Below are positions 1-64,000 of a stretch of 64,000 nt of DNA, one piece after another (the stretch's first letter is position 1; the number at the start of each line of letters is the position of its first letter). The notes under the pieces were generated by a model. The model did not search any database and had not been told where the DNA came from. It saw nothing but the letters and a program-made list of their open reading frames with translations. The translations under genes and the position numbers were made by a program. Location of the stretch: contig NZ_CP155551.1 in assembly GCF_039679125.1 (NCBI RefSeq), positions 2,356,001 through 2,420,000 on the forward strand, in the 5' to 3' direction. This stretch comes from Blastococcus sp. HT6-4. GTDB taxonomy: Bacteria > Actinomycetota > Actinomycetes > Mycobacteriales > Geodermatophilaceae.

Positions 1-698
1 TCGGGCTGCTGGCCCTCGACGCTGGCACGGTGGCGCTGCTGCTGGCCGGGGCCGACACCGGCCTGCGCGCCGCCCCGGGGGACGCCGTCGCGCTGGCGCT
101 GGCCGCCACGCGCGCCTTCGTGAGCGAGCGCGCGGCCCAGGGCGGCACCGCCTGGCGGGTGGCCGAGCTGACCGAGGGCCCGGCCCGCATCGCGGCCGCC
201 CTGGACGCCCCGACCGGACCGCTCGTCGACGTCCCGGCTCCCCCGCGCACCGGGCCGGCCGGTGCGGTGCGGCAGGACGACGGGCGGACGGCGGTGGTCG
301 CCGTCGTGCCGCTCGGCCGGCTGACGGCGGAGCAGGCGGGGCTGCTGGCGGACACGGCCCCGGCCGGGCTGCAGCTGACCCCGTGGCGCAGCGTCGTCGT
401 CCCCGACCTCCCGGACGCCTCGGCCGCCGACGTGCTCGCGGCGGCCGGGCTGGTGCTCGACGCCGGCAGCCCGTGGCTGCAGGTGACGGCCTGCGCGGGG
501 CGGCCCGGCTGCGCGAAGTCGCTCGCCGACGTGCGCACCGACGCGGCCTCGGCCGTCGCGGCCGGCACGCTGCCCGCCGGCGGCGCTCGGCAGCACTGGG
601 CCGGGTGCGAGCGCCGCTGCGGCCGCCCGTCCGGCGAGGTGGTCGACGTCGTCGCCACCGGCGCCGGCTACCGGGTCGGCGGCACCGGTCGCGGCTGA
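1..698 (+). CDS. cobG: Precorrin-3B synthase CobG, C-terminal part (5' end outside window)
   Basis: The reading frame is open from base 3 with no start inside the window, so the gene enters from the left and only about 230 residues are visible. CobG is the siroheme/[4Fe-4S] monooxygenase of aerobic cobalamin synthesis that converts precorrin-3A to precorrin-3B. The visible part has the nitrite/sulfite-reductase-like C-terminus: CAGRPGC (C-x5-C) followed about 40 residues later by GCERRCGRP (C-x3-C), the cluster-ligating cysteines. Its position with cobH/cobIJ supports the call. Functional assignment is strong; completeness cannot be judged. Confidence 0.85.
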   Translation, partial: GLLALDAGTVALLLAGADTGLRAAPGDAVALALAATRAFVSERAAQGGTAWRVAELTEGPARIAAALDAPTGPLVDVPAPPRTGPAGAVRQDDGRTAVVAVVPLGRLTAEQAGLLADTAPAGLQLTPWRSVVVPDLPDASAADVLAAAGLVLDAGSPWLQVTACAGRPGCAKSLADVRTDAASAVAAGTLPAGGARQHWAGCERRCGRPSGEVVDVVATGAGYRVGGTGRG

Positions 699-859
699 TC
701 CGCGGAGGAGCGCACGCCGCTGCCAGGCCCGCACGACGCCGAGCCGTTCGTGATCGGTCCCTGCGGCCGCGCTGTCAAGACTACCGGGGTCAGCCTGCAT
801 CGACAACCCGAAAGCGCAGGTCAGACGCCTGTCCACAGATCTGCGGGAAATCTTCGTAC

Positions 860-2116
860 ATGTGTTCGACAGCTGCGGGTGATGCGCTGGACCGGTTGAC
901 GGCCGCGCTGGACGACCTCGCGGCCGAGGACCTGTCCGGCCGGTTCGGCCCGCAGCTGCTCGACCGGCTGCGGCCGCTGCTGGTGGCGAGCAACCGGCTG
1001 GCCGCGGAGGTCATCCGCACCGTGCGGGAGTGCGAGGTCACCTCCGCCGCCGAGCACGACGGGCAGAAGGCGATGGCGTCCTGGCTGCGCGGGCACGCCC
1101 GGCTCTCCCCGGCGGCGGCGTCGCGGATGGTGCGCTCCGGGCGGGCGCTGGCGCAGCTGCCGGCGGTGGCCGAGGCCGCCACCGCGGGTGCGATCACCGC
1201 CGAAGCGGTCGCGGTGATCGCCCCGGTAGCCGCGCCGGGGAACGTGGCCGCCGCCGAGGCCCAGCAGGTCGACCTCGCCGGGGTGGACACCACGCTGGCC
1301 GAGGTCGCCGCGAGCCGCCCGCACGCCGAACTGCGCCAGGTCGTGGACCACTACCTGGCCCGGCTCGACCCCGACGGGCCCGAACCCGACCCGACCGAGG
1401 GCCGGTCACTGGTGTTCGTCACCCACGCAGATGGCAGCGTCGGATTCCGCGGCGAGCTCGACGCCGTCGGCGGGGAGAAGTTCCAGGCCGCGGTCGAATC
1501 CATCGTCCAGGCATCCCGCCCGGCCGGGGACATGCGCACCCGCGCCCAGCAGTCCGCCGACGCCCTGGTCCAGCTGGCCGACAACCAGCTCGCCTCCGGG
1601 CAGCTGCCGGTCCTGCGCACCGTGAAGCCGCACGTCATCGTCCGGATCGACCTCACCGACCTGGTCGACCCCGCCACCGGACCCGGCGCGGCCACCACCG
1701 GGCTCGGCGCGACCATCTCCGCCGCCCGCGCCCGCTGGCTGGCCTGCGACGGCAACGTGAGCCGGATCGTCATCGGCCCCGACGGCGAGCTCCTGGACCT
1801 GGGCCGCCGGCACCGGGTGGTCCCGCCGCCGCTGCGCCGGGCGGTGGAGTACCGCGACCGGGGATGCGTGTTCGCCGGCTGCGACGCCCCGGCCTCCTGG
1901 TGCGACGTCCACCACCTCGTGCACTGGGCCGACGGCGGAGAAACCTCGCTGGAGAACTCCGCGCTGCTGTGCGAACGCCACCACACCAAGGTCCACCACG
2001 GCTTCCGCGTCGAACGAGATACCAGCGGCCGATGGCACACCTACCGGCCCGACGGAACCGAGATCCTCATCCTCCCCCGCAGCACCGCAGAACCCGAACG
2101 CTCACGCACGGGCTGA
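860..2116 (+). CDS. DUF222 domain protein with C-terminal HNH endonuclease motif
   Basis: About 418 residues from ATG 860; the frame stays open further upstream, but that extension overlaps cobG in another frame and is low-complexity Arg/Pro/Gly, so I start at MCSTAAGD. Residues about 5-300 are the helical DUF222 region common in multi-copy actinobacterial proteins, sometimes called 13E12 repeat family. The end carries an HNH fold: CVFAGCDAP, then HHLVHWADGG and LLCERHHTKVHH, with both zinc-type Cys/His pairs intact. Such genes are scattered through these genomes and are often linked to mobile DNA, although nuclease activity is not shown. No clear ribosome site precedes the start. It interrupts the cob genes. 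Confidence 0.85.
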   Translation: MCSTAAGDALDRLTAALDDLAAEDLSGRFGPQLLDRLRPLLVASNRLAAEVIRTVRECEVTSAAEHDGQKAMASWLRGHARLSPAAASRMVRSGRALAQLPAVAEAATAGAITAEAVAVIAPVAAPGNVAAAEAQQVDLAGVDTTLAEVAASRPHAELRQVVDHYLARLDPDGPEPDPTEGRSLVFVTHADGSVGFRGELDAVGGEKFQAAVESIVQASRPAGDMRTRAQQSADALVQLADNQLASGQLPVLRTVKPHVIVRIDLTDLVDPATGPGAATTGLGATISAARARWLACDGNVSRIVIGPDGELLDLGRRHRVVPPPLRRAVEYRDRGCVFAGCDAPASWCDVHHLVHWADGGETSLENSALLCERHHTKVHHGFRVERDTSGRWHTYRPDGTEILILPRSTAEPERSRTG

Positions 2117-2301
2117 CCACGTCAGACCCGGTCGGCCGCCACGTGAACTGGAGCAGTCGTCCGTACGCGCCTGTTCGCGAGGCACTGACACGCCGGTCCG
2201 ACGTCCTAGAGCCGCATCCCAGGCGGGCTCGACCTCTCCGACGTCGATGACGAAGAGTGGGTACTCGCTGACCCACGTGCCGAGACCACCCAGCAACGAC
2301 A

Positions 2302-2335
2302 AGAGCCCCCACCGTCCAGATGACGGTGGGGCTCT
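2302..2335. terminator. Strong hairpin between convergent genes
   Basis: AGAGCCCCCACCGTC at 2302-2316 pairs with GACGGTGGGGCTCT at 2322-2335, with one bulged C and a 5-nt loop. It lies between the stop of the HNH gene (2116) and the end of the opposite lipoprotein gene (2412), so it may serve both strands. No long U-tract follows, which is common in actinobacteria. The rest of 2117-2411 has no convincing gene. Confidence 0.75.
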
Positions 2336-2411
2336 CTGCACGGCGCGTAGCCGGGGCTCACTGCCGTGGGATACGGCAGCGTCAGTCAGTCGGTGTCACG
2401 GCGTGCCTCGT

Positions 2412-3131
2412 TCACCCTGATGCCGGGACGACGCCTCCAATCTTGAGGTACAGCGGGTAGTTGCTGTCGATGCCGTGCGCCTTGAGGGCCGCCTCGGCGC
2501 TGCCCACGGCGTCCACGGCGTCGGTCGACACCAGCACGTCCACACCGTCCCCGGAGGGCCTCGCGCCCGCGGCCTGCACGATCGGAGCGTGGTCACGGAC
2601 CAGTCGCTGAGCCTCGGCTCGGAGCTCGCCGGTCGGGTACTCGGTCGGCTGTAGGACGACGTCGAAGGGTGCGTCGGCGTACTCGTCGAGCAGCTCCTGC
2701 AGGGCCGCGGGGGGCCGTCCGTGCCAGCGAACCACCACGTGGGTGCGGTCCAGGCTGATCTCCGGGAATCCGAAGTCCGGCGAACCGTCGAACTGTCTGC
2801 TCAGCCGCTCCAGCAGCTCGTGCATCTGCGCGGGCACGGGAGGATAGGACAGATACTCACCGAGTCCCAGCCCGTCGGCACGGGGCGGCACCTTCTCGGG
2901 GACAGCCTGCAGCGGCTCGAGTTCGAATCCGGGCGGGAACGTGTGGAGTGCCATCGGCGGCACGACATCGGGCGTCGGGTCCCCGGCCTGCGGGGACGCG
3001 GCGCAGGCGACGAGAGCCCCGGTGAGCAGGCCGACGCAGCCGGCGAGCAGCCACGGGCGGGCGCTCGCCCACCGGCCGCCAGTCGATGCCTGGCGGAACT
3101 GCCTCGCTCGATGGGTCTGGTGGGCAGCCAC
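2412..3131 (-). CDS. Putative lipoprotein of unknown function
   Basis: 239 residues from a GTG start. A basic N-terminus is followed by a hydrophobic stretch and a lipobox (LVAC, Cys at about 43), so it should be exported and lipid-anchored. The mature part has no family I recognise. It has a segment resembling a ferredoxin-like or sporulation/BON-type alpha-beta fold (LDRTHVVVRW, then repeated DVVLQ/VDVLVSTDAVDAVG strands). It lies 9 bp downstream of the membrane protein gene at 3141-3695 and two genes below a sigma factor, so it is probably the last member of that operon, ending at the 2302-2335 hairpin. Possible role in envelope sensing is inference only. Confidence 0.75.
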   Translation of the reverse strand: MAAHQTHRARQFRQASTGGRWASARPWLLAGCVGLLTGALVACAASPQAGDPTPDVVPPMALHTFPPGFELEPLQAVPEKVPPRADGLGLGEYLSYPPVPAQMHELLERLSRQFDGSPDFGFPEISLDRTHVVVRWHGRPPAALQELLDEYADAPFDVVLQPTEYPTGELRAEAQRLVRDHAPIVQAAGARPSGDGVDVLVSTDAVDAVGSAEAALKAHGIDSNYPLYLKIGGVVPASG

Positions 3132-3140
3132 GGGTCGGAC

Positions 3141-3695
3141 CTAGTTGATGATCCGGTCCTCGTCGGCGGGGACGCCGACGAGGGCCGGGTCGATCGGGTA
3201 GCTGACGTCGCAGATGTACTCCGCGCGGTGGAAGGCGGCGAGCTCAGCGTTCGGGATCGCGTAGTGACCTTCCTCAGTCGGCGCGTAGCCGTGCTCCGCC
3301 ATGCACGCCGTTACCAGCGCCTCCTTCTGCTCCGGCCTCACCAGTGCGATGACCGGCACGTCCGGCGGGTCGGTGATGCCGAACATCTCGGCTGCATCCG
3401 CGCGCTGCTGCTCCAGGCTGGGCGTGGTCGGCTCTGCCGCAGCCGGCGCGGGGGCGTCGGCCGCGGCGTTGGCCGGTGCGGCCACGTTCCCGCCGGCGGG
3501 CTGGTCGAGCAGCACACCGCCGACGGGGATGGCGGCCACTACGAGCGCCACCCCGAGAGTGGAGGCCACGACGCCGGTCCGACGACGGTTGCTCCGCCGG
3601 CGCAGGTCCTCGACCCGCTCCAGCAGGTCACTGGGCGGCTCACCGACGAGTTCGGCGTCGCGGCGCAGCGCGTCGCGCAGGTCGCTGCTGTTCAT
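3141..3695 (-). CDS. Single-pass membrane protein, likely anti-sigma-type partner of the adjacent sigma factor
   Basis: 184 residues. An N-terminal cytoplasmic segment of about 38 residues (MNSSDLRDALRRDAEL, then DLLERVEDLRRRSNRRR) precedes one membrane helix (about 41-63) and a secreted Ala/Pro-rich linker and globular tail with two Cys (VTACMAEHGY, EYICDVSY). The topology matches SigE-family partners in actinobacteria, although no HxxxCxxC zinc anti-sigma motif is present. Its ATG overlaps the sigma gene stop by 4 bp (3692-3695), so translation is coupled. Anti-sigma function is inferred from context and topology. Confidence 0.75.
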   Translation of the reverse strand: MNSSDLRDALRRDAELVGEPPSDLLERVEDLRRRSNRRRTGVVASTLGVALVVAAIPVGGVLLDQPAGGNVAAPANAAADAPAPAAAEPTTPSLEQQRADAAEMFGITDPPDVPVIALVRPEQKEALVTACMAEHGYAPTEEGHYAIPNAELAAFHRAEYICDVSYPIDPALVGVPADEDRIIN

Positions 3696-4210
3696 CGCAT
3701 TTCCTCTCGCTGCAGGGTGTTCTCGGTGGATGGAGCGAGTACGGAGCGCAGGCGTGCCAGTCCACGGGATGCCTGGCTCTTCACAGAGCCGATCGAGCAG
3801 CCCAGCGCCGCGGCGGTCTCGGCCTCGGACAGGTCCTCGTAGTAGCGAAGGACAATTACCGCTCGCATCCGGGATGGCAGCGCCTCCAGCGCCGCCACTG
3901 CTCGGCCCGGGACGGCCGCCGGGTCGCCGTAAGGCGAGTGGTCATCGGGCGGCTGGTCGATGAGTACCTCAGTGACCCGCCGGCGGCGGAGCCAGCTGGC
4001 CTGGGTGGTGACCAGCACCCGGCGCACGTAGGGGTAGGCGGCTTGGTGGTCGGCGATCTTCGACCAGCGCCGGGATGTCTTCAGCAGGGCAGCCTGCAGC
4101 AGGTCCTCGGCCGACCAGCGGTCACCGGTGAGCAGGTAGGCCACCCGCAGCAGCGCCGGAGACCACTGCGCGACGAAGTCGGCGAAGTCGGCCTCGCTCT
4201 CCCTGACCAC
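3692..4210 (-). CDS. RNA polymerase sigma factor, SigE-family ECF type
   Basis: 172 residues from GTG 4210, which has a GGGGGG-type ribosome site just upstream; the frame remains open beyond it but in non-coding-like sequence. Sigma region 2 is seen at residues about 14-50 (LLRVAYLLTGDRWSAEDLLQ) and region 4 with its helix-turn-helix at about 126-156 (LSEAETAAALGCSIGSVKSQ). Length and the AYLLTGD signature match the actinobacterial SigE-like 70-kDa-sigma subfamily. It should direct core polymerase to a small regulon, probably under control of the membrane protein encoded next. First gene of a three-gene minus-strand unit. Confidence 0.9.
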   Translation of the reverse strand: MVRESEADFADFVAQWSPALLRVAYLLTGDRWSAEDLLQAALLKTSRRWSKIADHQAAYPYVRRVLVTTQASWLRRRRVTEVLIDQPPDDHSPYGDPAAVPGRAVAALEALPSRMRAVIVLRYYEDLSEAETAAALGCSIGSVKSQASRGLARLRSVLAPSTENTLQREEMR

Positions 4211-4542
4211 AGCACCCCCCGGTCCGGCACCCCGGCCGGGTGCGCTCTCACCTGTACACACGCCCGACCCGCCGGAAAGGTTGAGAGGACAGCCAGCTTC
4301 TTTCAGCCAGGTCCTCCGACCGGGTGAGTCGGCGGTCGGCCCCGGCCCCGGCCCGGGCCCGGGCCCGGGCCCCGGCCCCGGCCACGTGGCATTCCGCGTG
4401 GGACAGGGCTCAGGGTGTCGGCGTAGAGTCCGGAGTGCCGCAGCCGACGCGGCGTGTTTCCCACCCAGAACAACGCTTGCTGCCGAACTTGGAGTGAGCG
4501 GAGTACGGCTCATGAGGGTGACGGCATGGGTCCATTGCTGGG
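4211..4542. other. Gene-free region with a 46-bp G+C-only repeat tract
   Basis: This 332-bp interval separates the sigma factor start from the end of the NTF2-like gene and must hold the sigma operon promoter. It contains a run made only of G and C at 4338-4383, built from alternating GGCCCC and GGGCCC units. The central CCCGGG triplet repeats are self-complementary. No coding-like frame was seen. Confidence 0.6.
4338..4383. repeat. Short-unit GGCCCC/GGGCCC tract
   Basis: 46 consecutive G/C bases: GGCCCC twice, then GGCCCGGGCCCGGGCCCGGG, then GGCCCC twice. It lies about 130 bp upstream of the sigma factor start. Such tracts slip easily during replication, and the middle can fold on itself. 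Confidence 0.8.
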
Positions 4543-4920
4543 TCAGCTCCCGCCGGCCTCGGTGCCCTGGTGGTAGACGGCACGCCAGTTGTCGGTCGTC
4601 CGCTCCCAGATGGTCGCGCGACGGGTGACTCGGGATCCCTGGCGCAGCAGGTACGTCAGCAGATGGGTGTGGGCGCCCAGGGGTCGGCAGGCGAAGTCGC
4701 TGGTCTCCCACTCCTCCGGCGCCCCTTCCGCATAGCGCTGCTCGAGCACGGACCAGACGAACTCGTGGTCGTAGCAGGTTCCGGACGCGCCGACCTCCCA
4801 GAAGTCCTCGGCGGTCATCGCCTCGAACGACGCCCGCGAGGTGCCGAACTCGGTCCGGTGGAACAGCGGCTCCCGGGCCATCAACTGGTGCAGGACGTCG
4901 GCGTTCTCCGGCGCGCTCAT
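4543..4920 (-). CDS. NTF2-like (DUF4440/SnoaL fold) protein
   Basis: 125 residues from ATG 4920 ([14 protein letters not shown]). The sequence has the typical cone-fold pattern: an N-terminal helix with LFHRTEFG, the segment [13 protein letters not shown], then long strands ([16 protein letters not shown] and [21 protein letters not shown]), the W-x-x-x-YHQGT end being typical of DUF4440 proteins. A longer frame upstream to 5043 exists but looks non-coding. Function unknown; these are small enzymes or binding proteins. It is transcribed away from cobH. Confidence 0.8.
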
Positions 4921-5076
4921 GGCGATCACTGTGCGCGGTCGCCCGGCCGCCGCTCCTGCGGGATGAACCCATCCATCACCCTCCCGGACTGTCCGGTCGT
5001 CGCCGGCCCGCATGTCGCGGCGGCCGGTCGGAGCCCCGGCCACCGTTCCCCCGGACGGCCGTCGCGGCGCGGGCCG

Positions 5077-5082
5077 TAGCCT
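5077..5082 (+). promoter_or_regulatory. Probable -10 box of leaderless cobH transcript
   Basis: TAGCCT at 5077-5082 ends 8 bp before ATG 5091, the spacing expected when transcription begins at the start codon. There is no ribosome site before cobH. The -35 region is not clear. Confidence 0.4.
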
Positions 5083-5090
5083 CCGTGCCG

Positions 5091-5711
5091 ATGTACGACT
5101 ACGAGAAGGACGGCGCCGAGATCTACCGGCGCTCGTTCGCCACGATCCGCGCCGAGGCCGACCTCGCGAGCCTGCCCGCCGACGTCGCCCAGGTGGCGGT
5201 CCGGATGATCCACGCCTGCGGGCAGGTCGACCTGGTGGGCGACATCGCCTACTCCCCCACCGTGGTTACCCGCGCCCGGGAGGCCCTGCGCGCGGGCGCG
5301 CCGGTGCTCTGCGACGCCCAGATGGTCGCCAGCGGGGTCACCCGCCGCCGGCTGCCCGCGGGCAACGACGTCGTCTGCACCCTGAACGACCCCCGCACCC
5401 CCGGCCTCGCGGCCGAGCTGGGCACCACCCGCACCGCCGCGGCGCTCGAGCTGTGGCGCGACCGGCTCGACGGCGCCGTGGTGGCCATCGGCAACGCCCC
5501 GACCGCCCTGTTCCACCTGCTGGAGATGGTGGCCGCGGGCGCGCCGCGGCCGGCCGCCGTCGTCGGCATCCCGGTGGGGTTCATCGGCGCGGTCGAGTCC
5601 AAGGACGCGCTCGCGGAGTCCGACCTCGAGTTCCTGGTGGTCCGGGGCCGCCGCGGTGGCAGCGCGATCACCGCGGCCGCCGTCAACGCGATCGCGAGCA
5701 CGGAGGAGTGA
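5091..5711 (+). CDS. cobH: Precorrin-8X methylmutase CobH
   Basis: 206 residues. CobH moves the C11 methyl of precorrin-8X to C12, giving hydrogenobyrinic acid. The catalytic histidine is seen in RMIHACGQ (His41), and family motifs [28 protein letters not shown] and [11 protein letters not shown] are all present. I prefer ATG 5091 over GTG 5085 because MYDYEKDG aligns with family N-termini and a -10 box lies just upstream. Its TGA overlaps the GTG of cobIJ by 4 bp, so the two are coupled. Length is normal for the family. Confidence 0.95.
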
Positions 5712-7225
5712 GCGCGGTGGACGGTTCCTCCCCCGGCCGGCTCTACGGGGTCGGGCTGGGCCCCGGCGATCCCGAGCTGGTCACGGTCAAGGCCGCCCGG
5801 CTGATCGGCGCCGCCGACGTCGTCGCCTTCCACGCCGCCCGGCACGGCCGTTCGGTCGCCCGCGCGCTGGCCGAGCCCTACCTGCGCGAGGGCCAGGTCG
5901 AGGAGCTGCTGGTCTACCCGGTCACCACCGAGACGACCGACCACCCCGGCGGCTACCAGGGCGCCATCGACGAGTTCTACGAAGCCGCCGCGGCCCGGCT
6001 CGCCGCCCACCTCGACGCCGGGCGCGACGTCGTCGTGCTCGCCGAGGGCGACCCCCTCTTCTACGGCTCGTACATGCACATGCACAAGCGGCTGGCGCAC
6101 CGCTACCCCACCGAGGTCGTCCCCGGGGTCACCAGCATCACGGCCGCGGCCGCCGCCGTCGGCCGCCCCCTGGTCGAGCGCGACGAGGTGCTCACCGTCC
6201 TGCCCGGGACGCTGCCGGCCGAGCAGCTCGCCGAGCGGCTCGCGGCCACCGACTCCGCCGCGGTGATGAAGCTCGGCCGCACCTTCCCACAGGTGCGGGA
6301 AGCGTTCGAGCGGGCCGGCGTCCTCGACCGGGCCCTATACGTCGAGCGTGCCACCACCGACCGCCAGCGGTGCATGCCGCTGGCCGACGTCGACCCGGCG
6401 AGCGTGCCCTACTTCTCCCTGGCCCTGCTGCCCAGCCCGCTCACGCCGCAGCTCGTCGAGCCGGCGCGCCCGACCGAGCGGCCGGCCACGACCGGCGAGG
6501 TGGTGGTCGTCGGGCTCGGGCCCGGCGCCCGCGCCTGGACGACGCCGGAGGCCGCCGAGGCCCTCGCCGCCGCCGACGACCTGGTCGGCTACGGGCCCTA
6601 CCTCGACCGCGTCGAGGTCAACCCGCGCCAGGCCCGCCACCCCAGCGACAACCGCGTGGAGGCCGACCGCGCCGCGCACGCGCTCGAGCTGGCGCGCTCG
6701 GGCCGGCGGGTCGCCGTCGTCTCCAGCGGCGACCCCGGGGTCTTCGCCATGGCCGCCGCCGTCCTCGAGGTCGCCGCCCGGCCCGAGTTCGCCGGCGTCC
6801 CGGTGCGGGTCGTCCCCGGCCTCACCGCCGCGCAGGCCGTCGCCTCCCGCGTCGGCGCCCCGCTGGGCCACGACTTCTGCATCCTGTCGCTCTCCGACGT
6901 CCTCAAGCCCTGGGACGTGATCGTCGACCGGCTCCGCCACGCCGCAGCCGCCGACCTGGTGATCGCCCTCTACAACCCGCGGTCCCGGCACCGCCCGCAC
7001 CAACTGGGCGAGGCCCTGCAGGTGCTGCGGGAGATCCGCGCCCCCGGCACGGTGGTGGTCGTCGGCCGCGACGTCGGCGGGCCGCAGGAGTCGGTCACCG
7101 TCACCACGCTCGGCGACCTGGACCCGGAGACGGTGGACATGCGCTGCCTGGTGCTGATCGGCTCGTCGCAGACCCGGGTCACGCCGTCGGGGGCCGTCTA
7201 CACCTCGCGCACCTACCCGGGGTGA
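5708..7225 (+). CDS. cobIJ: Bifunctional precorrin-2 C20-/precorrin-3B C17-methyltransferase CobIJ
   Basis: 505 residues from GTG 5708, overlapping the cobH stop. Two SAM-dependent tetrapyrrole methylase domains are fused. CobI occupies about 1-240, with [18 protein letters not shown] near the N-terminus and [12 protein letters not shown]. CobJ occupies about 255-500, with [28 protein letters not shown] and ALYNPRS. The fusion is usual in actinobacteria, including mycobacteria. The two domains act either side of CobG: C20 methylation gives precorrin-3A, and C17 methylation with ring contraction gives precorrin-4. Only 14 bp separate it from the next gene. Confidence 0.95.
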
Positions 7226-7239
7226 CACGCCGGGCGGGA

Positions 7240-8496
7240 ATGTCCGGCAGATCGTTGTCCTTCCCCACCATCGTGGTTCCCCCGACGCTCTCCAGGACGC
7301 CCGCGTTCTGGTCGACCGCGGGCATCCTCCTGCTGGTGCTGGCGGCGTCCGGCGTCCCGACGCCGCTCTACCGCGTCTACCAGGAGCAGTTCGGCTTCGG
7401 CCCCGGGATGCTGACGACGGTCTTCGGCATCTACGCCCTGGCCCTGCTGGCCGCGCTCCTCGTCGTGGGCGGGCTCTCCGACCACGTCGGCCGCCGGCCC
7501 GTGCTCGTCGGCGGGCTGCTGCTGCAGGCCGTCTCGATGGGCGTCTTCCTCGGGGCCGACAGCGTCGGGTGGCTGCTCACCGCCCGCGTGCTGCAGGGCC
7601 TGTCGATGGGTGCGCTCACCGGCACCCTGGGCGCGATGCTGCTGGACACCCAGCGGCCCGACCGGCCGCTCGGCCCGCTGGCGAACAGCGCCGGGCCCGG
7701 CATCGGCCTCTCGCTCGGCGCGGTCGGCGCCGGCCTCACCGTCGAGTACGTCGCCACGCCCACCCGGTGGGTGTTCGCCGTGCTCGCCGTCGTCCTCCTG
7801 CTCTGCGCCGCCCTGGTCGCCCTGCTCCCCGAGACGTCCCCGCGCGCCCCCGGCGCGCTGCGGTCGCTGCGCCCGGCCGTGCGGGTACCCCGGCCGCAGC
7901 GGACGGCGTTCCTCACCGCCCTGCCGGCGATCGTGGCCGCCTGGGCCCTGGGCGGGCTCTACCTCTCCCTCGGCCCGTCGCTGGTCGCCTCCGTCTTCGG
8001 CATCGACGACCACCTCGTCGGGGGCCTGCTGGTGCTCGCCATGCAGGGGACGGCCGCGGCCGCCGCGGTGCTGGGCCGCTCGCTCGCCCCCGAGCGGGCC
8101 ATGGTCACCGGCGCATCGGTGTTCGCCGCGGGGGTGGCGGGCACGATCGCCGCCCTGGTCAGCGGGAGCGTCGCCGTCCTCTTCGGCTCCGCCGTCGTCT
8201 CCGGGCTCGGGTTCGGCCTGGCGTTCCTGGGCGCGGTCGCCACCGCGAGCGCCGGTGTCGCGCCCGCCGAGCGCGCCGGGCTCCTGTCGAGCGTCTTCGT
8301 CGCCGGCTACCTCAGCTTCAGCGTGCCCGCGGTCGCCGCGGGCATCGCCGCGGGCATCGTGGGCCTGGAGACGGTCACCGAGGTCTACGCCGCCGTGCTC
8401 GTGGTCCTGGCGCTCGGCGCCGTCGCCGGCGTGCGGCTGCGCCGCCGGGCGACCCGCGCCGGCCGAGCGCCGGCACCGGAGTCGCTGGCGGCCTGA
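7240..8496 (+). CDS. Major facilitator superfamily transporter
   Basis: 418 residues, about 12 predicted membrane helices. Motif A between helices 2 and 3 is visible as GGLSDHVGRRPVLVGG, and helix 5 shows a GPGIGLSLGA pattern typical of drug:proton antiporters. The start is ATG 7240 (MSGRSLSFPTI), 14 bp after the cobIJ stop, so it may be cotranscribed. The substrate cannot be read from sequence; export of a small molecule is the family norm. A role in corrinoid traffic would be guesswork. Confidence 0.85.
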   Translation: MSGRSLSFPTIVVPPTLSRTPAFWSTAGILLLVLAASGVPTPLYRVYQEQFGFGPGMLTTVFGIYALALLAALLVVGGLSDHVGRRPVLVGGLLLQAVSMGVFLGADSVGWLLTARVLQGLSMGALTGTLGAMLLDTQRPDRPLGPLANSAGPGIGLSLGAVGAGLTVEYVATPTRWVFAVLAVVLLLCAALVALLPETSPRAPGALRSLRPAVRVPRPQRTAFLTALPAIVAAWALGGLYLSLGPSLVASVFGIDDHLVGGLLVLAMQGTAAAAAVLGRSLAPERAMVTGASVFAAGVAGTIAALVSGSVAVLFGSAVVSGLGFGLAFLGAVATASAGVAPAERAGLLSSVFVAGYLSFSVPAVAAGIAAGIVGLETVTEVYAAVLVVLALGAVAGVRLRRRATRAGRAPAPESLAA

Positions 8497-8503
8497 CCGG
8501 CCC

Positions 8504-8869
8504 TCAGCTCCCCGGGTACGGGGTGGCCCGCAGCGCCCGCGCCAGGTGCGCGGCGTTCTCGGCCAGGGTCGCCGTCGTGGAGGCGACCGCCTCGGGGGTC
8601 TCGTCGAGGTCCATGTAGTCGCGGCTGCCCATCGCCTCGTCGTTCCAGTAGGTGCCGCCCTGGGACGGGATGGTGAACCCGATGTCGTTGAGCCCCTGGA
8701 ACAGGTCGGCGGTGATCTTGTGCGCGCCGCGCACGACGTCCCCGGTGACCCCGTGCTTGCCCGGCTCGTCGAGCACCTGGCGGGCGATCAGGTCGCTGCT
8801 CGACGGTGCGGGCGAGGGCTTGAGGCTGCAGACGAGGGCAAGGGCACGGAGGGACGCGGTCTCGGTCAT
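8504..8869 (-). pseudogene. Flavodoxin/NADPH-dependent FMN reductase family gene with internal deletion
   Basis: 121 residues from ATG 8869. The N-terminus (RALALVCSLKPSPAPSSSDL, ending TGDVVR near 45) and the C-terminus (GAHKITADLFQGLNDIGFTIP to the ALRATPYPGS end) both match a family of about 200-residue flavoproteins. The middle, including the FMN-phosphate/isoalloxazine-binding loops and the WMG region, is absent. The join is near 8728-8731 at a GCGCGCC-rich site, and the frame is kept. The product is unlikely to bind flavin, so I call it a remnant. The family comparison is from memory and was not aligned. Confidence 0.65.
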
Positions 8870-8912
8870 GCCCGTGGACTGCCGCGCCGCCCCGCTGCAT
8901 CACACATGGCAA

Positions 8913-9650
8913 TCAGATTGCGCGCGATCGGATCCACTCCAGGGCCGCATCGACCGTGGCCGCCACCGGGATGCCGGGCGGCAGCGGCGGACGGCGGACC
9001 AGCACGACCGGCACCCCCAGCTCTCGGGCGGCGGTGAGCTTGGCCGCCGTCATCGACCCGCCGCTGTCCTTGGTGACGACGACCTCGACCCCGTGCGCCC
9101 GCATCAGCGCCCGCTCGCCGGCCACGTCGAAGGGCCCCCGGGCGAGCACCACGGTCGCCCGGCGCGGCAGCGGCGGCTCCGGCGGATCGACCGAGCGCAC
9201 CAGGCACTGCCCGGGCACGCCGGCGAACGCGGCCAGCCCCTGCCGCCCGGTCGTGACGAACACCGACCCGAATCCGGCCACCGCTGCGGCCGCCTCGTCC
9301 AGCGAGTCCACCCAGCGCCAGTCGTCCCCCGGCCCGGCCGTCCAGCCCGGTCGCTGCAGCCGCAGCAGCGGGATACCGGTGATCGCCGCCGCCTCCACCG
9401 CCGCCGCCGTCATCCCGGCCGCGAACGGGTGCGTCGCGTCGACGATCGCGCGCACCGGGCCCTCCGCCAGCCAGCCGGCCAGGCCCTCGGCACCCCCGAA
9501 GCCGCCGATGCGCACCTCGCCCGGTGGCAGCAGCGGATCGGCGACCCGCCCGGCGAGCGAGCTCAGCACGTCGACCCCCCGGTCGACCAGCGCCGCCGCC
9601 ATCCGCCGGGCCTCCCCCGTGCCCCCGAGGACGAGCACCCGGCCGGTCAT
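8913..9650 (-). CDS. cobK: Precorrin-6A reductase CobK
   Basis: 245 residues from ATG 9650. CobK uses NADPH to reduce the C18-C19 double bond of precorrin-6A. The glycine-rich N-terminus VLVLGGTGEARRMA, the segment IVDATHPFAAGMTAAA, VFVTTGRQGL and the TKDSGGSMTAAKL signature are all diagnostic. Full family length. It is divergent from cbiD with only 26 bp between start codons. Confidence 0.95.
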   Translation of the reverse strand: MTGRVLVLGGTGEARRMAAALVDRGVDVLSSLAGRVADPLLPPGEVRIGGFGGAEGLAGWLAEGPVRAIVDATHPFAAGMTAAAVEAAAITGIPLLRLQRPGWTAGPGDDWRWVDSLDEAAAAVAGFGSVFVTTGRQGLAAFAGVPGQCLVRSVDPPEPPLPRRATVVLARGPFDVAGERALMRAHGVEVVVTKDSGGSMTAAKLTAARELGVPVVLVRRPPLPPGIPVAATVDAALEWIRSRAI

Positions 9651-9676
9651 CCGGACCGGCCAGGCATGCTGAGTGC

Positions 9677-10768
9677 GTGACGACGGCGGGCCGCGAGCGC
9701 AGCACCGGGCTGCGCTACGGGTGGACGACCGGCGCCTGCGCGACCGCGGCGACCACCGCCGCCCACACCGCGCTGCTCACCGGCGAGTTCCCCGACCCCG
9801 TCCGGATCGACCTTCCGGGCGACAAGCACCCGTCGTTCGCCCTGGCGACGGAGCTGCTCGAGGACGGCGCCGCGACCGCGGGCATCGTGAAGGACGCGGG
9901 CGACGACCCGGACGTCACGCACGGCGCCCTCGTGTCCGCCCGCGTGACCGTCGGCGGGCCGGGGACCGGGGTCACCTTCCGCGCCGGGTCCGGCGTCGGG
10001 ACGGTGACCAAGCCCGGTCTGCCCCTCCCGGTCGGCGAGCCGGCGATCAACCCGATGCCGCGGCAGTTCATCCGCGCGCACGTCGCCGCGGTCGCCGCCC
10101 GCCACGGGGGCACCGGCGACGTCGTCGTCGAGATCTCCGTGGAGCACGGCGAGGAGCTGGCGCGGAAGACCTGGAACCCCCGGCTCGGCATCCTCGGGGG
10201 CCTGTCGATCCTGGGCACCACCGGCGTCGTCGTCCCGTACTCGTGCTCGTCGTGGATCGACTCCATCCGCCGCGGCATCGACGTGGCGCGGGCCGCCGGC
10301 CACGAGCACGTCGCCGGGTGCACGGGGAGCACGAGCGAGCGGGTGGTCACCGAGCTGCACGGCCTGCCCGAGGACGCGCTGCTGGACATGGGCGACTTCG
10401 CCGGCGCCGTCCTCAAGTACCTGCGCCGCCACCCGGTGCCCCGGCTGACGATCGCCGGCGGCATCGGCAAGCTGGCGAAGCTCGCCGACGGCCACCTCGA
10501 CCTGCACTCCGGCCGCTCGCAGGTGTCGACCGAGTCGCTGGCCGCGCGGGTGCGGGCGGCCGGCGGCCCACCGGATCTGGTCGAGGGGGTGCGGGGTGCC
10601 AACACGGCGCTCGACGCGCTGCAGCAGTGCCAGGCGGCCGGCCTCCCCCTGGGCGACCTGGTGGCCGCCGGCGCCCGCGAGACGGCGCTCGGCGTGCTCC
10701 GCGGCGCCCCGGTCGAGGTCGACGTCGTGGTGATCGACCGCGGCGGCACGATCGTCGGTCGCGCCTAG
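9677..10768 (+). CDS. cbiD: Cobalt-precorrin-5B C1-methyltransferase-type protein CbiD
   Basis: 363 residues from GTG 9677. The N-terminal LRYGWTTGACATAAT and internal GGLSILGTTGVVVPYS match CbiD, the C1 methyltransferase first described in the anaerobic pathway. The usual aerobic C1 enzyme, CobF, is not seen in the window, so CbiD probably supplies that step here. GTG 9677 is chosen because the conserved N-terminus begins within nine codons of it; the longer frame runs into cobK antisense. Its stop overlaps the stop of the convergent cobM by 4 bp. Confidence 0.93.
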   Translation: MTTAGRERSTGLRYGWTTGACATAATTAAHTALLTGEFPDPVRIDLPGDKHPSFALATELLEDGAATAGIVKDAGDDPDVTHGALVSARVTVGGPGTGVTFRAGSGVGTVTKPGLPLPVGEPAINPMPRQFIRAHVAAVAARHGGTGDVVVEISVEHGEELARKTWNPRLGILGGLSILGTTGVVVPYSCSSWIDSIRRGIDVARAAGHEHVAGCTGSTSERVVTELHGLPEDALLDMGDFAGAVLKYLRRHPVPRLTIAGGIGKLAKLADGHLDLHSGRSQVSTESLAARVRAAGGPPDLVEGVRGANTALDALQQCQAAGLPLGDLVAAGARETALGVLRGAPVEVDVVVIDRGGTIVGRA

Positions 10769-11508
10769 GGGCGGCATCGGCTGGTCGAGTACAGGTGGCT
10801 GTCGGGGAACTCCCCGGCGGTGAGCACCGAGCCGACGATCACCACCGCGGTCCGCCGCACCCCGGCCGCCTCGACCTGCCCGGCGATGTCGGCCAGCGTG
10901 CCCCGGAGGACCAACTCGTCGTCCCGGCTGGCCCGCGCGACGACGGCGACCGGGCAGTCGGCCCCGTAGGAGGGCACCAGCTCGGGCACCAGCTCGGCGA
11001 TCCGCTGCACCGCCAGGTGCAGCACCAGGGTGGCCCGGGAGGCGCCGAGGGTGGCCAGGTCCTCCCCCGGCGGCATGGGCGTCGACCGCGCCGAGGTGCG
11101 GGTGAGGATCACCGTCTGCCCGACGCCGGGCACGGTCAGCTCCCGCTTCAGCGACGCGGCCGCGGCGGCGAACGCGGGCACCCCGGGGACGACGTCGTAG
11201 GGCACGCCGGCCGCGTCGAGCCGGCGCATCTGCTCGGCCATCGCGCTGTAGACCGACGGGTCGCCGGAGTGCAGCCGGGCGACGTCGTGGCCGGCCTCGT
11301 GCGCGGCGACCAGCTCGGCGGTGATCCGGTCGAGGTCGAGGTTCGCGGTGTCGACCAGCCGGGCGCCCGCCGGCGCGGTGTCGAGCAGCTCGCGCGGCAC
11401 GAGCGCGCCCGCGTAGAGGCAGACCGGGGCGGTGGCGATGATCCGGGCGGCGCGGACCGTGACCAGGTCCGCCGCTCCCGGGCCGGCCCCGATGAAGTGC
11501 ACCGTCAT
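10765..11508 (-). CDS. cobM: Precorrin-4 C11-methyltransferase CobM
   Basis: 247 residues. It is a tetrapyrrole methylase: MTVHFIGAGPGAADLVTVRA at the N-terminus, LHSGDPSVYSA, and GVPAFAAAAASLKRELTVP typical of CobM/CbiF, with QTVILTRTSARSTPMP. It adds the C11 methyl to precorrin-4. The ATG overlaps the cobL stop by 4 bp, so the gene is second in a cobL-cobM pair. Full length. Confidence 0.95.
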   Translation of the reverse strand: MTVHFIGAGPGAADLVTVRAARIIATAPVCLYAGALVPRELLDTAPAGARLVDTANLDLDRITAELVAAHEAGHDVARLHSGDPSVYSAMAEQMRRLDAAGVPYDVVPGVPAFAAAAASLKRELTVPGVGQTVILTRTSARSTPMPPGEDLATLGASRATLVLHLAVQRIAELVPELVPSYGADCPVAVVARASRDDELVLRGTLADIAGQVEAAGVRRTAVVIVGSVLTAGEFPDSHLYSTSRCRP

Positions 11509-12737
11509 GGCTTGACTCCCGACCAGATCGTCACGGGCATGGCCGCCTTCCAGCCGGTGAAACCGCCGACCGGTGTGCCGTGGGCGACGCCGAGCCGCAC
11601 CAGCTCGCCACCGGAGCGCGCGTACCGGTCGGCGAGCACCGCCTCGCTCTCCAGCGTGACGGCGTTGACCACCAGCCGGCCACCGGCGGGCAGGGCGTCC
11701 CAGCAGGCGTCGAGCACGCCGGGTGCCGTGGCGCCGCCCCCGACGAAGACCGCGTCCGGGGCGGGCAGGCCGGCCAGGGCCTCCGGCGCGCGCCCCTCCA
11801 CCACGTCCAGGCCGGGTACGCCGAGCCGGACGGCGTTGCGGCGCACCCGCGCGGCGCGGTCCGGGTGGGCCTCGATCGCCACCGCGCCGCAGGACGGGTG
11901 GGTGCGCAGCCACTCGATCCCGATGGAGCCGGCGCCCGCGCCGACGTCCCACAGCAGCTGCCCGGGCAGCGGGGCCAGCCGCGCCAGGGTCACCGCGCGC
12001 ACGTCGCGCTTGGTGAGCTGGCCGTCGTGCTCGTAGGCGTCGTCGGGCAGCCCGGGAACCGTCGGCAGCGGCACGGTGCCGGGGTCGGCCACCACCTCCA
12101 CGGCGGTGATCACCAGCGGATCGGTCTCCGGGTACGGCCAGCCGGCCGCCGTACCGGTGACGGCGCGCTCGGCCGGGCCGCCGAGCTGGGCGAGCGCCGT
12201 GAGCCGGCTGGCGCCCAGGCCGTGTTCCGCCAGCAGTGCCGCGACGGCTGCCGGCGTCGAGCCGTCGGAGCCCAGCACCAGCACCCGCCGCCCGGGGGTG
12301 GCGTGCGGGACGACGAGCTCCACCGGGCGGCCGACGACGGAGACCACCTGCGTCTCCTCGACCGCCCAGCCGAGCCGGGCGCACGCCAGCGTCACCGACG
12401 ACGGGTGCGGGACGACGTCGACCGCGCCGGGGCCCAGCAGCCGGACCAGCGACGTGCCGATCCCCGAGAGCATCGGGTCGCCGCTGGCCAGCACCACGAC
12501 CCGGCGGCCAGGGTGCGCACCGGGGAGCGCCCGCAGCGCGGGGGCCAGCGGCGAGGGCCAGGGCACCCGCTCGGCGGCCACCCCGGGCGGCACCAGCGCC
12601 AGCTGCCGGGCGCTCCCGCGCAGCACGTCGGCGGCCTCGATCGACCGGCGCGCGGCCGGGGAGAGCCCGTCCCAGCCGTCCGCGCCGATGCCGACGACCA
12701 CGATCGGGCCGGCGGCGGGGGCATCGGGCTCTGGCAC
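11505..12737 (-). CDS. cobL: Precorrin-6Y C5,15-methyltransferase (decarboxylating) CobL
   Basis: 410 residues from GTG 12737; the open frame continues upstream but lacks coding character. CobL has two methylase halves, the CbiE-like N-terminal part (IVVVGIGADGWDGLSPAAR, LASGDPMLSGIG; about 8-210) and the CbiT-like C-terminal part (TKRDVRAVTLARL, LLWDVGAGAGSIGIEW; about 225-405). It methylates C5 and C15 and removes the C12 acetate carboxyl. The ribosome site is weak. First gene of the cobL-cobM unit. Confidence 0.94.
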   Translation of the reverse strand: MPEPDAPAAGPIVVVGIGADGWDGLSPAARRSIEAADVLRGSARQLALVPPGVAAERVPWPSPLAPALRALPGAHPGRRVVVLASGDPMLSGIGTSLVRLLGPGAVDVVPHPSSVTLACARLGWAVEETQVVSVVGRPVELVVPHATPGRRVLVLGSDGSTPAAVAALLAEHGLGASRLTALAQLGGPAERAVTGTAAGWPYPETDPLVITAVEVVADPGTVPLPTVPGLPDDAYEHDGQLTKRDVRAVTLARLAPLPGQLLWDVGAGAGSIGIEWLRTHPSCGAVAIEAHPDRAARVRRNAVRLGVPGLDVVEGRAPEALAGLPAPDAVFVGGGATAPGVLDACWDALPAGGRLVVNAVTLESEAVLADRYARSGGELVRLGVAHGTPVGGFTGWKAAMPVTIWSGVKP

Positions 12738-12820
12738 GGGCGCCGATCCTAGGGAGCACTCCGGAGAGCTCCCGGTGCACGGGTACCGGGAGGGCGCCGG
12801 CAGGCCCGGCGGCGGCGGGT

Positions 12821-13258
12821 TCAGGCAGGTGCCGGACCGGCGACTTGCAGCCGTCGTTTGGCGACCGCGATGGGGAGCTGACCCACGACTGCGGGCAGCA
12901 CCCAGAACACCGGGTTGCCCGTCTCGGCGACCAGGAGCGCGGTCACCAGGGCGATGTAGGAGCCGCCGAGCAGGTGCGGCTGCAGCGTGGCCCAGTGACG
13001 CCATCCCCGCCGACGGGCGAGCGCGCCCGCGACGGCGAGGATCTCGGTCATGACGGCGACCGGCAGGAGCCAGAGCAGGCCGGGCGACGTCGCCGCCAGG
13101 ATCCCGCCGGTGGCGGCGACGAGGGCGACGGCGGCCTGGTAGCCGACCGCCGGCCACCGGCCTCCCCGCCCCGCGCGACGGGCCACCAGCCACACCGGCC
13201 CGAGGAGCAGCCCGACGGTGCCGGCGACGACGTGGACGTCGAGCAGCGCTTCATGCAC
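12821..13258 (-). CDS. Small integral membrane protein, DUF2306-like
   Basis: 145 residues from GTG 13258, which has GGAGG about 11 bp upstream; GTG 13267 is possible but sits too close to that site. About four membrane helices: HVVAGTVGLLLGPVWLVA, the VGYQAAVALVAATGGILAA region, LLWLLPVAVMTEILAVAGAL and a C-terminal FWVLPAVVGQLPIAV. The opening HVVAGTVGLL is reminiscent of DUF2306 membrane proteins. It overlaps the end of the TetR gene by 8 bp and is the likely regulatory target of that repressor. Function unknown. Confidence 0.75.
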   Translation of the reverse strand: MHEALLDVHVVAGTVGLLLGPVWLVARRAGRGGRWPAVGYQAAVALVAATGGILAATSPGLLWLLPVAVMTEILAVAGALARRRGWRHWATLQPHLLGGSYIALVTALLVAETGNPVFWVLPAVVGQLPIAVAKRRLQVAGPAPA

Positions 13259-13859
13259 GTCCAGCACCCCCTCCGGGTGAGCCGTACAGCATGCCGGTCG
13301 CCCGCCGGGCGAGATCGAGCAGCGCGTCCTCGCCCGTGTCGGGGGCGAGCCCGGCTCCAGCGAGGTTCCCGGTGGCCGCGAGGCCGGCGAATCCGTGGAC
13401 CAGCGACCAGGCGGCCACGACGGCGGTCCGGGCGTCGTCCACCCGGCCGGCCGAGGACAGCGCGTCCACCCCGCCCTGCAGCACCGCGAACGTCCGGGCC
13501 CGGGCGGCGGAGAGCTCACCGTCGGCCGGATCGAGGACGTCAGGGGTGAACATCACCACGAAGTGGCCGGGGTGGTCGCGGGCGAAGCGCACGTAGGCCA
13601 CACCGACCTCGCGGAAGTCCGTGCCGGCCGCCTCCTCGAGAGCCCGGGCGAGGAGCCGGTGGCCTTCGGCGGCCAGGGCCGTCAGCAGGCCCACTCGAGA
13701 CGAGAAGTGGTGGCGATGCGCGGCGTGCGAGACCCCCACCGCCCGGGCCAGCGCCCGGATGGACACCGCGCCGACCCCGGAGCGCGCCGCCACCTCGGCC
13801 GCCGAGCGCAGCAACGCGGCGCGCAGGTCGGCATCTCTCCGGAGCTCGCCCACGGGCAC
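13251..13859 (-). CDS. TetR/AcrR-family transcriptional regulator
   Basis: 202 residues from GTG 13859. The N-terminal helix-turn-helix is clear: LRAALLRSAAEVAARSGVGA, SIRALARAVGVSHAAHRHHF. The C-terminal part (YVRFARDHPGHFVVMFTPD, WSLVHGFAGLAATG) resembles the WHG/TetR_C_33 ligand domain. Two tandem operator-like 14-bp repeats sit immediately upstream, so autoregulation is likely. The downstream membrane gene overlaps it. Confidence 0.88.
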   Translation of the reverse strand: MPVGELRRDADLRAALLRSAAEVAARSGVGAVSIRALARAVGVSHAAHRHHFSSRVGLLTALAAEGHRLLARALEEAAGTDFREVGVAYVRFARDHPGHFVVMFTPDVLDPADGELSAARARTFAVLQGGVDALSSAGRVDDARTAVVAAWSLVHGFAGLAATGNLAGAGLAPDTGEDALLDLARRATGMLYGSPGGGAGRA

Positions 13860-13861
13860 AG

Positions 13862-13890
13862 CTTGTCACTGGCAAGTTGTCACTGGCAAG
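13862..13890. promoter_or_regulatory. Two tandem operator-like repeats upstream of tetR
   Basis: TTGTCACTGGCAAG occurs twice with no gap, at 13863-13876 and 13877-13890. Each unit is an imperfect palindrome of the form CTTG...CAAG. The pair ends 3 bp before the GTG of the TetR gene and would cover its promoter. The arrangement suggests two repressor dimers bound side by side. Confidence 0.65.
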
Positions 13891-13977
13891 TAGGTGGGGC
13901 GCCGGCAGCGGCGGATCCGTCCGGCCCGGGGGCTGTCGGCCCCGTGACCGGGTGTGGTCTGATGACGCCGCCACACG

Positions 13978-14126
13978 CGACGGCAGCGGAGGAAGCCCGG
14001 TGAGAATCCGGCGCGGTCCCGCCACTGTGACCGGGGAGCCCGTCCCCACGCTCGGCCACTGCTCCCCCGGGAGCGGGAAGGTCGGGGACGGGCGTCGAGC
14101 CGGGAGCCAGGAGACTCCAGCCGTCG
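13978..14126 (+). ncRNA. Cobalamin (AdoCbl) riboswitch
   Basis: The closing stem pairs CGACGGC (13978-13984) with GCCGTCG (14120-14126). Inside are the conserved core GGAAGCCCGGTGAGAATCCG near 13990, the GGTCCCGCCACTGTGA segment, and the B12 box GAGCCAGGAGAC at about 14104-14115. It precedes the chelatase-cobO-cobB-cbiMNQO-cobA operon and should shut it down when adenosylcobalamin is plentiful, as the family is known to do. Anti-terminator or ribosome-site pairing was not worked out. Confidence 0.95.
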
Positions 14127-14189
14127 TCCCTGCCACCTCCGGGCGTGGACACCCGGGGAGAGGACGCGTGCCATGCGCGGGTACCCCGC

Positions 14190-16295
14190 ATGAGTTTCCC
14201 CTTCACCGCCGTCGTCGGCATGGACGACCTGCGGCTGGCCCTGCTGCTCAACGCCGTCTCGCCCGCCGTCGGTGGCGTTCTGGTGCGGGGTGAGAAGGGC
14301 ACCGCCAAGTCGACCAGCGTCCGTGCCCTCGCCGCCGTCCTGCCGCCGGTCGCGGTGGTGGCCGGCTGCCGGTTCGGCTGCGACCCGGCCGCCCCCGACC
14401 CCGCCTGCCCCGACGGCCCGCACGAGCCCGGCACCGCCGCCCGCACCCGGCCGGCCCGGCTCGTCGAGCTGCCCGTCGGCGCCTCGGAGGACCGGCTGGT
14501 CGGGTCGCTGGACCTGGAGCGGGCGCTGACCGAGGGCGTCAAGGCCTACGAGCCGGGCCTGCTCGCCGCCGCGCACCGCGGCGTCCTCTACGTCGACGAG
14601 GTCAACCTGCTGCACGACCACCTCGTCGACCTGCTGCTCGACGCCGCGGCGCTGGGCACCGCCTACGTCGAGCGGGAAGGCATCTCGGTGCGGCACGCCG
14701 CCCGCTTCCTCCTCGTCGGCACGATGAACCCGGAGGAGGGCGAGCTCCGGCCCCAGCTGCTCGACCGCTTCGGGCTGACCGTCGAGGTCGCCGCGCCGCG
14801 CGACCCGGCCGTGCGCGCCGAGGTCGTCCGCCGCCGGTTCGCCTCCGACGCCAACCCGACCGGGTTCGCCGCGGCGTGGGCGGACGACGAGACCGCGCTG
14901 GCCGAACGGATCGCCGCCGCCCGCGCCCGCCTGCCGCACGTCGTGCTCTCCGACGGTGCGCTGCGCCAGGTCACCGCCGTCTGCGCCGCCTTCGACGTCG
15001 ACGGGCTGCGGGCCGACCTGGTCACCGCCCGCGCCGCCATTGCGCACGCCGCCTGGTGCGGGCGCGAGGAGGTCACCGAGGACGACGTCCGCGTCGCCGC
15101 CCGGCTCGCGCTGCCGCACCGCCGGCGGCGCAACCCGTTCGACGCCCCCGGCCTCGACGACGACACCCTCGACCAGGCGCTCAACGACTCCCGCCCCGAC
15201 GACGGCCCCGACGACGAGCCGCCGACGGACCCCACCGACGACGGCGGCGGCCCGAACGACGGCGGCGGCCCGAACGACGGCGGCAGCCCGAACGACGGCG
15301 GCAGCCCGGACGACGGCGGCCCAGGCATAGGAGGCAATGCCTACGAATCGGGCGCAGAAACGCAGGCAGAGCCTCCTATGCCTGAGGACGGCGACGACCG
15401 CGAGCCGACGACGGCGCCGCGCGGCGAGGGCGGCGGGCAGGCCGAGGCGGCGCCCGCTCCCGAGCGCTCCGCCGTCGCCCCGGCGGACCCGTTCCGCACC
15501 CGCCGGCTGGAGGTCCCCGGCATCGGCGCGGGGGCGGCCGGGCGCCGCTCCCGCGCCCGGGCCGAGCGCGGCCGGGTGGTGGGCTCGACCCACCCGGCCG
15601 GCGCCGTCACCCGGCTGCACCTGCCCGCCACCGTGCTCGCCGCCGCCCCGCACCAGCTGGCCCGCGGGCGCACCGGCCCCGGACTCCGCGTGGTCCGGGA
15701 CGACCTCCGCCAGGCCACGCTCGAGGGGCGCGAGGGCAACCTCGTCCTCTTCGTCGTCGACGCCAGCGGCTCCATGGGCTCCCGGGCCCGGATGACGGCG
15801 GTGAAGGGCGCGGTCCTGTCCCTGCTCCTCGACGCCTACCAGCGCCGGGACAAGGTCGGCCTGATCACCTTCCGCGAGGCCGGCGCCGAGCTGGCCCTGC
15901 CGCCCACCTGGTCGGTGGAGGCCGCCGCCGCCCGGCTGACCGGGCTGCCCACCGGCGGGCGCACGCCGCTGGCCGCCGGGCTGCTGCGGGCCGCCGAGGT
16001 GCTCCGGGTCGAACGGGTGCGCGATCCGCGGCGCCGGCCGCTGCTCGTCGTCGTCACCGACGGCCGGGCCACCGGCGCACGCGGGGGCGACCACCTCGGC
16101 GACGCCCGCCGGGCGGCCGGCCTCCTCGCGGCGGCGGACGTCGCCGCCGTGGTCGTCGACTGCGAGTCGGGGCCGGTGCGGCTCGGGCTGGCCGGCGGGC
16201 TCGGGGCCGCCCTCGGCGCGCAGACGCTGCGCCTGGAGGAGCTGGCCGCGGACTCGCTGGCGGCGACCGTCCGCAGCGCCCGGGCGGCGGCCTGA
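14190..16295 (+). CDS. Cobaltochelatase-type AAA/VWA subunit (ChlI-ChlD fusion)
   Basis: 701 residues from ATG 14190; a GTG at 14145 is possible but [13 protein letters not shown] is the family start. An AAA+ domain (1-330) has Walker [10 protein letters not shown] (34-42) and Walker B with DE at 136-137. An acidic, repetitive linker (DDGGGPND-type repeats, about 335-460) follows, then a von Willebrand A domain with the metal site DASGSMGS (D524). It probably works with CobN to insert cobalt into hydrogenobyrinate diamide; cobN is not in the window. A 63-bp palindromic segment is inserted in the linker. TGATG joins it to cobO. Confidence 0.9.
15322..15384. repeat. 63-bp palindromic, lower-GC insertion inside the chelatase linker
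   Basis: CAGGCATAGGAGGC (15322-15335) and its exact reverse complement GCCTCCTATGCCTG (15371-15384) flank 35 bp of unusually AT-richer sequence. The whole segment is a multiple of three and translates in frame without a stop, breaking the surrounding run of Asp-Asp-Gly-Gly repeats. Its base composition and codons differ sharply from both sides. It looks like a small mobile palindromic element. Confidence 0.7.
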
Positions 16296-16909
16296 TGCCC
16301 CGGGGACAGGTCGAGGTGGTCCCCGCCGACGGGCTGACCACGCGGCAGCGACGCAACCGCCCCCTGCTCGCCGTGCACACCGGCGAGATGAAGGGCAAGT
16401 CCACCGCCGCGTTCGGCATGGCCATGCGGGCGTGGAACCAGGGCTGGTCGATCGCGGTCTACCAGTTCGTCAAGAGCGCGAAGTGGAAGGTCGGCGAGGA
16501 GAACGCCCTGACCGCGCTCGGCCGGGTGCACGCCGAGACGGGTGAGGGCGGCCCCGTGGTGTGGCACAAGATGGGCTCGGGCTGGTCGTGGTCGCGCAAG
16601 CACGGCGAGGAGACCGACCACGCCGCCGACGCCGCCGAGGGCTGGGCGCAGATCAAGCGCGAGCTCGCCGCCGAGGCGCACCGGTTCTACGTGCTCGACG
16701 AGTTCACCTACCCGCTGAAGTGGGGCTGGGTGGACGTCGACGACGTGGTGGAGACGCTGACCGCCCGGCCCGGCAGCCAGCACGTCGTCATCACCGGGCG
16801 GGACGCACCGCCGGCGCTGGTCGAGGCCGCGGACCTGGTCGTGGAGATGACCAAGGTGAAGCACCCGATGGACGCCGGCCAGAAGGGTCAGCGAGGCATC
16901 GAATGGTGA
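16295..16909 (+). CDS. cobO: Cob(I)yrinic acid a,c-diamide adenosyltransferase CobO
   Basis: 204 residues from ATG 16295, sharing one base with the upstream stop. It has the P-loop TGEMKGKSTAAFGMA (about 29-43) typical of the CobA/CobO/BtuR family, then KWKVGEENAL and the YVLDEFTYPLKWGWVD signature. It attaches the 5'-deoxyadenosyl group to the cobalt of the corrinoid using ATP. The stop overlaps the cobB start by 7 bp. Confidence 0.95.
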   Translation: MPRGQVEVVPADGLTTRQRRNRPLLAVHTGEMKGKSTAAFGMAMRAWNQGWSIAVYQFVKSAKWKVGEENALTALGRVHAETGEGGPVVWHKMGSGWSWSRKHGEETDHAADAAEGWAQIKRELAAEAHRFYVLDEFTYPLKWGWVDVDDVVETLTARPGSQHVVITGRDAPPALVEAADLVVEMTKVKHPMDAGQKGQRGIEW

Positions 16910-18285
16910 CCGTGCCGCGGATCGTGGTCGCCGCGCCCAGCAGCAACGCGGGCAAGACGTCGATCACCACCGGGCTGATCGCCGCCCTCACGGCCCGGGG
17001 GCTGACGGTCTCCCCGCACAAGGTCGGCCCGGACTACATCGACCCGGGGTACCACGGGCTCGCCGCCGGGCGCCCCGGCCGCAACCTGGACATGTGGCTG
17101 GTCGGCGACGACCGGATCACGCCGCTGTTCCTGCACGGGTCCCGAGGGGCCGACGTCGCGGTCGTCGAGGGCGTGATGGGGCTGTTCGACGGCGCCGCGC
17201 ACGCCAGCGTCGAACCCGGCTACGGCTCCACCGCCCAGGTCGCCGCGCACCTGCGGGCCCCCGTGGTGCTGGTCGTCGACGCGGCGTCGCAGGCGCGCAG
17301 CGTCGCCGCGCTGGTGCACGGCTTCGCCACCTTCGACCCGACGGTGCGGATCGGCGGCGTGGTGCTCAACCGGGTCGGCAGCGACCGGCACGAGGCGATC
17401 CTGCGCGAGGCGCTCGGCTCGGCCGGGGTGCCGGTGCTCGGTGCGGTCCGCCGGATCGAGGCGCTCGCCACCCCGTCCCGGCACCTGGGCCTGGTGCCCG
17501 CGGCCGAGAGGTCGGCGGAGGCGGTGCGCACGGTGCGCGCGCTGGGCGCGGTGGTGGAATCCAGCATCGACCTGGACGCCGTCCTGCGGCTGGCCCGCAC
17601 CGCACCGGACCTGGCCGGTGAGCCGTGGGACCCGGCCGCCGAGGTGACCCCGGTCGCGGGCCGGCCTGTGGTCGCCGTCGCCGGTGGCCCGGCGTTCACC
17701 TTCGGCTACGCCGAGACCGCGGAGCTGCTCACCGCGGCCGGCGCCGAGGTGGTGACCGTCGACCCGCTGCGGGACGGCGCGCTTCCCGAGGGCGCCCGGG
17801 CGCTGGTCGTCGGCGGCGGCTTCCCCGAGGTGCACGCGAGCGCGCTGAGCGCGAACGTCGGCCTGCGGACGGCGATCGCCGACCTCGCCGCCCGCGGCGG
17901 CCCGATCGCCGCGGAGTGCGCCGGGCTGCTGTACCTCTCCGGGGAGCTGGACGGCGAGCCGATGTGCGGCGTCCTGCCGACGACGACGGCGATGCACCCC
18001 CGGCTCACGCTGGGCTACCGCGCCGCGGTGGCGCTCACCGACAGCGTGCTGGCCCCGGCGGGCACCCGGGTGCGCGGGCACGAGTTCCACCGCACGCAGG
18101 CATCGCCCGCCGCCGGGGCGACCCCGGCCTGGCAGTGGAACGCCGACGGGCCGGAGGGCTTCGTGAGCGCGAACGTGCACGCCAGCTACCTGCACCTGAA
18201 CTGGGCCGGTTCCCCCGGGATGGCCACCCGATTCGTCGCCGCCGCCGCGCGGCTCCCCCAGGAGGTCGGCCGTGCACATCGCTGA
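16903..18285 (+). CDS. cobB: Cobyrinate/hydrogenobyrinate a,c-diamide synthase CobB
   Basis: 460 residues from ATG 16903. The N-terminal ATP-binding part shows [19 protein letters not shown] and [13 protein letters not shown]. The C-terminal class I glutamine amidotransferase part carries the nucleophile in [12 protein letters not shown] (Cys339) and a histidine-containing end ([10 protein letters not shown]). It amidates the a and c acetate side chains using glutamine and ATP. It overlaps cobO by 7 bp and cbiM by 14 bp. Confidence 0.95.
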
Positions 18286-18964
18286 AGGATTCCTGCCGGC
18301 CGGGCACGCCCTCGGCTGGACGGTCGCCGCCGCGCCGTTCGTCGTGCACGGCGCCCGGGCGGTGGTGAAGGAGGTGCGGGATAACCCGGAGTCGACGCTG
18401 CTCCTGGGCGCGGCCGGGGCGTTCACCTTCGTGCTGAGCGCGATCAAGCTGCCCTCCATCACCGGCAGCTCCAGCCACCCGACCGGGACAGGCCCGGGGG
18501 CGATCCTGTTCCGGCCGCCGGTGATGGCGCTGCTCGGCACCGTCGTCCTGCTCTTCCAGGCGCTGCTGCTCGCGCACGGGGGGCTCACCACCCTGGGCGC
18601 CAACGCCTTCGCCTTCGCCGTGGTGGGCCCGTGGACCGGGTACCTGGTCTACCGGCTGACCCGCGGGGCCGGCGCCGGCCTGCTCCCGGCGGTCTTCGCC
18701 GGGGTCGCCATGGCCGACCTCGCCACCTACGTCACCACGTCGCTGCAGCTGGCGCTGGCCTTCCCCGACGCCAGCACCGGGTTCGTCGGCGCGCTCGTCA
18801 AGTTCCTCGGGGTCTTCGCGCTCACCCAGATCCCGCTGGCCATCGGCGAGGGCATCCTCGGGGTGCTGCTCTTCCGCGTGCTGACCGTCAACGCCCGGCC
18901 CGAGCTCGAGCGGCTGGGCGTCCTCCGGCCCGCTCCGCTCGTCCCCACCGGAGGTGCCGCGTGA
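18272..18964 (+). CDS. cbiM: Cobalt ECF transporter substrate-binding membrane protein CbiM
   Basis: 230 residues from GTG 18272, with a GGAGG site inside the end of cobB. The mature N-terminus [16 protein letters not shown] is diagnostic: in CbiM the N-terminal Met-His segment folds back to bind Co2+. The family signature [16 protein letters not shown] is present, and about six to seven membrane helices follow. It should take up cobalt together with CbiN, CbiQ and CbiO, encoded next, and falls under the B12 riboswitch. Confidence 0.95.
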
Positions 18965-19266
18965 CCCGGCGCACGCTCGTCAACGCGCTGCTCGTCCTCG
19001 CCGTCGTCGCGCTGTTCGCCGTGCCGCTGCTGGTCGACGGCGGCGCCTCCGAGTACGGCGGGACGGACGCCGCCGTCACCGAAGAGCTGGCCGCCGGCGG
19101 GTACGAGCCCTGGTTCGAGTCGGTGTTCAGCCCCGCGGGCGAGGTCGAGTCGGGGCTGTTCGCGCTGCAGGCGGCGCTCGGGGGCGGCGTGCTCGGGTAC
19201 GTCCTCGGCCGGCTGCACGGCCGCCGCACGGCCCGGCCGAGCGCCGCGGCGGCCGATCCCCGGTGA
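18961..19266 (+). CDS. cbiN: Cobalt transporter small component CbiN
   Basis: 101 residues from GTG 18961, overlapping cbiM by 4 bp. Two membrane helices (about 6-24 and 66-86) flank an extracytoplasmic loop with FGGTD-like [13 protein letters not shown] and [22 protein letters not shown], the latter typical of CbiN. It helps load cobalt into CbiM. Confidence 0.93.
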
Positions 19267-20000
19267 CCGGCCTGGCCGTCGACGACGCCGCGTGGGCCAG
19301 CGCATGGCGCCGCCGGGCGCCCGGCGACAAGCTGCTCCTCTGCGCCGGGCTGGTCCTCTGCGCGCTGCTGCTGCCCGCCTGGCCGGCGGCCGTGCTGGTG
19401 ACGACGACCGCGGTGGTGCTCGCCCTCGGCCCGGCCCGGGTTCCCGCGCGGACCTTCGGTCGGGCGGTGCGGTGGCCGCTGGCGTTCATCGCGGTCGGCG
19501 CGGTGACGGCGGTGGTCACGGTGGACGGCGGCGGTCTCGGCTGGGCCCCGGACGCCGTCGCCCGGGCGTTCTCGCTGGTCGGCCGCGCGGTCGCCGGCAG
19601 CTGCGCGGTGCTCCTGCTCGCCACCACCACCCCGATGTCGGACCTGCTGCCCGCCCTGCGCCGGCTGCGCGTGCCCGCCGCGGTCGTGGAGGTCGCCGAG
19701 GTCACCTACCGGCTGCTGTTCGTGCTGCTCGACAGCCTGCGCACCATCCGCGAGGCGCAGACCGCGCGGATGGGCTGGTCCACACCCGGGCGGTCGTACC
19801 GGTCGGCGGGGATGCTGGCCGCCGCCGTGCTCACCCGGTCCTGGGACCGCGCCCGCCGGATGCAGGAGGGGCTGGCCGGCCGGGGGATGGAGACCGGCCT
19901 GCGAGGGCTGCCCGAGGAGCGGCCGTCGTCCCGCCCGTTCCTCGCCCTCGGCCTGGCCCTGCCCGCCGGGATCACGGTGCTCACCCTGGTGGCGCGGTGA
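19263..20000 (+). CDS. cbiQ: Cobalt ECF transporter transmembrane protein CbiQ
   Basis: 245 residues from GTG 19263 (overlap of 4 bp with cbiN). It is the T component of the energy-coupling-factor transporter. Several membrane helices are followed by the coupling motifs: ARMGW (in [11 protein letters not shown]) and a second ArgGly motif in [13 protein letters not shown], which dock onto the ATPase. The start is chosen by overlap; an alternative frame extends upstream without coding sense. Confidence 0.93.
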
Positions 20001-20842
20001 GCCACCGGTCGCTGGCCGCCACGGGGCTGGTCGCGGGCTACCCGGGGGCGGCCCCGGTCCTCGACGGCGCCGCGGTCACCGTGCCCGCGGGACGGCGGCT
20101 GGCGCTGCTGGGCGCCAACGGCTCGGGGAAGACGACGCTGCTGCGCTGCCTGTCCGGAGCCCTGCGCCCGGCCGCCGGCACGGTGACCGTCGACGGCGCG
20201 CCGTTGGTGCACACCCGCCGCGGGTTGCGGGACCACCGGCAGACGGTCCAGCTGGTGCTGCAGGACCCCGACGACCAGCTGTTCAGCGCGTCGGTGACCC
20301 AGGACGTCTCGTTCGGGCCGCTGAACCTCGGGCTCGCCGAGGACGAGGTGCGGGCCCGGGTGGCCGAGGCGCTGGACCTCCTGGGGGTCGCCGACCTGGC
20401 CGCGCGGCCCACGCACCAGCTCTCCTACGGCGAGCGCAAGCGGGTGGCGATCGCCGGCGCGGTGGCGATGCGCCCCTGCGTGGTCCTCCTGGACGAGCCG
20501 ACGGCCGGGCTGGACCCGACCGCGGTCGCCGACACCCTCGCCGCGCTCGCGCGGTTGCAGGAGCACGACTCCACCGTGGTCATGAGCACCCACGACGTCG
20601 ACCTCGCGCTGGGCTGGGCCGACGAGGTCGCCGTCGTCGTCGACCGCACCGTGGTGCAGGGCGCACCCCGCGAGGTGCTCGGTGACGGCGCCCTGCTCGG
20701 CCGCGCCCGGCTGGCCCGGCCGTGGGCGCTCGTGGTCGGCGCCCGGCTGCACGCGCTGGGCCTGCTCCCCGACGGGCCGTTGCCGCGCGACGCGGGCGAG
20801 CTGCTCGCCGCGCTGCCGGACCGCCCCGGGGTGCGCGCATGA
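19997..20842 (+). CDS. cbiO: Cobalt ECF transporter ATP-binding protein CbiO
   Basis: 281 residues from GTG 19997, 4-bp overlap with cbiQ. ABC ATPase with Walker [10 protein letters not shown] (39-47), Q-loop [12 protein letters not shown], signature [12 protein letters not shown], Walker [13 protein letters not shown] and switch histidine MSTHD. The QDPDDQLF pattern is typical of ECF ATPases. It powers the CbiMNQ complex. Confidence 0.95.
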
Positions 20843-22470
20843 GGACCGTGGGCATCGGGCTGGCCTCCGGCGTGAGCGCCACCGAGGTGCTGGCCGCCGT
20901 GGACGCCGTCCTCCCGCCCGGGAGCGGGCCGGTGCGGCTGGCCACCCTGGACAGCCGCGTCACCGAGCCGGGGCTCGTGGCGGCCGCCGAGCGCCGCGGC
21001 TGGCCGCTCACCGGCCATCCGGCCGAGGCGCTGGCCCGTGTCCCGGTGCCGTCGCCGTCCGGGGCGGTCGCGGCCCGCGTCGGCACCCCGTCGGTGGCCG
21101 AGGCCGCGGCGCTGCTCGGCGGTGGCGCGCTCGTCGTCGGCAAGACGGTGCACGGCCGGATCACCGTCGCCGTCGCCCGGCGGGCAGCCGACGTCCCGGC
21201 GCGGCCCGGCACCCACGACCGAGGAGGACCCCTGACCACCGACCGCGCTCCCGAGGTGCTGCACCCCGTCGGGCTCCGGCTGGCCGGCCGCCGCGTGGTC
21301 GTCGTCGGCGGCGGCGCGGCGGCGCACCGCGGGGTGGCCGGGGTGCTGGCGGCCGGCGCGCTCGTCACCGTCGTCAGCCCGGAGGTGACCCCGGCGCTGG
21401 AGTCGCTGGCGTCCTCGGGGCGGGTGACCTGGCAGCCGCGGGCGTACCGGGCCGGTGACCTGAACGGCGCCTGGTTGGCGCTGGCGGCGACCGGCGACGC
21501 GGACGTCGACGCGGCGGTCGCCCGGGACGCCGAGCTCGGCCGGATCTTCTGCACCCGGGCCGACCAACCGGAGCTGGCCAGCGCCGCCCTGCCGGTCACC
21601 GGCCGGGCCGGCGACCTCGTGGTCGCGGTGCACGGCCCGGACGGTCCCCGTGCGGTCGGTGTGCGGGACGCCGTCGTCGCGGGGCTCGGCGACGGCAGCC
21701 TGCCCGTCCGGGCCCCGGAGCAGCCGGGCGGCGGCAGCGTCGTCCTCGTGGGCGGTGGCCCCGGCGACCCCGGCCTGATCACCGTCCGCGGCCGGCAGGC
21801 CCTGGCCACCGCCGACGTCGTCGTCGCCGACCACCTCGCCCCCCAGGCCCTGCTCGCCTCCCTGCCCCCCGAGGTCGAGATCATCGACGCCGCCAAACTC
21901 CCCCGCGGCCGCTCCATGGCCCAGGAACGCATCAACGAACTCCTCGTCGAACACGCCCGCGCCGGCCGCCGCGTCGTCCGCCTCAAGGGCGGAGACCCCT
22001 ACGTCTTCGGCCGCGGCCTCGAAGAACTCCAGGCCTGCACCGCCGCCGGCATCCCCGTCGAGGTCGTCCCCGGCATCACCAGCGCCATCGCCGTCCCCGC
22101 CCTGGCCGGCATCCCCGTCACCCACCGCGGCCTCACCCACGAGTTCGTCGTCGTCTCCGGCCACCTCCCACCCGGCCACCCCCAGTCCCTCGTCGACTGG
22201 CCCGCCCTGGGCCGGCTGCGCGGCACCGTCGTCGTCCTCATGGGCGTCGACACCGCCCCCGCCATCGCCGCGGCACTGGTGGAACACGGCCGCGCCCCCG
22301 ACACCCCCGTCGCCGTCGTCGCCGACGGCTCCACCGCCACCCAGCACTCCGTCCGCACCACCCTCGCCGACCTCCCCCGCACCCTCGCCGAGGAAGGCAT
22401 CCGCCCCCCGGCCGTCTGGGTCGTCGGCGAGGTCGTGGCCGTGGCCGGATCGGTCGCGGCGCGTCGATGA
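20839..22470 (+). CDS. cobA: CobE/CbiG-C domain fused in frame to siroheme-synthase-type uroporphyrinogen-III methyltransferase CobA
   Basis: An uninterrupted 543-residue frame from ATG 20839, overlapping cbiO by 4 bp. Residues 1-125 are CobE-like, equivalent to the C-terminal domain of CbiG ([40 protein letters not shown]). Residues 140-300 are a precorrin-2 dehydrogenase-like NAD domain ([16 protein letters not shown]). Residues 305-540 are the SAM methyltransferase ([33 protein letters not shown]), which makes precorrin-2 from uroporphyrinogen III. A strong internal ribosome site before an in-frame CTG (21232) could give a separate 412-residue CobA of normal size, so fusion versus two proteins is open. 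Confidence 0.85.
21221..21234 (+). promoter_or_regulatory. Internal ribosome site and candidate CUG start for CobA
   Basis: GAGGAGG at 21221-21227 lies 4 bases before CTG at 21232-21234, in frame with the CobA-like domains. No ATG, GTG or TTG occurs in frame at a suitable distance. Typical actinobacterial CobA proteins are about 400-415 residues, which this start would give. Confidence 0.5.
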
Positions 22471-22600
22471 CGGTCGGTGACCGACCGGCACGGCTGACGC
22501 GAAAGTTCCGGCCGAATGCGTCCGACCGCATGGTGGCGCGCCGGATCGGGCCCTAGCGTGGGGCGGTCCGGACGGCCCCGCCCGTCGCTCACCGGTGACA

Positions 22601-22755
22601 GCCGCCCGGACGCCGCCGAACCACCCGCCGGCACCCGCCGGCACCCGGACCGGGGACCCACCGCACCACCGGGGTGAAGCGACCGGTGACCTCACCAGGT
22701 CACCGGACGCCGGGCGCCTTCCCGCCCGAACCCGTCAGCTAACCCGGTAGGCGGC
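22601..22755 (+). ncRNA. c-di-AMP (ydaO-yuaA type) riboswitch
   Basis: The 5' side has GCCGCC (22601-22606) and the conserved CGCCGAACC; then GGGGTGAAGC near 22672. The strongest signature is CCGAACCCGTCAGCTAACCC at about 22726-22745 followed by GGTAGGCGGC, which closes the outer stem with GCCGCC. ydaO RNAs commonly precede cell-wall hydrolase genes in actinobacteria and turn expression off when c-di-AMP binds. It precedes the NlpC/P60 gene by 27 bp. Confidence 0.88.
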
Positions 22756-22782
22756 CGTGGAAGAAAGGACAACCCGCCGAAC

Positions 22783-24045
22783 ATGGCGAGTTCGCTCAGC
22801 CCTGCCCACCGACGGATCACCGGCCGCCGGACCCTCCTGGCCCTCGTCGCCGTCGGCGGCGTCGTCCTGACGCCGCTCCCCGCGACCGCCGCTCCCGAGC
22901 CGGAGACCTCGCAGGAGGCCGCCGCGCTGGTCGCCGCCCGCGCCCACGACCTGGAGGTCCTCGCCGAGCGGTTCAACGAGACGCGGGAGCACCTGGCGGC
23001 CGCCCGGCTGGCCGCCGAACAGGCCACCGAGGAGCTCGCCGCCGCCGAGGCCGCGCTCGCGGCGGCCCGTGAGCAGGTCCGCACGGTGGCCCGCAGCGCC
23101 TACACCGGGTCCCGGCTCGGTGCGATCGAGGCGATGCTCACCAGCGAGTCCGCCGCGGACATGGTCGACCGGGTCGGCCTCCTCGGCACGATCGCCGACC
23201 ACAACAACGGCGTGCTGGGCGAGGCCCGGGCGGCCGGTGAGGACGCCGACCGGGCGCAGGCCGCCGCCGACCGGGCCGCAGCGGACGCCGAAGCGCAGGT
23301 CGACCGGGTCACGGCCCAGCGGGCGCTGCTGGACGAGCAGATCGCCGTGTACCAGGCTCAGTACGACCGGCTCAGCGCCGAGGAGCAGCGCGCGTCCCGT
23401 GCCGAGGCCGAGCGGCACGCGGCCGAGGTCGAGCGGCACGCGGCCGAGGCGGCGGCGGCTGCCGCCGCGCCGGCGGAGGACACACCGGCGGACGACGCAC
23501 CGGCCCAGGCGGCCGTACCCCGTGCGGCTCCGGCACCCGCCCCGGCGCCCGCACCCCGCGCGGCTCCCGCACCCGCACCCGCACCCGCTCCTGCGCGCGC
23601 TGCGGCACCCGCACCCACGCCCGCGCCGGCTCCCGCACCGCCTCCGGCGCCCGCTCCCGCACCGGCGCCTGCCCCGGTCGCCGGCGGCAGCGGCGCCGCC
23701 CAGACGGCGGTGAGCACGGCGCTGGCCCAGGTGGGTGACCCCTACGTCTGGGCGGCGGCCGGGCCGAACGCGTTCGACTGCTCCGGCCTGGTGCAGTACG
23801 CCTACGCCGCGGCCGGCATCAGGCTGCCGCACTCGAGCCGGATGCAGTCGACGATGGGCACCCCGGTGTCCCGGTCGGCCCTGCAGCCCGGTGACCTGCT
23901 GTTCTTCTACAGCCCGGTGAGCCACGTCGGCATCTACGTCGGCAACGGGCAGATGGTGCACGCCTCCACCAGCGGCGTGCCGGTGAAGGTCGCCTCGATC
24001 GACTCGATGGGCAACTTCACCAGCGCCCGGCGGATCGCCGGCTGA
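22783..24045 (+). CDS. Secreted NlpC/P60 peptidoglycan endopeptidase with coiled coil (RipA-like)
   Basis: 420 residues from ATG 22783; GAAAGGA lies 13 bp upstream. A signal peptide (about 1-36, ending ATAA) is followed by a long Ala/Glu/Arg coiled coil (40-220), a Pro-Ala repeat linker (about 235-305) and the NlpC/P60 domain (308-420). The catalytic Cys is in FDCSGLVQYAY, His in PVSHVGIYVG, and HAST supplies the third polar residue. It should cut the D-Glu-mDAP bond in peptide stems during cell separation. The c-di-AMP riboswitch upstream links it to osmotic/wall signalling. The last bases form part of the 80-bp tandem repeat. Confidence 0.93.
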   Translation: MASSLSPAHRRITGRRTLLALVAVGGVVLTPLPATAAPEPETSQEAAALVAARAHDLEVLAERFNETREHLAAARLAAEQATEELAAAEAALAAAREQVRTVARSAYTGSRLGAIEAMLTSESAADMVDRVGLLGTIADHNNGVLGEARAAGEDADRAQAAADRAAADAEAQVDRVTAQRALLDEQIAVYQAQYDRLSAEEQRASRAEAERHAAEVERHAAEAAAAAAAPAEDTPADDAPAQAAVPRAAPAPAPAPAPRAAPAPAPAPAPARAAAPAPTPAPAPAPPPAPAPAPAPAPVAGGSGAAQTAVSTALAQVGDPYVWAAAGPNAFDCSGLVQYAYAAAGIRLPHSSRMQSTMGTPVSRSALQPGDLLFFYSPVSHVGIYVGNGQMVHASTSGVPVKVASIDSMGNFTSARRIAG

Positions 24046-24223
24046 CAGCCTCGGGAGCATCGCAGCGAGGAACGAGCGAGGAGCGGACCGAGGCGCGGAA
24101 GCCGGCCAGAGCCACAGCCGGCTGACAGCCTCGGGAGCATCGCAGCGAGGAACGAGCGAGGAGCGGACCGAGGCGCGGAAGCCGGCCGGAGCCACAGCCG
24201 GCTGAAAGCCTCGGGAGCATCGC
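24037..24223. repeat. 80-bp tandem repeat, 2.3 copies
   Basis: The unit begins GCCGGCTGACAGCCTCGGGA and ends AGAGCCACA. Copy 1 is 24037-24116, copy 2 is 24117-24196 and a partial third copy is 24197-24223. Copies 1 and 2 differ at one base (GCCGGCCAGAG versus GCCGGCCGGAG). The first unit includes the final codons and stop of the NlpC/P60 gene. AGCCGGC and GCCGGCT within the unit can form a hairpin that may act as a terminator. Confidence 0.85.
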
Positions 24224-24293
24224 ACCGGCGCGCGGGGTGACCACACGCCCCGCGCGCCGGTGGCCATCGGGCGGCGTGCGACCATCGCGACCC

Positions 24294-25523
24294 GTGCGGG
24301 TCGGGACACGGGGAGACCTCCCCCGCGAGGTCAAGGTCCTGGCGGTCATCGCCTTCGTCGTCGCCCTGGGCTTCGGCATCGTGGCCCCGGCGATCCCGCT
24401 GTTCGCCCGGTCGTTCGGCGTCGGGACCACGGCCGTCGGGTTGGCGGTGAGCGCCTTCGCCTTCTTCCGCTTCGTCTCGGCGTTCAGCGGCGGCACGCTG
24501 GTCGAGCGGTTCGGCGAGCGCCTGGTGCTCGCCTCCGGGCTGGTGATCGTCGCCGTCACCACCGGTGTGGCCGGGCTGGCCGGCTCGTTCCCGCTCTTCC
24601 TCGGGCTCCGCGCGGCCGGGGGCATCGGCAGCGCCATGTTCACCGTGGCCGCGCTCTCCCTCCTGCTGCGGGTCGCACCCCCGTCGCACCGGGGCCGGGC
24701 CGCCGCGACCTGGCAGGGCGGCTTCATCCTCGGGGGCATCGCGGGCCCGGCCGCCGGCGGGCTGCTGGCCGAGCTCTCCCCCCGGCTGCCGTTCTTCCTC
24801 TACGCCGGCTTCCTGCTGGTGGCCGGCGGCGTGGGCATGCTGATGCTGCGCTCGGCCGAGCCGGACCCCGCCGCCCCCGACCCGGACGACACGGCCGGCC
24901 CCGACCTGAGCGCCGGGCCGGTGCGGCTGGCCACCGCGCTGCGCTCCCGGGTCTACCTGGCCGCGCTGGTGGCCAACTTCGGCGTCGGGTGGGTGCTCTT
25001 CGGCGTCCGCAACTCGCTCGTGCCGCTGTACGTGACCGAGGAGCTCGGCCGGACGGTCGCCTGGGCCGGCGCCGGCCTGCTCGCCGGGTCGGCCGCGCAG
25101 GCGCTCGGCCTGCTGCGCTCGGGCCGGCTGGTCGACGGCTGGGGACGGCGGCCCTCGCTGATCCTGGGCGCCGCGCTGGCCACTGGTTCGATGGCGATCC
25201 TGATCCTGCCGCCGGCCATCGCCGCGTTCCTGGTGTCCATGGCGCTCTTCGGGCTCGCCGCGTCGCTGCTCGCCAGCGCCCCGGCGGCGCTGGTCGGCGA
25301 CATCAGCTCCGGGCGCGGCGGGCGCGTCGTGGCGGTGTTCCAGATGTCGGCCGACCTCGGCGCCATCGCGGGGCCCCTGGTCGCCGGCTGGCTGACCGAC
25401 GTCGCCGGCTTCCAGGTGGCGTTCGCGGTGAGCACCGGCGTCCTCGCGGCGGGCCTCGCCGGCGGCCTGCTGATGCCCCGGCAGGCGGACCGCACGGCCG
25501 CCAGCGCGACCTCCCCCGTCTGA
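24294..25523 (+). CDS. Major facilitator superfamily transporter
   Basis: 409 residues from GTG 24294 (VRVGTRGDLPREVKVLAV); an earlier GTG at 24237 would add a non-coding-like arginine-rich stretch. Twelve membrane helices are expected. Motif A appears as GGTLVERFGERLVLASG, and the second half repeats it as GRLVDGWGRRPSLILG. It resembles DHA1-type drug efflux proteins. The stop overlaps a short CTGACC-GGC-GGTCAG palindrome shared with the convergent ABC permease stop (25520-25534). Substrate unknown. Confidence 0.87.
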   Translation: MRVGTRGDLPREVKVLAVIAFVVALGFGIVAPAIPLFARSFGVGTTAVGLAVSAFAFFRFVSAFSGGTLVERFGERLVLASGLVIVAVTTGVAGLAGSFPLFLGLRAAGGIGSAMFTVAALSLLLRVAPPSHRGRAAATWQGGFILGGIAGPAAGGLLAELSPRLPFFLYAGFLLVAGGVGMLMLRSAEPDPAAPDPDDTAGPDLSAGPVRLATALRSRVYLAALVANFGVGWVLFGVRNSLVPLYVTEELGRTVAWAGAGLLAGSAAQALGLLRSGRLVDGWGRRPSLILGAALATGSMAILILPPAIAAFLVSMALFGLAASLLASAPAALVGDISSGRGGRVVAVFQMSADLGAIAGPLVAGWLTDVAGFQVAFAVSTGVLAAGLAGGLLMPRQADRTAASATSPV

Positions 25524-25530
25524 CCGGCGG

Positions 25531-26367
25531 TCAGCGGCTCCGGTAGAGCCGGGTGGTCAGCGGGAGGAACACCGCGGCCAGCAGCGCGGCCACGGCCAGG
25601 GAGACGACGACGGCCCCGACGTCGGGCTCCCCCGCCATGAGCGACCGCGACGCCGTCGCCAGGATCGAGATCGGGTTGACGTCGACGAACGCGGCCAGCG
25701 GCCCGGGCAGCGTGGTGGGCGGGACGAAGACGTTGGACAGGAACGTCAGCGGGAAGATGCCCATGAAACCGGCGTTCATGACCGCGTTCGGGCTCCGCAG
25801 CAGCAGCCCCAGGACCGAGAACACCCACGAGAGCCCGAACGAGAACACCACGACCAGCGCGAGGGCCGACACCGCCCCCGCTGCGCCACCCTCGGGCCGG
25901 AAGCCGAGGATCACCCCGAGCACGATGATCACCGTGCCGGCCAGCACGTAGCGGACGCTGTCGCCCAGCAGGGCGCCCAGCAACGGCGCCGGCCGCCAGA
26001 TCGGCAGCGAGCGGAACCGGTCGACGACGCCCTTGGTCACGTCGGTGTTCAGCGACACCCCCGAGTAGACGGTGGTGAACAGCACCGACATCACGAGGAT
26101 GCCGGGCAGCAGGTAGTCCAGGTAGGCGCTGGTCGAGCCGGCGATCGCCCCACCGAACAGGTACGTGAACATCAGCACGAACATCACCGGGGTCACCGTG
26201 ACGTCGAGCAGCTGCTCGGGCACGTGCTTGACCTTGAGCATCCCGCGCCAACCGAAGGTGAGGGCCGCCGACAGCGGGCCCGGCCGCGGAGGCCGGGCCG
26301 TGGAAGCGATCGCCCGGCGGACGGCGGCGGTGTCGGTGGCGTCGGTGACGACGGAGGCGGCGCTCAT
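25531..26367 (-). CDS. ABC-2 type export permease (DrrB-like)
   Basis: 278 residues, six membrane helices. The N-terminal cytoplasmic part ([20 protein letters not shown]) and [18 protein letters not shown] match daunorubicin/nodulation-type exporters, as does [21 protein letters not shown] and the [12 protein letters not shown]-like [16 protein letters not shown]. It forms the membrane channel for the ATPase encoded 4 bp upstream. Drug or lipid export is the family norm. Confidence 0.92.
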
Positions 26368-27353
26368 GACGGCTGCTCCTCGAGGGTCGGGGCGGCACCG
26401 GGCGGGTCCTCGGCCGGGCGGCCGGTCAGGGCCAGGAAGACCTCGTCCAGGCTGGGCTGGTCGAGCGAGAAGTGGGCGAGGCCGATGCCGGTCCGGGCCA
26501 GCTCACCGACACCGACGGCCGCCTGCGCGGAGTCCGGGCACTGCGCCGACAGCGCCGCCGGGTCGGGTTCCAGCACCGTGGTCCCCACCGCGCGTTCGAG
26601 GACGGCCGCGGCCTCCGGCCGCCGGGCCGGGTCGAGCAGCCGGACGTGCAGCGCGCCGGTGCCGACCGAGGCCTTGAGCTGACCGGGGGTCCCCTCGGCG
26701 ATGACCCGCCCGTGGTCGATGACCGCGATGCCGTCGGCCAGCTGGTCGGCCTCCTCCAGGTACTGGGTGCAGAGCAGGATCGTCGTGCCCCCGGCGACGA
26801 GAGCGCGGACGATCTCCCACACCTGGTTGCGCGACCGCGGGTCGAGGCCGGTGGTCGGCTCGTCCAGGAACATGAGCCGCGGGGTGACGACGATGCTCGC
26901 GGCGATGTCCAGACGGCGCCGCATGCCACCGGAGTAGTGCTTGACCAGCTTGCCCGCGGCGGCGGAGATGCCGAACGCGTCGAGCAGCTCGTCCGCGCGG
27001 GCGCGCGCCGCGGGCCGGCGCATGCCCAGCAGCCGGCCGAGCAGCACCAGGTTCTCCCGGCCGGTGAGCTCCTCGTCCACCGAGGCCAGCTGCCCGGTGA
27101 GGCTCACCAGGTCACGGACGGCGTCGGACTCGGTGACGACGTCGTGCCCCAGCACCCGGGCGCTGCCCGAGTCCGGCCGGATCAGCGTGGCCAGCATCCG
27201 GATGGTCGTGGTCTTGCCCGCACCGTTGGGGCCGAGCACCCCGTAGATGACGCCGGCGGGGACGGCGAGGTCGATGCCGGCGACGGCCGTCGTCCCCCCG
27301 AACGACTTGACCAGGGCGGTGGCCTCGATGGCCAGGGGTGCCTGCGGGGGCAT
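26364..27353 (-). CDS. ABC exporter ATP-binding protein (DrrA-like)
   Basis: 329 residues from ATG 27353 ([20 protein letters not shown]), with GGAAGGG upstream. Walker [10 protein letters not shown], signature [13 protein letters not shown], Walker [18 protein letters not shown]. The C-terminal extension of about 80 residues is typical of DrrA proteins. The stop overlaps the permease ATG by 4 bp, so both are made together. Confidence 0.93.
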
Positions 27354-27471
27354 GGGGACCCTTCCGGGAGGTCGGGACTGGATGTCTCCTGTCCGACCGA
27401 CTCTGCTCCCGGAACTCATCGACGGCGAGCGAGTTTCCCCGCGGCCACCGCCCCCGTACGCCGTCCCCGGA

Positions 27472-28107
27472 TCAGCCGGGCAGCAGCCGGCCGAGGACAC
27501 CCTTGGCCGTCGAGCCGGCCCGGTAGGACTGCACGAGCCAGGACCCGCACACGATGTTCGCGCCCGCCAGGACGGGCACCAGGAACTGGGTCGCGCGCTG
27601 GCGGTGCTGCCACGCGGCGATCTCGTCCGGGGTCCCTGCCGAGGGGATCGTCGCGTCCTCGACCGCGACCGGCGTGCCGCGCCGCTCGGCCTCCTCGGCC
27701 AGCTGGGCGATGCGGGCCCCGGAGTAGGACGCGAAGCCGGTGGCAGCCGCTCCGGCGACGACCACGCCCGCCTTAAGGGCGCCCACGGTGCCGAACCCCT
27801 TCTGCAGCGCGATCCGGCGGCCACCGGTACGGGTGAGCTGCAGGCCTGCGAGCACGGTGGCGGCGATGCCCGCCCACTGAGCCGGGGCGAAGCGTCCCCA
27901 CGCCGCACTCGCCACCCGGATCCGGTCGATGCCCTGGCTCAGGTCCGCGCCCGACTTGTTGACCCCGGCCACCCCCATGACCGTTCCGCCGAACCACAGG
28001 GCCGAACCCAGGTCGTGCACCGCCTGTGCGGCGACGTGGTTGTCGCTGCGGGTCCCGAGCCCGCCGCGCGACCGCAAGGCTGCCGGTCCGGCGGAGCGCC
28101 TGGTCAC
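27472..28107 (-). CDS. Membrane protein of unknown function
   Basis: 211 residues from GTG 28107, with GGAGGACT upstream. Hydrophobic segments include [16 protein letters not shown] (about 34-49), an Ala-rich stretch near 77-92, [18 protein letters not shown] (about 108-125) and [16 protein letters not shown] near the C-terminus. I do not recognise a named family. It overlaps the small acidic gene upstream by 4 bp. Confidence 0.75.
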
Positions 28108-28259
28108 GCGGAGTCCTCCTCGCCGGCACCCATGGCCTCGTCGACGCTGGTCTCGCCGCCGGTGCGGCCGCCTCCGGGCCGGTCGACGTCCTTCCCGACG
28201 CTCGCGCGCGAGCCCTCCTCGTCCTCGGGCAGAGGGGTGGCGTTCGGCTGCTCGGTCAT
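28104..28259 (-). CDS. Small acidic hypothetical protein (51 aa)
   Basis: Starts at ATG 28259 (MTEQPNATPLPEDEEG) with GAGGAGC at good spacing. It is rich in Asp, Glu and Gly and lacks hydrophobic segments, so probably disordered and cytoplasmic. Its stop overlaps the GTG of the membrane protein gene. The clear ribosome site and overlap argue that it is real; no function is suggested. Confidence 0.6.
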   Translation of the reverse strand: MTEQPNATPLPEDEEGSRASVGKDVDRPGGGRTGGETSVDEAMGAGEEDSA

Positions 28260-28420
28260 CCGGTGCTCCTCGCTCGTCGGTCCGTGTCCTCTCATGGTGA
28301 CCCGGGTCACCTCCTGGCGCATCCGCCCGCCGGTCAGGCGGTCACGAGTCCGGCCGGACGTGGCACCGGGCGGAGTAGGTTCTCAGCTGCCCGTTCACCG
28401 ACCCGCCAGGAGACCGCCCG

Positions 28421-29035
28421 ATGTCCGACGTGCTCCTCGTCCTGCTGATCGTCTTCCTGGTGGCCGTCGCGATCCTGGCTGCGGTCGTCCTCGTGCTGCG
28501 CCGCCGCAACCTGGCGAAGGCCGCCGCCCCGCGGCCCCGTGTCGACCCGCTGGCCGACGAGCCCGACGTCTACGACCCGCACTCGATCGGGGTCGGCGAC
28601 GTGATCACCTACGCGGGCGTCGACCACGTCGTCCGCGGCACCATCGTGCTCGAGGAGGGCGGGATGACCTGGCGCGAGCACCTGCTCGACGGGTCGACCG
28701 GCCGGCGGTGGCTCACGGTCGAGGACGACGAGGGCGACCTCGAGATGACGCTCTGGATGCGCCGGGAGGGCACGAACCTGACCCCGGACGGCGACGTGAT
28801 CCTCGACGACCGGGTGCACCGCCAGATCGAGCGCGGCCGGGCCGCCTACACCGCCGAGGGCACGACCGGCACGCCGCCGAGCGGCACCATGGAGTACGCC
28901 GACTACGCGACGGCCGACAAGACCGGGCAGATCGCGTTCGAGCGGTGGGCCCCCACGCAGTCGTGGGAGGTCTCCACCGGGCGCACCGTCAGCCGGGGCG
29001 AGCTGACCGTCTACCACCGGACGCCCGAGGCATGA
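28421..29035 (+). CDS. DUF4178 protein with N-terminal membrane anchor
   Basis: 204 residues from ATG 28421 with a CAGGAG site. One membrane helix (about 4-27) is followed by a basic patch and a DUF4178 domain (about 50-195: IGVGDVITYAGVDHVVRGTI, GMTWREHLLDG, WLTVEDDEGDLEMTLW). First gene of a coupled plus-strand set running to the spermidine-synthase-like gene. DUF4178 often occurs beside DUF350 and polyamine-synthase genes; function unknown. Confidence 0.85.
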   Translation: MSDVLLVLLIVFLVAVAILAAVVLVLRRRNLAKAAAPRPRVDPLADEPDVYDPHSIGVGDVITYAGVDHVVRGTIVLEEGGMTWREHLLDGSTGRRWLTVEDDEGDLEMTLWMRREGTNLTPDGDVILDDRVHRQIERGRAAYTAEGTTGTPPSGTMEYADYATADKTGQIAFERWAPTQSWEVSTGRTVSRGELTVYHRTPEA

Positions 29036-29541
29036 CCCTGCACCTGCTGGACGTCGAGCCGCGGGACGTCGCCGCCGGCGCTCTCGGCCTGCTCCTCGGC
29101 GGCCCGGCGCCCGAGCCGCTCGCGCGGCTGCGGCTGACCGACGCGCACGGCGGGTCGCTGATCCTCGGTGTGCTCGGCGCCTCGCACGTGGTGACGGCGC
29201 GGGCCCGCGGGGAGGAGTGCACCGAGGAGGTCTCCTGCGACGCGATCGGGGCGGGCGGCGCCCCCCTGCCCCCGGCCCTGCGGTCCGGCGGCTACGGCTT
29301 CTCCTCCGCGGTCACCCGCACGAACCGGCTCGAGCTGGACGCCACCGCCGACGGGCTGCGCGCGCGGGCGGCGCGGGACACGGCGTGGCTCTGCGGCGCC
29401 TTCCCCGGCTCGGGCAGCGCACTCACCGCCATGACCGCGGACCCGCTCCCCGACGGGGGCTGGGCCTGGCGGACCTGGCACCTCTACCCCGCCGGCGACA
29501 CCGGCGAGGTCGTCACGACACAGACCAGGTGGACGCCGTGA
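29032..29541 (+). CDS. DUF2617 protein
   Basis: 169 residues from ATG 29032, overlapping the DUF4178 gene by 4 bp. Recognisable features are HLLDVEPRDVAAGALGLLL, LILGVLGASHVV, a YGFSSAVTRTNRLELDA segment and the ending WRTWHLYPAGDTGEVVTTQT, as in DUF2617. No signal peptide, so probably cytoplasmic. It overlaps the next gene by 4 bp. Confidence 0.82.
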   Translation: MTLHLLDVEPRDVAAGALGLLLGGPAPEPLARLRLTDAHGGSLILGVLGASHVVTARARGEECTEEVSCDAIGAGGAPLPPALRSGGYGFSSAVTRTNRLELDATADGLRARAARDTAWLCGAFPGSGSALTAMTADPLPDGGWAWRTWHLYPAGDTGEVVTTQTRWTP

Positions 29542-29945
29542 GATCCATGTCCCGGATGGTGGCCCTCGCACTGGCCGCCGTCCTGCTCCTGACCAGCTGC
29601 GGGACCGGTACCCGCATCCGCGCCTTCCTCGACGACACCTACGAGCGGACCGAGATCGTCGGCGACGCCGCGGTCTACGCCTCGCCCGATCCGGTGGGCA
29701 CCACGACCGCGGCCATCACCGACGCCGTCCCCCCGGCGGAACGGCAGGCCGACGGCGGGAACGAGTACCTGCGCTACGACGACGACATCGTGATCGTCAG
29801 CGCCGCAGCGAACGGCAGCACCGTGCGCGTCGAGGACCTCGACGAGCGGTACCGCAGCGGCTTCTTCGCCTTCCTCGGGCCGGGCTTCCGGCCGGGCTCC
29901 CCCGTCGGCACGGGCGGCAGCGGCGGTCCCGGGGACGCCAAGTGA
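29538..29945 (+). CDS. DUF4247 lipoprotein
   Basis: 135 residues from GTG 29538 (4-bp overlap with DUF2617); ATG 29547 is an alternative. A signal sequence ends in the lipobox LLTSCG, so the protein should be lipid-anchored outside the membrane. The body (AVYASPDPVGTTTAAITDA, EYLRYDDDIVIVS, the ARYYR-like LDERYRSGFFAFLGPGF) and Gly/Ser tail match DUF4247. Function unknown; third member of the coupled set. Confidence 0.82.
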   Translation: MRSMSRMVALALAAVLLLTSCGTGTRIRAFLDDTYERTEIVGDAAVYASPDPVGTTTAAITDAVPPAERQADGGNEYLRYDDDIVIVSAAANGSTVRVEDLDERYRSGFFAFLGPGFRPGSPVGTGGSGGPGDAK

Positions 29946-29994
29946 CCCCCGCCCGGCACGTCCCCACTCCCCTCGAGACCAGGAGCGACCTCAC

Positions 29995-30459
29995 GTGAGC
30001 ACGACCTACCAGGCCGTGGAGTTCGGCTACGTCGACGCCGACCTGCTGATCCAGGGCGTCGTCGGGACGCTGCTGTTCTTCGTCATCGGGGTGGGCGTGC
30101 TCGCCCTCGGGTTCCTCGCGCTCGACCTCATCACCCCGGGGAACCTCCGCACGCAGGTCTACCTCGACCACAACCCGAACGCGGCGATCCTGCTCGGCGC
30201 CAACCACCTCGCGCTGGCGATCATCGTGGTGACGGCGATCATGACCAGCGCCGACAACCTGGGCCAGGGGCTGGTGGACACGGCGGTCTACGGCCTGATC
30301 GGCGTGCTGCTGCAGGCCCTGGCGCTCCGGGTGCTGGACGCGGTCATCCCCGCCGACCTGCGCTCCCTGGTGAACCAGCCGCGGATGCGTGGCTCGGCGT
30401 GGGCGATCGGCATCAGCCTGGTGGCGATCGGCGCCGTGAACGCCGCCGCGCTGTCCTGA
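29995..30459 (+). CDS. DUF350 integral membrane protein
   Basis: 154 residues from GTG 29995 with AGGAG upstream. About four membrane helices; GTLLFFVIGVGVLALGFLALDLITPGNL, AILLGANHLALAIIVVTAI and the repeated second half with YGLIGVLLQALALRVLDAVIP are typical of DUF350 (YjfL-like). E. coli YjfL lies beside a glutathionylspermidine-synthase-like gene, and here the next gene is a spermidine-synthase-like protein 4 bp away, so the polyamine link is conserved across phyla. Confidence 0.87.
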   Translation: MSTTYQAVEFGYVDADLLIQGVVGTLLFFVIGVGVLALGFLALDLITPGNLRTQVYLDHNPNAAILLGANHLALAIIVVTAIMTSADNLGQGLVDTAVYGLIGVLLQALALRVLDAVIPADLRSLVNQPRMRGSAWAIGISLVAIGAVNAAALS

Positions 30460-30463
30460 GGTC

Positions 30464-32041
30464 ATGACGGCGACGGCGCAGGGGGTGTCGGCGGCGGGTC
30501 CCGCCGCGGCGGGCGGCGGCGTGCGCTCGCGCCCCCTGCTGCTGGCCGCCGTCGCCGTCTGCGCGGCGTGCGGGCTGATCTACGAGCTGGTGCTGCTCAC
30601 CCTGTCGGCGAGCCTCACCGGTGGCGGGATCACCCAGACCTCGCTGATCGTGGCGGGGTTCGTCGCGGCGCTCGGCGCGGGCGCGCTGCTGGTCAAGCCG
30701 TTCCTCGGGCACGCCGCCGCGACCTTCGTGGCGGTGGAGATCCTGCTCGGTGTCGTGGGCGGCCTGAGCGCCGTGACGCTCTACGTCTCGTTCTCCTTCT
30801 ACGGGACCAGCAGCGCGGTCCTGCTGGTCGGCACGGCGGTGATCGGCGTCCTCGTGGGTGCCGAGGTGCCGCTGCTCATGACGCTGCTGCAGTCCGGGCG
30901 CAGCGGTGTCGACGCCCGCGGCTCGGGCTCGCTGCTCGCCGACCTCAACGCCGCCGACTACGCCGGCGCGCTGCTCGGCGGCCTGGCCTGGCCGTTCCTG
31001 CTGCTGCCGCTGGCCGGTCAGATCCGCGGCGCGGCTTTCACCGGGGTGCTCAACCTCCTGGCCGCCGCGGTCGTGGCCACCTTCCTCCTGCGCGGTGAGC
31101 TGACCCCCCGCGCCCGCCGCACGGCCACGGCGGCGCTACTGGCGGCGGCCGCCGTCCTCGGGGTGCTGCTCCTCCGGGCCGAGGACATCGAGACCACCTC
31201 CCGGCAGCGGCTCTACGCCGACCCGGTGGTGGCCGCGCAGCGCTCGGACTACCAGGAGGTCGTGCTCACCGAGCGCGGCGACGACGTCCGGCTGTACCTC
31301 GACGGCGACCTGCAGTTCTCCAGCCGGGACGAGCACCGCTACACGGAGGCGTTGGTCCACCCGGTGCTGGCCCGCGATCCGGAGCGGGTGCTGATCCTCG
31401 GCGGCGGGGACGGGCTGGCCGCGCGCGAGGTGCTCCGCCACCCGACGGTCGGCGAGGTCGTGCAGGTGGAGCTGGACCCGGCGGTCGTCGACCTGGCGCG
31501 GACGCGGCTGGCCGGGCTCAACGCCGGCGCGCTGGACGACCCCCGGGTCGAGGTGGTGCTGGACGACGCCTTCCGCTGGCTGCGCTCCCCGGCCGCGACC
31601 GGCTTCGACGCGGTGGTCGTGGACATGCCCGACCCGGACACCCCGGTGCTCGGCCGGCTCTACTCCACCGAGTTCTACGGGCTCGTCGCCGCGGCCGTGG
31701 CGCCCGGCGGGCTGGTCACGGTGCAGGCCGGCAGCCCCTACTCCACGCCCACGGCCTTCTGGCGGACGATCGCGACGCTGGACTCGGCCGGGCTGGCGCC
31801 CACGCCGTACCACGTGCACGTGCCGAGCTTCGGCGACTGGGGCTTCGCCGTCGCGCAGTCCGGCGGGACCCCGCCCGGCCTCTCCCTCTCCCCCGCGGCC
31901 CCGCCGCTGCGGTTCCTCGACGACGCGGTCCTGCAGGCCGCCGGGGTCTTCCCGGCCGACCGGCGGCCGCAGCGCCTGGAGCCCTCCACCCTCGACCGGC
32001 CGCGGATCGTCGACGACATGCGCAGCGGCTACGTCGGCTGA
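30464..32041 (+). CDS. Membrane-anchored spermidine synthase-like protein
   Basis: 525 residues from ATG 30464. The N-terminal half (about 25-235) has about seven membrane helices, and the C-terminal half is a SpeE-type methyltransferase-fold domain with the nucleotide loop LILGGGDGLAAREVL, acidic LDPAVVDLAR, and DMPDPDTPVLGRLYSTEFY. Motifs YLDGDLQFSSRDEHRYTE and QAGSPYSTPTAFW match polyamine aminopropyltransferases. It probably transfers an aminopropyl (or other) group at the membrane face. Substrate is unproven: fused forms are usually only annotated by homology. Confidence 0.88.
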   Translation: MTATAQGVSAAGPAAAGGGVRSRPLLLAAVAVCAACGLIYELVLLTLSASLTGGGITQTSLIVAGFVAALGAGALLVKPFLGHAAATFVAVEILLGVVGGLSAVTLYVSFSFYGTSSAVLLVGTAVIGVLVGAEVPLLMTLLQSGRSGVDARGSGSLLADLNAADYAGALLGGLAWPFLLLPLAGQIRGAAFTGVLNLLAAAVVATFLLRGELTPRARRTATAALLAAAAVLGVLLLRAEDIETTSRQRLYADPVVAAQRSDYQEVVLTERGDDVRLYLDGDLQFSSRDEHRYTEALVHPVLARDPERVLILGGGDGLAAREVLRHPTVGEVVQVELDPAVVDLARTRLAGLNAGALDDPRVEVVLDDAFRWLRSPAATGFDAVVVDMPDPDTPVLGRLYSTEFYGLVAAAVAPGGLVTVQAGSPYSTPTAFWRTIATLDSAGLAPTPYHVHVPSFGDWGFAVAQSGGTPPGLSLSPAAPPLRFLDDAVLQAAGVFPADRRPQRLEPSTLDRPRIVDDMRSGYVG

Positions 32042-32169
32042 CGCATGTAGCGTTCTTGTCCTGGGCCGCCCTTCCGGGCCGCCCGTCCGGGCCGTGTGCC
32101 CGGACCCGCCGGACGCCGCCCGAGGGCCGGCCGCCGCGGGACGCGGAACCGAACGAGGAGAGTGCCACC

Positions 32170-33798
32170 GTGGCCGCCGTCACCGACGCAGCCGAACGAC
32201 ACGAGGCCGGCCGGGCCGCACGGTCGGCGGTCGCCGAGGCCGCCCGCCGGCGGACCTTCGCCGTGATCAGCCACCCCGACGCCGGGAAGTCCACGCTCAC
32301 CGAGGCCCTCGCCCTGCACGCCCGGGTCATCGGCCAGGCCGGCGCGGTGCACGGCAAGGCCGGCCGCCGCGGCACGGTCTCGGACTGGATGGACATGGAG
32401 AAGGCCCGCGGCATCTCCATCACCTCCGCCGCCCTGCAGTTCGAGTACCGCGACGCGGTCATCAACCTGCTCGACACCCCCGGCCACGCCGACTTCTCCG
32501 AGGACACCTACCGGGTGCTCACCGCGGTCGACGCCGCCGTCATGCTCGTCGACGCCGCCAAGGGCCTCGAGACGCAGACGATGAAGCTGTTCGCCGTCTG
32601 CAAGCACCGGGGCATCCCGATCGTCACCGTGGTGAACAAGTGGGACCGGCCCGGCAAGGACGCCCTCGAGCTGATGGACGAGATCGCCGAGCGCACCGGG
32701 CTCACCCCCACCCCGCTGACCTGGCCGGTCGGCATCGCCGGCGACTTCCGTGGCGTTCTCGACCGGCGCGACGGCACCTTCCGCCGCTTCACCCGCACCG
32801 CCGGCGGCGCCACGATCGCCCCCGAGGAGCTGCTGACCGCCGCGGACGCCGCGGCCCAGGAGGGCGACGTCTGGCGGCAGGCCGAGGAGGAGGCCGAGCT
32901 GCTCGAGGCCACCGGTGCCGAGCACGACCAGGAGTCGTTCCTCGGTGGCGTCACCACGCCGGTGCTCTTCGCCTCCGCCGTCTCGAACTTCGGCGTCGGC
33001 GCGCTGCTGGACACCCTGGTCGACCTCGCCCCGCCGCCGGCCGGGCGGCCCGACGCCGACGGCGAGGTGCGCGGCCTCGACGAGCCGTTCAGCGCCTTCG
33101 TGTTCAAGGTGCAGTCGGGCATGGACGCCGCCCACCGCGACCGGCTGGCCTACATCCGCATCTGCACCGGGGTGTTCGAGCGCGGCATGGTCGTCACCCA
33201 CGACCGCACCCGCCGTCCGTTCACCACCAAGTACGCCCAGCACGTCTTCGGCCGGGAACGCGAGAGCATCGAGACCGCCTACCCCGGCGACGTCGTGGGG
33301 CTGGTCAACGCCTCCGCCCTCGGGGTCGGCGACAGCCTCTACACCGACCGGCCTGTCAGCTATCCCCCGCTCACCACCTTCGCGCCCGAGCACTTCGCCG
33401 TCGCCCGCAGCCTCGAGACGGCCAAGCACAAGCAGTTCCGCAAGGGCATCGAGCAGCTGGACTCCGAGGGCGTGGTGCAGGTGCTGCGCTCGGACCGGCG
33501 CGGCGACGGCACCCCGGTGCTGGCCGTGGTGGGGCCGATGCAGTTCGAGGTCGCCACCCACCGCATGGAGCACGAGTTCAACGCCCCCGTGGCGCTGGAC
33601 CGGCTGCCCTACAGCATCGCGATGCGCACCGACGAGGCGTCGCTGCCGCTGATCGCCGCGTCGGGCGGGGTGGAGGTCGTGCAGCGGACCAGCGGCGAGC
33701 TGCTGGCGCTGTTCACCGACAAGTGGGCGCTGCGGATGCTGCAGCAGCGGCACCCCACCCTCACGCTCGAGCCCCTGGTGGCCGCGCAGCTCGCCTGA
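32170..33798 (+). CDS. prfC: Peptide chain release factor 3 PrfC
   Basis: 542 residues from GTG 32170 with a GAGGAG site upstream. Translational GTPase: G1 SHPDAGKST (34-42), RGISITSA switch, G3 DTPGHADFSEDTYR, G4 NKWD. Domain II and the C-terminal RF3 domain (TFAPEHFAVARSLETAKHKQFRKG, GPMQFEVATHRMEHEF) are complete. It releases RF1/RF2 from ribosomes after termination. RF3 is patchily distributed in actinobacteria. Confidence 0.95.
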   Translation: MAAVTDAAERHEAGRAARSAVAEAARRRTFAVISHPDAGKSTLTEALALHARVIGQAGAVHGKAGRRGTVSDWMDMEKARGISITSAALQFEYRDAVINLLDTPGHADFSEDTYRVLTAVDAAVMLVDAAKGLETQTMKLFAVCKHRGIPIVTVVNKWDRPGKDALELMDEIAERTGLTPTPLTWPVGIAGDFRGVLDRRDGTFRRFTRTAGGATIAPEELLTAADAAAQEGDVWRQAEEEAELLEATGAEHDQESFLGGVTTPVLFASAVSNFGVGALLDTLVDLAPPPAGRPDADGEVRGLDEPFSAFVFKVQSGMDAAHRDRLAYIRICTGVFERGMVVTHDRTRRPFTTKYAQHVFGRERESIETAYPGDVVGLVNASALGVGDSLYTDRPVSYPPLTTFAPEHFAVARSLETAKHKQFRKGIEQLDSEGVVQVLRSDRRGDGTPVLAVVGPMQFEVATHRMEHEFNAPVALDRLPYSIAMRTDEASLPLIAASGGVEVVQRTSGELLALFTDKWALRMLQQRHPTLTLEPLVAAQLA

Positions 33799-33814
33799 AC
33801 CGGCGCACCGGCGG

Positions 33815-34687
33815 TCAGCCTCGCAGCGACGCGTAGATCTCCTCGGCGTGGTCGAAGACCAGGAAGTGCCCCTCGCCGCTCAGCCAGTGCGCCGTGCAGT
33901 CGGGCAGCATCGCGCTGAGCACCTGGCCGAGGACGACGGGGACCTGCCAGTCCTGCGTCCCGTGCCAGACGTGCACGTGCTGGCGGACCGACGACAGCGG
34001 GAACCCCCACGGCCGGAACAGCAGGGCCCGGTCCTCGGCGAGCACGGCGGTGCCGTTGCGCAGCCCCTCGGTGAACGTCCGGGCCAGGATCCGCCGGACG
34101 GCCGGCCGGCCGATCACCCGCCGGTCGGCCGCGTTGAGCCGCAGCTGCAGGTAGCGCGGGATCATCGCCGGCCGCAGTCCGATCGGCGCCAGCACCGGCC
34201 GCAGCACGGCCGCGAGCCGAGCGGGGCGGTGCACGGTCTCCCGCACGCGACGGGGCACCCACCGCGGCCACGGCCACGGCACGTCGGGCGGCGGCGCCCC
34301 GCCGAGGATCCCCACCGCCCGGACGCGGTCGGCGAAGACGTGCGCGCAGGCCAGGGCGTAGGCCGCCCCGCCGGACAGGCTGACCACCGAGAAACGGTCG
34401 ACGCCGAGGTGGTCGAGCAGCTGGCCGACGTCGTCGGGCCAGTCCATCACCCGGCGCCCGGGCTGCGGGTCCGAGCGCCCGAACCCCGGGCGATCGGGGA
34501 CGATCAGGCGGATCCCCCAGCGTCGGTAGTCCGCGGGGTCCTCGACGTGGCGTTCCAGCCGTGAGCTCGGCGAACCGTGGCACGCCAGCACCGGCCAGCC
34601 GGCCGGGTCGCCGTGCTCGGCGTACGCGAGCGTCCGGCCGTCACGCAGCCGGATCGAGTCCTCCCGGGGCGATGCGTTCTCGATCAT
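33815..34687 (-). CDS. Alpha/beta hydrolase
   Basis: 290 residues from ATG 34687. Nucleophile elbow SLSGGAAY (Ser105), oxyanion-region CHGSPSSRLE, catalytic Asp likely in HVWHGTQDWQVP, His in SGEGHFLVF. The GSPSSR and VPDRPGFGRSDP motifs are typical of the large epoxide-hydrolase/proline-iminopeptidase-like clan. Substrate unknown. Convergent with prfC, 16 bp apart. Confidence 0.88.
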   Translation of the reverse strand: MIENASPREDSIRLRDGRTLAYAEHGDPAGWPVLACHGSPSSRLERHVEDPADYRRWGIRLIVPDRPGFGRSDPQPGRRVMDWPDDVGQLLDHLGVDRFSVVSLSGGAAYALACAHVFADRVRAVGILGGAPPPDVPWPWPRWVPRRVRETVHRPARLAAVLRPVLAPIGLRPAMIPRYLQLRLNAADRRVIGRPAVRRILARTFTEGLRNGTAVLAEDRALLFRPWGFPLSSVRQHVHVWHGTQDWQVPVVLGQVLSAMLPDCTAHWLSGEGHFLVFDHAEEIYASLRG

Positions 34688-34748
34688 CGGGCTCCCCTAC
34701 CCGGGTCGACGGGGTCCACCCGGGCTTCGCCATTGCTAGCTTGCCCGC

Positions 34749-35111
34749 ATGGCGATCGATCCCCGCGGTGCAGACCTCAAGCGCTACCTCCAGGAGGACC
34801 CGGGCGGGCCGGTGGTGATGCTAAACCTGCTCCGGTACGCCGAGGGCGGCCGCGAGCTCTACGCGCAGTACGCCAAGGCGCTGTCGACCACGTTCCTGCC
34901 CCGGTACGGCGGCGAGGTGCTCTACGCCGGCGACGGGTCGACCGCCCTGGTGGCCGAGTCGGGCCAGGCCTGGGACACGGTGCTGCTGGTCCGCTACCCC
35001 TCGCGGGAGGCGTTCAGCAAGATGGTCGCCGACCCCGAGTACCAGCAGGTGACCGAGCTGCGCAGCCGCGCGCTCGCCGAGGCGGTCCTGCAGGCCACCA
35101 CCGAGCGCTGA
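34749..35111 (+). CDS. DUF1330 protein
   Basis: 120 residues from ATG 34749. Dimeric alpha-beta barrel type: GGPVVMLNLLRYAEGGRELYAQYAKA, LYAGDG, DTVLLVRYPSREAFSKMVADPEYQ. The last motif is the DUF1330 hallmark. Function unknown. A TAGCTT box about 9 bp before the start suggests a leaderless transcript. Confidence 0.87.
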   Translation: MAIDPRGADLKRYLQEDPGGPVVMLNLLRYAEGGRELYAQYAKALSTTFLPRYGGEVLYAGDGSTALVAESGQAWDTVLLVRYPSREAFSKMVADPEYQQVTELRSRALAEAVLQATTER

Positions 35112-35164
35112 CCGGGCCGACGTCCGGCCACGACCATTGCGCCCGCGGGGAGAAGCCGAGCGGG

Positions 35165-35857
35165 TCAGGCGCCGAGCCGGGCACTGACCTCGGCGACCGC
35201 GGCGAGCGAGGCCGATCGCAGCCGGGTGCGGTCCCCCCGCCAGCCGAGGGCGTGCAGCCCGAGATCCGCCGTGCGCAGCGGCTCGTCCGTCCGCCCCAGG
35301 CCGTCGGCCCGCAGGTTCGGCAGCGTCTCGGTCAGCCGGAAGACGACGTCGTCGTCGACCGGATCTGCCACCAGGACGTCGTCGGTCGGCTGCGGCAGCC
35401 CGGCGAGGACCTCCCGTGCCAGCTGCCGGTACCGCTCCCGCAGGTCGTCGCGCTCCCGGTGGAACCGGGCGAAGCGCTCGGTGCGCACCTCCGGCAGCAG
35501 GTACAGGATCCCGACGTTCCAGGCGCTCTCCCACAGCTGCCGCGAGTCCAGCAGGGCCAGCGCGTGCAGTCGTACCTCCGGGGGATCGGGGCGCTCGCCG
35601 AGCAGCGCCCAGGCCGCCAGCGGCCGGGTGACCGTGTCGCTGAGCAGCGCCTCGAGGATGTCGTCCTTGGTCCGGAAGTAGTGGTACAGCGACGCCTGCC
35701 GGATGCCGACGGCCTCGGCGATCTGCCGGGTGGAGGTCGCCGCGTACCCCCGCGTGGTGAACAGCTCCGCCGCGGCGTCCAGCACCTCCTCACCGGCGGT
35801 GGCACCGGGGCGTCTGCGGTCCTCGATCCGGGGACGCCCGGCGGTCGGTGTGCGCAC
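35165..35857 (-). CDS. TetR-family regulator, likely of the carboxylase operon
   Basis: 230 residues from GTG 35857. DNA-binding part: GEEVLDAAAELFTTRGYAAT and STRQIAEAVGIRQASLYHYF, followed by TKDDILEALL. The C-terminal ligand part is unassigned. It is the last gene of the minus-strand nitrogen operon, 53 bp after the symporter stop. A perfect 20-bp palindrome (35844-35863) covers its start codon, suggesting self-repression. Confidence 0.88.
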   Translation of the reverse strand: MRTPTAGRPRIEDRRRPGATAGEEVLDAAAELFTTRGYAATSTRQIAEAVGIRQASLYHYFRTKDDILEALLSDTVTRPLAAWALLGERPDPPEVRLHALALLDSRQLWESAWNVGILYLLPEVRTERFARFHRERDDLRERYRQLAREVLAGLPQPTDDVLVADPVDDDVVFRLTETLPNLRADGLGRTDEPLRTADLGLHALGWRGDRTRLRSASLAAVAEVSARLGA

Positions 35858-35863
35858 ACCGAC
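35844..35863. promoter_or_regulatory. Perfect 20-bp palindrome, probable TetR operator
   Basis: GTCGGTGTGCGCACACCGAC reads identically on both strands and covers the GTG start of the TetR gene. Repressor binding here would block a leaderless start. A second small palindrome ACGATCGT (35862-35869) adjoins it. Confidence 0.55.
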
Positions 35864-35910
35864 GATCGTGCCCGCCGCCCCGGCCGACGGACGGACCGCC
35901 GCTCCCGCCG

Positions 35911-37404
35911 TCACCGGGCGGCCGCGAGGCCGGCCGGCGCCGGGACCGGCGCCGGGAGCGCGGCCGGGACCTCCACGACCACCCGCCGGGGGACCACGAC
36001 GGCGACGACCACGTACCCCACGAGCGAGGCGACCGCCGACCAGATCGTCGACCAGCCGTCGACCGCGGAGGTGACCAGGCCGTTCGGCACGTGCAGGAGC
36101 GTGTTCTCGACGCCGTAGATCGTCGGCGTCAGGACGAAGAGCACCAGGCGGAGACCGATGCCGACCACGACGGACGCCAGCGCCGCGGCCGACCCTCCCC
36201 GCTGCCAGTACAGGCCCAGGACGAACGGCACGACGAGGCTGGCCAGCAGCAGGTCGAAGGTGAGGGTCAGCAGGATGCCGGTCTGCGGCACCCGCAGCGC
36301 GATCAGCGCGGCGAGCGCGGCCATGGGGAGGGTCGCCAGCCGGGTGGCCCGCAGGATCCGCGGGGTCATCTCCGGGGCGCCGGCATCGACCCGGACCACG
36401 TTGCGGACCAGCACCGACGCCGTGCTGAGCAGGACCCCGCTGACCGTGGTGACGGTGGCCGCCAGGATCCCCGAGATGACGACGACGGCCAGCCAGGCGG
36501 GGGCGTACTCGCCCAGGAGCGTGTAGAGGATCGGCCCGTCGGCCGCGGCGTCGCCCACCACCCCGACCGCGGCCACCGCCACGAACGACAGCGGCAGGCA
36601 GAACAGCAGGATCCCCGCGGCGGCACCGAAGCAGGCGCGCTGCGCGGTCCGCGGGCTGCGCGAGGAGAACACCCGCTGCATCAGGTCGATCGCGACCAGG
36701 TTGCCGAGCCCGAGGGCGATGATCGTGGCCCAGTTGATGACCGCACCGGAATCGGCCGCGGTGAGCTGCTCCAGGGAGCCGGCGCCGAGCCCCTCGGGTG
36801 CGTCGAAGCCGTAGGTGGTGCCCATCCACACGACGAGGGCGATCACCCCGACGACGTTGATCGCCACCTGGGCCACGCCGGTGTACACGCTGGCGAACAT
36901 GCCGCCGGTGATCGTGTAGAGGAGCGCCAGCGGGATCACCAGCACGATGCCGACCGCGTAGCTGACGCCGACGAACCGCTCCAGGAGGAACCCGAGGGCC
37001 ACCAGGTTGCCGGCCAGCAGCATCGAGAAGCTGCCGACGGTGAGCACCGAGGCGCTGAGCTCCATGGCCCGGCCGAACCGGCGGCGGAAGTACTCCGGCA
37101 GGGTCACGACGCCGGACCGGTGCATCCGGCGGGCGAAGAACAGGCCCATGAGCAGCAGGCAGAGCGCCAGCCCGATGGGCAGCGCGGCGCCGGCCCACCA
37201 GCCGAAGCCGGCGGCCAGGTCGGCGTTGCCGAGCGTGGCGTTGGAGTCGACCGCCTGGGAGATCAGGACGGCGCCGACCAGACCCGCGGACAGGCTGCGC
37301 CCGGCCACGAGGTAGTTGGCCGAGTTGCCGCGCACCCTGCGCGCGGACACCAGGCCGCTGACGGTGATCACCAGCAGGCAGACGCCGATACCGGCAACGA
37401 TCAT
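35911..37404 (-). CDS. Sodium:solute symporter family protein
   Basis: 497 residues from ATG 37404, about 13 membrane helices. SSS-family marks: NYLVAGRSLSAGLVGAVLIS, GWWAGAALPIGLALCLLLMGLFFARRM, LPEYFRRRFGR, LLYTITGGMFASVYTGVAQ and a late GLYWQRGG. Close relatives include urea and carboxylate symporters. Lying 85 bp after allophanate hydrolase in the same direction, it probably imports the operon's nitrogen substrate. Confidence 0.88.
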   Translation of the reverse strand: MIVAGIGVCLLVITVSGLVSARRVRGNSANYLVAGRSLSAGLVGAVLISQAVDSNATLGNADLAAGFGWWAGAALPIGLALCLLLMGLFFARRMHRSGVVTLPEYFRRRFGRAMELSASVLTVGSFSMLLAGNLVALGFLLERFVGVSYAVGIVLVIPLALLYTITGGMFASVYTGVAQVAINVVGVIALVVWMGTTYGFDAPEGLGAGSLEQLTAADSGAVINWATIIALGLGNLVAIDLMQRVFSSRSPRTAQRACFGAAAGILLFCLPLSFVAVAAVGVVGDAAADGPILYTLLGEYAPAWLAVVVISGILAATVTTVSGVLLSTASVLVRNVVRVDAGAPEMTPRILRATRLATLPMAALAALIALRVPQTGILLTLTFDLLLASLVVPFVLGLYWQRGGSAAALASVVVGIGLRLVLFVLTPTIYGVENTLLHVPNGLVTSAVDGWSTIWSAVASLVGYVVVAVVVPRRVVVEVPAALPAPVPAPAGLAAAR

Positions 37405-37489
37405 GAGAGGGGCTCCAGACGGGCGGACGGAACGGAACGGGGTTCGCGGTACGGGGCCCGGCGCCGTTGCCGGAGGAGGCGCGGAGGGG

Positions 37490-39241
37490 TCAGGCGTCCA
37501 CGAGGTGCCGGCGCTGCGCGGTGGGCCAGTCGCCGTGCTCGCTGATGTCGGTGCCGGCGGCCCAGGCCTCCGGCGAGCAGCCGAACCCGACGGCGGACGA
37601 GCCGTCGGACAGCTCGACGCGGCCCAGGTACATCGGGGCGGGGAGCGCGGCCAGGAAGTCCCCCAGCTGCGCGGTGCCCACGAGCCACAGCTGGCCGCCG
37701 ACCGCCACGCCGTCGGCCGGTCCGACCCGGGCCAGCCCGGGCTTGGCGGGCACGGTGCGCAGCCGGGCCAGCCGGTAGGCCGGCGCGGTGGTCGCGGGGC
37801 CTAGCCACCGCGCACCGCGGTCGTCCAGTTCGTGCTCCAGGGGCTGCCCGCGCAGGTGGGCGCCGACGACGAAGAGCCGGGTCGTCGCCGCACCGGCCCG
37901 CAGCGGCCACGGCAGCCCCGGACCCGGCGGCACCTCGGCGGCGCCCGGCCGGGCGACCGCGGGCGGGTCCAACTGCACCAGCCGGGCGAGGTCGAGGGCG
38001 AGGGCGTCGCCGCCGGCCCGGGCGATGACCGACACCCCGAAGCAGGAACCGCCGCCGTCGTCGTCCCGCACCGTGCCCGAGGGCACGGCCACGGCGCACA
38101 GGTCCATCAGGTTGCAGAAGTTCGTGTAGGTGCCGAGCCGGCTGTTCACCCCGACCGGGTCCGCGGCGACCTCCGCGAGCGTCGGGTGCTCCGTGGTCGT
38201 GGGCACCAGCAGGGCGTCGAACCCCTCGAGCCGCGCCAGCGCGGCGGCGGTGAGCTCGGCCAGCCGCTCGCGGTCGTGCAGCAGGCGGGTCGCCCCCACC
38301 GAGCCGGCCGCGCCGATGATCGCCCCGACCGTCGGGTCGACCTCGTCGGCGTGCGCGTCGACGAAGGCACCGACCGCGGCGTGCCGCTCGGCGACCAGCC
38401 CGCCGTCGTAGAGCAGCCGGGCGGCCGCCAGGAACGGCGCGAGGCCGATCGCCTCGATCTCCGCCCCCGTGGCGGCCAGCCGCTCGACCGCGGCCCCGAA
38501 CGCCGCCTGCCAGGACGGCGACAGGCCCGGCAGCTCCCGGGGCACGGCGACGCGGGCGCGCGGCCGTGCGGCCAGCTGGGTGGCGGGCGGCCAGGGGCGG
38601 GCACCCCCGGCCATCTGCGCCATCGCGGCATCGGCCGTGTCCACGTCGCGGGCGAACACGGTCACGCAGTCGTAGGAACGGCAGGCGGGCACCACACCGG
38701 CGGTGGGCACGACGCCGACGGTGGGCTTGATCCCCACCAATCCCTGCAGCGCGGCCGGGACGCGGCCGGAGCCGGCCGTGTCGGTGCCCACGGCCACGTC
38801 CACCAGGCCCAGGGCGACGGCCACCGCCGACCCGGAGCTCGACCCGCCGGAGATCCGGTCCGGCCGCCGGGCGTCGCGGACCGCACCGTAGGGGCTGCGG
38901 GTGCCGACCAGGCCGGTGGCGAACTGGTCGAGGTTCGTCGTCCCGAGGACGACGGCGCCGGCGGCGCGCAGCCGGCTCACCACGGGGGCGTCCTCGGCCG
39001 CCGGCCCGGCAGCGTAGGAGGGGCAGCCGGCCGTGGTGGGCAGCCCGGCGACGTCGACATTGTTCTTGACCGCGGCGGCGAGCCCGGCCAGCGGCAACCG
39101 CTCCCCTGCTGCCACCCGCGCGTCGACCGCCGCGGCCTCGGCGACGACGTCGGCCTCCGGGCGCAGGTGGATCCAGACCTCCGGCCGGCCGACGTCCGCG
39201 ATGGCGCGGTAGGCCGCCCGGACCCGCTCGACCGCGGTCAC
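37490..39241 (-). CDS. atzF: Allophanate hydrolase
   Basis: 583 residues from GTG 39241, overlapping the carboxylase stop by 4 bp. Amidase signature domain (1-440): catalytic Lys in AAVKNNVDVAGLPTT and the Ser-cisSer pair in SGGSSSGSAVAVALG. The C-terminal domain (about 445-583; FVVGAHLRGQPLEHEL, PAKPGLARV, ISEHGDWPTAQR) is the AtzF-type second domain. It hydrolyses allophanate to ammonia and CO2 after carboxylation, and deimination where the substrate is guanidine. The open frame extends far upstream only as antisense-like sequence within the carboxylase gene. Confidence 0.95.
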   Translation of the reverse strand: MTAVERVRAAYRAIADVGRPEVWIHLRPEADVVAEAAAVDARVAAGERLPLAGLAAAVKNNVDVAGLPTTAGCPSYAAGPAAEDAPVVSRLRAAGAVVLGTTNLDQFATGLVGTRSPYGAVRDARRPDRISGGSSSGSAVAVALGLVDVAVGTDTAGSGRVPAALQGLVGIKPTVGVVPTAGVVPACRSYDCVTVFARDVDTADAAMAQMAGGARPWPPATQLAARPRARVAVPRELPGLSPSWQAAFGAAVERLAATGAEIEAIGLAPFLAAARLLYDGGLVAERHAAVGAFVDAHADEVDPTVGAIIGAAGSVGATRLLHDRERLAELTAAALARLEGFDALLVPTTTEHPTLAEVAADPVGVNSRLGTYTNFCNLMDLCAVAVPSGTVRDDDGGGSCFGVSVIARAGGDALALDLARLVQLDPPAVARPGAAEVPPGPGLPWPLRAGAATTRLFVVGAHLRGQPLEHELDDRGARWLGPATTAPAYRLARLRTVPAKPGLARVGPADGVAVGGQLWLVGTAQLGDFLAALPAPMYLGRVELSDGSSAVGFGCSPEAWAAGTDISEHGDWPTAQRRHLVDA

Positions 39242-42200
39242 GACGCGGCTCCGGCCACGGCCGGCTCGGGGGCCTCGGCCGCCACGACCACCAGCGGGGT
39301 GCCGGCGGTGACCTGCGTGCCGGTGCCCACCAGGACGTGGGTCACCACGCCCTCGGCCGGTGCGGTCACGACCGACTCCATCTTCATCGCCTCCAGGGCC
39401 AGCAGTGGTTGTCCGGCGGACACCCGGTCGCCCACCGCGACGTCGATCCGCCACACGTTGGCCACGAAGGGCGCATCCACCCGCTCGGCCCCGTCGGGCA
39501 GCACCAGCTCGGCGGCCGGCGCGGCGACGGCCGCGGACTCCGCGCGACGGGCCCGGTCGAACTCCCCCGCCTCGGTCCAGGCGGTGCGCTCGGCGTCGAA
39601 GGCGGCGGCCTGCCGGGCACGGAAGGCCTCGATGGAGCCGGCGTTGTCGGCGAGGAACCGCTCGTGCTCGGCGAGCGAGAAGGAGCCCTCGGTGATCTCC
39701 ACCGAGCCGCGGCCGGCGGCGAGGTCGGCGCGCAGGTCCAGCAGCTCCTCCGGGGAGACCGGGTACCAGGAGATCCGGTCGAAGAAGCGCAGCAGCCAGG
39801 GGCTGCCCGGCTCGAACGGCGCCGTCCGCCGGTACCGGCTCCAGACCTGGCTGGTGCGGCCGACGAACTGGTAGCCGCCGGGGCCCTCCATGCCGTAGAT
39901 GCACAGGTAGGCGCCGCCGATGCCGACGGAGTTCTCCGCGGTCCAGGTGCGGGCGGGGTTGTACTTGGTGGTCACGAGGCGGTGGCGCGGATCGAGCGGA
40001 GTCGCCACCGGGGCGCCCAGGTAGACGTCGCCCAGGCCGAGGGTGAGGTACTCGGCCGCGAAAACGGTGTCCATCACGTCCTCGGCCCGCTCGAGGCCGT
40101 TGATCCGCCGGATGAAGTCGATGTTCGACGGGCACCACGGCGCGTCGTCGCGGACGCCGGACATGTACCGGGAGATCGCCTCCCGCGTCGCCGGGTCGTC
40201 CCAGCTCAGCGGCAGCCGCACCGACCGGCTCGGCACCACCAGCTCCGAGGTGGCCGGCAACTCCCGCTCGATCTCGGCCAGCAACCCGAGCAGCCGCGGC
40301 ACCGGCAGGACGTCGGGGTCGACGTGCACCTGCAGCGAGCGGATGCCGGGCGTGAGGTCGACGACGCCGGGGAGCCGGAGCTCGGCGAGCCGGGTGTGCA
40401 GCGCGTGCACCCGGGCCCGGAGCGCGAGGTCCAGGACGATCTCCCCGTACTCGACGAGCACGTTGTCGTCCCCGCTGCGCCGGTAGGTCACCGACGGGGC
40501 GCCGTCCAGGGCCGGGTGCCGGGCCAGCACGCCGTCGTCGCCGTCGCCGCCGGAGCCGTGCACGGCCGGCGAGGCGGCCCGCCGGGCCGCCGACAGGTCT
40601 GCCCGGGAGGGGGCCTCGGCGGCCCGGACGGGGACGAACCGCACGGTGTCGCCCGGGCGCAGCTGCCCGAGCTTCCACCGGTCGGCCGCCACGACGGTCA
40701 CCGGGCAGACGAACCCGCCCAGGCTGGGGCCGTCGGGCCCGAGCAGGATCGGGGTGTCGCCGGTGAAGTCCAGGGCGCCGACGGAGTAGGCGTTGTCGTG
40801 GATGTTCGACGGGTGCAGCCCCGCCTCGCCGCCGTCGGGTCGGGCCCACGTCGGCTGCGGTCCCTCCAGGCGCACACCGGTGCGGGCGGAGTTGAAGTGC
40901 ACGGTGTAGGCGCTGGCGTAGAGCGTGTCGACGTCCTCCCGGGTGAAGAACTCCGGCGCCGCGTGCGGCCCCTCGGTCACCGCCAGCTGCCAGTCGTGCG
41001 GGATGGCCGGCCGCACCTCGGCCGGGACGGCCGCGGGCACCTGTGCGGGGGCCACCCCGGCCACGGTGCGCAGCACGTCCCCGGGACGCAGCGCCCTCCC
41101 GCCGTGCCCGCCGAACTGGCCCAGGGTGAAGGTGGCGGCGCTGCCGAGGTAGGCCGGCACGTCGAGGCCGCCGGCGAGGAGCACGTAGGCGCGCAGGCCG
41201 GTCCCCTCGGCGGTGCCGACGTCGAGCAGCCCGCCCGCGGGCACGTGCACCGGCTCCCACATCGGGACGGGCTCGCCGTCGACGGTGACGGGGCACTGCG
41301 CGCCGGTCACGCACACCGTGGTCGGGTGCGTGAAGCGCAGCGCCGGTCCGCCGGAGGTGCACTCCAGGCCCGGCGCGCCCTCGGGGTTGCCCAGCGCCCG
41401 GTTGCCGAGCCGGAACGACAGGTCGTCCATCGGCCCGCTCGGCGGTACGCCGACCTGCCACAGGCCGATCCGGCCGGGTGCGTCCTGGACCGTGGTCAGC
41501 AGGCCCGGGCGCTCGACGGTGATCCGCGGTCGCGGATCACCGACGCCGGCCAGGGTGGCGGTGCTGTGCGTGCCGGCGCGGACGTCGCCGTGACCGGGGA
41601 CGGCGGCCAGCAGGCCGAGGTTGACCTCGATGCCGTGCATCGACGTCCGCTCCAGCGCGGTGGCCAACCGGTCCAGCGCCTCGTCGCGGTCGGCCCCCGA
41701 GGTGATGACCTTCGCCAGCAGCGGGTCGTAGGCCGGGGAGATCTCGGTGCCGCTCTCCACCCAGGTGTCGACGCGGACGCCGTCCCCGTCCGGGAAGGTG
41801 ACGGCGGTGAGCACGCCGGCGCTGGGCTGGAAGTCGCGGGCCGGGTCCTCGGCGTACACCCGGGCCTCGACCGCGTGCCCGCGGACGGGCACCGCGCCGG
41901 TGCCCCGCCCGGCGGTCAGGTGGCCGTCGAGCACGCCGGTGTCCCCCTGTGCCAGCCGCAGCATCCAGGCGACGAGGTCGACGCCGGTCACCGCCTCGGT
42001 CACCGGGTGCTCGACCTGGAGGCGGGCGTTGACCTCCAGGAAGGAGGCCTCCTGGCGGCGGGCGTCGTAGACGAACTCCACGGTGCCCGCGGATCGGTAG
42101 TCCACCGACGCGGCCAGGGCGCGGGACGCCTCCTGCAGCCGCTCCCGGAGCTCGTCGGGCAGCCCGGGCGCGGGCGCCTCCTCCAGCACCTTCTGGTTGC

Positions 42201-42900
42201 GGCGCTGCAACGAGCAGTCGCGGTCCCCCAGCGACACGACGCGGCCGGTGCCGTCCCCGAAGACCTGGACCTCGACGTGGCGGGCGTTCTCGACGTAGCG
42301 CTCGGCGAACACACCGGTCGTGCCGAAGCTGCGCTCGGCCTGCCGGCTCACGCGGTCGTAGGCGGCCAGCAGCTCCCCGGCGTCGCGGCAGACCTGCATG
42401 CCGATGCCCCCGCCGCCGCCGGTGGCCTTGAGCATCAGCGGATAGCCGACCTCGTCGGCCGCGGCGAGCGCCGCCGGCGCGTCGGTGAGCAGGCCGGTGC
42501 CCGGGAAGATCGGCACGCCCGCGGCCTGGGCGGCGGCGCGCGCCGTGTGCTTGGTGCCGAAGATCCGCAGCTGCTCGGGGGTGGGCCCGACGAACACCAG
42601 GCCGGCGGCCTCGACCGCAGCGGCGAACCCGGCGTCCTCGGACAGGAAGCCGTAGCCGGGGTGCACCGCACCGGCGCCGGTGCGCACGGCGGCGTCGAGG
42701 ACGGCCTCGGCCCGGAGATAGCTCTCCTGTGGTGCGGCCGGGCCGATGCGGACGGCGTCGTCGGCCAGGTGCACGTGCGGGGCACCGCGGTCGGCGTCGG
42801 AGAAGACGGCGACCGTGCGCAGTCCGAGCGCGCGGCCCGAGCGGATGATCCGCACGGCGATCTCGCCGCGGTTGGCGACGAGCAGGGTGTCGATGCTCAT
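39238..42900 (-). CDS. Biotin-dependent urea/guanidine carboxylase
   Basis: 1220 residues from ATG 42900. Order: biotin carboxylase (1-450; VANRGEIAVRIIRSGRALG, GGGGGIGMQVC, FLEVNARLQVEHPVTE), KipA/KipI-like carboxyltransferase domains (about 480-1080), and a biotinyl domain with LEAMKMES, the biotinylated Lys at about 1173. Full length. It is annotated by homology as urea carboxylase, but the two DUF1989 partners upstream correspond to carboxyguanidine deiminase subunits, so guanidine is the more likely substrate. All genes from 44479 to 37490 overlap by 4 bp. Confidence 0.93.
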   Translation of the reverse strand: MSIDTLLVANRGEIAVRIIRSGRALGLRTVAVFSDADRGAPHVHLADDAVRIGPAAPQESYLRAEAVLDAAVRTGAGAVHPGYGFLSEDAGFAAAVEAAGLVFVGPTPEQLRIFGTKHTARAAAQAAGVPIFPGTGLLTDAPAALAAADEVGYPLMLKATGGGGGIGMQVCRDAGELLAAYDRVSRQAERSFGTTGVFAERYVENARHVEVQVFGDGTGRVVSLGDRDCSLQRRNQKVLEEAPAPGLPDELRERLQEASRALAASVDYRSAGTVEFVYDARRQEASFLEVNARLQVEHPVTEAVTGVDLVAWMLRLAQGDTGVLDGHLTAGRGTGAVPVRGHAVEARVYAEDPARDFQPSAGVLTAVTFPDGDGVRVDTWVESGTEISPAYDPLLAKVITSGADRDEALDRLATALERTSMHGIEVNLGLLAAVPGHGDVRAGTHSTATLAGVGDPRPRITVERPGLLTTVQDAPGRIGLWQVGVPPSGPMDDLSFRLGNRALGNPEGAPGLECTSGGPALRFTHPTTVCVTGAQCPVTVDGEPVPMWEPVHVPAGGLLDVGTAEGTGLRAYVLLAGGLDVPAYLGSAATFTLGQFGGHGGRALRPGDVLRTVAGVAPAQVPAAVPAEVRPAIPHDWQLAVTEGPHAAPEFFTREDVDTLYASAYTVHFNSARTGVRLEGPQPTWARPDGGEAGLHPSNIHDNAYSVGALDFTGDTPILLGPDGPSLGGFVCPVTVVAADRWKLGQLRPGDTVRFVPVRAAEAPSRADLSAARRAASPAVHGSGGDGDDGVLARHPALDGAPSVTYRRSGDDNVLVEYGEIVLDLALRARVHALHTRLAELRLPGVVDLTPGIRSLQVHVDPDVLPVPRLLGLLAEIERELPATSELVVPSRSVRLPLSWDDPATREAISRYMSGVRDDAPWCPSNIDFIRRINGLERAEDVMDTVFAAEYLTLGLGDVYLGAPVATPLDPRHRLVTTKYNPARTWTAENSVGIGGAYLCIYGMEGPGGYQFVGRTSQVWSRYRRTAPFEPGSPWLLRFFDRISWYPVSPEELLDLRADLAAGRGSVEITEGSFSLAEHERFLADNAGSIEAFRARQAAAFDAERTAWTEAGEFDRARRAESAAVAAPAAELVLPDGAERVDAPFVANVWRIDVAVGDRVSAGQPLLALEAMKMESVVTAPAEGVVTHVLVGTGTQVTAGTPLVVVAAEAPEPAVAGAAS

Positions 42901-43583
42901 GCCGCGTCCCTCCCGGCGGGCCGGGTGACGACCATCCGGACGGGGGTCGGGTCGAAGGCGTTGCAGGGGTTGTTGATCTGCGGGCAGTTCGAGACCAGCA
43001 CGAGGGTGTCGACGTCGGCCCGCAGGGCCACCCGCTTCCCCGGCCCGGAGAGGCCGTCGACGATGCCGAGGGCGCCGTCGGCATCGACCGGGACGTTCAT
43101 GAACCAGTTGATGTTCGACGCGAGGTCACGGGCGGTCAGTCCGTGCCGGGCGCCCTCGAGGAGGAAGTTCTCCATGCACCCGTGCTGGGCGCGGGTGTGC
43201 TGGCCGTAGCGCAGGGTGTTCGACTCCTTCGAGCAGGCTCCGCCGAGGGTGTCGTGGACGCCGACCTCGTCGGCCACCACCGTCATCAGCGCCTGGCCGG
43301 TGTCGGCCCGCAGGACCGAGCCGGTGGTGAGGAAGATGCGGCCCTGCCGGCGGATGGTCTCCGGCGCGGAGTAGCGGACGGCGGTGTCGCCGGCGGCGTA
43401 GAGCAGGCAGTCGACGGCCTGGTTGCCGGCGAGGTCGACGATGGTCAGCACGTCCCCGGCGGCCACCACGGCCGACCAGGACGCGCGGGCCGGCACGTGC
43501 TCGTCGAGCAGCACGGCGCCCGGCACGAGGGCGGCCGCCGCGGCGTCCGGGGCGTCGGTCCGGTCGAGCTCTCGGATGGTCAC
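42897..43583 (-). CDS. Urea carboxylase-associated protein 2 (DUF1989; carboxyguanidine deiminase subunit-like)
   Basis: 228 residues from GTG 43583. DUF1989 features: GDVLTIVDLAGNQAVDCLLY, VRYSAPETIRRQGRIFLTTGS, a CSKESNTLRYGQHTRAQHGC segment with conserved Cys, and NINWFMNVPVD near the C-terminus. Homologues form a heteromeric carboxyguanidine deiminase (CgdAB) that turns carboxyguanidine into allophanate. Overlaps its neighbours on both sides by 4 bp. Confidence 0.88.
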   Translation of the reverse strand: MTIRELDRTDAPDAAAAALVPGAVLLDEHVPARASWSAVVAAGDVLTIVDLAGNQAVDCLLYAAGDTAVRYSAPETIRRQGRIFLTTGSVLRADTGQALMTVVADEVGVHDTLGGACSKESNTLRYGQHTRAQHGCMENFLLEGARHGLTARDLASNINWFMNVPVDADGALGIVDGLSGPGKRVALRADVDTLVLVSNCPQINNPCNAFDPTPVRMVVTRPAGRDAA

Positions 43584-44479
43584 AGCACTCCCCTGGCCCG
43601 GAGGTCGGCGTCGGTGTTGGCGATGGCCTGCAGGTGCTCGGGGCCCAGCGGCCCCACGAGCTCCCCGGCCGCGAGGCGGTCGAGTTCGGGGGCGGCACCC
43701 CAGGCGCGGACCTCCAGCGGGGAGCAGGTGAACTCCGGCCGCGGGTCGAGCGGGTGGGCGGTGTTGGCCAGCAGCACGATCGTGTCGGCGTGCAGCAGCA
43801 GGTCGACGGATGCGCCGGCCCCCGCGGAGCCGAGCCAGCCGAACCCGCCGTCGGCACCGACGCGCACGCCCTGGAAGAAGGAGATCGACGGCGGCAGGTC
43901 GCGTACCCCGATCCCGTGCTTGAGCGCGGCGAGGGTGAACAGCTCGCGCCCGGCCGGGCTGGCCGACTCCGGCTCCGCTGCGCCGTAGCGCGCCTGGTTC
44001 CCCGCGCGCGTCGACGTGCCGGTCAGCGCGTCGTGCATCCGGGACGAGTCGGCGACGACGGTCGCCAGCACCCGGCCGAAGCCGCTCAGCAGCGGGTGGC
44101 CGGTGGTCGGGTACGCCTGCCACGGGACCTTGACGGTGTCCGCGACGTTGAGCCGCTCGTGCGGCGAGTCCGCACGGTGCAGCAGCAGGTGGGCGCACGC
44201 GTCGCCGTCCCGGTCGGTCAGCCGCAGCCGGGTGCCGCGGGCGAGGACGGCGGTGGTGTAGCCGCCCGGCGCCACGGTCTCCGCCCAGGTCACGGCGGCG
44301 GCCCGGATGTCGTCGGGCTGCACGCCGGGCAGCTCCGGTGCGGTGGACGGCGGGACGTACCGCATGTGGGCGGCGACCTGGCCGTGCTGGGCGCGGGCGT
44401 GCGCCCGGGCGCCGGCCGTGGTGGCCGTGCCGGAGTCCTCCGGCACGCGTGCGGCGGTCGCGCGGATGGTGCTGGTCAC
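43580..44479 (-). CDS. Urea carboxylase-associated protein 1 (DUF1989; carboxyguanidine deiminase subunit-like)
   Basis: 299 residues from GTG 44479. DUF1989 core: GGYTTAVLARGTRLRLTDRDGDACAHLLLH, RLNVADTVKVPWQAYPTTGHPLLS, and SISFFQGVRVGADGGFGW. About 40 extra N-terminal residues precede it, including an Arg-Ala-His-rich stretch. It is the larger partner of the protein encoded next and the first gene of the operon. Confidence 0.87.
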   Translation of the reverse strand: MTSTIRATAARVPEDSGTATTAGARAHARAQHGQVAAHMRYVPPSTAPELPGVQPDDIRAAAVTWAETVAPGGYTTAVLARGTRLRLTDRDGDACAHLLLHRADSPHERLNVADTVKVPWQAYPTTGHPLLSGFGRVLATVVADSSRMHDALTGTSTRAGNQARYGAAEPESASPAGRELFTLAALKHGIGVRDLPPSISFFQGVRVGADGGFGWLGSAGAGASVDLLLHADTIVLLANTAHPLDPRPEFTCSPLEVRAWGAAPELDRLAAGELVGPLGPEHLQAIANTDADLRARGVL

Positions 44480-44791
44480 GGGCGCTCCGTCCTGTCGGCG
44501 ACCCCCTCGTGGAGAGGGGTTTCTGTCGCTCGACAGTTTTCGGGGCGCCGTCCGGTCGCGGGTTGCCGTGGAGTTACCGGTCCGGGCGCACTCGTTAAGA
44601 AGCGTCGCGATGTATTTCTGTCAGGTGACCGGAACCGCACCGTGACGCAGCGCCACGGAGAGCACGACCGGGGGCGCTCCGGGCCACCACCGCCCGGTAG
44701 CCCGGACGTCCGGGCACGGCCGTTGCGCGCTCGGCGTCGTCCCGACGGGCACGGGACGACGCTGAGCGCGCACTCGCGCCCCCGACCCCGG
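44480..44791. other. Upstream region of the carboxylase operon with leader hairpins
   Basis: On the minus strand, approaching the operon, are a GlnR-like site (44614-44629), then CTGTCGAGCGACAG (44523-44536, a 6-bp stem with an AG loop) and ACCCCTCTCCACGAGGGGGT (44502-44521), then an ACGGAG ribosome site. I looked for guanidine-I, -II and -III riboswitch cores and found none. No coding frame is convincing. Confidence 0.55.
44614..44629 (-). promoter_or_regulatory. Possible GlnR-type nitrogen regulator half-site pair
   Basis: On the minus strand GTCAC-CTGACA-GAAAT matches the actinobacterial GlnR pattern GTnAC-n6-GAAAC at all but the last base. A second, poorer pair follows at the expected spacing (CGACG-n6-AACGA). 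It is about 135 bp upstream of the first gene of a nitrogen-scavenging operon, which suits GlnR. Confidence 0.35.
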
Positions 44792-46447
44792 TCAGTGGCC
44801 CCGGAAGGCCTCGTCCAGCCACCACGAGGGCTCGTCGCGGGCGACCTTGGCGTCGACCAGCAGCGGCGCCGAACGCGGCCCGGCCAGCCACGCGGCCACC
44901 CCATCGAGGTCGGCCGGGCGCCGGACGGTGACCGCCGAGTAGCCGTGCCCGCGCGCGATCGCGGCGAAGTCGGTCTCCGGGAAGCGGACGACGTCCAGCG
45001 GGTGCCCGTCCGGGCCGAAGTGGTGCACCTCGGCGCCGTAGCCGGCGTCGTCGTAGACCACGACGACCATCGGCAGGCCCAGCCGGACGACGGTCTCCAG
45101 CTCGGCCGCGCCCATCAGCGCACCGCCGTCGCCAAGGGCGGCCACCGGCAGCCGGTCGGGCCTGGCCAGCGCGGCACCGATGGCGGTCGCCAGCCCGAGG
45201 CCGACGGACTGGAAGGCCTGGGTGAAGCAGAAACCGTGCTCGTCGGGGACGTCCAGGAACATGCTCGGGTAGCCCATGAAGTTGCCGGAGTCCACGGCCA
45301 CGACCCGGTCGGCGGGCAGCAGGTCGTCGAGCGCGATCGTCAGGGTCCGCGGGTCGATGCGCTCGCCGTCGCCGGCGTCGGCGAACGGCTCGTCCCGCCA
45401 GCGCCCGCGGCGGGACAGCGCCTCGCGCACCTCTGGGGTCCGGTAGCCGGTCGCGCCGTCGTCCCCCAGCCCGGCGACGGCCGCCTCCGCGACGGCCCGG
45501 ACGTCGCCGACCACGCCGAAGGCCACCTCGCGCTGGGCACCGACGGCGTCGGCGTCGAGGTCGACCTGCACCACGACGGCGTCGTCGGCGATCAGCCGGC
45601 CGTGCCGCATCGTCCACATGTTGAGCGCGCAGCCCCAGCCGACGACCAGGTCGGCGCCGGAGATCAGCTCCGCGGCCAGGGGTGTGGCGAACCCGCCGGA
45701 GACGTCCAGGTCCCACGGGCTGCCGCGGAAGAGGCCCTTGGCCACCGCCGAGGTGGCCAGCAGCGCGCCGCAGCGGCCGGCCAGCTCCTCCAGCGCCTCC
45801 CGGCACCCCGGCCCCCGGGCACCGCGGCCGGCCACGAACACCGGGCGGCGCGCCTGCCGCAGCGCATCGGCGAGCAGCTCCAGCTCCCGGCCGGCGGCAG
45901 GGGGCGCCGGGGGCGGGGCGGTGAGCGGGAGCGCGGCATGTCCCGCCCCGGCGCCCTGGACGTCCAGCGGCAGGTTGAGGACGACGACGCGTCGCTCGTC
46001 CCGGGCCCGCGCCACCGCCGCGGCGGCCTGCGTCGCCGCGTCGGCGGCCGACGTCACGCGCACGGAGAGCGCGCCGACCGCGGCGGCCAGCGCCGGCTGG
46101 TCGACGAAGAAGTTGGACCGCGGGGACGTCGCCTCCGCGGTCAGCACCACGAGCGGGGTCCGGCTCTTGGCGGCCTCGGTGATACCGGTGAGCGCGTTGG
46201 TCAGCCCGCACCCCTGGTGGACGCTGAGCACGGCGGGCCGGCCGCTGGTGCGGGCGTAGGCGTCGGCCATCGTGGCCGCCCCGCCCTCGTGCCGCGCGGC
46301 GACGTACCGCGCCCCGGCGGCGACCATCGCGGTGGTGGCGACGAAGTTGCCCGACCCCACCACGCCGAAGACGGTGTCGACCCCGGCGGTGACGAGCGCC
46401 TCCCCCACCGCGTGCGCGACCGTCCGCGCCCCGGGCGCAGGGGTCAT
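44792..46447 (-). CDS. Thiamine diphosphate-dependent enzyme, acetolactate synthase/benzoylformate decarboxylase type
   Basis: 551 residues from ATG 46447, overlapping the cyclase gene by 4 bp. N-terminal ThDP domain with the catalytic Glu in ARHEGGAATMADAYAR, middle domain (RPVFVAGRGARGPG), and C-terminal cofactor-binding motif GDGGALMGAAELETVVRLGLP ending YDD rather than NN. It would decarboxylate or ligate a 2-oxo acid. Substrate unknown; pairing with a cyclase-family hydrolase suggests a small catabolic module. Confidence 0.85.
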   Translation of the reverse strand: MTPAPGARTVAHAVGEALVTAGVDTVFGVVGSGNFVATTAMVAAGARYVAARHEGGAATMADAYARTSGRPAVLSVHQGCGLTNALTGITEAAKSRTPLVVLTAEATSPRSNFFVDQPALAAAVGALSVRVTSAADAATQAAAAVARARDERRVVVLNLPLDVQGAGAGHAALPLTAPPPAPPAAGRELELLADALRQARRPVFVAGRGARGPGCREALEELAGRCGALLATSAVAKGLFRGSPWDLDVSGGFATPLAAELISGADLVVGWGCALNMWTMRHGRLIADDAVVVQVDLDADAVGAQREVAFGVVGDVRAVAEAAVAGLGDDGATGYRTPEVREALSRRGRWRDEPFADAGDGERIDPRTLTIALDDLLPADRVVAVDSGNFMGYPSMFLDVPDEHGFCFTQAFQSVGLGLATAIGAALARPDRLPVAALGDGGALMGAAELETVVRLGLPMVVVVYDDAGYGAEVHHFGPDGHPLDVVRFPETDFAAIARGHGYSAVTVRRPADLDGVAAWLAGPRSAPLLVDAKVARDEPSWWLDEAFRGH

Positions 46448-47220
46448 CCGCGCTCGACCAGCGCCAGCACCCGCGACGGCGAGCCGGAGCCCGAGACGAT
46501 CGGCAGCGGTGCGGCGATGATCAGGGCACCGGTGGGCGGCAGCCGGTGGAGGTTCTGCAGCTGGGTGAGGCCGTACTTGCCGCTGCCCATGAGCGCGGCG
46601 TGGCACGGGAACGGCGGGTCGAACGAGTGCGCCGCACCGGCGTCGGTGCCGACCGTCTCCACGCCGAGCCCGATGACCGGCGACTCCTCGGCCAGCCAGC
46701 GCGCGCAGGCCGGCGACAGACCCGGGGTGTGCGGGCCGGTGTCGTCGGCGTTGAGGAACGCCTGCTGGGAGTCCGACCGGGTGTCCCACCCGGTGCGGTA
46801 GAGCAGCCAGCCACCCGCGGGCAGCGGGCCGTGGGTGGCCTCCCACGCCCGGACGTGCTCGACCTCGAGCAGGAAGTCGGGGTCCTCGGCCGCCTGCGCG
46901 GAGAAGTCGAGGACCGCTGCCGGGGCGATCAGCTTCGCGGCCGGCACGGAGGCGACGTCGTCGCCGTCCTGGCCGGTGACCCAGTGGTTGGGCGCGTCGA
47001 AGTGCGTCCCGGTGTGCTCACCCGTGCGGAAGTTGTTCCAGTACCAGGCCGGGCCGCGGTCGTCGTACCGGCTGAGCTCCTCCAGCTCGAACCGCGCCGT
47101 CTGGGCGAACGGCTCGGGCAGCTGGATCACCGGGGTCTCCGCCGACAGCGGCGCGGTGAGGTCGACGACCTCGACCCGGTCGCCGGCCAGCGCCTCGGCG
47201 AGGCTGGAGAGGATCGACAT
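46444..47220 (-). CDS. Cyclase-family (KynB/isatin hydrolase-like) metal-dependent hydrolase
   Basis: 258 residues from ATG 47220 with GAAGGGA upstream. The metal motif HTGTHFDAPNH is intact (HxGTHxDxPxH), preceded by VVDLTAPLSAETPVIQLP, and HAALMGSGKYGLTQLQNL near the C-terminus. Family members hydrolyse N-formylkynurenine or isatin-like amides with Mn or Zn. Coupled by 4-bp overlap to the ThDP enzyme. Confidence 0.88.
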   Translation of the reverse strand: MSILSSLAEALAGDRVEVVDLTAPLSAETPVIQLPEPFAQTARFELEELSRYDDRGPAWYWNNFRTGEHTGTHFDAPNHWVTGQDGDDVASVPAAKLIAPAAVLDFSAQAAEDPDFLLEVEHVRAWEATHGPLPAGGWLLYRTGWDTRSDSQQAFLNADDTGPHTPGLSPACARWLAEESPVIGLGVETVGTDAGAAHSFDPPFPCHAALMGSGKYGLTQLQNLHRLPPTGALIIAAPLPIVSGSGSPSRVLALVERG

Positions 47221-47286
47221 CGCAGTCCCTTCGGGGCGGGCGGGAGGACAGCCAATCACAGCCCGTCCCCCGCCCCTGGGGACGGC

Positions 47287-47469
47287 TCAGCGCTCCTTGG
47301 GGATCATGATCCAGAGGATGATGTAGACCAGCTCCCCCACACCGAAGAGGCCGAACAGCACGAAGCCGAACCGCACCAGCCCCCGGGAGATGCCGAACCG
47401 GTTGGCCAGGGCGGCGCACACCCCGGCGATGACCTTCTGCGACCGTGGTCTGACCAGCGTCGATGTCAT
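47287..47469 (-). CDS. PspC domain small membrane protein
   Basis: 60 residues from ATG 47469. Classic PspC: RSQKVIAGVCAALANRFGI, then SRGLVRFGFVLFGLFGVGELVYIILWIMIP forming one or two membrane helices. PspC-domain proteins take part in envelope stress responses. It stands alone, followed 66 bp later by the cyclase gene. Confidence 0.9.
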   Translation of the reverse strand: MTSTLVRPRSQKVIAGVCAALANRFGISRGLVRFGFVLFGLFGVGELVYIILWIMIPKER

Positions 47470-47518
47470 GCCGGAGCCCTACCCGGCACTCCGGGCGCGG
47501 ACACCTCGGGCACCTCGA

Positions 47519-48352
47519 TCAGGCCTGCCGCACCAGGCGCAGGACCGCCTCGGCCACGACGTCGGGCCGGTCGCCGGGCACGAAGTGGCTGGCGTCGTCG
47601 ACCCAGGTGAGCCGGGCACCGGGGATGTCGTCGGCCAGCCGCTGCCCGTAGCCGGGCTTCATCTGGTGGTCCTTGCGACCCCACACGACCTCCGCCGGCA
47701 GCGACAGGCGCGGCAGGAACGGGGCCACCGTCCGGGTGTACACCGAGTCGAGCGACCGGAGGTGGCGGGCCAGCTGCGCCGGGCCGCCCGGGCGCTCCCA
47801 GGGGCCGACGAAGCGGTCGATGAACGGCGCGGCCCGCTCCTGGTGGGCGAACAGCGTGCGCAGCGCCGGCCGCAGCCCGGCCGCGACCACCGGCGGCGGC
47901 AGGTGCTCGAGCACCGGCCACGCGGCCTTCATGGCCCGCACCAGGGGCACCGGCCACCCGTCGTAGCAGACGCCGTTGACCACGCCCAGGCCGGCGACCC
48001 GGTCGGTGCTCGTGGTGGCCAGGATCTGCGCGACGCCGCCACCGAGGTCGTGGCCGACCACCACGGCGCGCTCGATGCCCAGCGTGTCGAGCAGCTGGAG
48101 CAGGAGGGCGGCCTGGGCGGCCAGATCCACCGGCCGGTCACCGGAGGGGTCGGAATCCCCGTAGCCGAGCATGTCGACGGCCACCACGCGGGCGGCCCCG
48201 GCGACCTCGGGGACGACGTCGTGCCACAGCAGGTGGTTGGTCGGGATGCCGTGGACCAGCAGGACCGCCGGCCCGTCGGCACCGGCCTCCCAGATGTTCA
48301 GGCGGCGGTCGCCGAGCTCGATCCTGCGGGTGGCTCCGATCGATACGTCCAT
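47519..48352 (-). CDS. Alpha/beta hydrolase with aspartate nucleophile (haloalkane dehalogenase/epoxide hydrolase-like)
   Basis: 277 residues from ATG 48352. Nucleophile elbow VGHDLGGG places Asp at 102; HGIPTNHLLWHDVV and DMLGYGDSD surround the active site; His is in DDASHFVPGDRP. An Asp nucleophile points to dehalogenase or epoxide hydrolase chemistry rather than esterase. Substrate unknown. Confidence 0.87.
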   Translation of the reverse strand: MDVSIGATRRIELGDRRLNIWEAGADGPAVLLVHGIPTNHLLWHDVVPEVAGAARVVAVDMLGYGDSDPSGDRPVDLAAQAALLLQLLDTLGIERAVVVGHDLGGGVAQILATTSTDRVAGLGVVNGVCYDGWPVPLVRAMKAAWPVLEHLPPPVVAAGLRPALRTLFAHQERAAPFIDRFVGPWERPGGPAQLARHLRSLDSVYTRTVAPFLPRLSLPAEVVWGRKDHQMKPGYGQRLADDIPGARLTWVDDASHFVPGDRPDVVAEAVLRLVRQA

Positions 48353-48448
48353 GGTGCGCCTCCTGCCCCACCGGCCCCGCAGGGATGCCTCCGGTGATCG
48401 ACGGCACCTGCCGGTGTCTCCCCGCTGTGCCGCGGGTAGGGGGTGGCG

Positions 48449-48643
48449 ATGGACGCAGTCACTTTCGGGAAGGCCGGCCTCAAGGGCTGGCGCGCACGCG
48501 TGGCCGACGCCGTGGCCGGGCCGGTGGCCCAGCGGACGTCGGTCAGCGACGACCAGGTGCGGGCCGCGATCGGTGCGCTGTTCCTGGCGCTGGCATCGAT
48601 GTACGTGGCCAAGGCGGTGAAGGACCTGGCGAGCAGCCGCTGA
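48449..48643 (+). CDS. Small hypothetical protein (64 aa)
   Basis: Starts at ATG 48449 with TAGGGGG upstream; GTG 48443 is less well spaced. MDAVTFGKAGLKGWRARVAD is followed by SVSDDQVRAAIGALFLALASMYVAKAVKDL, an amphipathic to hydrophobic helix that may associate with the membrane. No family recognised. Confidence 0.65.
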   Translation: MDAVTFGKAGLKGWRARVADAVAGPVAQRTSVSDDQVRAAIGALFLALASMYVAKAVKDLASSR

Positions 48644-48652
48644 GCCGGCGCG

Positions 48653-50011
48653 TCAGCCGGCGAGCACCGCCCAGCCGTGCGCCGGGAGGCGCACCCGGGC
48701 GTGGCCGGTCCCGGGGTCGAGCAGGTCGGCCGTTCCGGAGAGGACCGCCCCGGCGTGCGGCGTCGGCAGCTCGGCCGGCCGGTCGGCCACCGAGAGCGCC
48801 ACGACGAGCCGGTCCTCCCCCGCGCGGGTCTCGTACACCACCTGCTCGTTGGCCAGGTGCAGCGTGGCGGTGCGCGCGACGTGCAGCCACCGGTGCCGGC
48901 GCCGCAGCCCGATCAGCTCCTGGTGCAGCTGGTAGACCGGCAGGCCCACGGGTGAGAGCTCCCCGGGCGTGGCCGGGAAGGCCGGCCGGACGGCGTCGTC
49001 GCCGCCGGCGCGGTCCTCCGTGATTCCCCGGAAGGCGTGCTCGTCCCCCGCGTAGACCGCGGGCGTGCCCCCGGTGGTGAACAGCACGACCAGCGCGTGC
49101 GCGAGGTGGCGGTCGTCGTCGAGCTGGCTGGCGATGCGGGTGACGTCGTGGTTGCCGATGAACGTGTACGGGACGAAGCGCTCGAGGGCGTCGACGTGGC
49201 GGCCCAGCGCGGCGTCCAGCTCGAAGAAGTTGCGGTCGTTGAGCGAGCTCCAGATCGCTTTCCACAGCTCGTACTGCGTGACCGCGTCCAGCCCCGATTC
49301 GTCGACGAACCGGCGGTAGTCGCCGTGGATGACCTCGCCCATCAGGTAGGCGTCCCGATGGCGGGCGCGCACCCGGCCGGCCACCTCCGCCCAGAACGAC
49401 GTCGGCACGGCGTAGGCCGCGTCCAGCCGCCAGCCGTCGGCGCCGCGGTCCAGCCAGTGCGCCATCACCTCGGCGACGTGGTCGACGACCGCCGGGGAGC
49501 CGTGGTCGAGGGCGACGAGGTGGGAGTGGCCCTCGAAGTCGTCGTAGTCCGGCTCGGTCCCCGGCGCCCAGGCCTGCTCCCCGCCCGGCCAGCGCAGCCG
49601 GAACCAGGACGCCGTCGCCGCGCCGGGGCCCTCGGCGAGCACCCGGGCGAACGCCGGGTGGCCGCGGCCGACGTGGTTGAACACCCCGTCGAGGAGCAGC
49701 CGCAGACCCCGCTCCCGGCAGGCGGCGACGAGCGCGTCGAAGTCGGCGTCGTCGCCGAGGCGGGGATCGATCCGCAGGTGGTCCACGGTGTCGTAGCCGT
49801 GGGTCTCGGACGCGAACACCGGGCCGAGCGCCAGTCCGGAGGCCCCGAGCTCGACGGCGTGGTCCAGCCAGGGCCCGAGCTGCCGCAGCCGGTGCCGCAC
49901 GGGCTGCCCGGAGGTGGTGCGCGGCTCGGCCCCGACGAACCCGAGCGGGTAGACGTGCCACCAGATCGCGTCGTGCACCCAGCCCGGCTCGGACCTGCCC
50001 GGAGAAGTCAT
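48653..50011 (-). CDS. GH13 alpha-amylase family glycosidase
   Basis: 452 residues from ATG 50011. Four GH13 regions are present: DGVFNHVGRGH, DGWRLDAAY (nucleophile Asp), MGEVIHGD (acid/base Glu) and FIGNHDVTR. N-terminal WWHVYPLGFVGAEP and LGPVFASETHGYDTVD resemble neopullulanase/cyclomaltodextrinase-like intracellular enzymes. No signal peptide, so it probably acts on malto-oligosaccharides in the cytoplasm. Confidence 0.92.
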   Translation of the reverse strand: MTSPGRSEPGWVHDAIWWHVYPLGFVGAEPRTTSGQPVRHRLRQLGPWLDHAVELGASGLALGPVFASETHGYDTVDHLRIDPRLGDDADFDALVAACRERGLRLLLDGVFNHVGRGHPAFARVLAEGPGAATASWFRLRWPGGEQAWAPGTEPDYDDFEGHSHLVALDHGSPAVVDHVAEVMAHWLDRGADGWRLDAAYAVPTSFWAEVAGRVRARHRDAYLMGEVIHGDYRRFVDESGLDAVTQYELWKAIWSSLNDRNFFELDAALGRHVDALERFVPYTFIGNHDVTRIASQLDDDRHLAHALVVLFTTGGTPAVYAGDEHAFRGITEDRAGGDDAVRPAFPATPGELSPVGLPVYQLHQELIGLRRRHRWLHVARTATLHLANEQVVYETRAGEDRLVVALSVADRPAELPTPHAGAVLSGTADLLDPGTGHARVRLPAHGWAVLAG

Positions 50012-50013
50012 GA

Positions 50014-50478
<465 letters not shown>

Positions 50479-50493
50479 CCGACGCGAACCGAG

Positions 50494-50520
50494 GGGCCAC
50501 GGCGCACTGCGCCGTGGCCC
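50494..50520 (+). terminator. Terminator hairpin after the cold-shock gene
   Basis: GGGCCACGGCGCA (50494-50506) is exactly complementary to TGCGCCGTGGCCC (50508-50520); two or more central pairs open to form the loop. It lies 16 bp after the stop and is followed by TTCGG rather than a U-tract. Confidence 0.8.
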
Positions 50521-50584
50521 TTCGGCGCCTCCGGGGCGGCAGATCCGGGGCGCGCCGCGGGGTACCCGGCGCCTGCCGTCTGGC

Positions 50585-50619
50585 GTAGCGTCGACCACGA
50601 CACGGAGGGGAACCCCATC
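50585..50619 (+). promoter_or_regulatory. Promoter box, ribosome site and AUC start of the zinc-ribbon gene
   Basis: TAGCGT at 50585-50590 looks like a -10 box. GGAGGGG at 50604-50610 lies six bases before ATC at 50617-50619, ideal spacing for initiation there. No ATG, GTG or TTG occurs in this frame between the -10 box and the first conserved-looking residues. Confidence 0.5.
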
Positions 50620-50853
50620 ACCACACATGCCGGACGCTGCGCAGAGGCCAATCACGGTTGCCCGTGCCGGGGCGACCAAGCCGTCCACGAGGATCGCTCC
50701 CGCGCCCTGGACGAGGCGCGCGCCAGCGCCGGGGTCACGGTCGAGTGCCCGGAGTGCGGCGGCCCCACCACGCCGCTGTGCATCGTCTCGTGGGGCAACT
50801 GCCGCGCCTGCCGCACCGCGCACTCACGGGCCACGCACCCGTTGCGCTGGTGA
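50617..50853 (+). CDS. Small cysteine-rich zinc-ribbon-like protein with apparent AUC start
   Basis: 78 residues reading from ATC 50617: (M)TTHAGRCAEANHGCPCRG, then VECPECGGPTTPLC and WGNCRACRTAH, ending THPLRW. Eight Cys form C-x6-C-x-C, C-x2-C, then C-x6-C-x2-C groups, the pattern of a zinc-binding protein. Codon third positions are almost all G or C, whereas the ATG-started frame at 50627 gives a low-complexity Arg/Ala/Pro product. It ends 13 bp from the convergent ATP-grasp gene. Function unknown. Confidence 0.6.
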   Translation: MTTHAGRCAEANHGCPCRGDQAVHEDRSRALDEARASAGVTVECPECGGPTTPLCIVSWGNCRACRTAHSRATHPLRW

Positions 50854-50865
50854 CCGTCCGGGCCA

Positions 50866-51777
50866 CTAGCCACCACCTCGCCGGCGTCCCGGCCCCGACG
50901 CGGGCCGGCGCGCCCGGACCTCTGTCCGGCCGGGAAGCGTCCACAGCCGACCGAGGACCCGGTCGAGTTGGGGATCGAACGGGTCGAGCCCGCCACCGGG
51001 GTACGGGGTGAGCTCGCCGAACCACACCTCGCCGTCGACGTCGTAGAGGTCCACCCGGACGAAGTCGAAGTCCCGGCCCAGCGTCTCCGCCACCGCCAGC
51101 ATCTCCCCGAGCGTCGCCGGTGGTGGTGTCACCGGGCCGGGGATCACGTGTGGCTCGTGCGCGGTCACCGACTCCCAGTCGCGGGTGTAGAGCCGGCGCC
51201 GGTGCAGTCCGGTGGAGCGACCGGTGTCGACCTGCACCAGGTGGACCGTGCCGTCGAAGACCAGGAACTTGTGGTCGGCGAGGACCGCTCCCGGCCTCCC
51301 CAGGAACTCCTCGACCAGCAGCAGTCGGCGGGCCTGGCTGTACACCCACTCGCCGCGCTCGGGCCAGAGCGGCTCGTCCAGCCAGCCGGTCGTGATCCGC
51401 CGCAGCCCCCCGATGTCCGGGCGTCCCGCACCGACGTGCACCCGGAGCGTGCCGTGGTTGGGCTTGAGCACCCACCGCTCCGGCAGGGACACCGCCACCA
51501 ACTCGGCCACGTCGGTGCCCGACCAGAGCACCCGCGGGATGCGCACGCCCGGGCAGGTCCTGGCGGCGTACTCCTTCATGGCCAGCTTGTCGCCCAACTG
51601 GGCGATCAGCGGGCGCCGGTCGTGCACCACCCGCCAGTTGAGCTTCTCGGTGAAGGTCCGTGGATCGCCCAGGCGCGGACGCCGTCCGTGCGCCTCCGCG
51701 TAGAGCACCGCCCGCTTGGCGGCCAGCGGCAGCCGGCGGACGACGCTCCGGCGCAGCTTTCCGAGCTCTCCGGGCAC
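50866..51777 (-). CDS. TupA-like ATP-grasp protein
   Basis: 303 residues from GTG 51777, with GGGAGG upstream. Matches the ATP-grasp group found in polysaccharide/teichuronopeptide loci: DPRTFTEKLNWRVVHDRRPLIAQLGDKL, VLKPNHGT, LLVEEFL, DHKFLVFDG, DFVRVDLYDVDGEVWFGELTPYPGGG. The last motif holds metal-binding acidic residues. It probably forms an amide or similar bond on a cell-surface glycan; context next to a glycosyltransferase fits. Confidence 0.85.
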   Translation of the reverse strand: MPGELGKLRRSVVRRLPLAAKRAVLYAEAHGRRPRLGDPRTFTEKLNWRVVHDRRPLIAQLGDKLAMKEYAARTCPGVRIPRVLWSGTDVAELVAVSLPERWVLKPNHGTLRVHVGAGRPDIGGLRRITTGWLDEPLWPERGEWVYSQARRLLLVEEFLGRPGAVLADHKFLVFDGTVHLVQVDTGRSTGLHRRRLYTRDWESVTAHEPHVIPGPVTPPPATLGEMLAVAETLGRDFDFVRVDLYDVDGEVWFGELTPYPGGGLDPFDPQLDRVLGRLWTLPGRTEVRARRPASGPGRRRGGG

Positions 51778-51864
51778 CGCACCTCCCTCGGCTCGGCCGG
51801 CCGCGTGGCCGGCGCCGGCCCAGTGTGCCGAGCGGCCCGGCCGGTCGGCTTCTAGGGTCGTCCG

Positions 51865-51891
51865 GTGACCACCGTCGCGGAGCAGCTCTGA
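51865..51891 (+). CDS. Eight-codon leader ORF upstream of the glycosyltransferase
   Basis: GTG 51865 to TGA 51891 encodes VTTVAEQL. It starts 7 bp after a TAGGGT -10 box (51852-51857), as in a leaderless mRNA. Its TGA overlaps the CTG from which the glycosyltransferase frame appears to begin. Probably a device for translation rather than a functional peptide. Confidence 0.4.
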   Translation: MTTVAEQL

Positions 51892-53057
51892 GTACGACCC
51901 ACATCCCGGACAGGGCCGGACGCGTCGGCTTCGTCGCCAAGGACCCGTGGCATCCCGCCATCCGGCGCGAGCAGATGATCGCCGGGGAGCTCGTCCGCCG
52001 CGGCCATCCCGTGAGCTTCGTGCAGGCACCGGCCGACTGGCGTCGGCTGCGCTCGGACGCAGCCAACTGGTGGGCGCACCTGGACCGCGCCAGGTTCGCC
52101 CCCGTGGCGCCTGGCGTGCAGGTGACGGAGCGCTCGACCGTGCTGCCCGGTTCCCGCGGTCGTCTCGCCGCGCGGGCCGACACCGCGCTGCTCCGCCGGT
52201 TCCTGCGGCGGTCCGGCTGGGAGCAGGAGCTCACCGTCGTCATGCTCCCCTGGGAGTGGCGGGCGGCCCGGTACCTGCCCGGGCGGGTGGTCTTCGACTG
52301 CACCGACGACTGGGCCCGGCTCCTCCCGCACGCCCGTGGCCTGCCCGACCAGCTGCGCCGGATCGCCGCCGAGGCCGACGAGGTGGTGGTGGTCAACCCG
52401 GTGCTCGCCGACCTGTTCCCCGGCCGGACGCCGGTCGTCGTCCCGAACGGCACCGACGAGGCCCTGCTCGCCGCGCCGCGGACCACGGTGCGGGCCGACC
52501 GGCACGCGGTCTACGTCGGCAGCATCGCCGAGCGCTTCGACGTCGACCTGGTGCGGACCGTCCTCCGGGCCCTGCCGGACTGGACGATGTCGGTCCACGG
52601 GCAGCTGGTGTTCCCCGACCGGAGCCGGTGTGCCACCGAGCGCTTCCTGGCGCTGCAGCGGGAGTCCGGCGGCAGGTTCAGCTACGCCGGTCTGCTGTCC
52701 CGCGACCGGCTGCCCGCCGTGCTCGATGCGGCCACGGTCGGACTCCTCCCCGACGTGCCGGGGCGCGCGCTGGGCCAGTCGTCGATGAAGGCCTACGACT
52801 ACTCCGCCCGTGGCCTGCCCCTGGTCGCGACCGCCGGTCACCTCGAGCACGCGGCGGAGCTGCCGCCGCACACCGCGCTCGTCTCCGGGCCCGACGAGAT
52901 GGTCGCGGCGATGCGCGCCGCCGCGGACGAGCCGGAGAGCGCCGCACAGCAGCGCAGGGCCTGGGCCGCGGCGCGCACCTGGGACCGGCGGACCGACCGA
53001 TGGCTCGAGGCGGCCCTCGGGCGGGCGGTCGCGGCGCCGGCCGACTCCCCTGGCTAG
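51888..53057 (+). CDS. Glycosyltransferase (GT4-like) with apparent CUG start
   Basis: 389 residues reading from CTG 51888: STTHIPDRAGRVGFVAKDPW. The conserved domain begins by about residue 11, while the next in-frame ATG is 30 codons in, so CTG with GGAG seven bases upstream is the best start. The N-terminal Rossmann part has RREQMIAGELVRRGHPVSFVQ, and the C-terminal part has VVVPNGTDEALL, HAVYVGSI, and the donor-site region GQSSMKAYDYSARGLPLVAT. Probably adds a sugar to a surface polysaccharide. Divergent from the ATP-grasp gene. Confidence 0.85.
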   Translation: MSTTHIPDRAGRVGFVAKDPWHPAIRREQMIAGELVRRGHPVSFVQAPADWRRLRSDAANWWAHLDRARFAPVAPGVQVTERSTVLPGSRGRLAARADTALLRRFLRRSGWEQELTVVMLPWEWRAARYLPGRVVFDCTDDWARLLPHARGLPDQLRRIAAEADEVVVVNPVLADLFPGRTPVVVPNGTDEALLAAPRTTVRADRHAVYVGSIAERFDVDLVRTVLRALPDWTMSVHGQLVFPDRSRCATERFLALQRESGGRFSYAGLLSRDRLPAVLDAATVGLLPDVPGRALGQSSMKAYDYSARGLPLVATAGHLEHAAELPPHTALVSGPDEMVAAMRAAADEPESAAQQRRAWAAARTWDRRTDRWLEAALGRAVAAPADSPG

Positions 53058-53605
53058 GGGAGTTCGCGCACCACCCGGGCCGGGTTGCCGACGGCGACGA
53101 CGCCACCCGGGAGGTCGCCGGTCACGACCGCTCCGGCACCCACGACCGTGTCGGCGCCGATCGTCACGCCAGGCAGCACGATGACCCCGCCGCCGAGCCA
53201 GGCGTTGTCACCGATGGTCACCGGCTCCGCGTGCTGCCAGCCGGCCCGCCGGGCGGCCGGGTCGAGCGGATGCACGGCGGTCAGGAGCTGCACGTTGGGG
53301 CCGAGCTGCACGTGGTCGCCCAGGGTGATCGGCCCGACGTCGAGGAAGACCGCACCCCAGTTGACGAAGCAGTAGGCGCCCACCGAGATCCGGTGTCCGT
53401 AGTCGCAGCGGAAGTCCGAACGGATCGTCGTCCCGCCCCCCACCGCGCCGAGCAGCTCGGTGAGCACCTCGTGGCGCCGGTGTGGGTCCTCCTCGGCGTT
53501 GTAGACGGCGAGGAGCGCGGCCGCCCGGCGCCCATCGGCGGCGAGGTCGGGGTCGTCGGGGCGGTACGGCAGCCCGGCCAGCATCCGGTCCCTCATCTCT
53601 CCCAT
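53054..53605 (-). CDS. Hexapeptide-repeat acetyltransferase (maltose/galactoside O-acetyltransferase type)
   Basis: 183 residues from ATG 53605. N-terminal MAC domain (MRDRMLAGLPYRPDDPDLAADG) and left-handed beta-helix: DYGHRISVGAYCFVNWGAVFLDVGPITLGDHVQLGPNV, TAVHPLD with the catalytic His, and GNPARVVREL. Acetyl-CoA-dependent acetylation of a sugar is expected. Convergent with the glycosyltransferase by 4 bp. Confidence 0.93.
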   Translation of the reverse strand: MGEMRDRMLAGLPYRPDDPDLAADGRRAAALLAVYNAEEDPHRRHEVLTELLGAVGGGTTIRSDFRCDYGHRISVGAYCFVNWGAVFLDVGPITLGDHVQLGPNVQLLTAVHPLDPAARRAGWQHAEPVTIGDNAWLGGGVIVLPGVTIGADTVVGAGAVVTGDLPGGVVAVGNPARVVRELP

Positions 53606-53644
53606 CCCGGGAACGCTAACCAGGCCGCGCCGCCGACGGCGCGG

Positions 53645-54439
53645 TCACCTCCGGGCGAGCCACTCCGCGGCCTCGCGGGCCACTTCCGGCGGGACGGCGT
53701 GCGCACCCGGGAACTCCCGGTAGGTCACCTCGTAGCCGTCCTCGCGCAGCGCGGGGACGATCTGCCGGCTGGTCCGGTCGACGGGCAGCACGGGGTCGTC
53801 CTCCCCGTGGGAGACGAACACCTCGGGCATCCCCGACCGTGGCGCCGGCGGCACGAAGCCCGGGGAGAGCGCGGCGATGCGGGAGAACAGCCGCCCGTTG
53901 GCCAGCCCGAGGCCCAGCGCGTACGAGGCGCCGTCGGAGAAACCGGCCACCGCGACCCGTCCGGGGTCGACCGGCAGGCGGCGGAAGACCTCGGCCAGCG
54001 CCTCGTCGATCAGCTCGACGTCCGCGCCGTAGGCGCCACCGATCGCATCCCAGGTCGACCCGCCGGACTCCGGGGCCAGCAGCACCAGTCCGTACTCCTC
54101 GGCCAGGGGCTCCAGCAGCGCCAGTCCCCCCTCGGCGTTCCCCCCGGCGCCGTGCAGCGTGACGACGAGCGGCAGCGCCTCGCCGGCGGGGAGGCCTGCC
54201 GGGACGTGCAGGAGCGGGTCGGCGCCGGCGTCCAGGCCCAGCGGGCGGGTACCGGGCTCGGGCGCTGCCGCGAGCAGCTCCGGCGGGGGCTCGGCAGGCG
54301 GCCGGGCGGAGAGCGCGGCCGCCGGCTCCGCGGATCCCGGCGCCCGCTGCCCGTCCGGTGACCGGTCCCCGCAGCCGGCCAGCGCGCCACCCAGGCAGAG
54401 CGCGACCCCGGCCGCGAGGACGTCGCGACGCGTGGGCAC
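53645..54439 (-). CDS. Secreted lipoprotein esterase, alpha/beta hydrolase (PHB depolymerase/phospholipase-carboxylesterase-like)
   Basis: 264 residues from GTG 54439. N-terminus TRRDVLAAGVALCLGGALAGCGD combines an Arg-Arg pair with a lipobox (LAGC), so Tat-linked lipoprotein export is possible. A Pro/Ala linker leads to the hydrolase: LVVTLHGAGGNAEG, nucleophile in VAGFSDGASYAL, Asp in HGEDDPVLPV, and His in FPGAHAVPPEV. Substrate unknown. Confidence 0.87.
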   Translation of the reverse strand: MPTRRDVLAAGVALCLGGALAGCGDRSPDGQRAPGSAEPAAALSARPPAEPPPELLAAAPEPGTRPLGLDAGADPLLHVPAGLPAGEALPLVVTLHGAGGNAEGGLALLEPLAEEYGLVLLAPESGGSTWDAIGGAYGADVELIDEALAEVFRRLPVDPGRVAVAGFSDGASYALGLGLANGRLFSRIAALSPGFVPPAPRSGMPEVFVSHGEDDPVLPVDRTSRQIVPALREDGYEVTYREFPGAHAVPPEVAREAAEWLARR

Positions 54440-54483
54440 CCGCCACCGCTACCCGCCTTCCCCGGGCACCACACCGGGGTGCT

Positions 54484-54582
54484 CTGCGCGTCGGGCTGCG
54501 GACGGACCCCGACGTCGCCGACCACGTCGCGCTGGTGGCGCTGCGGGTGCTCGACGAGGGCGCCGGGACGGTCAGAGGCTGA
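54484..54582 (+). pseudogene. Possible gene remnant (about 32 codons)
   Basis: The frame ALRVGLRTDPDVADHVALVALRVLDEGAGTVRG, ending at TGA 54582, has protein-like composition and G/C at nearly every third position. No start or matching upstream coding sequence is present, because upstream lies the opposite-strand esterase. Could be the tail of a lost gene; chance is possible. Confidence 0.25.
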
Positions 54583-55012
54583 CGGCCACGGTCGCGGCCA
54601 GCTCGCGGCAGGCCTCGAGGTCGGCGGCGCCGGGTGCACCGGTGAGACTCAGCGGGGCGGCGACCTGCTTCCACCGGAGGGCGCCGGTGATCCGCTCGAT
54701 GCTGCGCAGCGCGCCGGCCGTGTCGTCGGTGCCGTGCACGTAGACGCCGAACGGCGAGCCGACCGTCGCGTCGAGGCACGGGTAGTACACGGTGTCGAAG
54801 AAGTGCTTCAACGCCCCCGACATGTACCCGATGTTCGCCGGGGTGCCGAGCAGCACGCCGTCGGCCGCGAGCACGTCCGCCGCACCGGCCGAGAGCGCCG
54901 GGCGCAGGACCGGCTCGACGTCGTCGACGAGCCCGATCCCCTCCTTGACCGCCTCCAGCACCGCCTGCAGGGCGGGTGAGGGGGTGTGGTGGACGACGAG
55001 GAGACGGGGCAC
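54572..55012 (-). CDS. Flavodoxin-family protein
   Basis: 146 residues from GTG 55012 (VPRLLVVHHTPSPALQAVLEA). FMN-binding segments: HHTPSPALQ phosphate loop, LLGTPANIGYMSGALKHFFDTVYY and GVYVHGTDDTAGALRSIERI. It should carry FMN and probably reduces quinones or similar. The ribosome site is weak. Confidence 0.82.
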   Translation of the reverse strand: MPRLLVVHHTPSPALQAVLEAVKEGIGLVDDVEPVLRPALSAGAADVLAADGVLLGTPANIGYMSGALKHFFDTVYYPCLDATVGSPFGVYVHGTDDTAGALRSIERITGALRWKQVAAPLSLTGAPGAADLEACRELAATVAVSL

Positions 55013-55078
55013 CCCGGCATTCTCGCTCCCGTCGGGCCCCGGGACGCCACCCCGGGCAGGCGGTGTGACAGTGAGGGC

Positions 55079-55348
55079 ATGCATCTGCTGCTCGAGTACG
55101 TGCTGGCCGACGACTACCTGGAGCGCCGCGCCACCCTGCGGGCCGACCACCTGGCGCTGGCCCGTGCCGCGCACGAGCGCGGCGAGCTGCTGCTGGCCGG
55201 CGCGCTGCCCGACCCCTACGACCGCGCCCTGCTGGTGTGGACGGCGCCGCGCGAGGTGGTCGAGCGGTTCGTCGAGCAGGATCCCTACGTCGTCGAGGGG
55301 CTGGTGACCGGGTGGACGATCCGGCCGTGGAACGTGGTGGTGGGCTGA
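55079..55348 (+). CDS. YciI-family protein
   Basis: 89 residues from ATG 55079. YciI features: LLLEYVLADDYLERRATLRADHLALARAAHERGELLLAGALPD and a C-terminal FVEQDPYVVEGLVTGWTIRPWN. The conserved His and Asp of the putative active site are in RADHLAL and EQDPYV. Small dimeric ferredoxin-like fold; role unknown. Confidence 0.9.
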   Translation: MHLLLEYVLADDYLERRATLRADHLALARAAHERGELLLAGALPDPYDRALLVWTAPREVVERFVEQDPYVVEGLVTGWTIRPWNVVVG

Positions 55349-55349
55349 T

Positions 55350-55880
55350 TCAGGGCCCGGTGCCCACGGCGCGCAGCTGCCGGTAGATGCGGGCCAGGTC
55401 GGGCAGCTGCACGTGGGCGTTGAGGCCGCTCGGGTTGGGCACCACCCAGGTCTCCGCGCCCCCGATGCGCTCGTCCTGCCGGCCCATGACCGCCTTGGGC
55501 CGGCCGAACCCCTCCCGCCAGGCGGTGATGCCCAGGACGGCGAGCACCCGGGGCCGGTACCGGTCCACCAGCCGCTCCAGCGCCTCCGCCCCGGCGCGGA
55601 GCTCCTCGGAGGACAGCTCGGCCGCGGTGCGGGTGGGCCGGTCGACGACGTTGGTGATCCCGAGCCCGTGGCGCAGCAGCTGACGGTCCTCGGCGGGCTG
55701 CAGCCGTCGAGGCGTGAGCCCGGCCAGGTGGAGGGCCGGCCAGAACCGGTTGCCCGGCCGGGCGAAGTGGTGACCGGTCTCCGCCGACATCAGCGACGGG
55801 TTGATCCCGCAGAACAGGACGTCCAGCCCGGGGCCGATGACGTCGGGCACGGACTTGTCGGGCAGCGGCTCGCCGGTCAC
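55350..55880 (-). CDS. mug: G/U mismatch-specific DNA glycosylase Mug
   Basis: 176 residues from GTG 55880 with GGATGGGG upstream. The uracil-DNA-glycosylase fold active site is LDVLFCGINPSLMSAETGHHFARPGNRFWPALH; the second loop is VVPNPSGLNAH. It removes uracil or ethenocytosine opposite guanine. Stop is directly beside the convergent YciI stop. Confidence 0.92.
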   Translation of the reverse strand: MTGEPLPDKSVPDVIGPGLDVLFCGINPSLMSAETGHHFARPGNRFWPALHLAGLTPRRLQPAEDRQLLRHGLGITNVVDRPTRTAAELSSEELRAGAEALERLVDRYRPRVLAVLGITAWREGFGRPKAVMGRQDERIGGAETWVVPNPSGLNAHVQLPDLARIYRQLRAVGTGP

Positions 55881-55949
55881 CGCCCCATCCTTCCCCGAGC
55901 CTCGGAGGACGGCACGCGACCGTGGCGCCCGTCGGGCGATGATGGCGGG

Positions 55950-56525
55950 GTGCCGGACTCGCCAGAGGTGCAGTGGTTCGACCGCCCCCGGGGCGAGCCG
56001 GTCGTGCTCCACCCGCCGTCACCGCGGTGGGGTGAACTGGCCGCCGAATGGGCTGCCGCGATCGGTCGTGTGCTGTCGGCGCTGCAACCGCGGGTGGAGC
56101 ACATCGGCTCCACGGCCGTCCCCGGGCTGCTCGCCAAGCCAGTGGTCGACCTGCAGGTGTCGGTCACCGACCTCGATGACGAGACGGCCTATCGCGTGCC
56201 GCTGGAATCGCTCGGGCTGGTGCTCCGGGCCCGAGAGCCGGAGCACCGCTTCTTCCGTCCCCCTGCCGAGCAGCCCCGGAGCGTGCACGTCCACGTGTGC
56301 CGGCGCGGTTCGGCCTGGGAGCGGACGCACCTCCTCTTCCGTGACCGGCTGCGCGCGCGGCCGGAGGTGGCCACGGCCTACGCCGAGCTGAAGCAGCACC
56401 TGGCCCGTGAGGTCGGCTCCGACCGTGCCGCCTGCACCAGGGCAAGACGGAGTTCATTCGGCGGGTCGTCGGATCCGCCGACGGCACGGCGTAGGGCCCG
56501 CGCCGTGGGACGGGCCCACGCTTGA
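55950..56525 (+). pseudogene. GrpB/UPF0157 family gene with C-terminal frameshift
   Basis: From GTG 55950 the first 160 residues fit the nucleotidyltransferase-like GrpB family: HIGSTAVPGLLAKPVVDLQVSV, HRFFRPP, SVHVHVCRRGSAWERTHLLFRDRLRA. After DRAACT (56438) the frame turns into Arg-rich sequence ending at 56525. In the neighbouring frame from 56441 the bases read GKTEFIRRVVGSADGTA then TAG (56494), the expected family ending. One base appears lost near 56438-56439. Only the last 18 residues are affected, so some function may survive. Confidence 0.75.
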
Positions 56526-56546
56526 CGGGACGGCCCGCTGCCGGGA

Positions 56547-57196
56547 TCAGCGGTAGCTGAGCAGGTGCCGCCGCTCCCCGGTGACGTGGGCGTGGTCGTT
56601 GAAGGCCAGCAGCGACATCCCGGAGGCACCCGCCACCACGGACGTGATCCCGACGTTGACCCCGGCCCGGTTGAGCGCGACCACGGCCTCGGCCGGGGCC
56701 GCGAGCAGGGCGGCGACCACGGCCGCGACGACCCCCGCGGACGTGGCGACGACCGCGTCCCGTCCGGGCGGCAGGCGGGCGACGAGGTCGTCCACGGCCG
56801 CGACCGCGCCGGTGGAGAAGGACGGCCAGCCGTCGGCGTCCCCGGCGGCGATCCAGGAGCGGAGCGCGCCGTCGAGCAACCGCTGCACCCGCCGCGATCC
56901 GGAGTCCCCCACCGGCGCACCGGAGTCGTCAGCCGGGTACCGCTTCAGCAGCTCCACGTGGTCGTACTCGTCGAGGCGGGCGTCGGTTCCCGGCGCGACG
57001 GCCCACCCGGCGGCCTCGGCGAGCAGTGCCGCGGTGTCCCGCTGGCGGCGCAGCGTGCCGGAGACGATCAGCGGATCGCGCAGCTCACGGCGGCGCAGCT
57101 CCTCCCCCACGCAGGTCGCCTGCTCGCGGCCGAGGTCGCTGAGGACGTCGTAGTCGTCCGAGCCGAACGAGGCCTGACCGTGCCGGACCAGGCAGA

Positions 57197-57206
<10 letters not shown>
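56547..57206 (-). CDS. Histidine phosphatase superfamily (phosphoglycerate mutase-like)
   Basis: 219 residues from ATG 57206. Catalytic LVRHGQASFGSDDYDVLSDLGREQA with the phospho-His at 9, second Arg in SGTLRRQRDTA, ARLDEYDH, and the second His site region VVATSAGVVAAV, where the usual T-H-G reads T-S-A. Loss of the second catalytic His, if the alignment is right, would weaken activity. Overlaps the phosphotransferase gene by 10 bp. Confidence 0.87.
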
Positions 57207-58264
<1,058 letters not shown>

Positions 58265-58570
58265 CCGCCCCATCCCACCACGGGCATCGTGAGGCACGTC
58301 GCAGCGGTGCCGGCCCGACGCACTGTCGGGGATGATCGCGGGGCTGCCGTCGTCGGCCCGGCCACCACCCGGATCCGCGCGGGGCGCTCGCGACCCGACC
58401 GGCGCGGGGAGGCGTGACACCCGCGAGGCGGCACGGGTGCATCTCGGAACGACACCGGCGGGTATAGCGTGGCACCGGGCCGAGGCCCCGACCCGACGCA
58501 GCCGGCCGGCGTGCGCCGCGCGCCCGGGGCTGCCTCTCCCGGCACACGGCCCAGGGGTGGGGTGCCTGGC

Positions 58571-59026
58571 ATGGCGTCGGACGCGAGCTCGGCCGGCCCG
58601 GTTCCCGACGGTGGACAGGTGCCCTTCCAGGTCTCCGTCGATCCCGAGCACGCACGGCTCGCCATCAGCGGCGAGTTCGACCGGGAGCACGCCCACCACG
58701 TACTCGCCGCGCTGACTGCGCTGGCCGGTACCGGACACCGCCGGTGGGCGATCGACACCGCACAGGTCGTCTTCTGCGACGCGGCGGGGCTGCGGGCCCT
58801 GGTCACGGCGCACCACCTGGCCCGGCGGCACGGGTGCGAGCTGGTGGTGGAGCGGCCGAGCCCGTGCCTGCACAGGCTGGTGCTCCTGGTGGGCCTCGAC
58901 CAGGTCCTCGACATCCGAGCCGCGGGGTCCGCCGCGCCGCCGGCGGCCGGCGGTCACCGCCTGCAGCCCTCGACCGGACCGCTCCGCGCCGGGCACCCGG
59001 TCCGCACCGTCCCCGCCGGGGACTGA
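58571..59026 (+). CDS. STAS-domain protein (anti-sigma factor antagonist-like) without phospho-serine
   Basis: 151 residues from ATG 58571. STAS fold at about 18-112: VPFQVSVDPEHARLAISGEFDREHA, VVFCDAAGLRALVTAHHLARRHGCELVV. The site that is usually D-S-[S/T]-G reads D-A-A-G, so the normal phosphorylation switch is missing. A Gly/Pro-rich tail of about 35 residues follows. A TATAGCGT box at 58464-58471 lies about 100 bp upstream. Confidence 0.85.
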   Translation: MASDASSAGPVPDGGQVPFQVSVDPEHARLAISGEFDREHAHHVLAALTALAGTGHRRWAIDTAQVVFCDAAGLRALVTAHHLARRHGCELVVERPSPCLHRLVLLVGLDQVLDIRAAGSAAPPAAGGHRLQPSTGPLRAGHPVRTVPAGD

Positions 59027-59040
59027 CCCGGGCCCGGCCG

Positions 59041-59274
59041 CTACTGGACGGGCGCGTCGGGCGGCGGCAGCCGGTGGGCGAGCTGCTCGTCGACCGAGAC
59101 CACCCCGGCCACGCCGGTGAGCGCGCCGAGCGTGCCGGGCGGCACCGAGCCGGTGATGATCCCGAGCCCGTCGAGCACCTGCTCCACCCGCATGCCCCGG
59201 GCGCGCAGGCTCTGGACGACGCCGTCGAGCGCGGCCAGGTGGCCGTCGTCGACGGTCACGCTGACGTGGGTCAC
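59041..59274 (-). CDS. Small peptidase-inhibitor I9/propeptide-like protein
   Basis: 77 residues from GTG 59274, overlapping the subtilase stop by 4 bp. THVSVTVDDGHLAALDGVVQ, then LRARGMRVEQVLDGLGIITG and VAGVVSVDEQLAHRLPPP follow the beta-alpha-beta-beta-alpha-beta pattern of subtilisin propeptides, including a C-terminal VxSVxE-like strand. It may act in trans as folding chaperone or inhibitor of the protease encoded upstream. Based on pattern, not alignment. Confidence 0.65.
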   Translation of the reverse strand: MTHVSVTVDDGHLAALDGVVQSLRARGMRVEQVLDGLGIITGSVPPGTLGALTGVAGVVSVDEQLAHRLPPPDAPVQ

Positions 59275-60611
59275 GGCCCCGACGCTACGCGGGCACGGCC
59301 GTCCGGGGAACCGGCGTCCTGCGGGGCGACCGCCAGACCGGTGCCCGCGTCGACCGACGGCTGGAGCAGCCGCTCGCTCTCCAGGCAGAGCGTGGCCCAC
59401 AGCTCGAGGCCCCGGCGGCCGGTGGCCTCGGCCCACAGCGCGGCCACGCCGGCCACGTGGGGCGTGGCCATGCTGGTCCCGCTGATCGTGTGGTGGCCGG
59501 CCGCCCCGGGCCACGACGACCGGATCTCCCATCCGGGGGCGGCGATGTCGATCTGCCCACCCCGCGACGGCACGCTGCGGGCCGAGAAGTACGCCATCTC
59601 CAGCGCCTGGTCGAGCGCGCCGACGGCCATGATCTCCCCGCTGTTCGCCGGCGCACCGACGAAGCCGGGGTCGGCGGCCCGCCGGTCGGCGTTGTTGCCG
59701 GCTGCGGCGATGATCAGCGACCCCTGCTGCAGCGCCCGGCGCCCGGCGGCCGAGTACGGCGGGTGGACCTGCGTCACGTCGGCGCCCAGGGACATGGAGA
59801 TCACCGCACACCGGCCGGTCACGGCCCAGTTGATACCGGCGAGGATGCCGGCGTCGGTGCCGGCGCCGTCGTCCCCGAGCACCTTGCCGGCGTAGATGTC
59901 GGCCTCGCAGGCGACGCCGTAGCGCGGACCGCCCGAGGGCGTCCGCGGACCGCAGGCGGTGCCGACGCAGTGGGTGCCGTGTCCGTGCGCGTCCTGCGCA
60001 CCCTCGCCGGCGACGAACGAGCGCGCGGTCAGCGCCCGGCCGGCGAAGTCGGGGTGGGACAGGTCGAAGCCGGTGTCCAGCACCGCGACGCGGATCCCGC
60101 GGCCGGACCAGGGTGAGGAGTCGGCCCGGACGGCCTGCACCCCCCAGGTCGCCTCCGGGGTGTCCGCGAACCCCGGCCCCACCCCACCGCTGCCGCCGGC
60201 GTCCCGGGAGAGCAACCGGCCGGTCAGGTCGGCCACGCCGTCCCGGTAGCCCTGCGCATACCCGCCGACGCCGTGCGGGAGGACGTGGTGCACCAGCTCC
60301 GGGGACACCGAGAGCACCGGCCGGGTCGACGCCGCCGTCCGCAGCGCGCCGACCTGGTCGGGCCCGCCCGCGACGACGGCGATGCCGAGGGCGGAGAAGA
60401 CGGTGGCGCCCGCCTCACGGAGCGTCTCCGGGGGCACGTCACCGCCGGCGAAGTCCCGGGAGTCGGCCACGTCGCGCACCCCGATGCGGCCCCAGTCCAC
60501 GGAGGCGCCGCCGTCCGCGTCGGCGAAGACGACGACCTGACGCCCCGTGGTCCGGGGCACGGGGCCTCCCGTGCGGTGCCGCACGCTGCCCGGGTCGACC
60601 GGATCGATCAC
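59271..60611 (-). CDS. Subtilisin-family (S8) serine protease, no signal peptide
   Basis: 446 residues from GTG 60611 with GGGGGAG upstream. Catalytic triad: Asp179 (AVLDTGFDLSHPD), His211 (HGHGTHCVG) and Ser380 (GTSMATPHVAG), with oxyanion Asn in AAGNN (about 306). Residues about 22-115 may be an N-terminal propeptide-like domain (VVVFADADGG, LGIAVVAGGPDQVGAL, VLSVSPE). No secretion signal, so it is probably cytoplasmic or released otherwise. A second small propeptide-like gene follows. Confidence 0.92.
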   Translation of the reverse strand: MIDPVDPGSVRHRTGGPVPRTTGRQVVVFADADGGASVDWGRIGVRDVADSRDFAGGDVPPETLREAGATVFSALGIAVVAGGPDQVGALRTAASTRPVLSVSPELVHHVLPHGVGGYAQGYRDGVADLTGRLLSRDAGGSGGVGPGFADTPEATWGVQAVRADSSPWSGRGIRVAVLDTGFDLSHPDFAGRALTARSFVAGEGAQDAHGHGTHCVGTACGPRTPSGGPRYGVACEADIYAGKVLGDDGAGTDAGILAGINWAVTGRCAVISMSLGADVTQVHPPYSAAGRRALQQGSLIIAAAGNNADRRAADPGFVGAPANSGEIMAVGALDQALEMAYFSARSVPSRGGQIDIAAPGWEIRSSWPGAAGHHTISGTSMATPHVAGVAALWAEATGRRGLELWATLCLESERLLQPSVDAGTGLAVAPQDAGSPDGRARVASGP

Positions 60612-60743
60612 TGCTCCCCCTCGCCGACGCGTCGCCAGCAGGCCAGGCGAAGGCAGCCCTGGCCTGCGGTCACCGGCCGTCGCGGCCGGTGGACCCAGCG
60701 TGGCGGGACCGGGGGCGCCCGGCAACCCGGGCTGCGCGCCGGG

Positions 60744-61145
60744 TCATCCCTGGGCGACCGCCGGGTCCATCCACATCACCTCCCAGACGTTGCCGTCCGG
60801 GTCGGTGAAGCTGCGGCCGTACATGACGCCGTGGTCCTGGGCTGGCAGCCACGGCTTGCCGCCGGCCGCGACGGCGCGGTCCACCACCTGGTCGACCTCC
60901 TCGCGACTGCCCGACGACAGGCAGGTGAGGACCGAGGTCGCCTGCGCGGGGTCACCGACCTCTCCGGCGACGAAGTCGGCGAACCGGTCGCGGGTCAGCA
61001 GCATCACGTGGATGTTCTCCTCGATGGCGTAGGAGACGCAGCGCTCGTCGGAGAACCGGTCGTTGCGGCGGAGCCCGAGCGCCCCGTAGAAGGCGTCGGC
61101 GCGGTCGCGGTCGGTCACGGGCAGGTTCACGAAGATCATGCGCAC
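60744..61145 (-). CDS. VOC (glyoxalase/bleomycin-resistance) family protein
   Basis: 133 residues from GTG 61145 (GAGGAG upstream); ATG 61139 also possible. MIFVNLPVTDRDRADAFYGALG and the ending SFTDPDGNVWEVMWMD are typical of PhnB-like or lactoylglutathione-lyase-like VOC proteins. Internal ENIHVMLLTRDRFADFV fits the subgroup common in actinobacteria. Divalent metal or substrate unknown. Followed by the regulator gene upstream in the same direction. Confidence 0.9.
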   Translation of the reverse strand: MRMIFVNLPVTDRDRADAFYGALGLRRNDRFSDERCVSYAIEENIHVMLLTRDRFADFVAGEVGDPAQATSVLTCLSSGSREEVDQVVDRAVAAGGKPWLPAQDHGVMYGRSFTDPDGNVWEVMWMDPAVAQG

Positions 61146-61263
61146 GGGGGCTCCTCGGTGCCGGTCGTGGTCGCCGCCCGGAGGTGGACGGCGGGGACGG
61201 CAGTGGAGACCGCCGTGCGCCGGAGAACTCATCGCCGGCCGGGCACGGCGACCCGGGCACCGC

Positions 61264-61734
61264 TCAATCGGGGAGGCCGGATCCCCCTGCGGCGTCGGGA
61301 CGGGCCTGCACCTCGCGGGGGCCGGGCAGCTCGTGGCCGGCGTCGCAGACGAGCGCCACACGGACCGGCGCGCCGCACTCCCGGTGCTCCAGTGCGAGCG
61401 GAGGCGGCCCGTCACCGAGGTAGCGGTCCCCCCACTCCATCAGGGAGACGAGGGTCGGGTAGAGGTCGCGGCCCTTGTCGGTGAGCCGGTACTCGTGCCG
61501 CTGCCGTTCACCCTCGGCCTGGTACGGCTCACGCCGGAGGATGCCCTCCTGCACCAGCGTGGCCAGGCGGTCGGTGAGCACCGCCTTGGGGATGCCGAGC
61601 GCCCGCTGCACGTCGGCGAACCGGCGCACCCCCAGGAAGGCCTCGCGGAGGACGAGCAGGCTCCACTTCTCCCCCACCACCGCCAGGGTTCCGGCGACCG
61701 AGCAACGGGACCGGTCGAACGAGGCGTCGCTCAC
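61264..61734 (-). CDS. HxlR-family transcriptional regulator
   Basis: 156 residues from GTG 61734. Winged helix: CSVAGTLAVVGEKWSLLVLREAFLGVRRFADVQRALGIPKAVLTDRLATLVQEGILRR is the family signature in three parts. The C-terminal extension has two Cys (HRECGAPVRVALVCDAGHEL), possibly for redox or ligand sensing. The start seems leaderless, and an operator-like palindrome overlaps its -10 box. May control the VOC gene downstream. Confidence 0.92.
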   Translation of the reverse strand: MSDASFDRSRCSVAGTLAVVGEKWSLLVLREAFLGVRRFADVQRALGIPKAVLTDRLATLVQEGILRREPYQAEGERQRHEYRLTDKGRDLYPTLVSLMEWGDRYLGDGPPPLALEHRECGAPVRVALVCDAGHELPGPREVQARPDAAGGSGLPD

Positions 61735-61740
61735 AGTGTG

Positions 61741-61754
61741 AGCATAACCATGCT
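61741..61754. promoter_or_regulatory. HxlR-gene -10 box overlapped by a palindrome
   Basis: AGCATAACCATGCT has 5-bp arms (AGCAT/ATGCT). On the minus strand it contains TATGCT, which ends 6 bp before GTG 61734, as for a leaderless promoter. A bound regulator would block polymerase. Confidence 0.45.
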
Positions 61755-61888
61755 GGGTTCACTTGCCGAACCGCTTCCGGCGGCGCAGAGTTCATGGTGC
61801 GAACCCAGGAGGCGGACGGTCTCCGGCCGGCCCGCCCGGCCCCCTGCAGAGCTCGCTGAGGAACCACTGCTCTGACGGAGGACACACC

Positions 61889-62032
61889 ATGACCCGCATC
61901 CGCACCGCCCTCGCCCGCCGGCACGCTCTGCGCGCCCACCTGCGTCAGGAGCGCGCCCTCGCCCGCGCCTTCGCCGCAGCGCCCACCCTGGAGTCCGCGC
62001 ACGAGATCGCCGCCCTGGGCGCCCGTCGCTGA
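61889..62032 (+). CDS. Small basic protein (47 aa)
   Basis: Starts at ATG 61889, with GGAGG nine bases upstream. Arg- and Ala-rich helical sequence: TRIRTALARRHALRAHLRQ, then TLESAHEIAALGARR. Good ribosome site and coding-like composition support it. No family recognised; could bind nucleic acid because of its charge. Confidence 0.6.
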   Translation: MTRIRTALARRHALRAHLRQERALARAFAAAPTLESAHEIAALGARR

Positions 62033-62099
62033 CGTCCGACCCGGGGAAGCGGGGCCCTGACCGCCGGGTCACGGCCCCGCCTGCCCGCCGCCCGCGCGG

Positions 62100-62585
62100 T
62101 CAGCGCGGCGCGACGATGCTCGCGTCCAGGTAGGGCTCGCCCTCCCACTCGGCGTACGCGTCGTCGGGCAGGTCCGCGCCGAGGGACTCCTCGACCTCCG
62201 TCACCTCGAACTCCTCCCACGGTTCGGCGGCGACGGCGACGGCCTGGCCGGGCCGGAGGTCACCGGGTTCACGGTCCATGACGACCAGGATGGGTTCGAC
62301 GTCGCCCTCGCCGACGAGGGTGAAGGCGACCGGCGACACGATGCGGCCCACCTCTCCGGTGACGCTGACCTCCAGCCCGTTGTAGCCCTCCAGGTCGTCC
62401 CGGAACTCCTCGGTGTACGGCCCGTCGTAGGGGTCCTCGAGGTCGCCGGGCGGCCGGACGTCGGCGTCGGCGGGAACGGTCGGATCCGTGTCGTCCTCGC
62501 CGCAGCCGGCGAGGACGGTGCCCGCCAGGCCCGCGCTCAGGGCGACGGTGGCGAGCGCCCGGATCGATCGCCGGCTGGTCGTCAT
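62100..62585 (-). CDS. Putative lipoprotein with OB-like domain
   Basis: 161 residues from ATG 62585. Signal peptide with RR at 5-6 and lipobox LAGC (Cys28). After an acidic linker comes GLEVSVTGEVGRIVSPVAFTLVGEGDVEPILVVM, reminiscent of small OB-fold/tOB domains, then QAVAVAAEPWEEFEVTEVEE and a typical YLDASIV ending. Function unknown. Confidence 0.8.
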   Translation of the reverse strand: MTTSRRSIRALATVALSAGLAGTVLAGCGEDDTDPTVPADADVRPPGDLEDPYDGPYTEEFRDDLEGYNGLEVSVTGEVGRIVSPVAFTLVGEGDVEPILVVMDREPGDLRPGQAVAVAAEPWEEFEVTEVEESLGADLPDDAYAEWEGEPYLDASIVAPR

Positions 62586-62943
62586 GGCCGTCGTCCTCCC
62601 ATGGTCCGGTCCCCCCGGGATCACCCGCGGGCGGTGCTGTCGTGGCCGTCGCTCCCTTCCCCCGGCGGCGAGCGGATCCGTCGCACGGGACCGTTCGTCA
62701 CCGCATCGCAACAGGGGTGCCCCCTTCGCCCGGCCGCTCGTTGCGAAGCCGTGACAGCGCCCGCCCCCGACCGCGGCCGAGGGCCCCGGGTGGCGGAGCT
62801 CCGGTGTCGCTCCCCACGCCCGGGGCCGGCCCATGTGACGGCCTCGTGGCGATCCGCGCCGCCGGCGCATCCGCCGCCGGCCCCCGGGGCAGGGCCCGGA
62901 CGACTGCCGCCCGGCCCCACCCCGCCACGGAGGAAGCACCCGC
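62586..62943. other. Divergent intergenic region with a spaced inverted repeat
   Basis: 358 bp between the lipoprotein gene and the metallophosphoesterase gene. It contains GTCACCGCATCGCAAC (62697-62712) and, inverted, GTTGCGAAGCCGTGAC (62740-62755), matching at 14 of 16 positions across a 27-bp gap. Both divergent promoters must lie here. No coding frame convinces me. Confidence 0.6.
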
Positions 62944-63822
62944 ATGAAGCGCTGGATCCTGCGCATCGCCGCCGTTGTCGGCGGACTGGTGCTCCTCCTG
63001 GTCGCGTACGGCGTGCTGATCGAACCGCGGCTGATCCTGGAGGAGGAGCGGGCGGAGGTGCCGCTCCCCCGGCTCGCCGCCACCGCCGACGGCACGGAGG
63101 TCGGGATGATCACCGACCCGCAGATCGGCATGTGGTGGGCGAACGAGGGCATGGTGGCCCGCGCGGTCGAGACGCTGGTCGAGGAGGAGCCGGACATCGC
63201 CCTCCTCGGCGGTGACTACGTCTACAGCACGGATCCGGACATCGCCGAACAGGTGGAGAACGTGCTCGACCTGCTCCAGCCGCTGATCGACTCCGGCATC
63301 CCCACGTACGCCGTCCTGGGCAACCACGACTACAAGGTGGGTGCGGCCCAGGAGCTGACCAGCGCCTTCGAGGCCGCCGGCATCACCGTGCTCCGCAACG
63401 AGGCCGCTCCGGTGCCCGGGACCGGCGAGGGGGCCGACGCCCTCCACGTGGTGGGGATCGGACCGGTCCGGCCGGGCGAGGCCGACGTCGACGCCGCACT
63501 GGCCGACGTGCCCGACGCCGCGCCGCGGGTCGTCCTCTCGCACAACCCCACGGCGTTCCCCGAGTTCCCCGCCGGCACCGCGCCGCTGGTGCTCGCCGGG
63601 CACACCCACTGCGGCCAGGTGGCACTGCCGGGCCGCCCGCGCTGGTCGTACCTGGCGCTCACCGAGGAGGAGAAGATCGTTCCCGAGGGCTGGGCGCCCG
63701 ACGGCTACGGCGCCGAGGGCAACCGCATGTTCGTCTCGTGCGGCATCGGGTTCAGCATCGTGCCGTTGCGGATCAACGCCCCGCCGGAGCTGGTGCTGTT
63801 CGAGCTGGTGGCCGGGGGCTGA
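62944..63822 (+). CDS. Membrane-anchored metallophosphoesterase
   Basis: 292 residues from ATG 62944, GGAGG upstream. One N-terminal membrane helix (about 7-27). Calcineurin-like motifs in order: MITDPQIG, LLGGDYVY, LGNHDYK, LSHNP and LAGHTHCGQ. The first motif has Gln where many relatives have His (DxQ instead of DxH), a known variant. It probably hydrolyses phosphoesters outside or at the membrane; YkuE-like lipid-type substrates are possible. Confidence 0.9.
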   Translation: MKRWILRIAAVVGGLVLLLVAYGVLIEPRLILEEERAEVPLPRLAATADGTEVGMITDPQIGMWWANEGMVARAVETLVEEEPDIALLGGDYVYSTDPDIAEQVENVLDLLQPLIDSGIPTYAVLGNHDYKVGAAQELTSAFEAAGITVLRNEAAPVPGTGEGADALHVVGIGPVRPGEADVDAALADVPDAAPRVVLSHNPTAFPEFPAGTAPLVLAGHTHCGQVALPGRPRWSYLALTEEEKIVPEGWAPDGYGAEGNRMFVSCGIGFSIVPLRINAPPELVLFELVAGG

Positions 63823-63829
63823 CCGGCCG

Positions 63830-64000
63830 TCACGCGCCCCACTCCCAGCCCGCGTCCTCCACCAGCTGCCGCAGGCGGGCGCGGCGCCGGGCGCACTGCT
63901 CGGCCGCACCTCGCAGCTCCGCCGGATCCGTCAGCGGGATGCCGACGGCGGCGAGCCGGTCGGTCGCGGGCTCCGGCGGCGGGGCGTCGGCCGAGCCGCG
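63830..64000 (-). CDS. C-terminal end of a gene entering from the right
   Basis: A 56-codon frame is open from the window edge and ends at TGA 63830. The visible tail ERAAEQCARRRARL-like sequence (PAELRGAAEQCARRRARLRQ, then LVEDAGWEWGA) has coding-type third positions. Too little is present to name a family. It converges with the metallophosphoesterase gene. Confidence 0.45.
   Translation of the reverse strand, partial: RGSADAPPPEPATDRLAAVGIPLTDPAELRGAAEQCARRRARLRQLVEDAGWEWGA

Follow-up and report, generated by a model that had tools for sequence, protein, structure and literature searches.

What does a run of five coupled genes in Blastococcus sp. HT6-4, coding mostly for proteins named as domains of unknown function, do for the cell? 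The window analysed here is a 64,000 nucleotide stretch of this complete genome, and the run occupies positions 28421-32041. Operons of this kind are annotated but unexplained, also in their mycobacterial counterparts, and our analysis reduces the problem to two questions, namely whether DUF2617 decarboxylates AdoMet and whether the C-terminal Lys of DUF4247 is modified. The features are as follows:

28421..29035, + strand: DUF4178 gene, 204 aa (PF13785, 1.3e-29)
29032..29541, + strand: DUF2617 gene, 169 aa (PF10936, 2.6e-47), ATGA overlap with the DUF4178 gene
29538..29945, + strand: DUF4247 lipoprotein gene, 135 aa, GTG start, lipobox LTSC (PF14042, 1.5e-25)
29907..29942, + strand: C-terminal tail of DUF4247, GTGGSGGPGDAK, ending at the final residue; putative acceptor site
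29995..30459, + strand: DUF350 (YjfL family) membrane protein gene, 154 aa, GTG start (PF03994, 2.4e-23)
30464..32041, + strand: gene of the membrane aminopropyltransferase-like protein, here SYN, 525 aa (PF01564, 1.1e-34, residues 290-462)
30527..31213, + strand: predicted 7-TM region of SYN, residues 22-250, with every K/R-rich loop predicted to lie inside
31214..32038, + strand: catalytic domain of SYN, residues 251-525, predicted extracytoplasmic
31820..31846, + strand: VPSFGDWGF loop of SYN, residues 453-461

A Pfam search of the translated ORFs found all five families in one run on the + strand. The Pfam matches and the coordinates bear out the initial annotation in its list of families, in the 4-bp overlaps among the first three genes (GTGA between DUF2617 and DUF4247) and in the gap of 4 bp between DUF350 and SYN. 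Pfam gave no PspA match among the five genes, and no ATP-grasp ligase was found among these or the flanking genes scanned. We take the operon type to correspond to Rv2597-Rv2601 of M. tuberculosis. According to Ravi 2024 (PMC11237479), the operon is known, the M. tuberculosis type has the same gene families (DUF2617 is CCP45394.1 and DUF4247 is CCP45395.1), and in this variant DUF4247 and DUF2617 replace a CesT/PspA pair. The word "lysine" is absent from the main text of that paper, so no C-terminal Lys tail is described there, and its accessible part does not mention an exclusion between DUF2617 and AdoMetDC. Newly found here are the reciprocity of DUF2617 and AdoMetDC, the Lys-terminal tail beside SYN, and the catalytic conservation of SYN together with its predicted outward topology.

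Genome contigs were scanned for loci with SYN as query. In 54 DUF2617 loci from the sampled genomes, a SYN gene was always close by and on the same strand, and the grouping is therefore not due to chance. Whichever of the five genes are present keep a constant order in the sampled loci, with the exception of one degenerate locus (L098), and the order is identical in the named-genome actinobacterial loci and in one Chloroflexota locus (L228). DUF350, DUF4178 and the TM-fused spermidine-synthase-like gene occur together in the window and in sampled and named-genome loci. Its distribution takes the set beyond close relatives, to Mycobacterium, Corynebacterium, Streptomyces, Micromonospora, Gordonia, Glycomyces, a Chloroflexota genome and others.

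The AF2 model of SYN (pLDDT 90.8) has the fold of aminopropyltransferases (Foldseek 1uir, 6.6e-17, target TM 0.74), and 3anx and 1uir are also its closest PDB sequences. SYN was aligned with the solved enzymes. In 31 SYN sequences from several phyla, the catalytic D387 and D390, the dcAdoMet site (G313-G315, D316, D338 and D368) and the acceptor-side Q264 and Y293 are invariant; the SpeE-like domain has thus kept its catalytic and dcAdoMet-site residues rather than lost the means of binding substrate. By domain, fold and catalytic residues SYN belongs with the aminopropyltransferases, and it would use dcAdoMet to aminopropylate an amine. Fold and catalytic residues are shared with the soluble SpeE of T. 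thermophilus (1UIR/3ANX). Such enzymes are usually, though not by strict definition, soluble and cytosolic; SYN differs in having a predicted 7-TM N-terminal region, a catalytic domain predicted to lie outside, a family-specific FGDWG-type loop and a tail-protein partner.

The loops of SYN carry 9.7 K/R on the even side and 1.0 on the odd side, a bias that is present in all 31 sequences, and Cys residues are few. Seven TM helices with the catalytic domain facing outwards are accordingly the topology predicted from the sequences. Amine oxidases with Tat-like signals adjoin SYN loci in two other phyla, which we counted for the outward topology.

The lipoprotein of the window ends in GPGDAK, and the codon of the terminal Lys is at 29940-29942. 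All 72 DUF4247 proteins end in K behind a Gly-rich tail, and the end RGGG[PS]GxGK is also found on unrelated proteins that occupy the DUF4247 slot. A strict tail pattern matched 92 of 18,951 ORFs, every one of them (92/92) beside SYN. In other phyla, short anchored proteins with a Lys terminus adjoin SYN; their looser tails (GGGGHK in L178, GFSHK in L180 and HHYHK in L176) fall outside the strict pattern, which makes the tail claim softer outside Actinobacteria and Chloroflexota. We propose, from these sequences, that the C-terminal Lys of DUF4247 is the acceptor site; the tail could alternatively be a binding or sorting element and not a substrate.

The presence of the tail follows the SYN loop motif and DUF350. 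The VPSFGDWGF loop occurs in SYN proteins with a tail-protein partner and is missing from Streptomyces-type loci, which consist of a DUF2617-SYN pair alone. No tail protein was found near these pairs, and SYN must therefore use another acceptor there. Such pairs, together with the conserved active site, would suit a SYN that is a membrane-anchored synthase of free spermidine or spermine, with DUF2617 as the source of dcAdoMet and the lipoprotein as a sensor or carrier whose tail is a binding element. Rv2601 is annotated as SpeE, Mycobacterium and Streptomyces reportedly make spermine de novo (PMC11841054), and S. coelicolor has low spermidine and spermine (PMC9397018). However, a free-polyamine synthase leaves unexplained both the invariant C-terminal Lys tail on unrelated proteins and the predicted outward catalytic domain, and we consider this account rather unlikely.

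An aminopropyltransferase would need a donor, and classical AdoMetDC is absent from this complete Blastococcus genome. In two samples, comprising 96 SYN-containing actinobacterial genomes, DUF2617 was present in 85, and the remaining 11 of 11 have a standard AdoMetDC; 4 of the 85 match both. Three of these hold both genes and the fourth (G637) does so only by a weak AdoMetDC match, which a local HMM did not confirm. No SYN-containing genome in the two samples lacked both genes. In the lineages with AdoMetDC, DUF2617 is cleanly absent from otherwise intact operons, and in one Bacteroidetes genome the AdoMetDC gene lies inside the operon. The non-actinobacterial genomes obey the same rule, save one small MAG with neither gene (L180). 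A search for eukaryotic-type AdoMetDC (PF01536) gave no hits, with the control likewise silent, and a plasmid search gave no distant DUF2617. It should be noted that a gap of this kind was stated for M. tuberculosis in 2004: the species has no AdoMetDC, yet AdoMet decarboxylase activity is present in extracts of M. bovis (PMC524486). Because its occurrence among SYN-containing genomes is reciprocal to that of AdoMetDC, DUF2617 is the best candidate for the mycobacterial AdoMet decarboxylase, an enzymatic role that it would hold by inference from distribution.

DUF2617 has no visible signal peptide, and its AF2 model reached a pLDDT of 95.9. Across 93 sequences S51, H52, E65, T132, W146, H150, Y152 and P153 are invariant. 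Ser51-His52 is preceded by Ala in 88 of them and by Glu in one. The Ser-His motif is similar to the processing site of SpeD (PF02675), the family whose occurrence is reciprocal to that of DUF2617 among SYN holders, and one member (L189) has GESH. In contrast to this likeness, DUF2617 has neither a Pfam match nor a fold match to SpeD: 42 members gave no match to PF02675 or PF01536 up to E = 10, and the 50 best Foldseek PDB hits included no AdoMetDC and no confident match to anything. A recognisable homology to AdoMetDC was considered on the basis of motif hints and a profile E of 0.0034, and rejected. On repetition the E was 0.031-0.046, 0-4 of 150 permutations scored as high, and an unrelated DUF350 control scored equally, which places the profile similarity at noise level.

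The exclusion might also be a coincidence of lineage, in which a few speD-speE clades lost DUF2617 and dcAdoMet is irrelevant. Independent switches number 3-6 (the tree has 6 changes, and 3 independent pairs have support, p = 0.25). Many Pseudonocardiaceae-type (f100) genomes carry AdoMetDC and no SYN, and the genomes with both genes and the lack of a recognisable AdoMetDC fold in DUF2617 are in line with this explanation. Against it, the independent pairs all run in the same direction, SYN-containing genomes without either gene are missing from both samples, and the genomes outside Actinobacteria agree apart from L180. We regard such a coincidence as rather unlikely.

A third possibility is a Psp-like, polyamine- or AdoMet-responsive envelope-stress complex as suggested by Ravi et al.; the SpeE-like domain would serve mainly for sensing or as a scaffold, and DUF2617 would be an unrelated partner enzyme or regulator. 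Relatives of the operon include PspA/CesT and band-7 proteins (PMC11237479), and Rv2599 is expressed differently according to growth phase and on exposure to surfactant (PMC3726780). This reading is the least likely of those weighed here, since the catalytic residues of SYN are fully conserved and the genomes that do without DUF2617 are precisely those with AdoMetDC, which points to donor supply and not to sensing.

The initial annotation had suggested a polyamine-based modification of the envelope. This is still the best reading and can be sharpened to the C-terminal Lys of the lipoprotein; a similar idea had already been published (PMC11237479), the absence of AdoMetDC from the genome had not been taken into account, and the catalytic domain of the synthase is predicted to be extracytoplasmic. 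We tentatively suggest, at somewhat below an even chance, that the operon is an envelope protein-modification module in which SYN aminopropylates the C-terminal Lys of the lipoprotein and DUF2617 supplies dcAdoMet. In brief, cytosolic DUF2617 would probably make dcAdoMet in place of the pyruvoyl AdoMetDC (SpeD), which is missing from these genomes. The outward-facing domain of SYN would then move the aminopropyl group onto the epsilon-amine of the terminal Lys, either of the co-encoded DUF4247 or of an unrelated protein that shares its tail. Like putrescine, the side chain of Lys offers an aminobutyl amine, so that aminopropylation would leave a surface lipoprotein with a spermidine-like chain at its tip. 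It counts against this model that a donor made in the cytosol must cross the membrane to reach a catalytic domain outside. The specific chemistry, in which an outward-facing aminopropyltransferase, fed by DUF2617 as a second, non-orthologous class of AdoMet decarboxylase, modifies an exported lipoprotein at its C-terminal Lys, we hold to be doubtful, and we know of no bacterial precedent for aminopropylation at such a site.

The proposed product is comparable to that of eIF5A hypusination, which turns a Lys side chain into a spermidine-like chain. Deoxyhypusine synthase transfers an aminobutyl group from spermidine onto an internal, cytosolic Lys of eIF5A; enzyme and donor are thus unrelated to those proposed here, where the Lys is C-terminal and in the envelope. 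The peptide-spermidine ligase systems of E. coli (YjfI-YjfC and YgiB-YgiC) were reportedly described by Pederick et al. in 2023. Their operons likewise combine DUF350 and an enzyme that attaches polyamines with a lipoprotein whose C-terminus is rich in Gly, and the modification of the lipoprotein by SYN would, in our model, parallel theirs by analogy. The E. coli systems differ in having an ATP-grasp ligase and a PspA homologue, and their lipoproteins end in GG (GHWGG in YjfM, SMGG in YgiB) as opposed to GK in SYN operons and GPGDAK in the window.

If either DUF2617 decarboxylation or Lys modification is true, the reading of actinobacterial polyamine annotation, such as "SpeE" for Rv2601, would change. 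The DUF350 operons of Gram-positives and the peptide-spermidine ligase operons of E. coli would then be united as systems that decorate surface lipoproteins at their tips with polyamine groups. A decarboxylating DUF2617 would explain the supply of dcAdoMet in mycobacteria and other actinobacteria without SpeD.

We infer accessory roles for DUF350 and DUF4178. The occurrence of DUF350 follows the tail protein and not the synthase as such. The DUF4178 protein has one N-terminal TM segment, then RRR and then the DUF4178 domain (residues 58-191), which is predicted to be cytoplasmic because RRR follows the TM segment. Among 32 relatives, its invariant residues include W81, H84, E98 and W179.

The positions of five coupled genes in the window, with their 4-bp overlaps and 4-bp gap, were all confirmed in the window sequence. 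The families named in the initial annotation were likewise upheld, each by a Pfam match well above the curated cut-off. The genome is complete (4.30 Mb). The set and its upstream flank are as follows.

27475-28107, minus strand: divergent orphan gene, 211 aa, no Pfam match
28421-32041, plus strand: DUF4178, DUF2617, DUF4247 lipoprotein, DUF350 and a transmembrane spermidine-synthase-like aminopropyltransferase (SYN)

The nearest named relatives of this SYN are from Blastococcus (83-85% identity). No homologue of the orphan was found among the loci compared. The other flank is a gene for peptide chain release factor 3. Of the 80 named-genome loci only three, including two from Blastococcus, were found to have a homologue of it, so the set stays together as a unit while its surroundings change. 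DUF2617 is present in 50 of 197 genomes in a class-wide sample. In the neighbourhood comparison, all 54 DUF2617 genes had a membrane synthase nearby and co-directional with them. The gene order is DUF4178-DUF2617-DUF4247-DUF350-SYN, although not every locus has all five. Only one locus (L098, genome G306) differs; it is degenerate, with a stop codon splitting SYN into two frames and the other genes reordered. The 80 named SYN loci gave the same picture. DUF2617-SYN alone is frequent in Streptomyces-type genomes (group f5), three of which, in the sample, also hold a second set, DUF2617-DUF4247-DUF350-SYN. That the five-gene set exists and is conserved is near certain. A DUF2617 match was also found in the control genome of the haloarchaeon Haloferax volcanii.

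The set itself is known, having been described by Ravi et al. 2024 (PMC11237479) as an operon variant with DUF2617 (CCP45394.1) and DUF4247 (CCP45395.1) replacing a CesT/PspA pair. For related systems, the authors propose a role in monitoring polyamines or aminopropylation. Rv2601 is annotated as SpeE (PMC11841054), and in vitro Rv2599 (DUF4247) bound fibronectin, laminin and collagen (PMC3726780). In the papers searched, we found no description of the DUF2617 exclusion pattern, lysine tail, topology or E. coli parallel reported here.

DUF4247 is weakly conserved apart from its glycine-rich C-terminal tail, which usually reads RGGG[PS]GxGK or GGxxGGPGGxK. The last residue is Lys in all 72 proteins examined, and only one has a second Lys within the 14 preceding residues. 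Terminal Lys is found in 1/80, 0/124, 0/93 and 0/136 proteins of the four other families. In genomes without DUF4247 the slot is filled by a protein unrelated to it, exported or anchored, whose C-terminus is the same.

Loci with a replaced DUF4247 slot and the same end: L071, L076, L079, L080, L083, L084, L086, L087, L090, L093, L138, L155

A strict tail pattern matched 92 of 18,951 ORFs, all 92 near SYN and on its strand; the pattern was composed after the tails had been seen, so what is informative is that it was matched nowhere else. The strict tail is also found on short anchored proteins of Chloroflexota (L189, L228) and Bacteroidetes (L188). One Chloroflexota genome has the order DUF4178-DUF2617-(tail protein)-DUF350-SYN. 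Looser Lys-terminal tails are found in Pseudoduganella (L178), a deltaproteobacterium (L180) and another Bacteroidetes genome (L176). We have very high confidence that the tail is conserved and specific to SYN loci.

Where SYN has a tail partner, its sequence includes the loop FG[D/E/G/N]WG, one category of exceptions being close variants. The loop is absent from SYN without a tail partner (n=41, nearly all Streptomyces-type pairs), which at least partly represent one clade. Together, the conservation of the lysine, its restriction to SYN loci and its co-occurrence with the loop point to the C-terminal Lys as the group that SYN acts on. From these sequence patterns, the lipoprotein Lys is a plausible acceptor that falls just short of probable. 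In Streptomyces-type genomes, loci L050-L070 and L160-L187 have a minimal DUF2617-SYN pair with SYN on a long-branched clade, and no DUF350, DUF4178 or tail protein nearby. Given their different loop at the FGDWG position, these SYN probably have another acceptor.

SYN has seven helices according to hydropathy, charge and the AF2 model; the long predicted helix 151-208, which includes two hydrophobic stretches with conserved prolines, was taken as two transmembrane segments. Even-side loops hold 9.7 K/R vs 1.0 on the odd side, and are richer in 31 of 31 sequences. The N-terminus is placed inside and the catalytic domain therefore outside, and this predicted orientation is probably correct. The alternative is an inward-facing SYN that would modify the tail before export, the tail being the last part to exit the cell. 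The catalytic domain has 0.39 Cys per 282 residues, compared with 4 in a 322-residue frame containing soluble actinobacterial SpeE; this favors the outward domain only weakly, because the DUF4178 domain, predicted to be inside, is also Cys-poor. Amine oxidases directly downstream of SYN in a Bacteroidetes (L176, 8510-10126) and a deltaproteobacterial locus (L180, 8473-10134) have Tat-like signals, one with a lipobox, which suggests an extracytoplasmic product or extracytoplasmic oxidation of it. With SYN facing outward, decarboxylated AdoMet (dcAdoMet) may pass through its membrane domain, called transporter-like by Ravi et al. 2024 (PMC11237479).

A 2004 paper pointed out that M. tuberculosis has no homologue of AdoMet decarboxylase (AdoMetDC), although it has spermidine synthase and although AdoMetDC activity is present in M. 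bovis extracts (PMC524486). No AdoMetDC protein (PF02675) was found in the window's genome. Aminopropyltransferases require dcAdoMet, usually made by AdoMetDC. In the class sample, 53 genomes have full-length SYN; 50 have DUF2617, three of them also AdoMetDC, and the remaining three all have AdoMetDC. In the order sample, SYN is present in 57 of 180 genomes. DUF2617 occurs in 47 of the 57, among them one whose weak AdoMetDC match was unconfirmed by a local HMM, and the other ten all have AdoMetDC. With genomes common to both samples counted once, 85 have DUF2617 and 11 lack it and have AdoMetDC. Among named genomes tested, all three actinobacterial SYN-holders without DUF2617 have AdoMetDC, and DUF2617 holders have none. 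Where the whole operon of a DUF2617-negative locus was recovered, DUF2617 alone is absent; in L230, DUF4178 is followed directly by DUF4247. In the DUF2617-negative genomes G675 and G744, AdoMetDC lies in a separate speD-speE cluster. A 98-row SYN tree has six changes of DUF2617 status; on supported branches, three of three independent pairs go against AdoMetDC and none with it, too few for significance. The pattern of exclusion is strong, the number of independent events behind it modest. In DUF2617, residues of Ser, His, Glu, Thr, Trp and Tyr are invariant, and the structure model is confident and beta-rich; profile, Pfam and fold comparisons did not show homology to AdoMetDC. The occurrence pattern and the M. 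tuberculosis gap make DUF2617 the foremost candidate for supplying dcAdoMet, a role we consider slightly less than even in likelihood. In the Streptomyces-type genome G182, a SpeD-family protein (L106, 6155-6532) has the processing site LSASH in place of ESH and no adjoining aminopropyltransferase match. It is possibly a neofunctionalised SpeD, and the AdoMetDC-positive label of G182 is therefore doubtful.

The E. coli yjf operon encodes DUF350 (YjfL), a lipoprotein ending -GHWGG (YjfM) and YjfC, named peptide-spermidine ligase in RefSeq; YgiB, encoded beside YgiC, ends -SMGG. The ligase activity was reportedly described by Pederick et al. 2023. Gly-Gly ends fit an amide ligase joining spermidine to a carboxylate, whereas the Lys ends of SYN loci fit an aminopropyltransferase. 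By this analogy, both systems would place a spermidine-like group on a lipoprotein C-terminus. The main lines, in which SYN modifies the lipoprotein Lys using dcAdoMet from DUF2617, are held tentatively. That all details hold jointly, with an outward SYN aminopropylating the lipoprotein C-terminal Lys and DUF2617 a new AdoMet decarboxylase class, is rather unlikely.

In one Bacteroidetes genome, AdoMetDC, DUF4178, DUF350, SYN and an amine oxidase lie within one operon. Some lineages have an extra exported protein of ~250 aa inside the operon.

L101, 4565-5317, minus strand: extra exported protein
L102, 7412-8188, plus strand: extra exported protein

These proteins have no convincing Pfam match; they share a conserved motif resembling 'QAAESQGICYGW', and each has a transmembrane segment at its C-terminal end.
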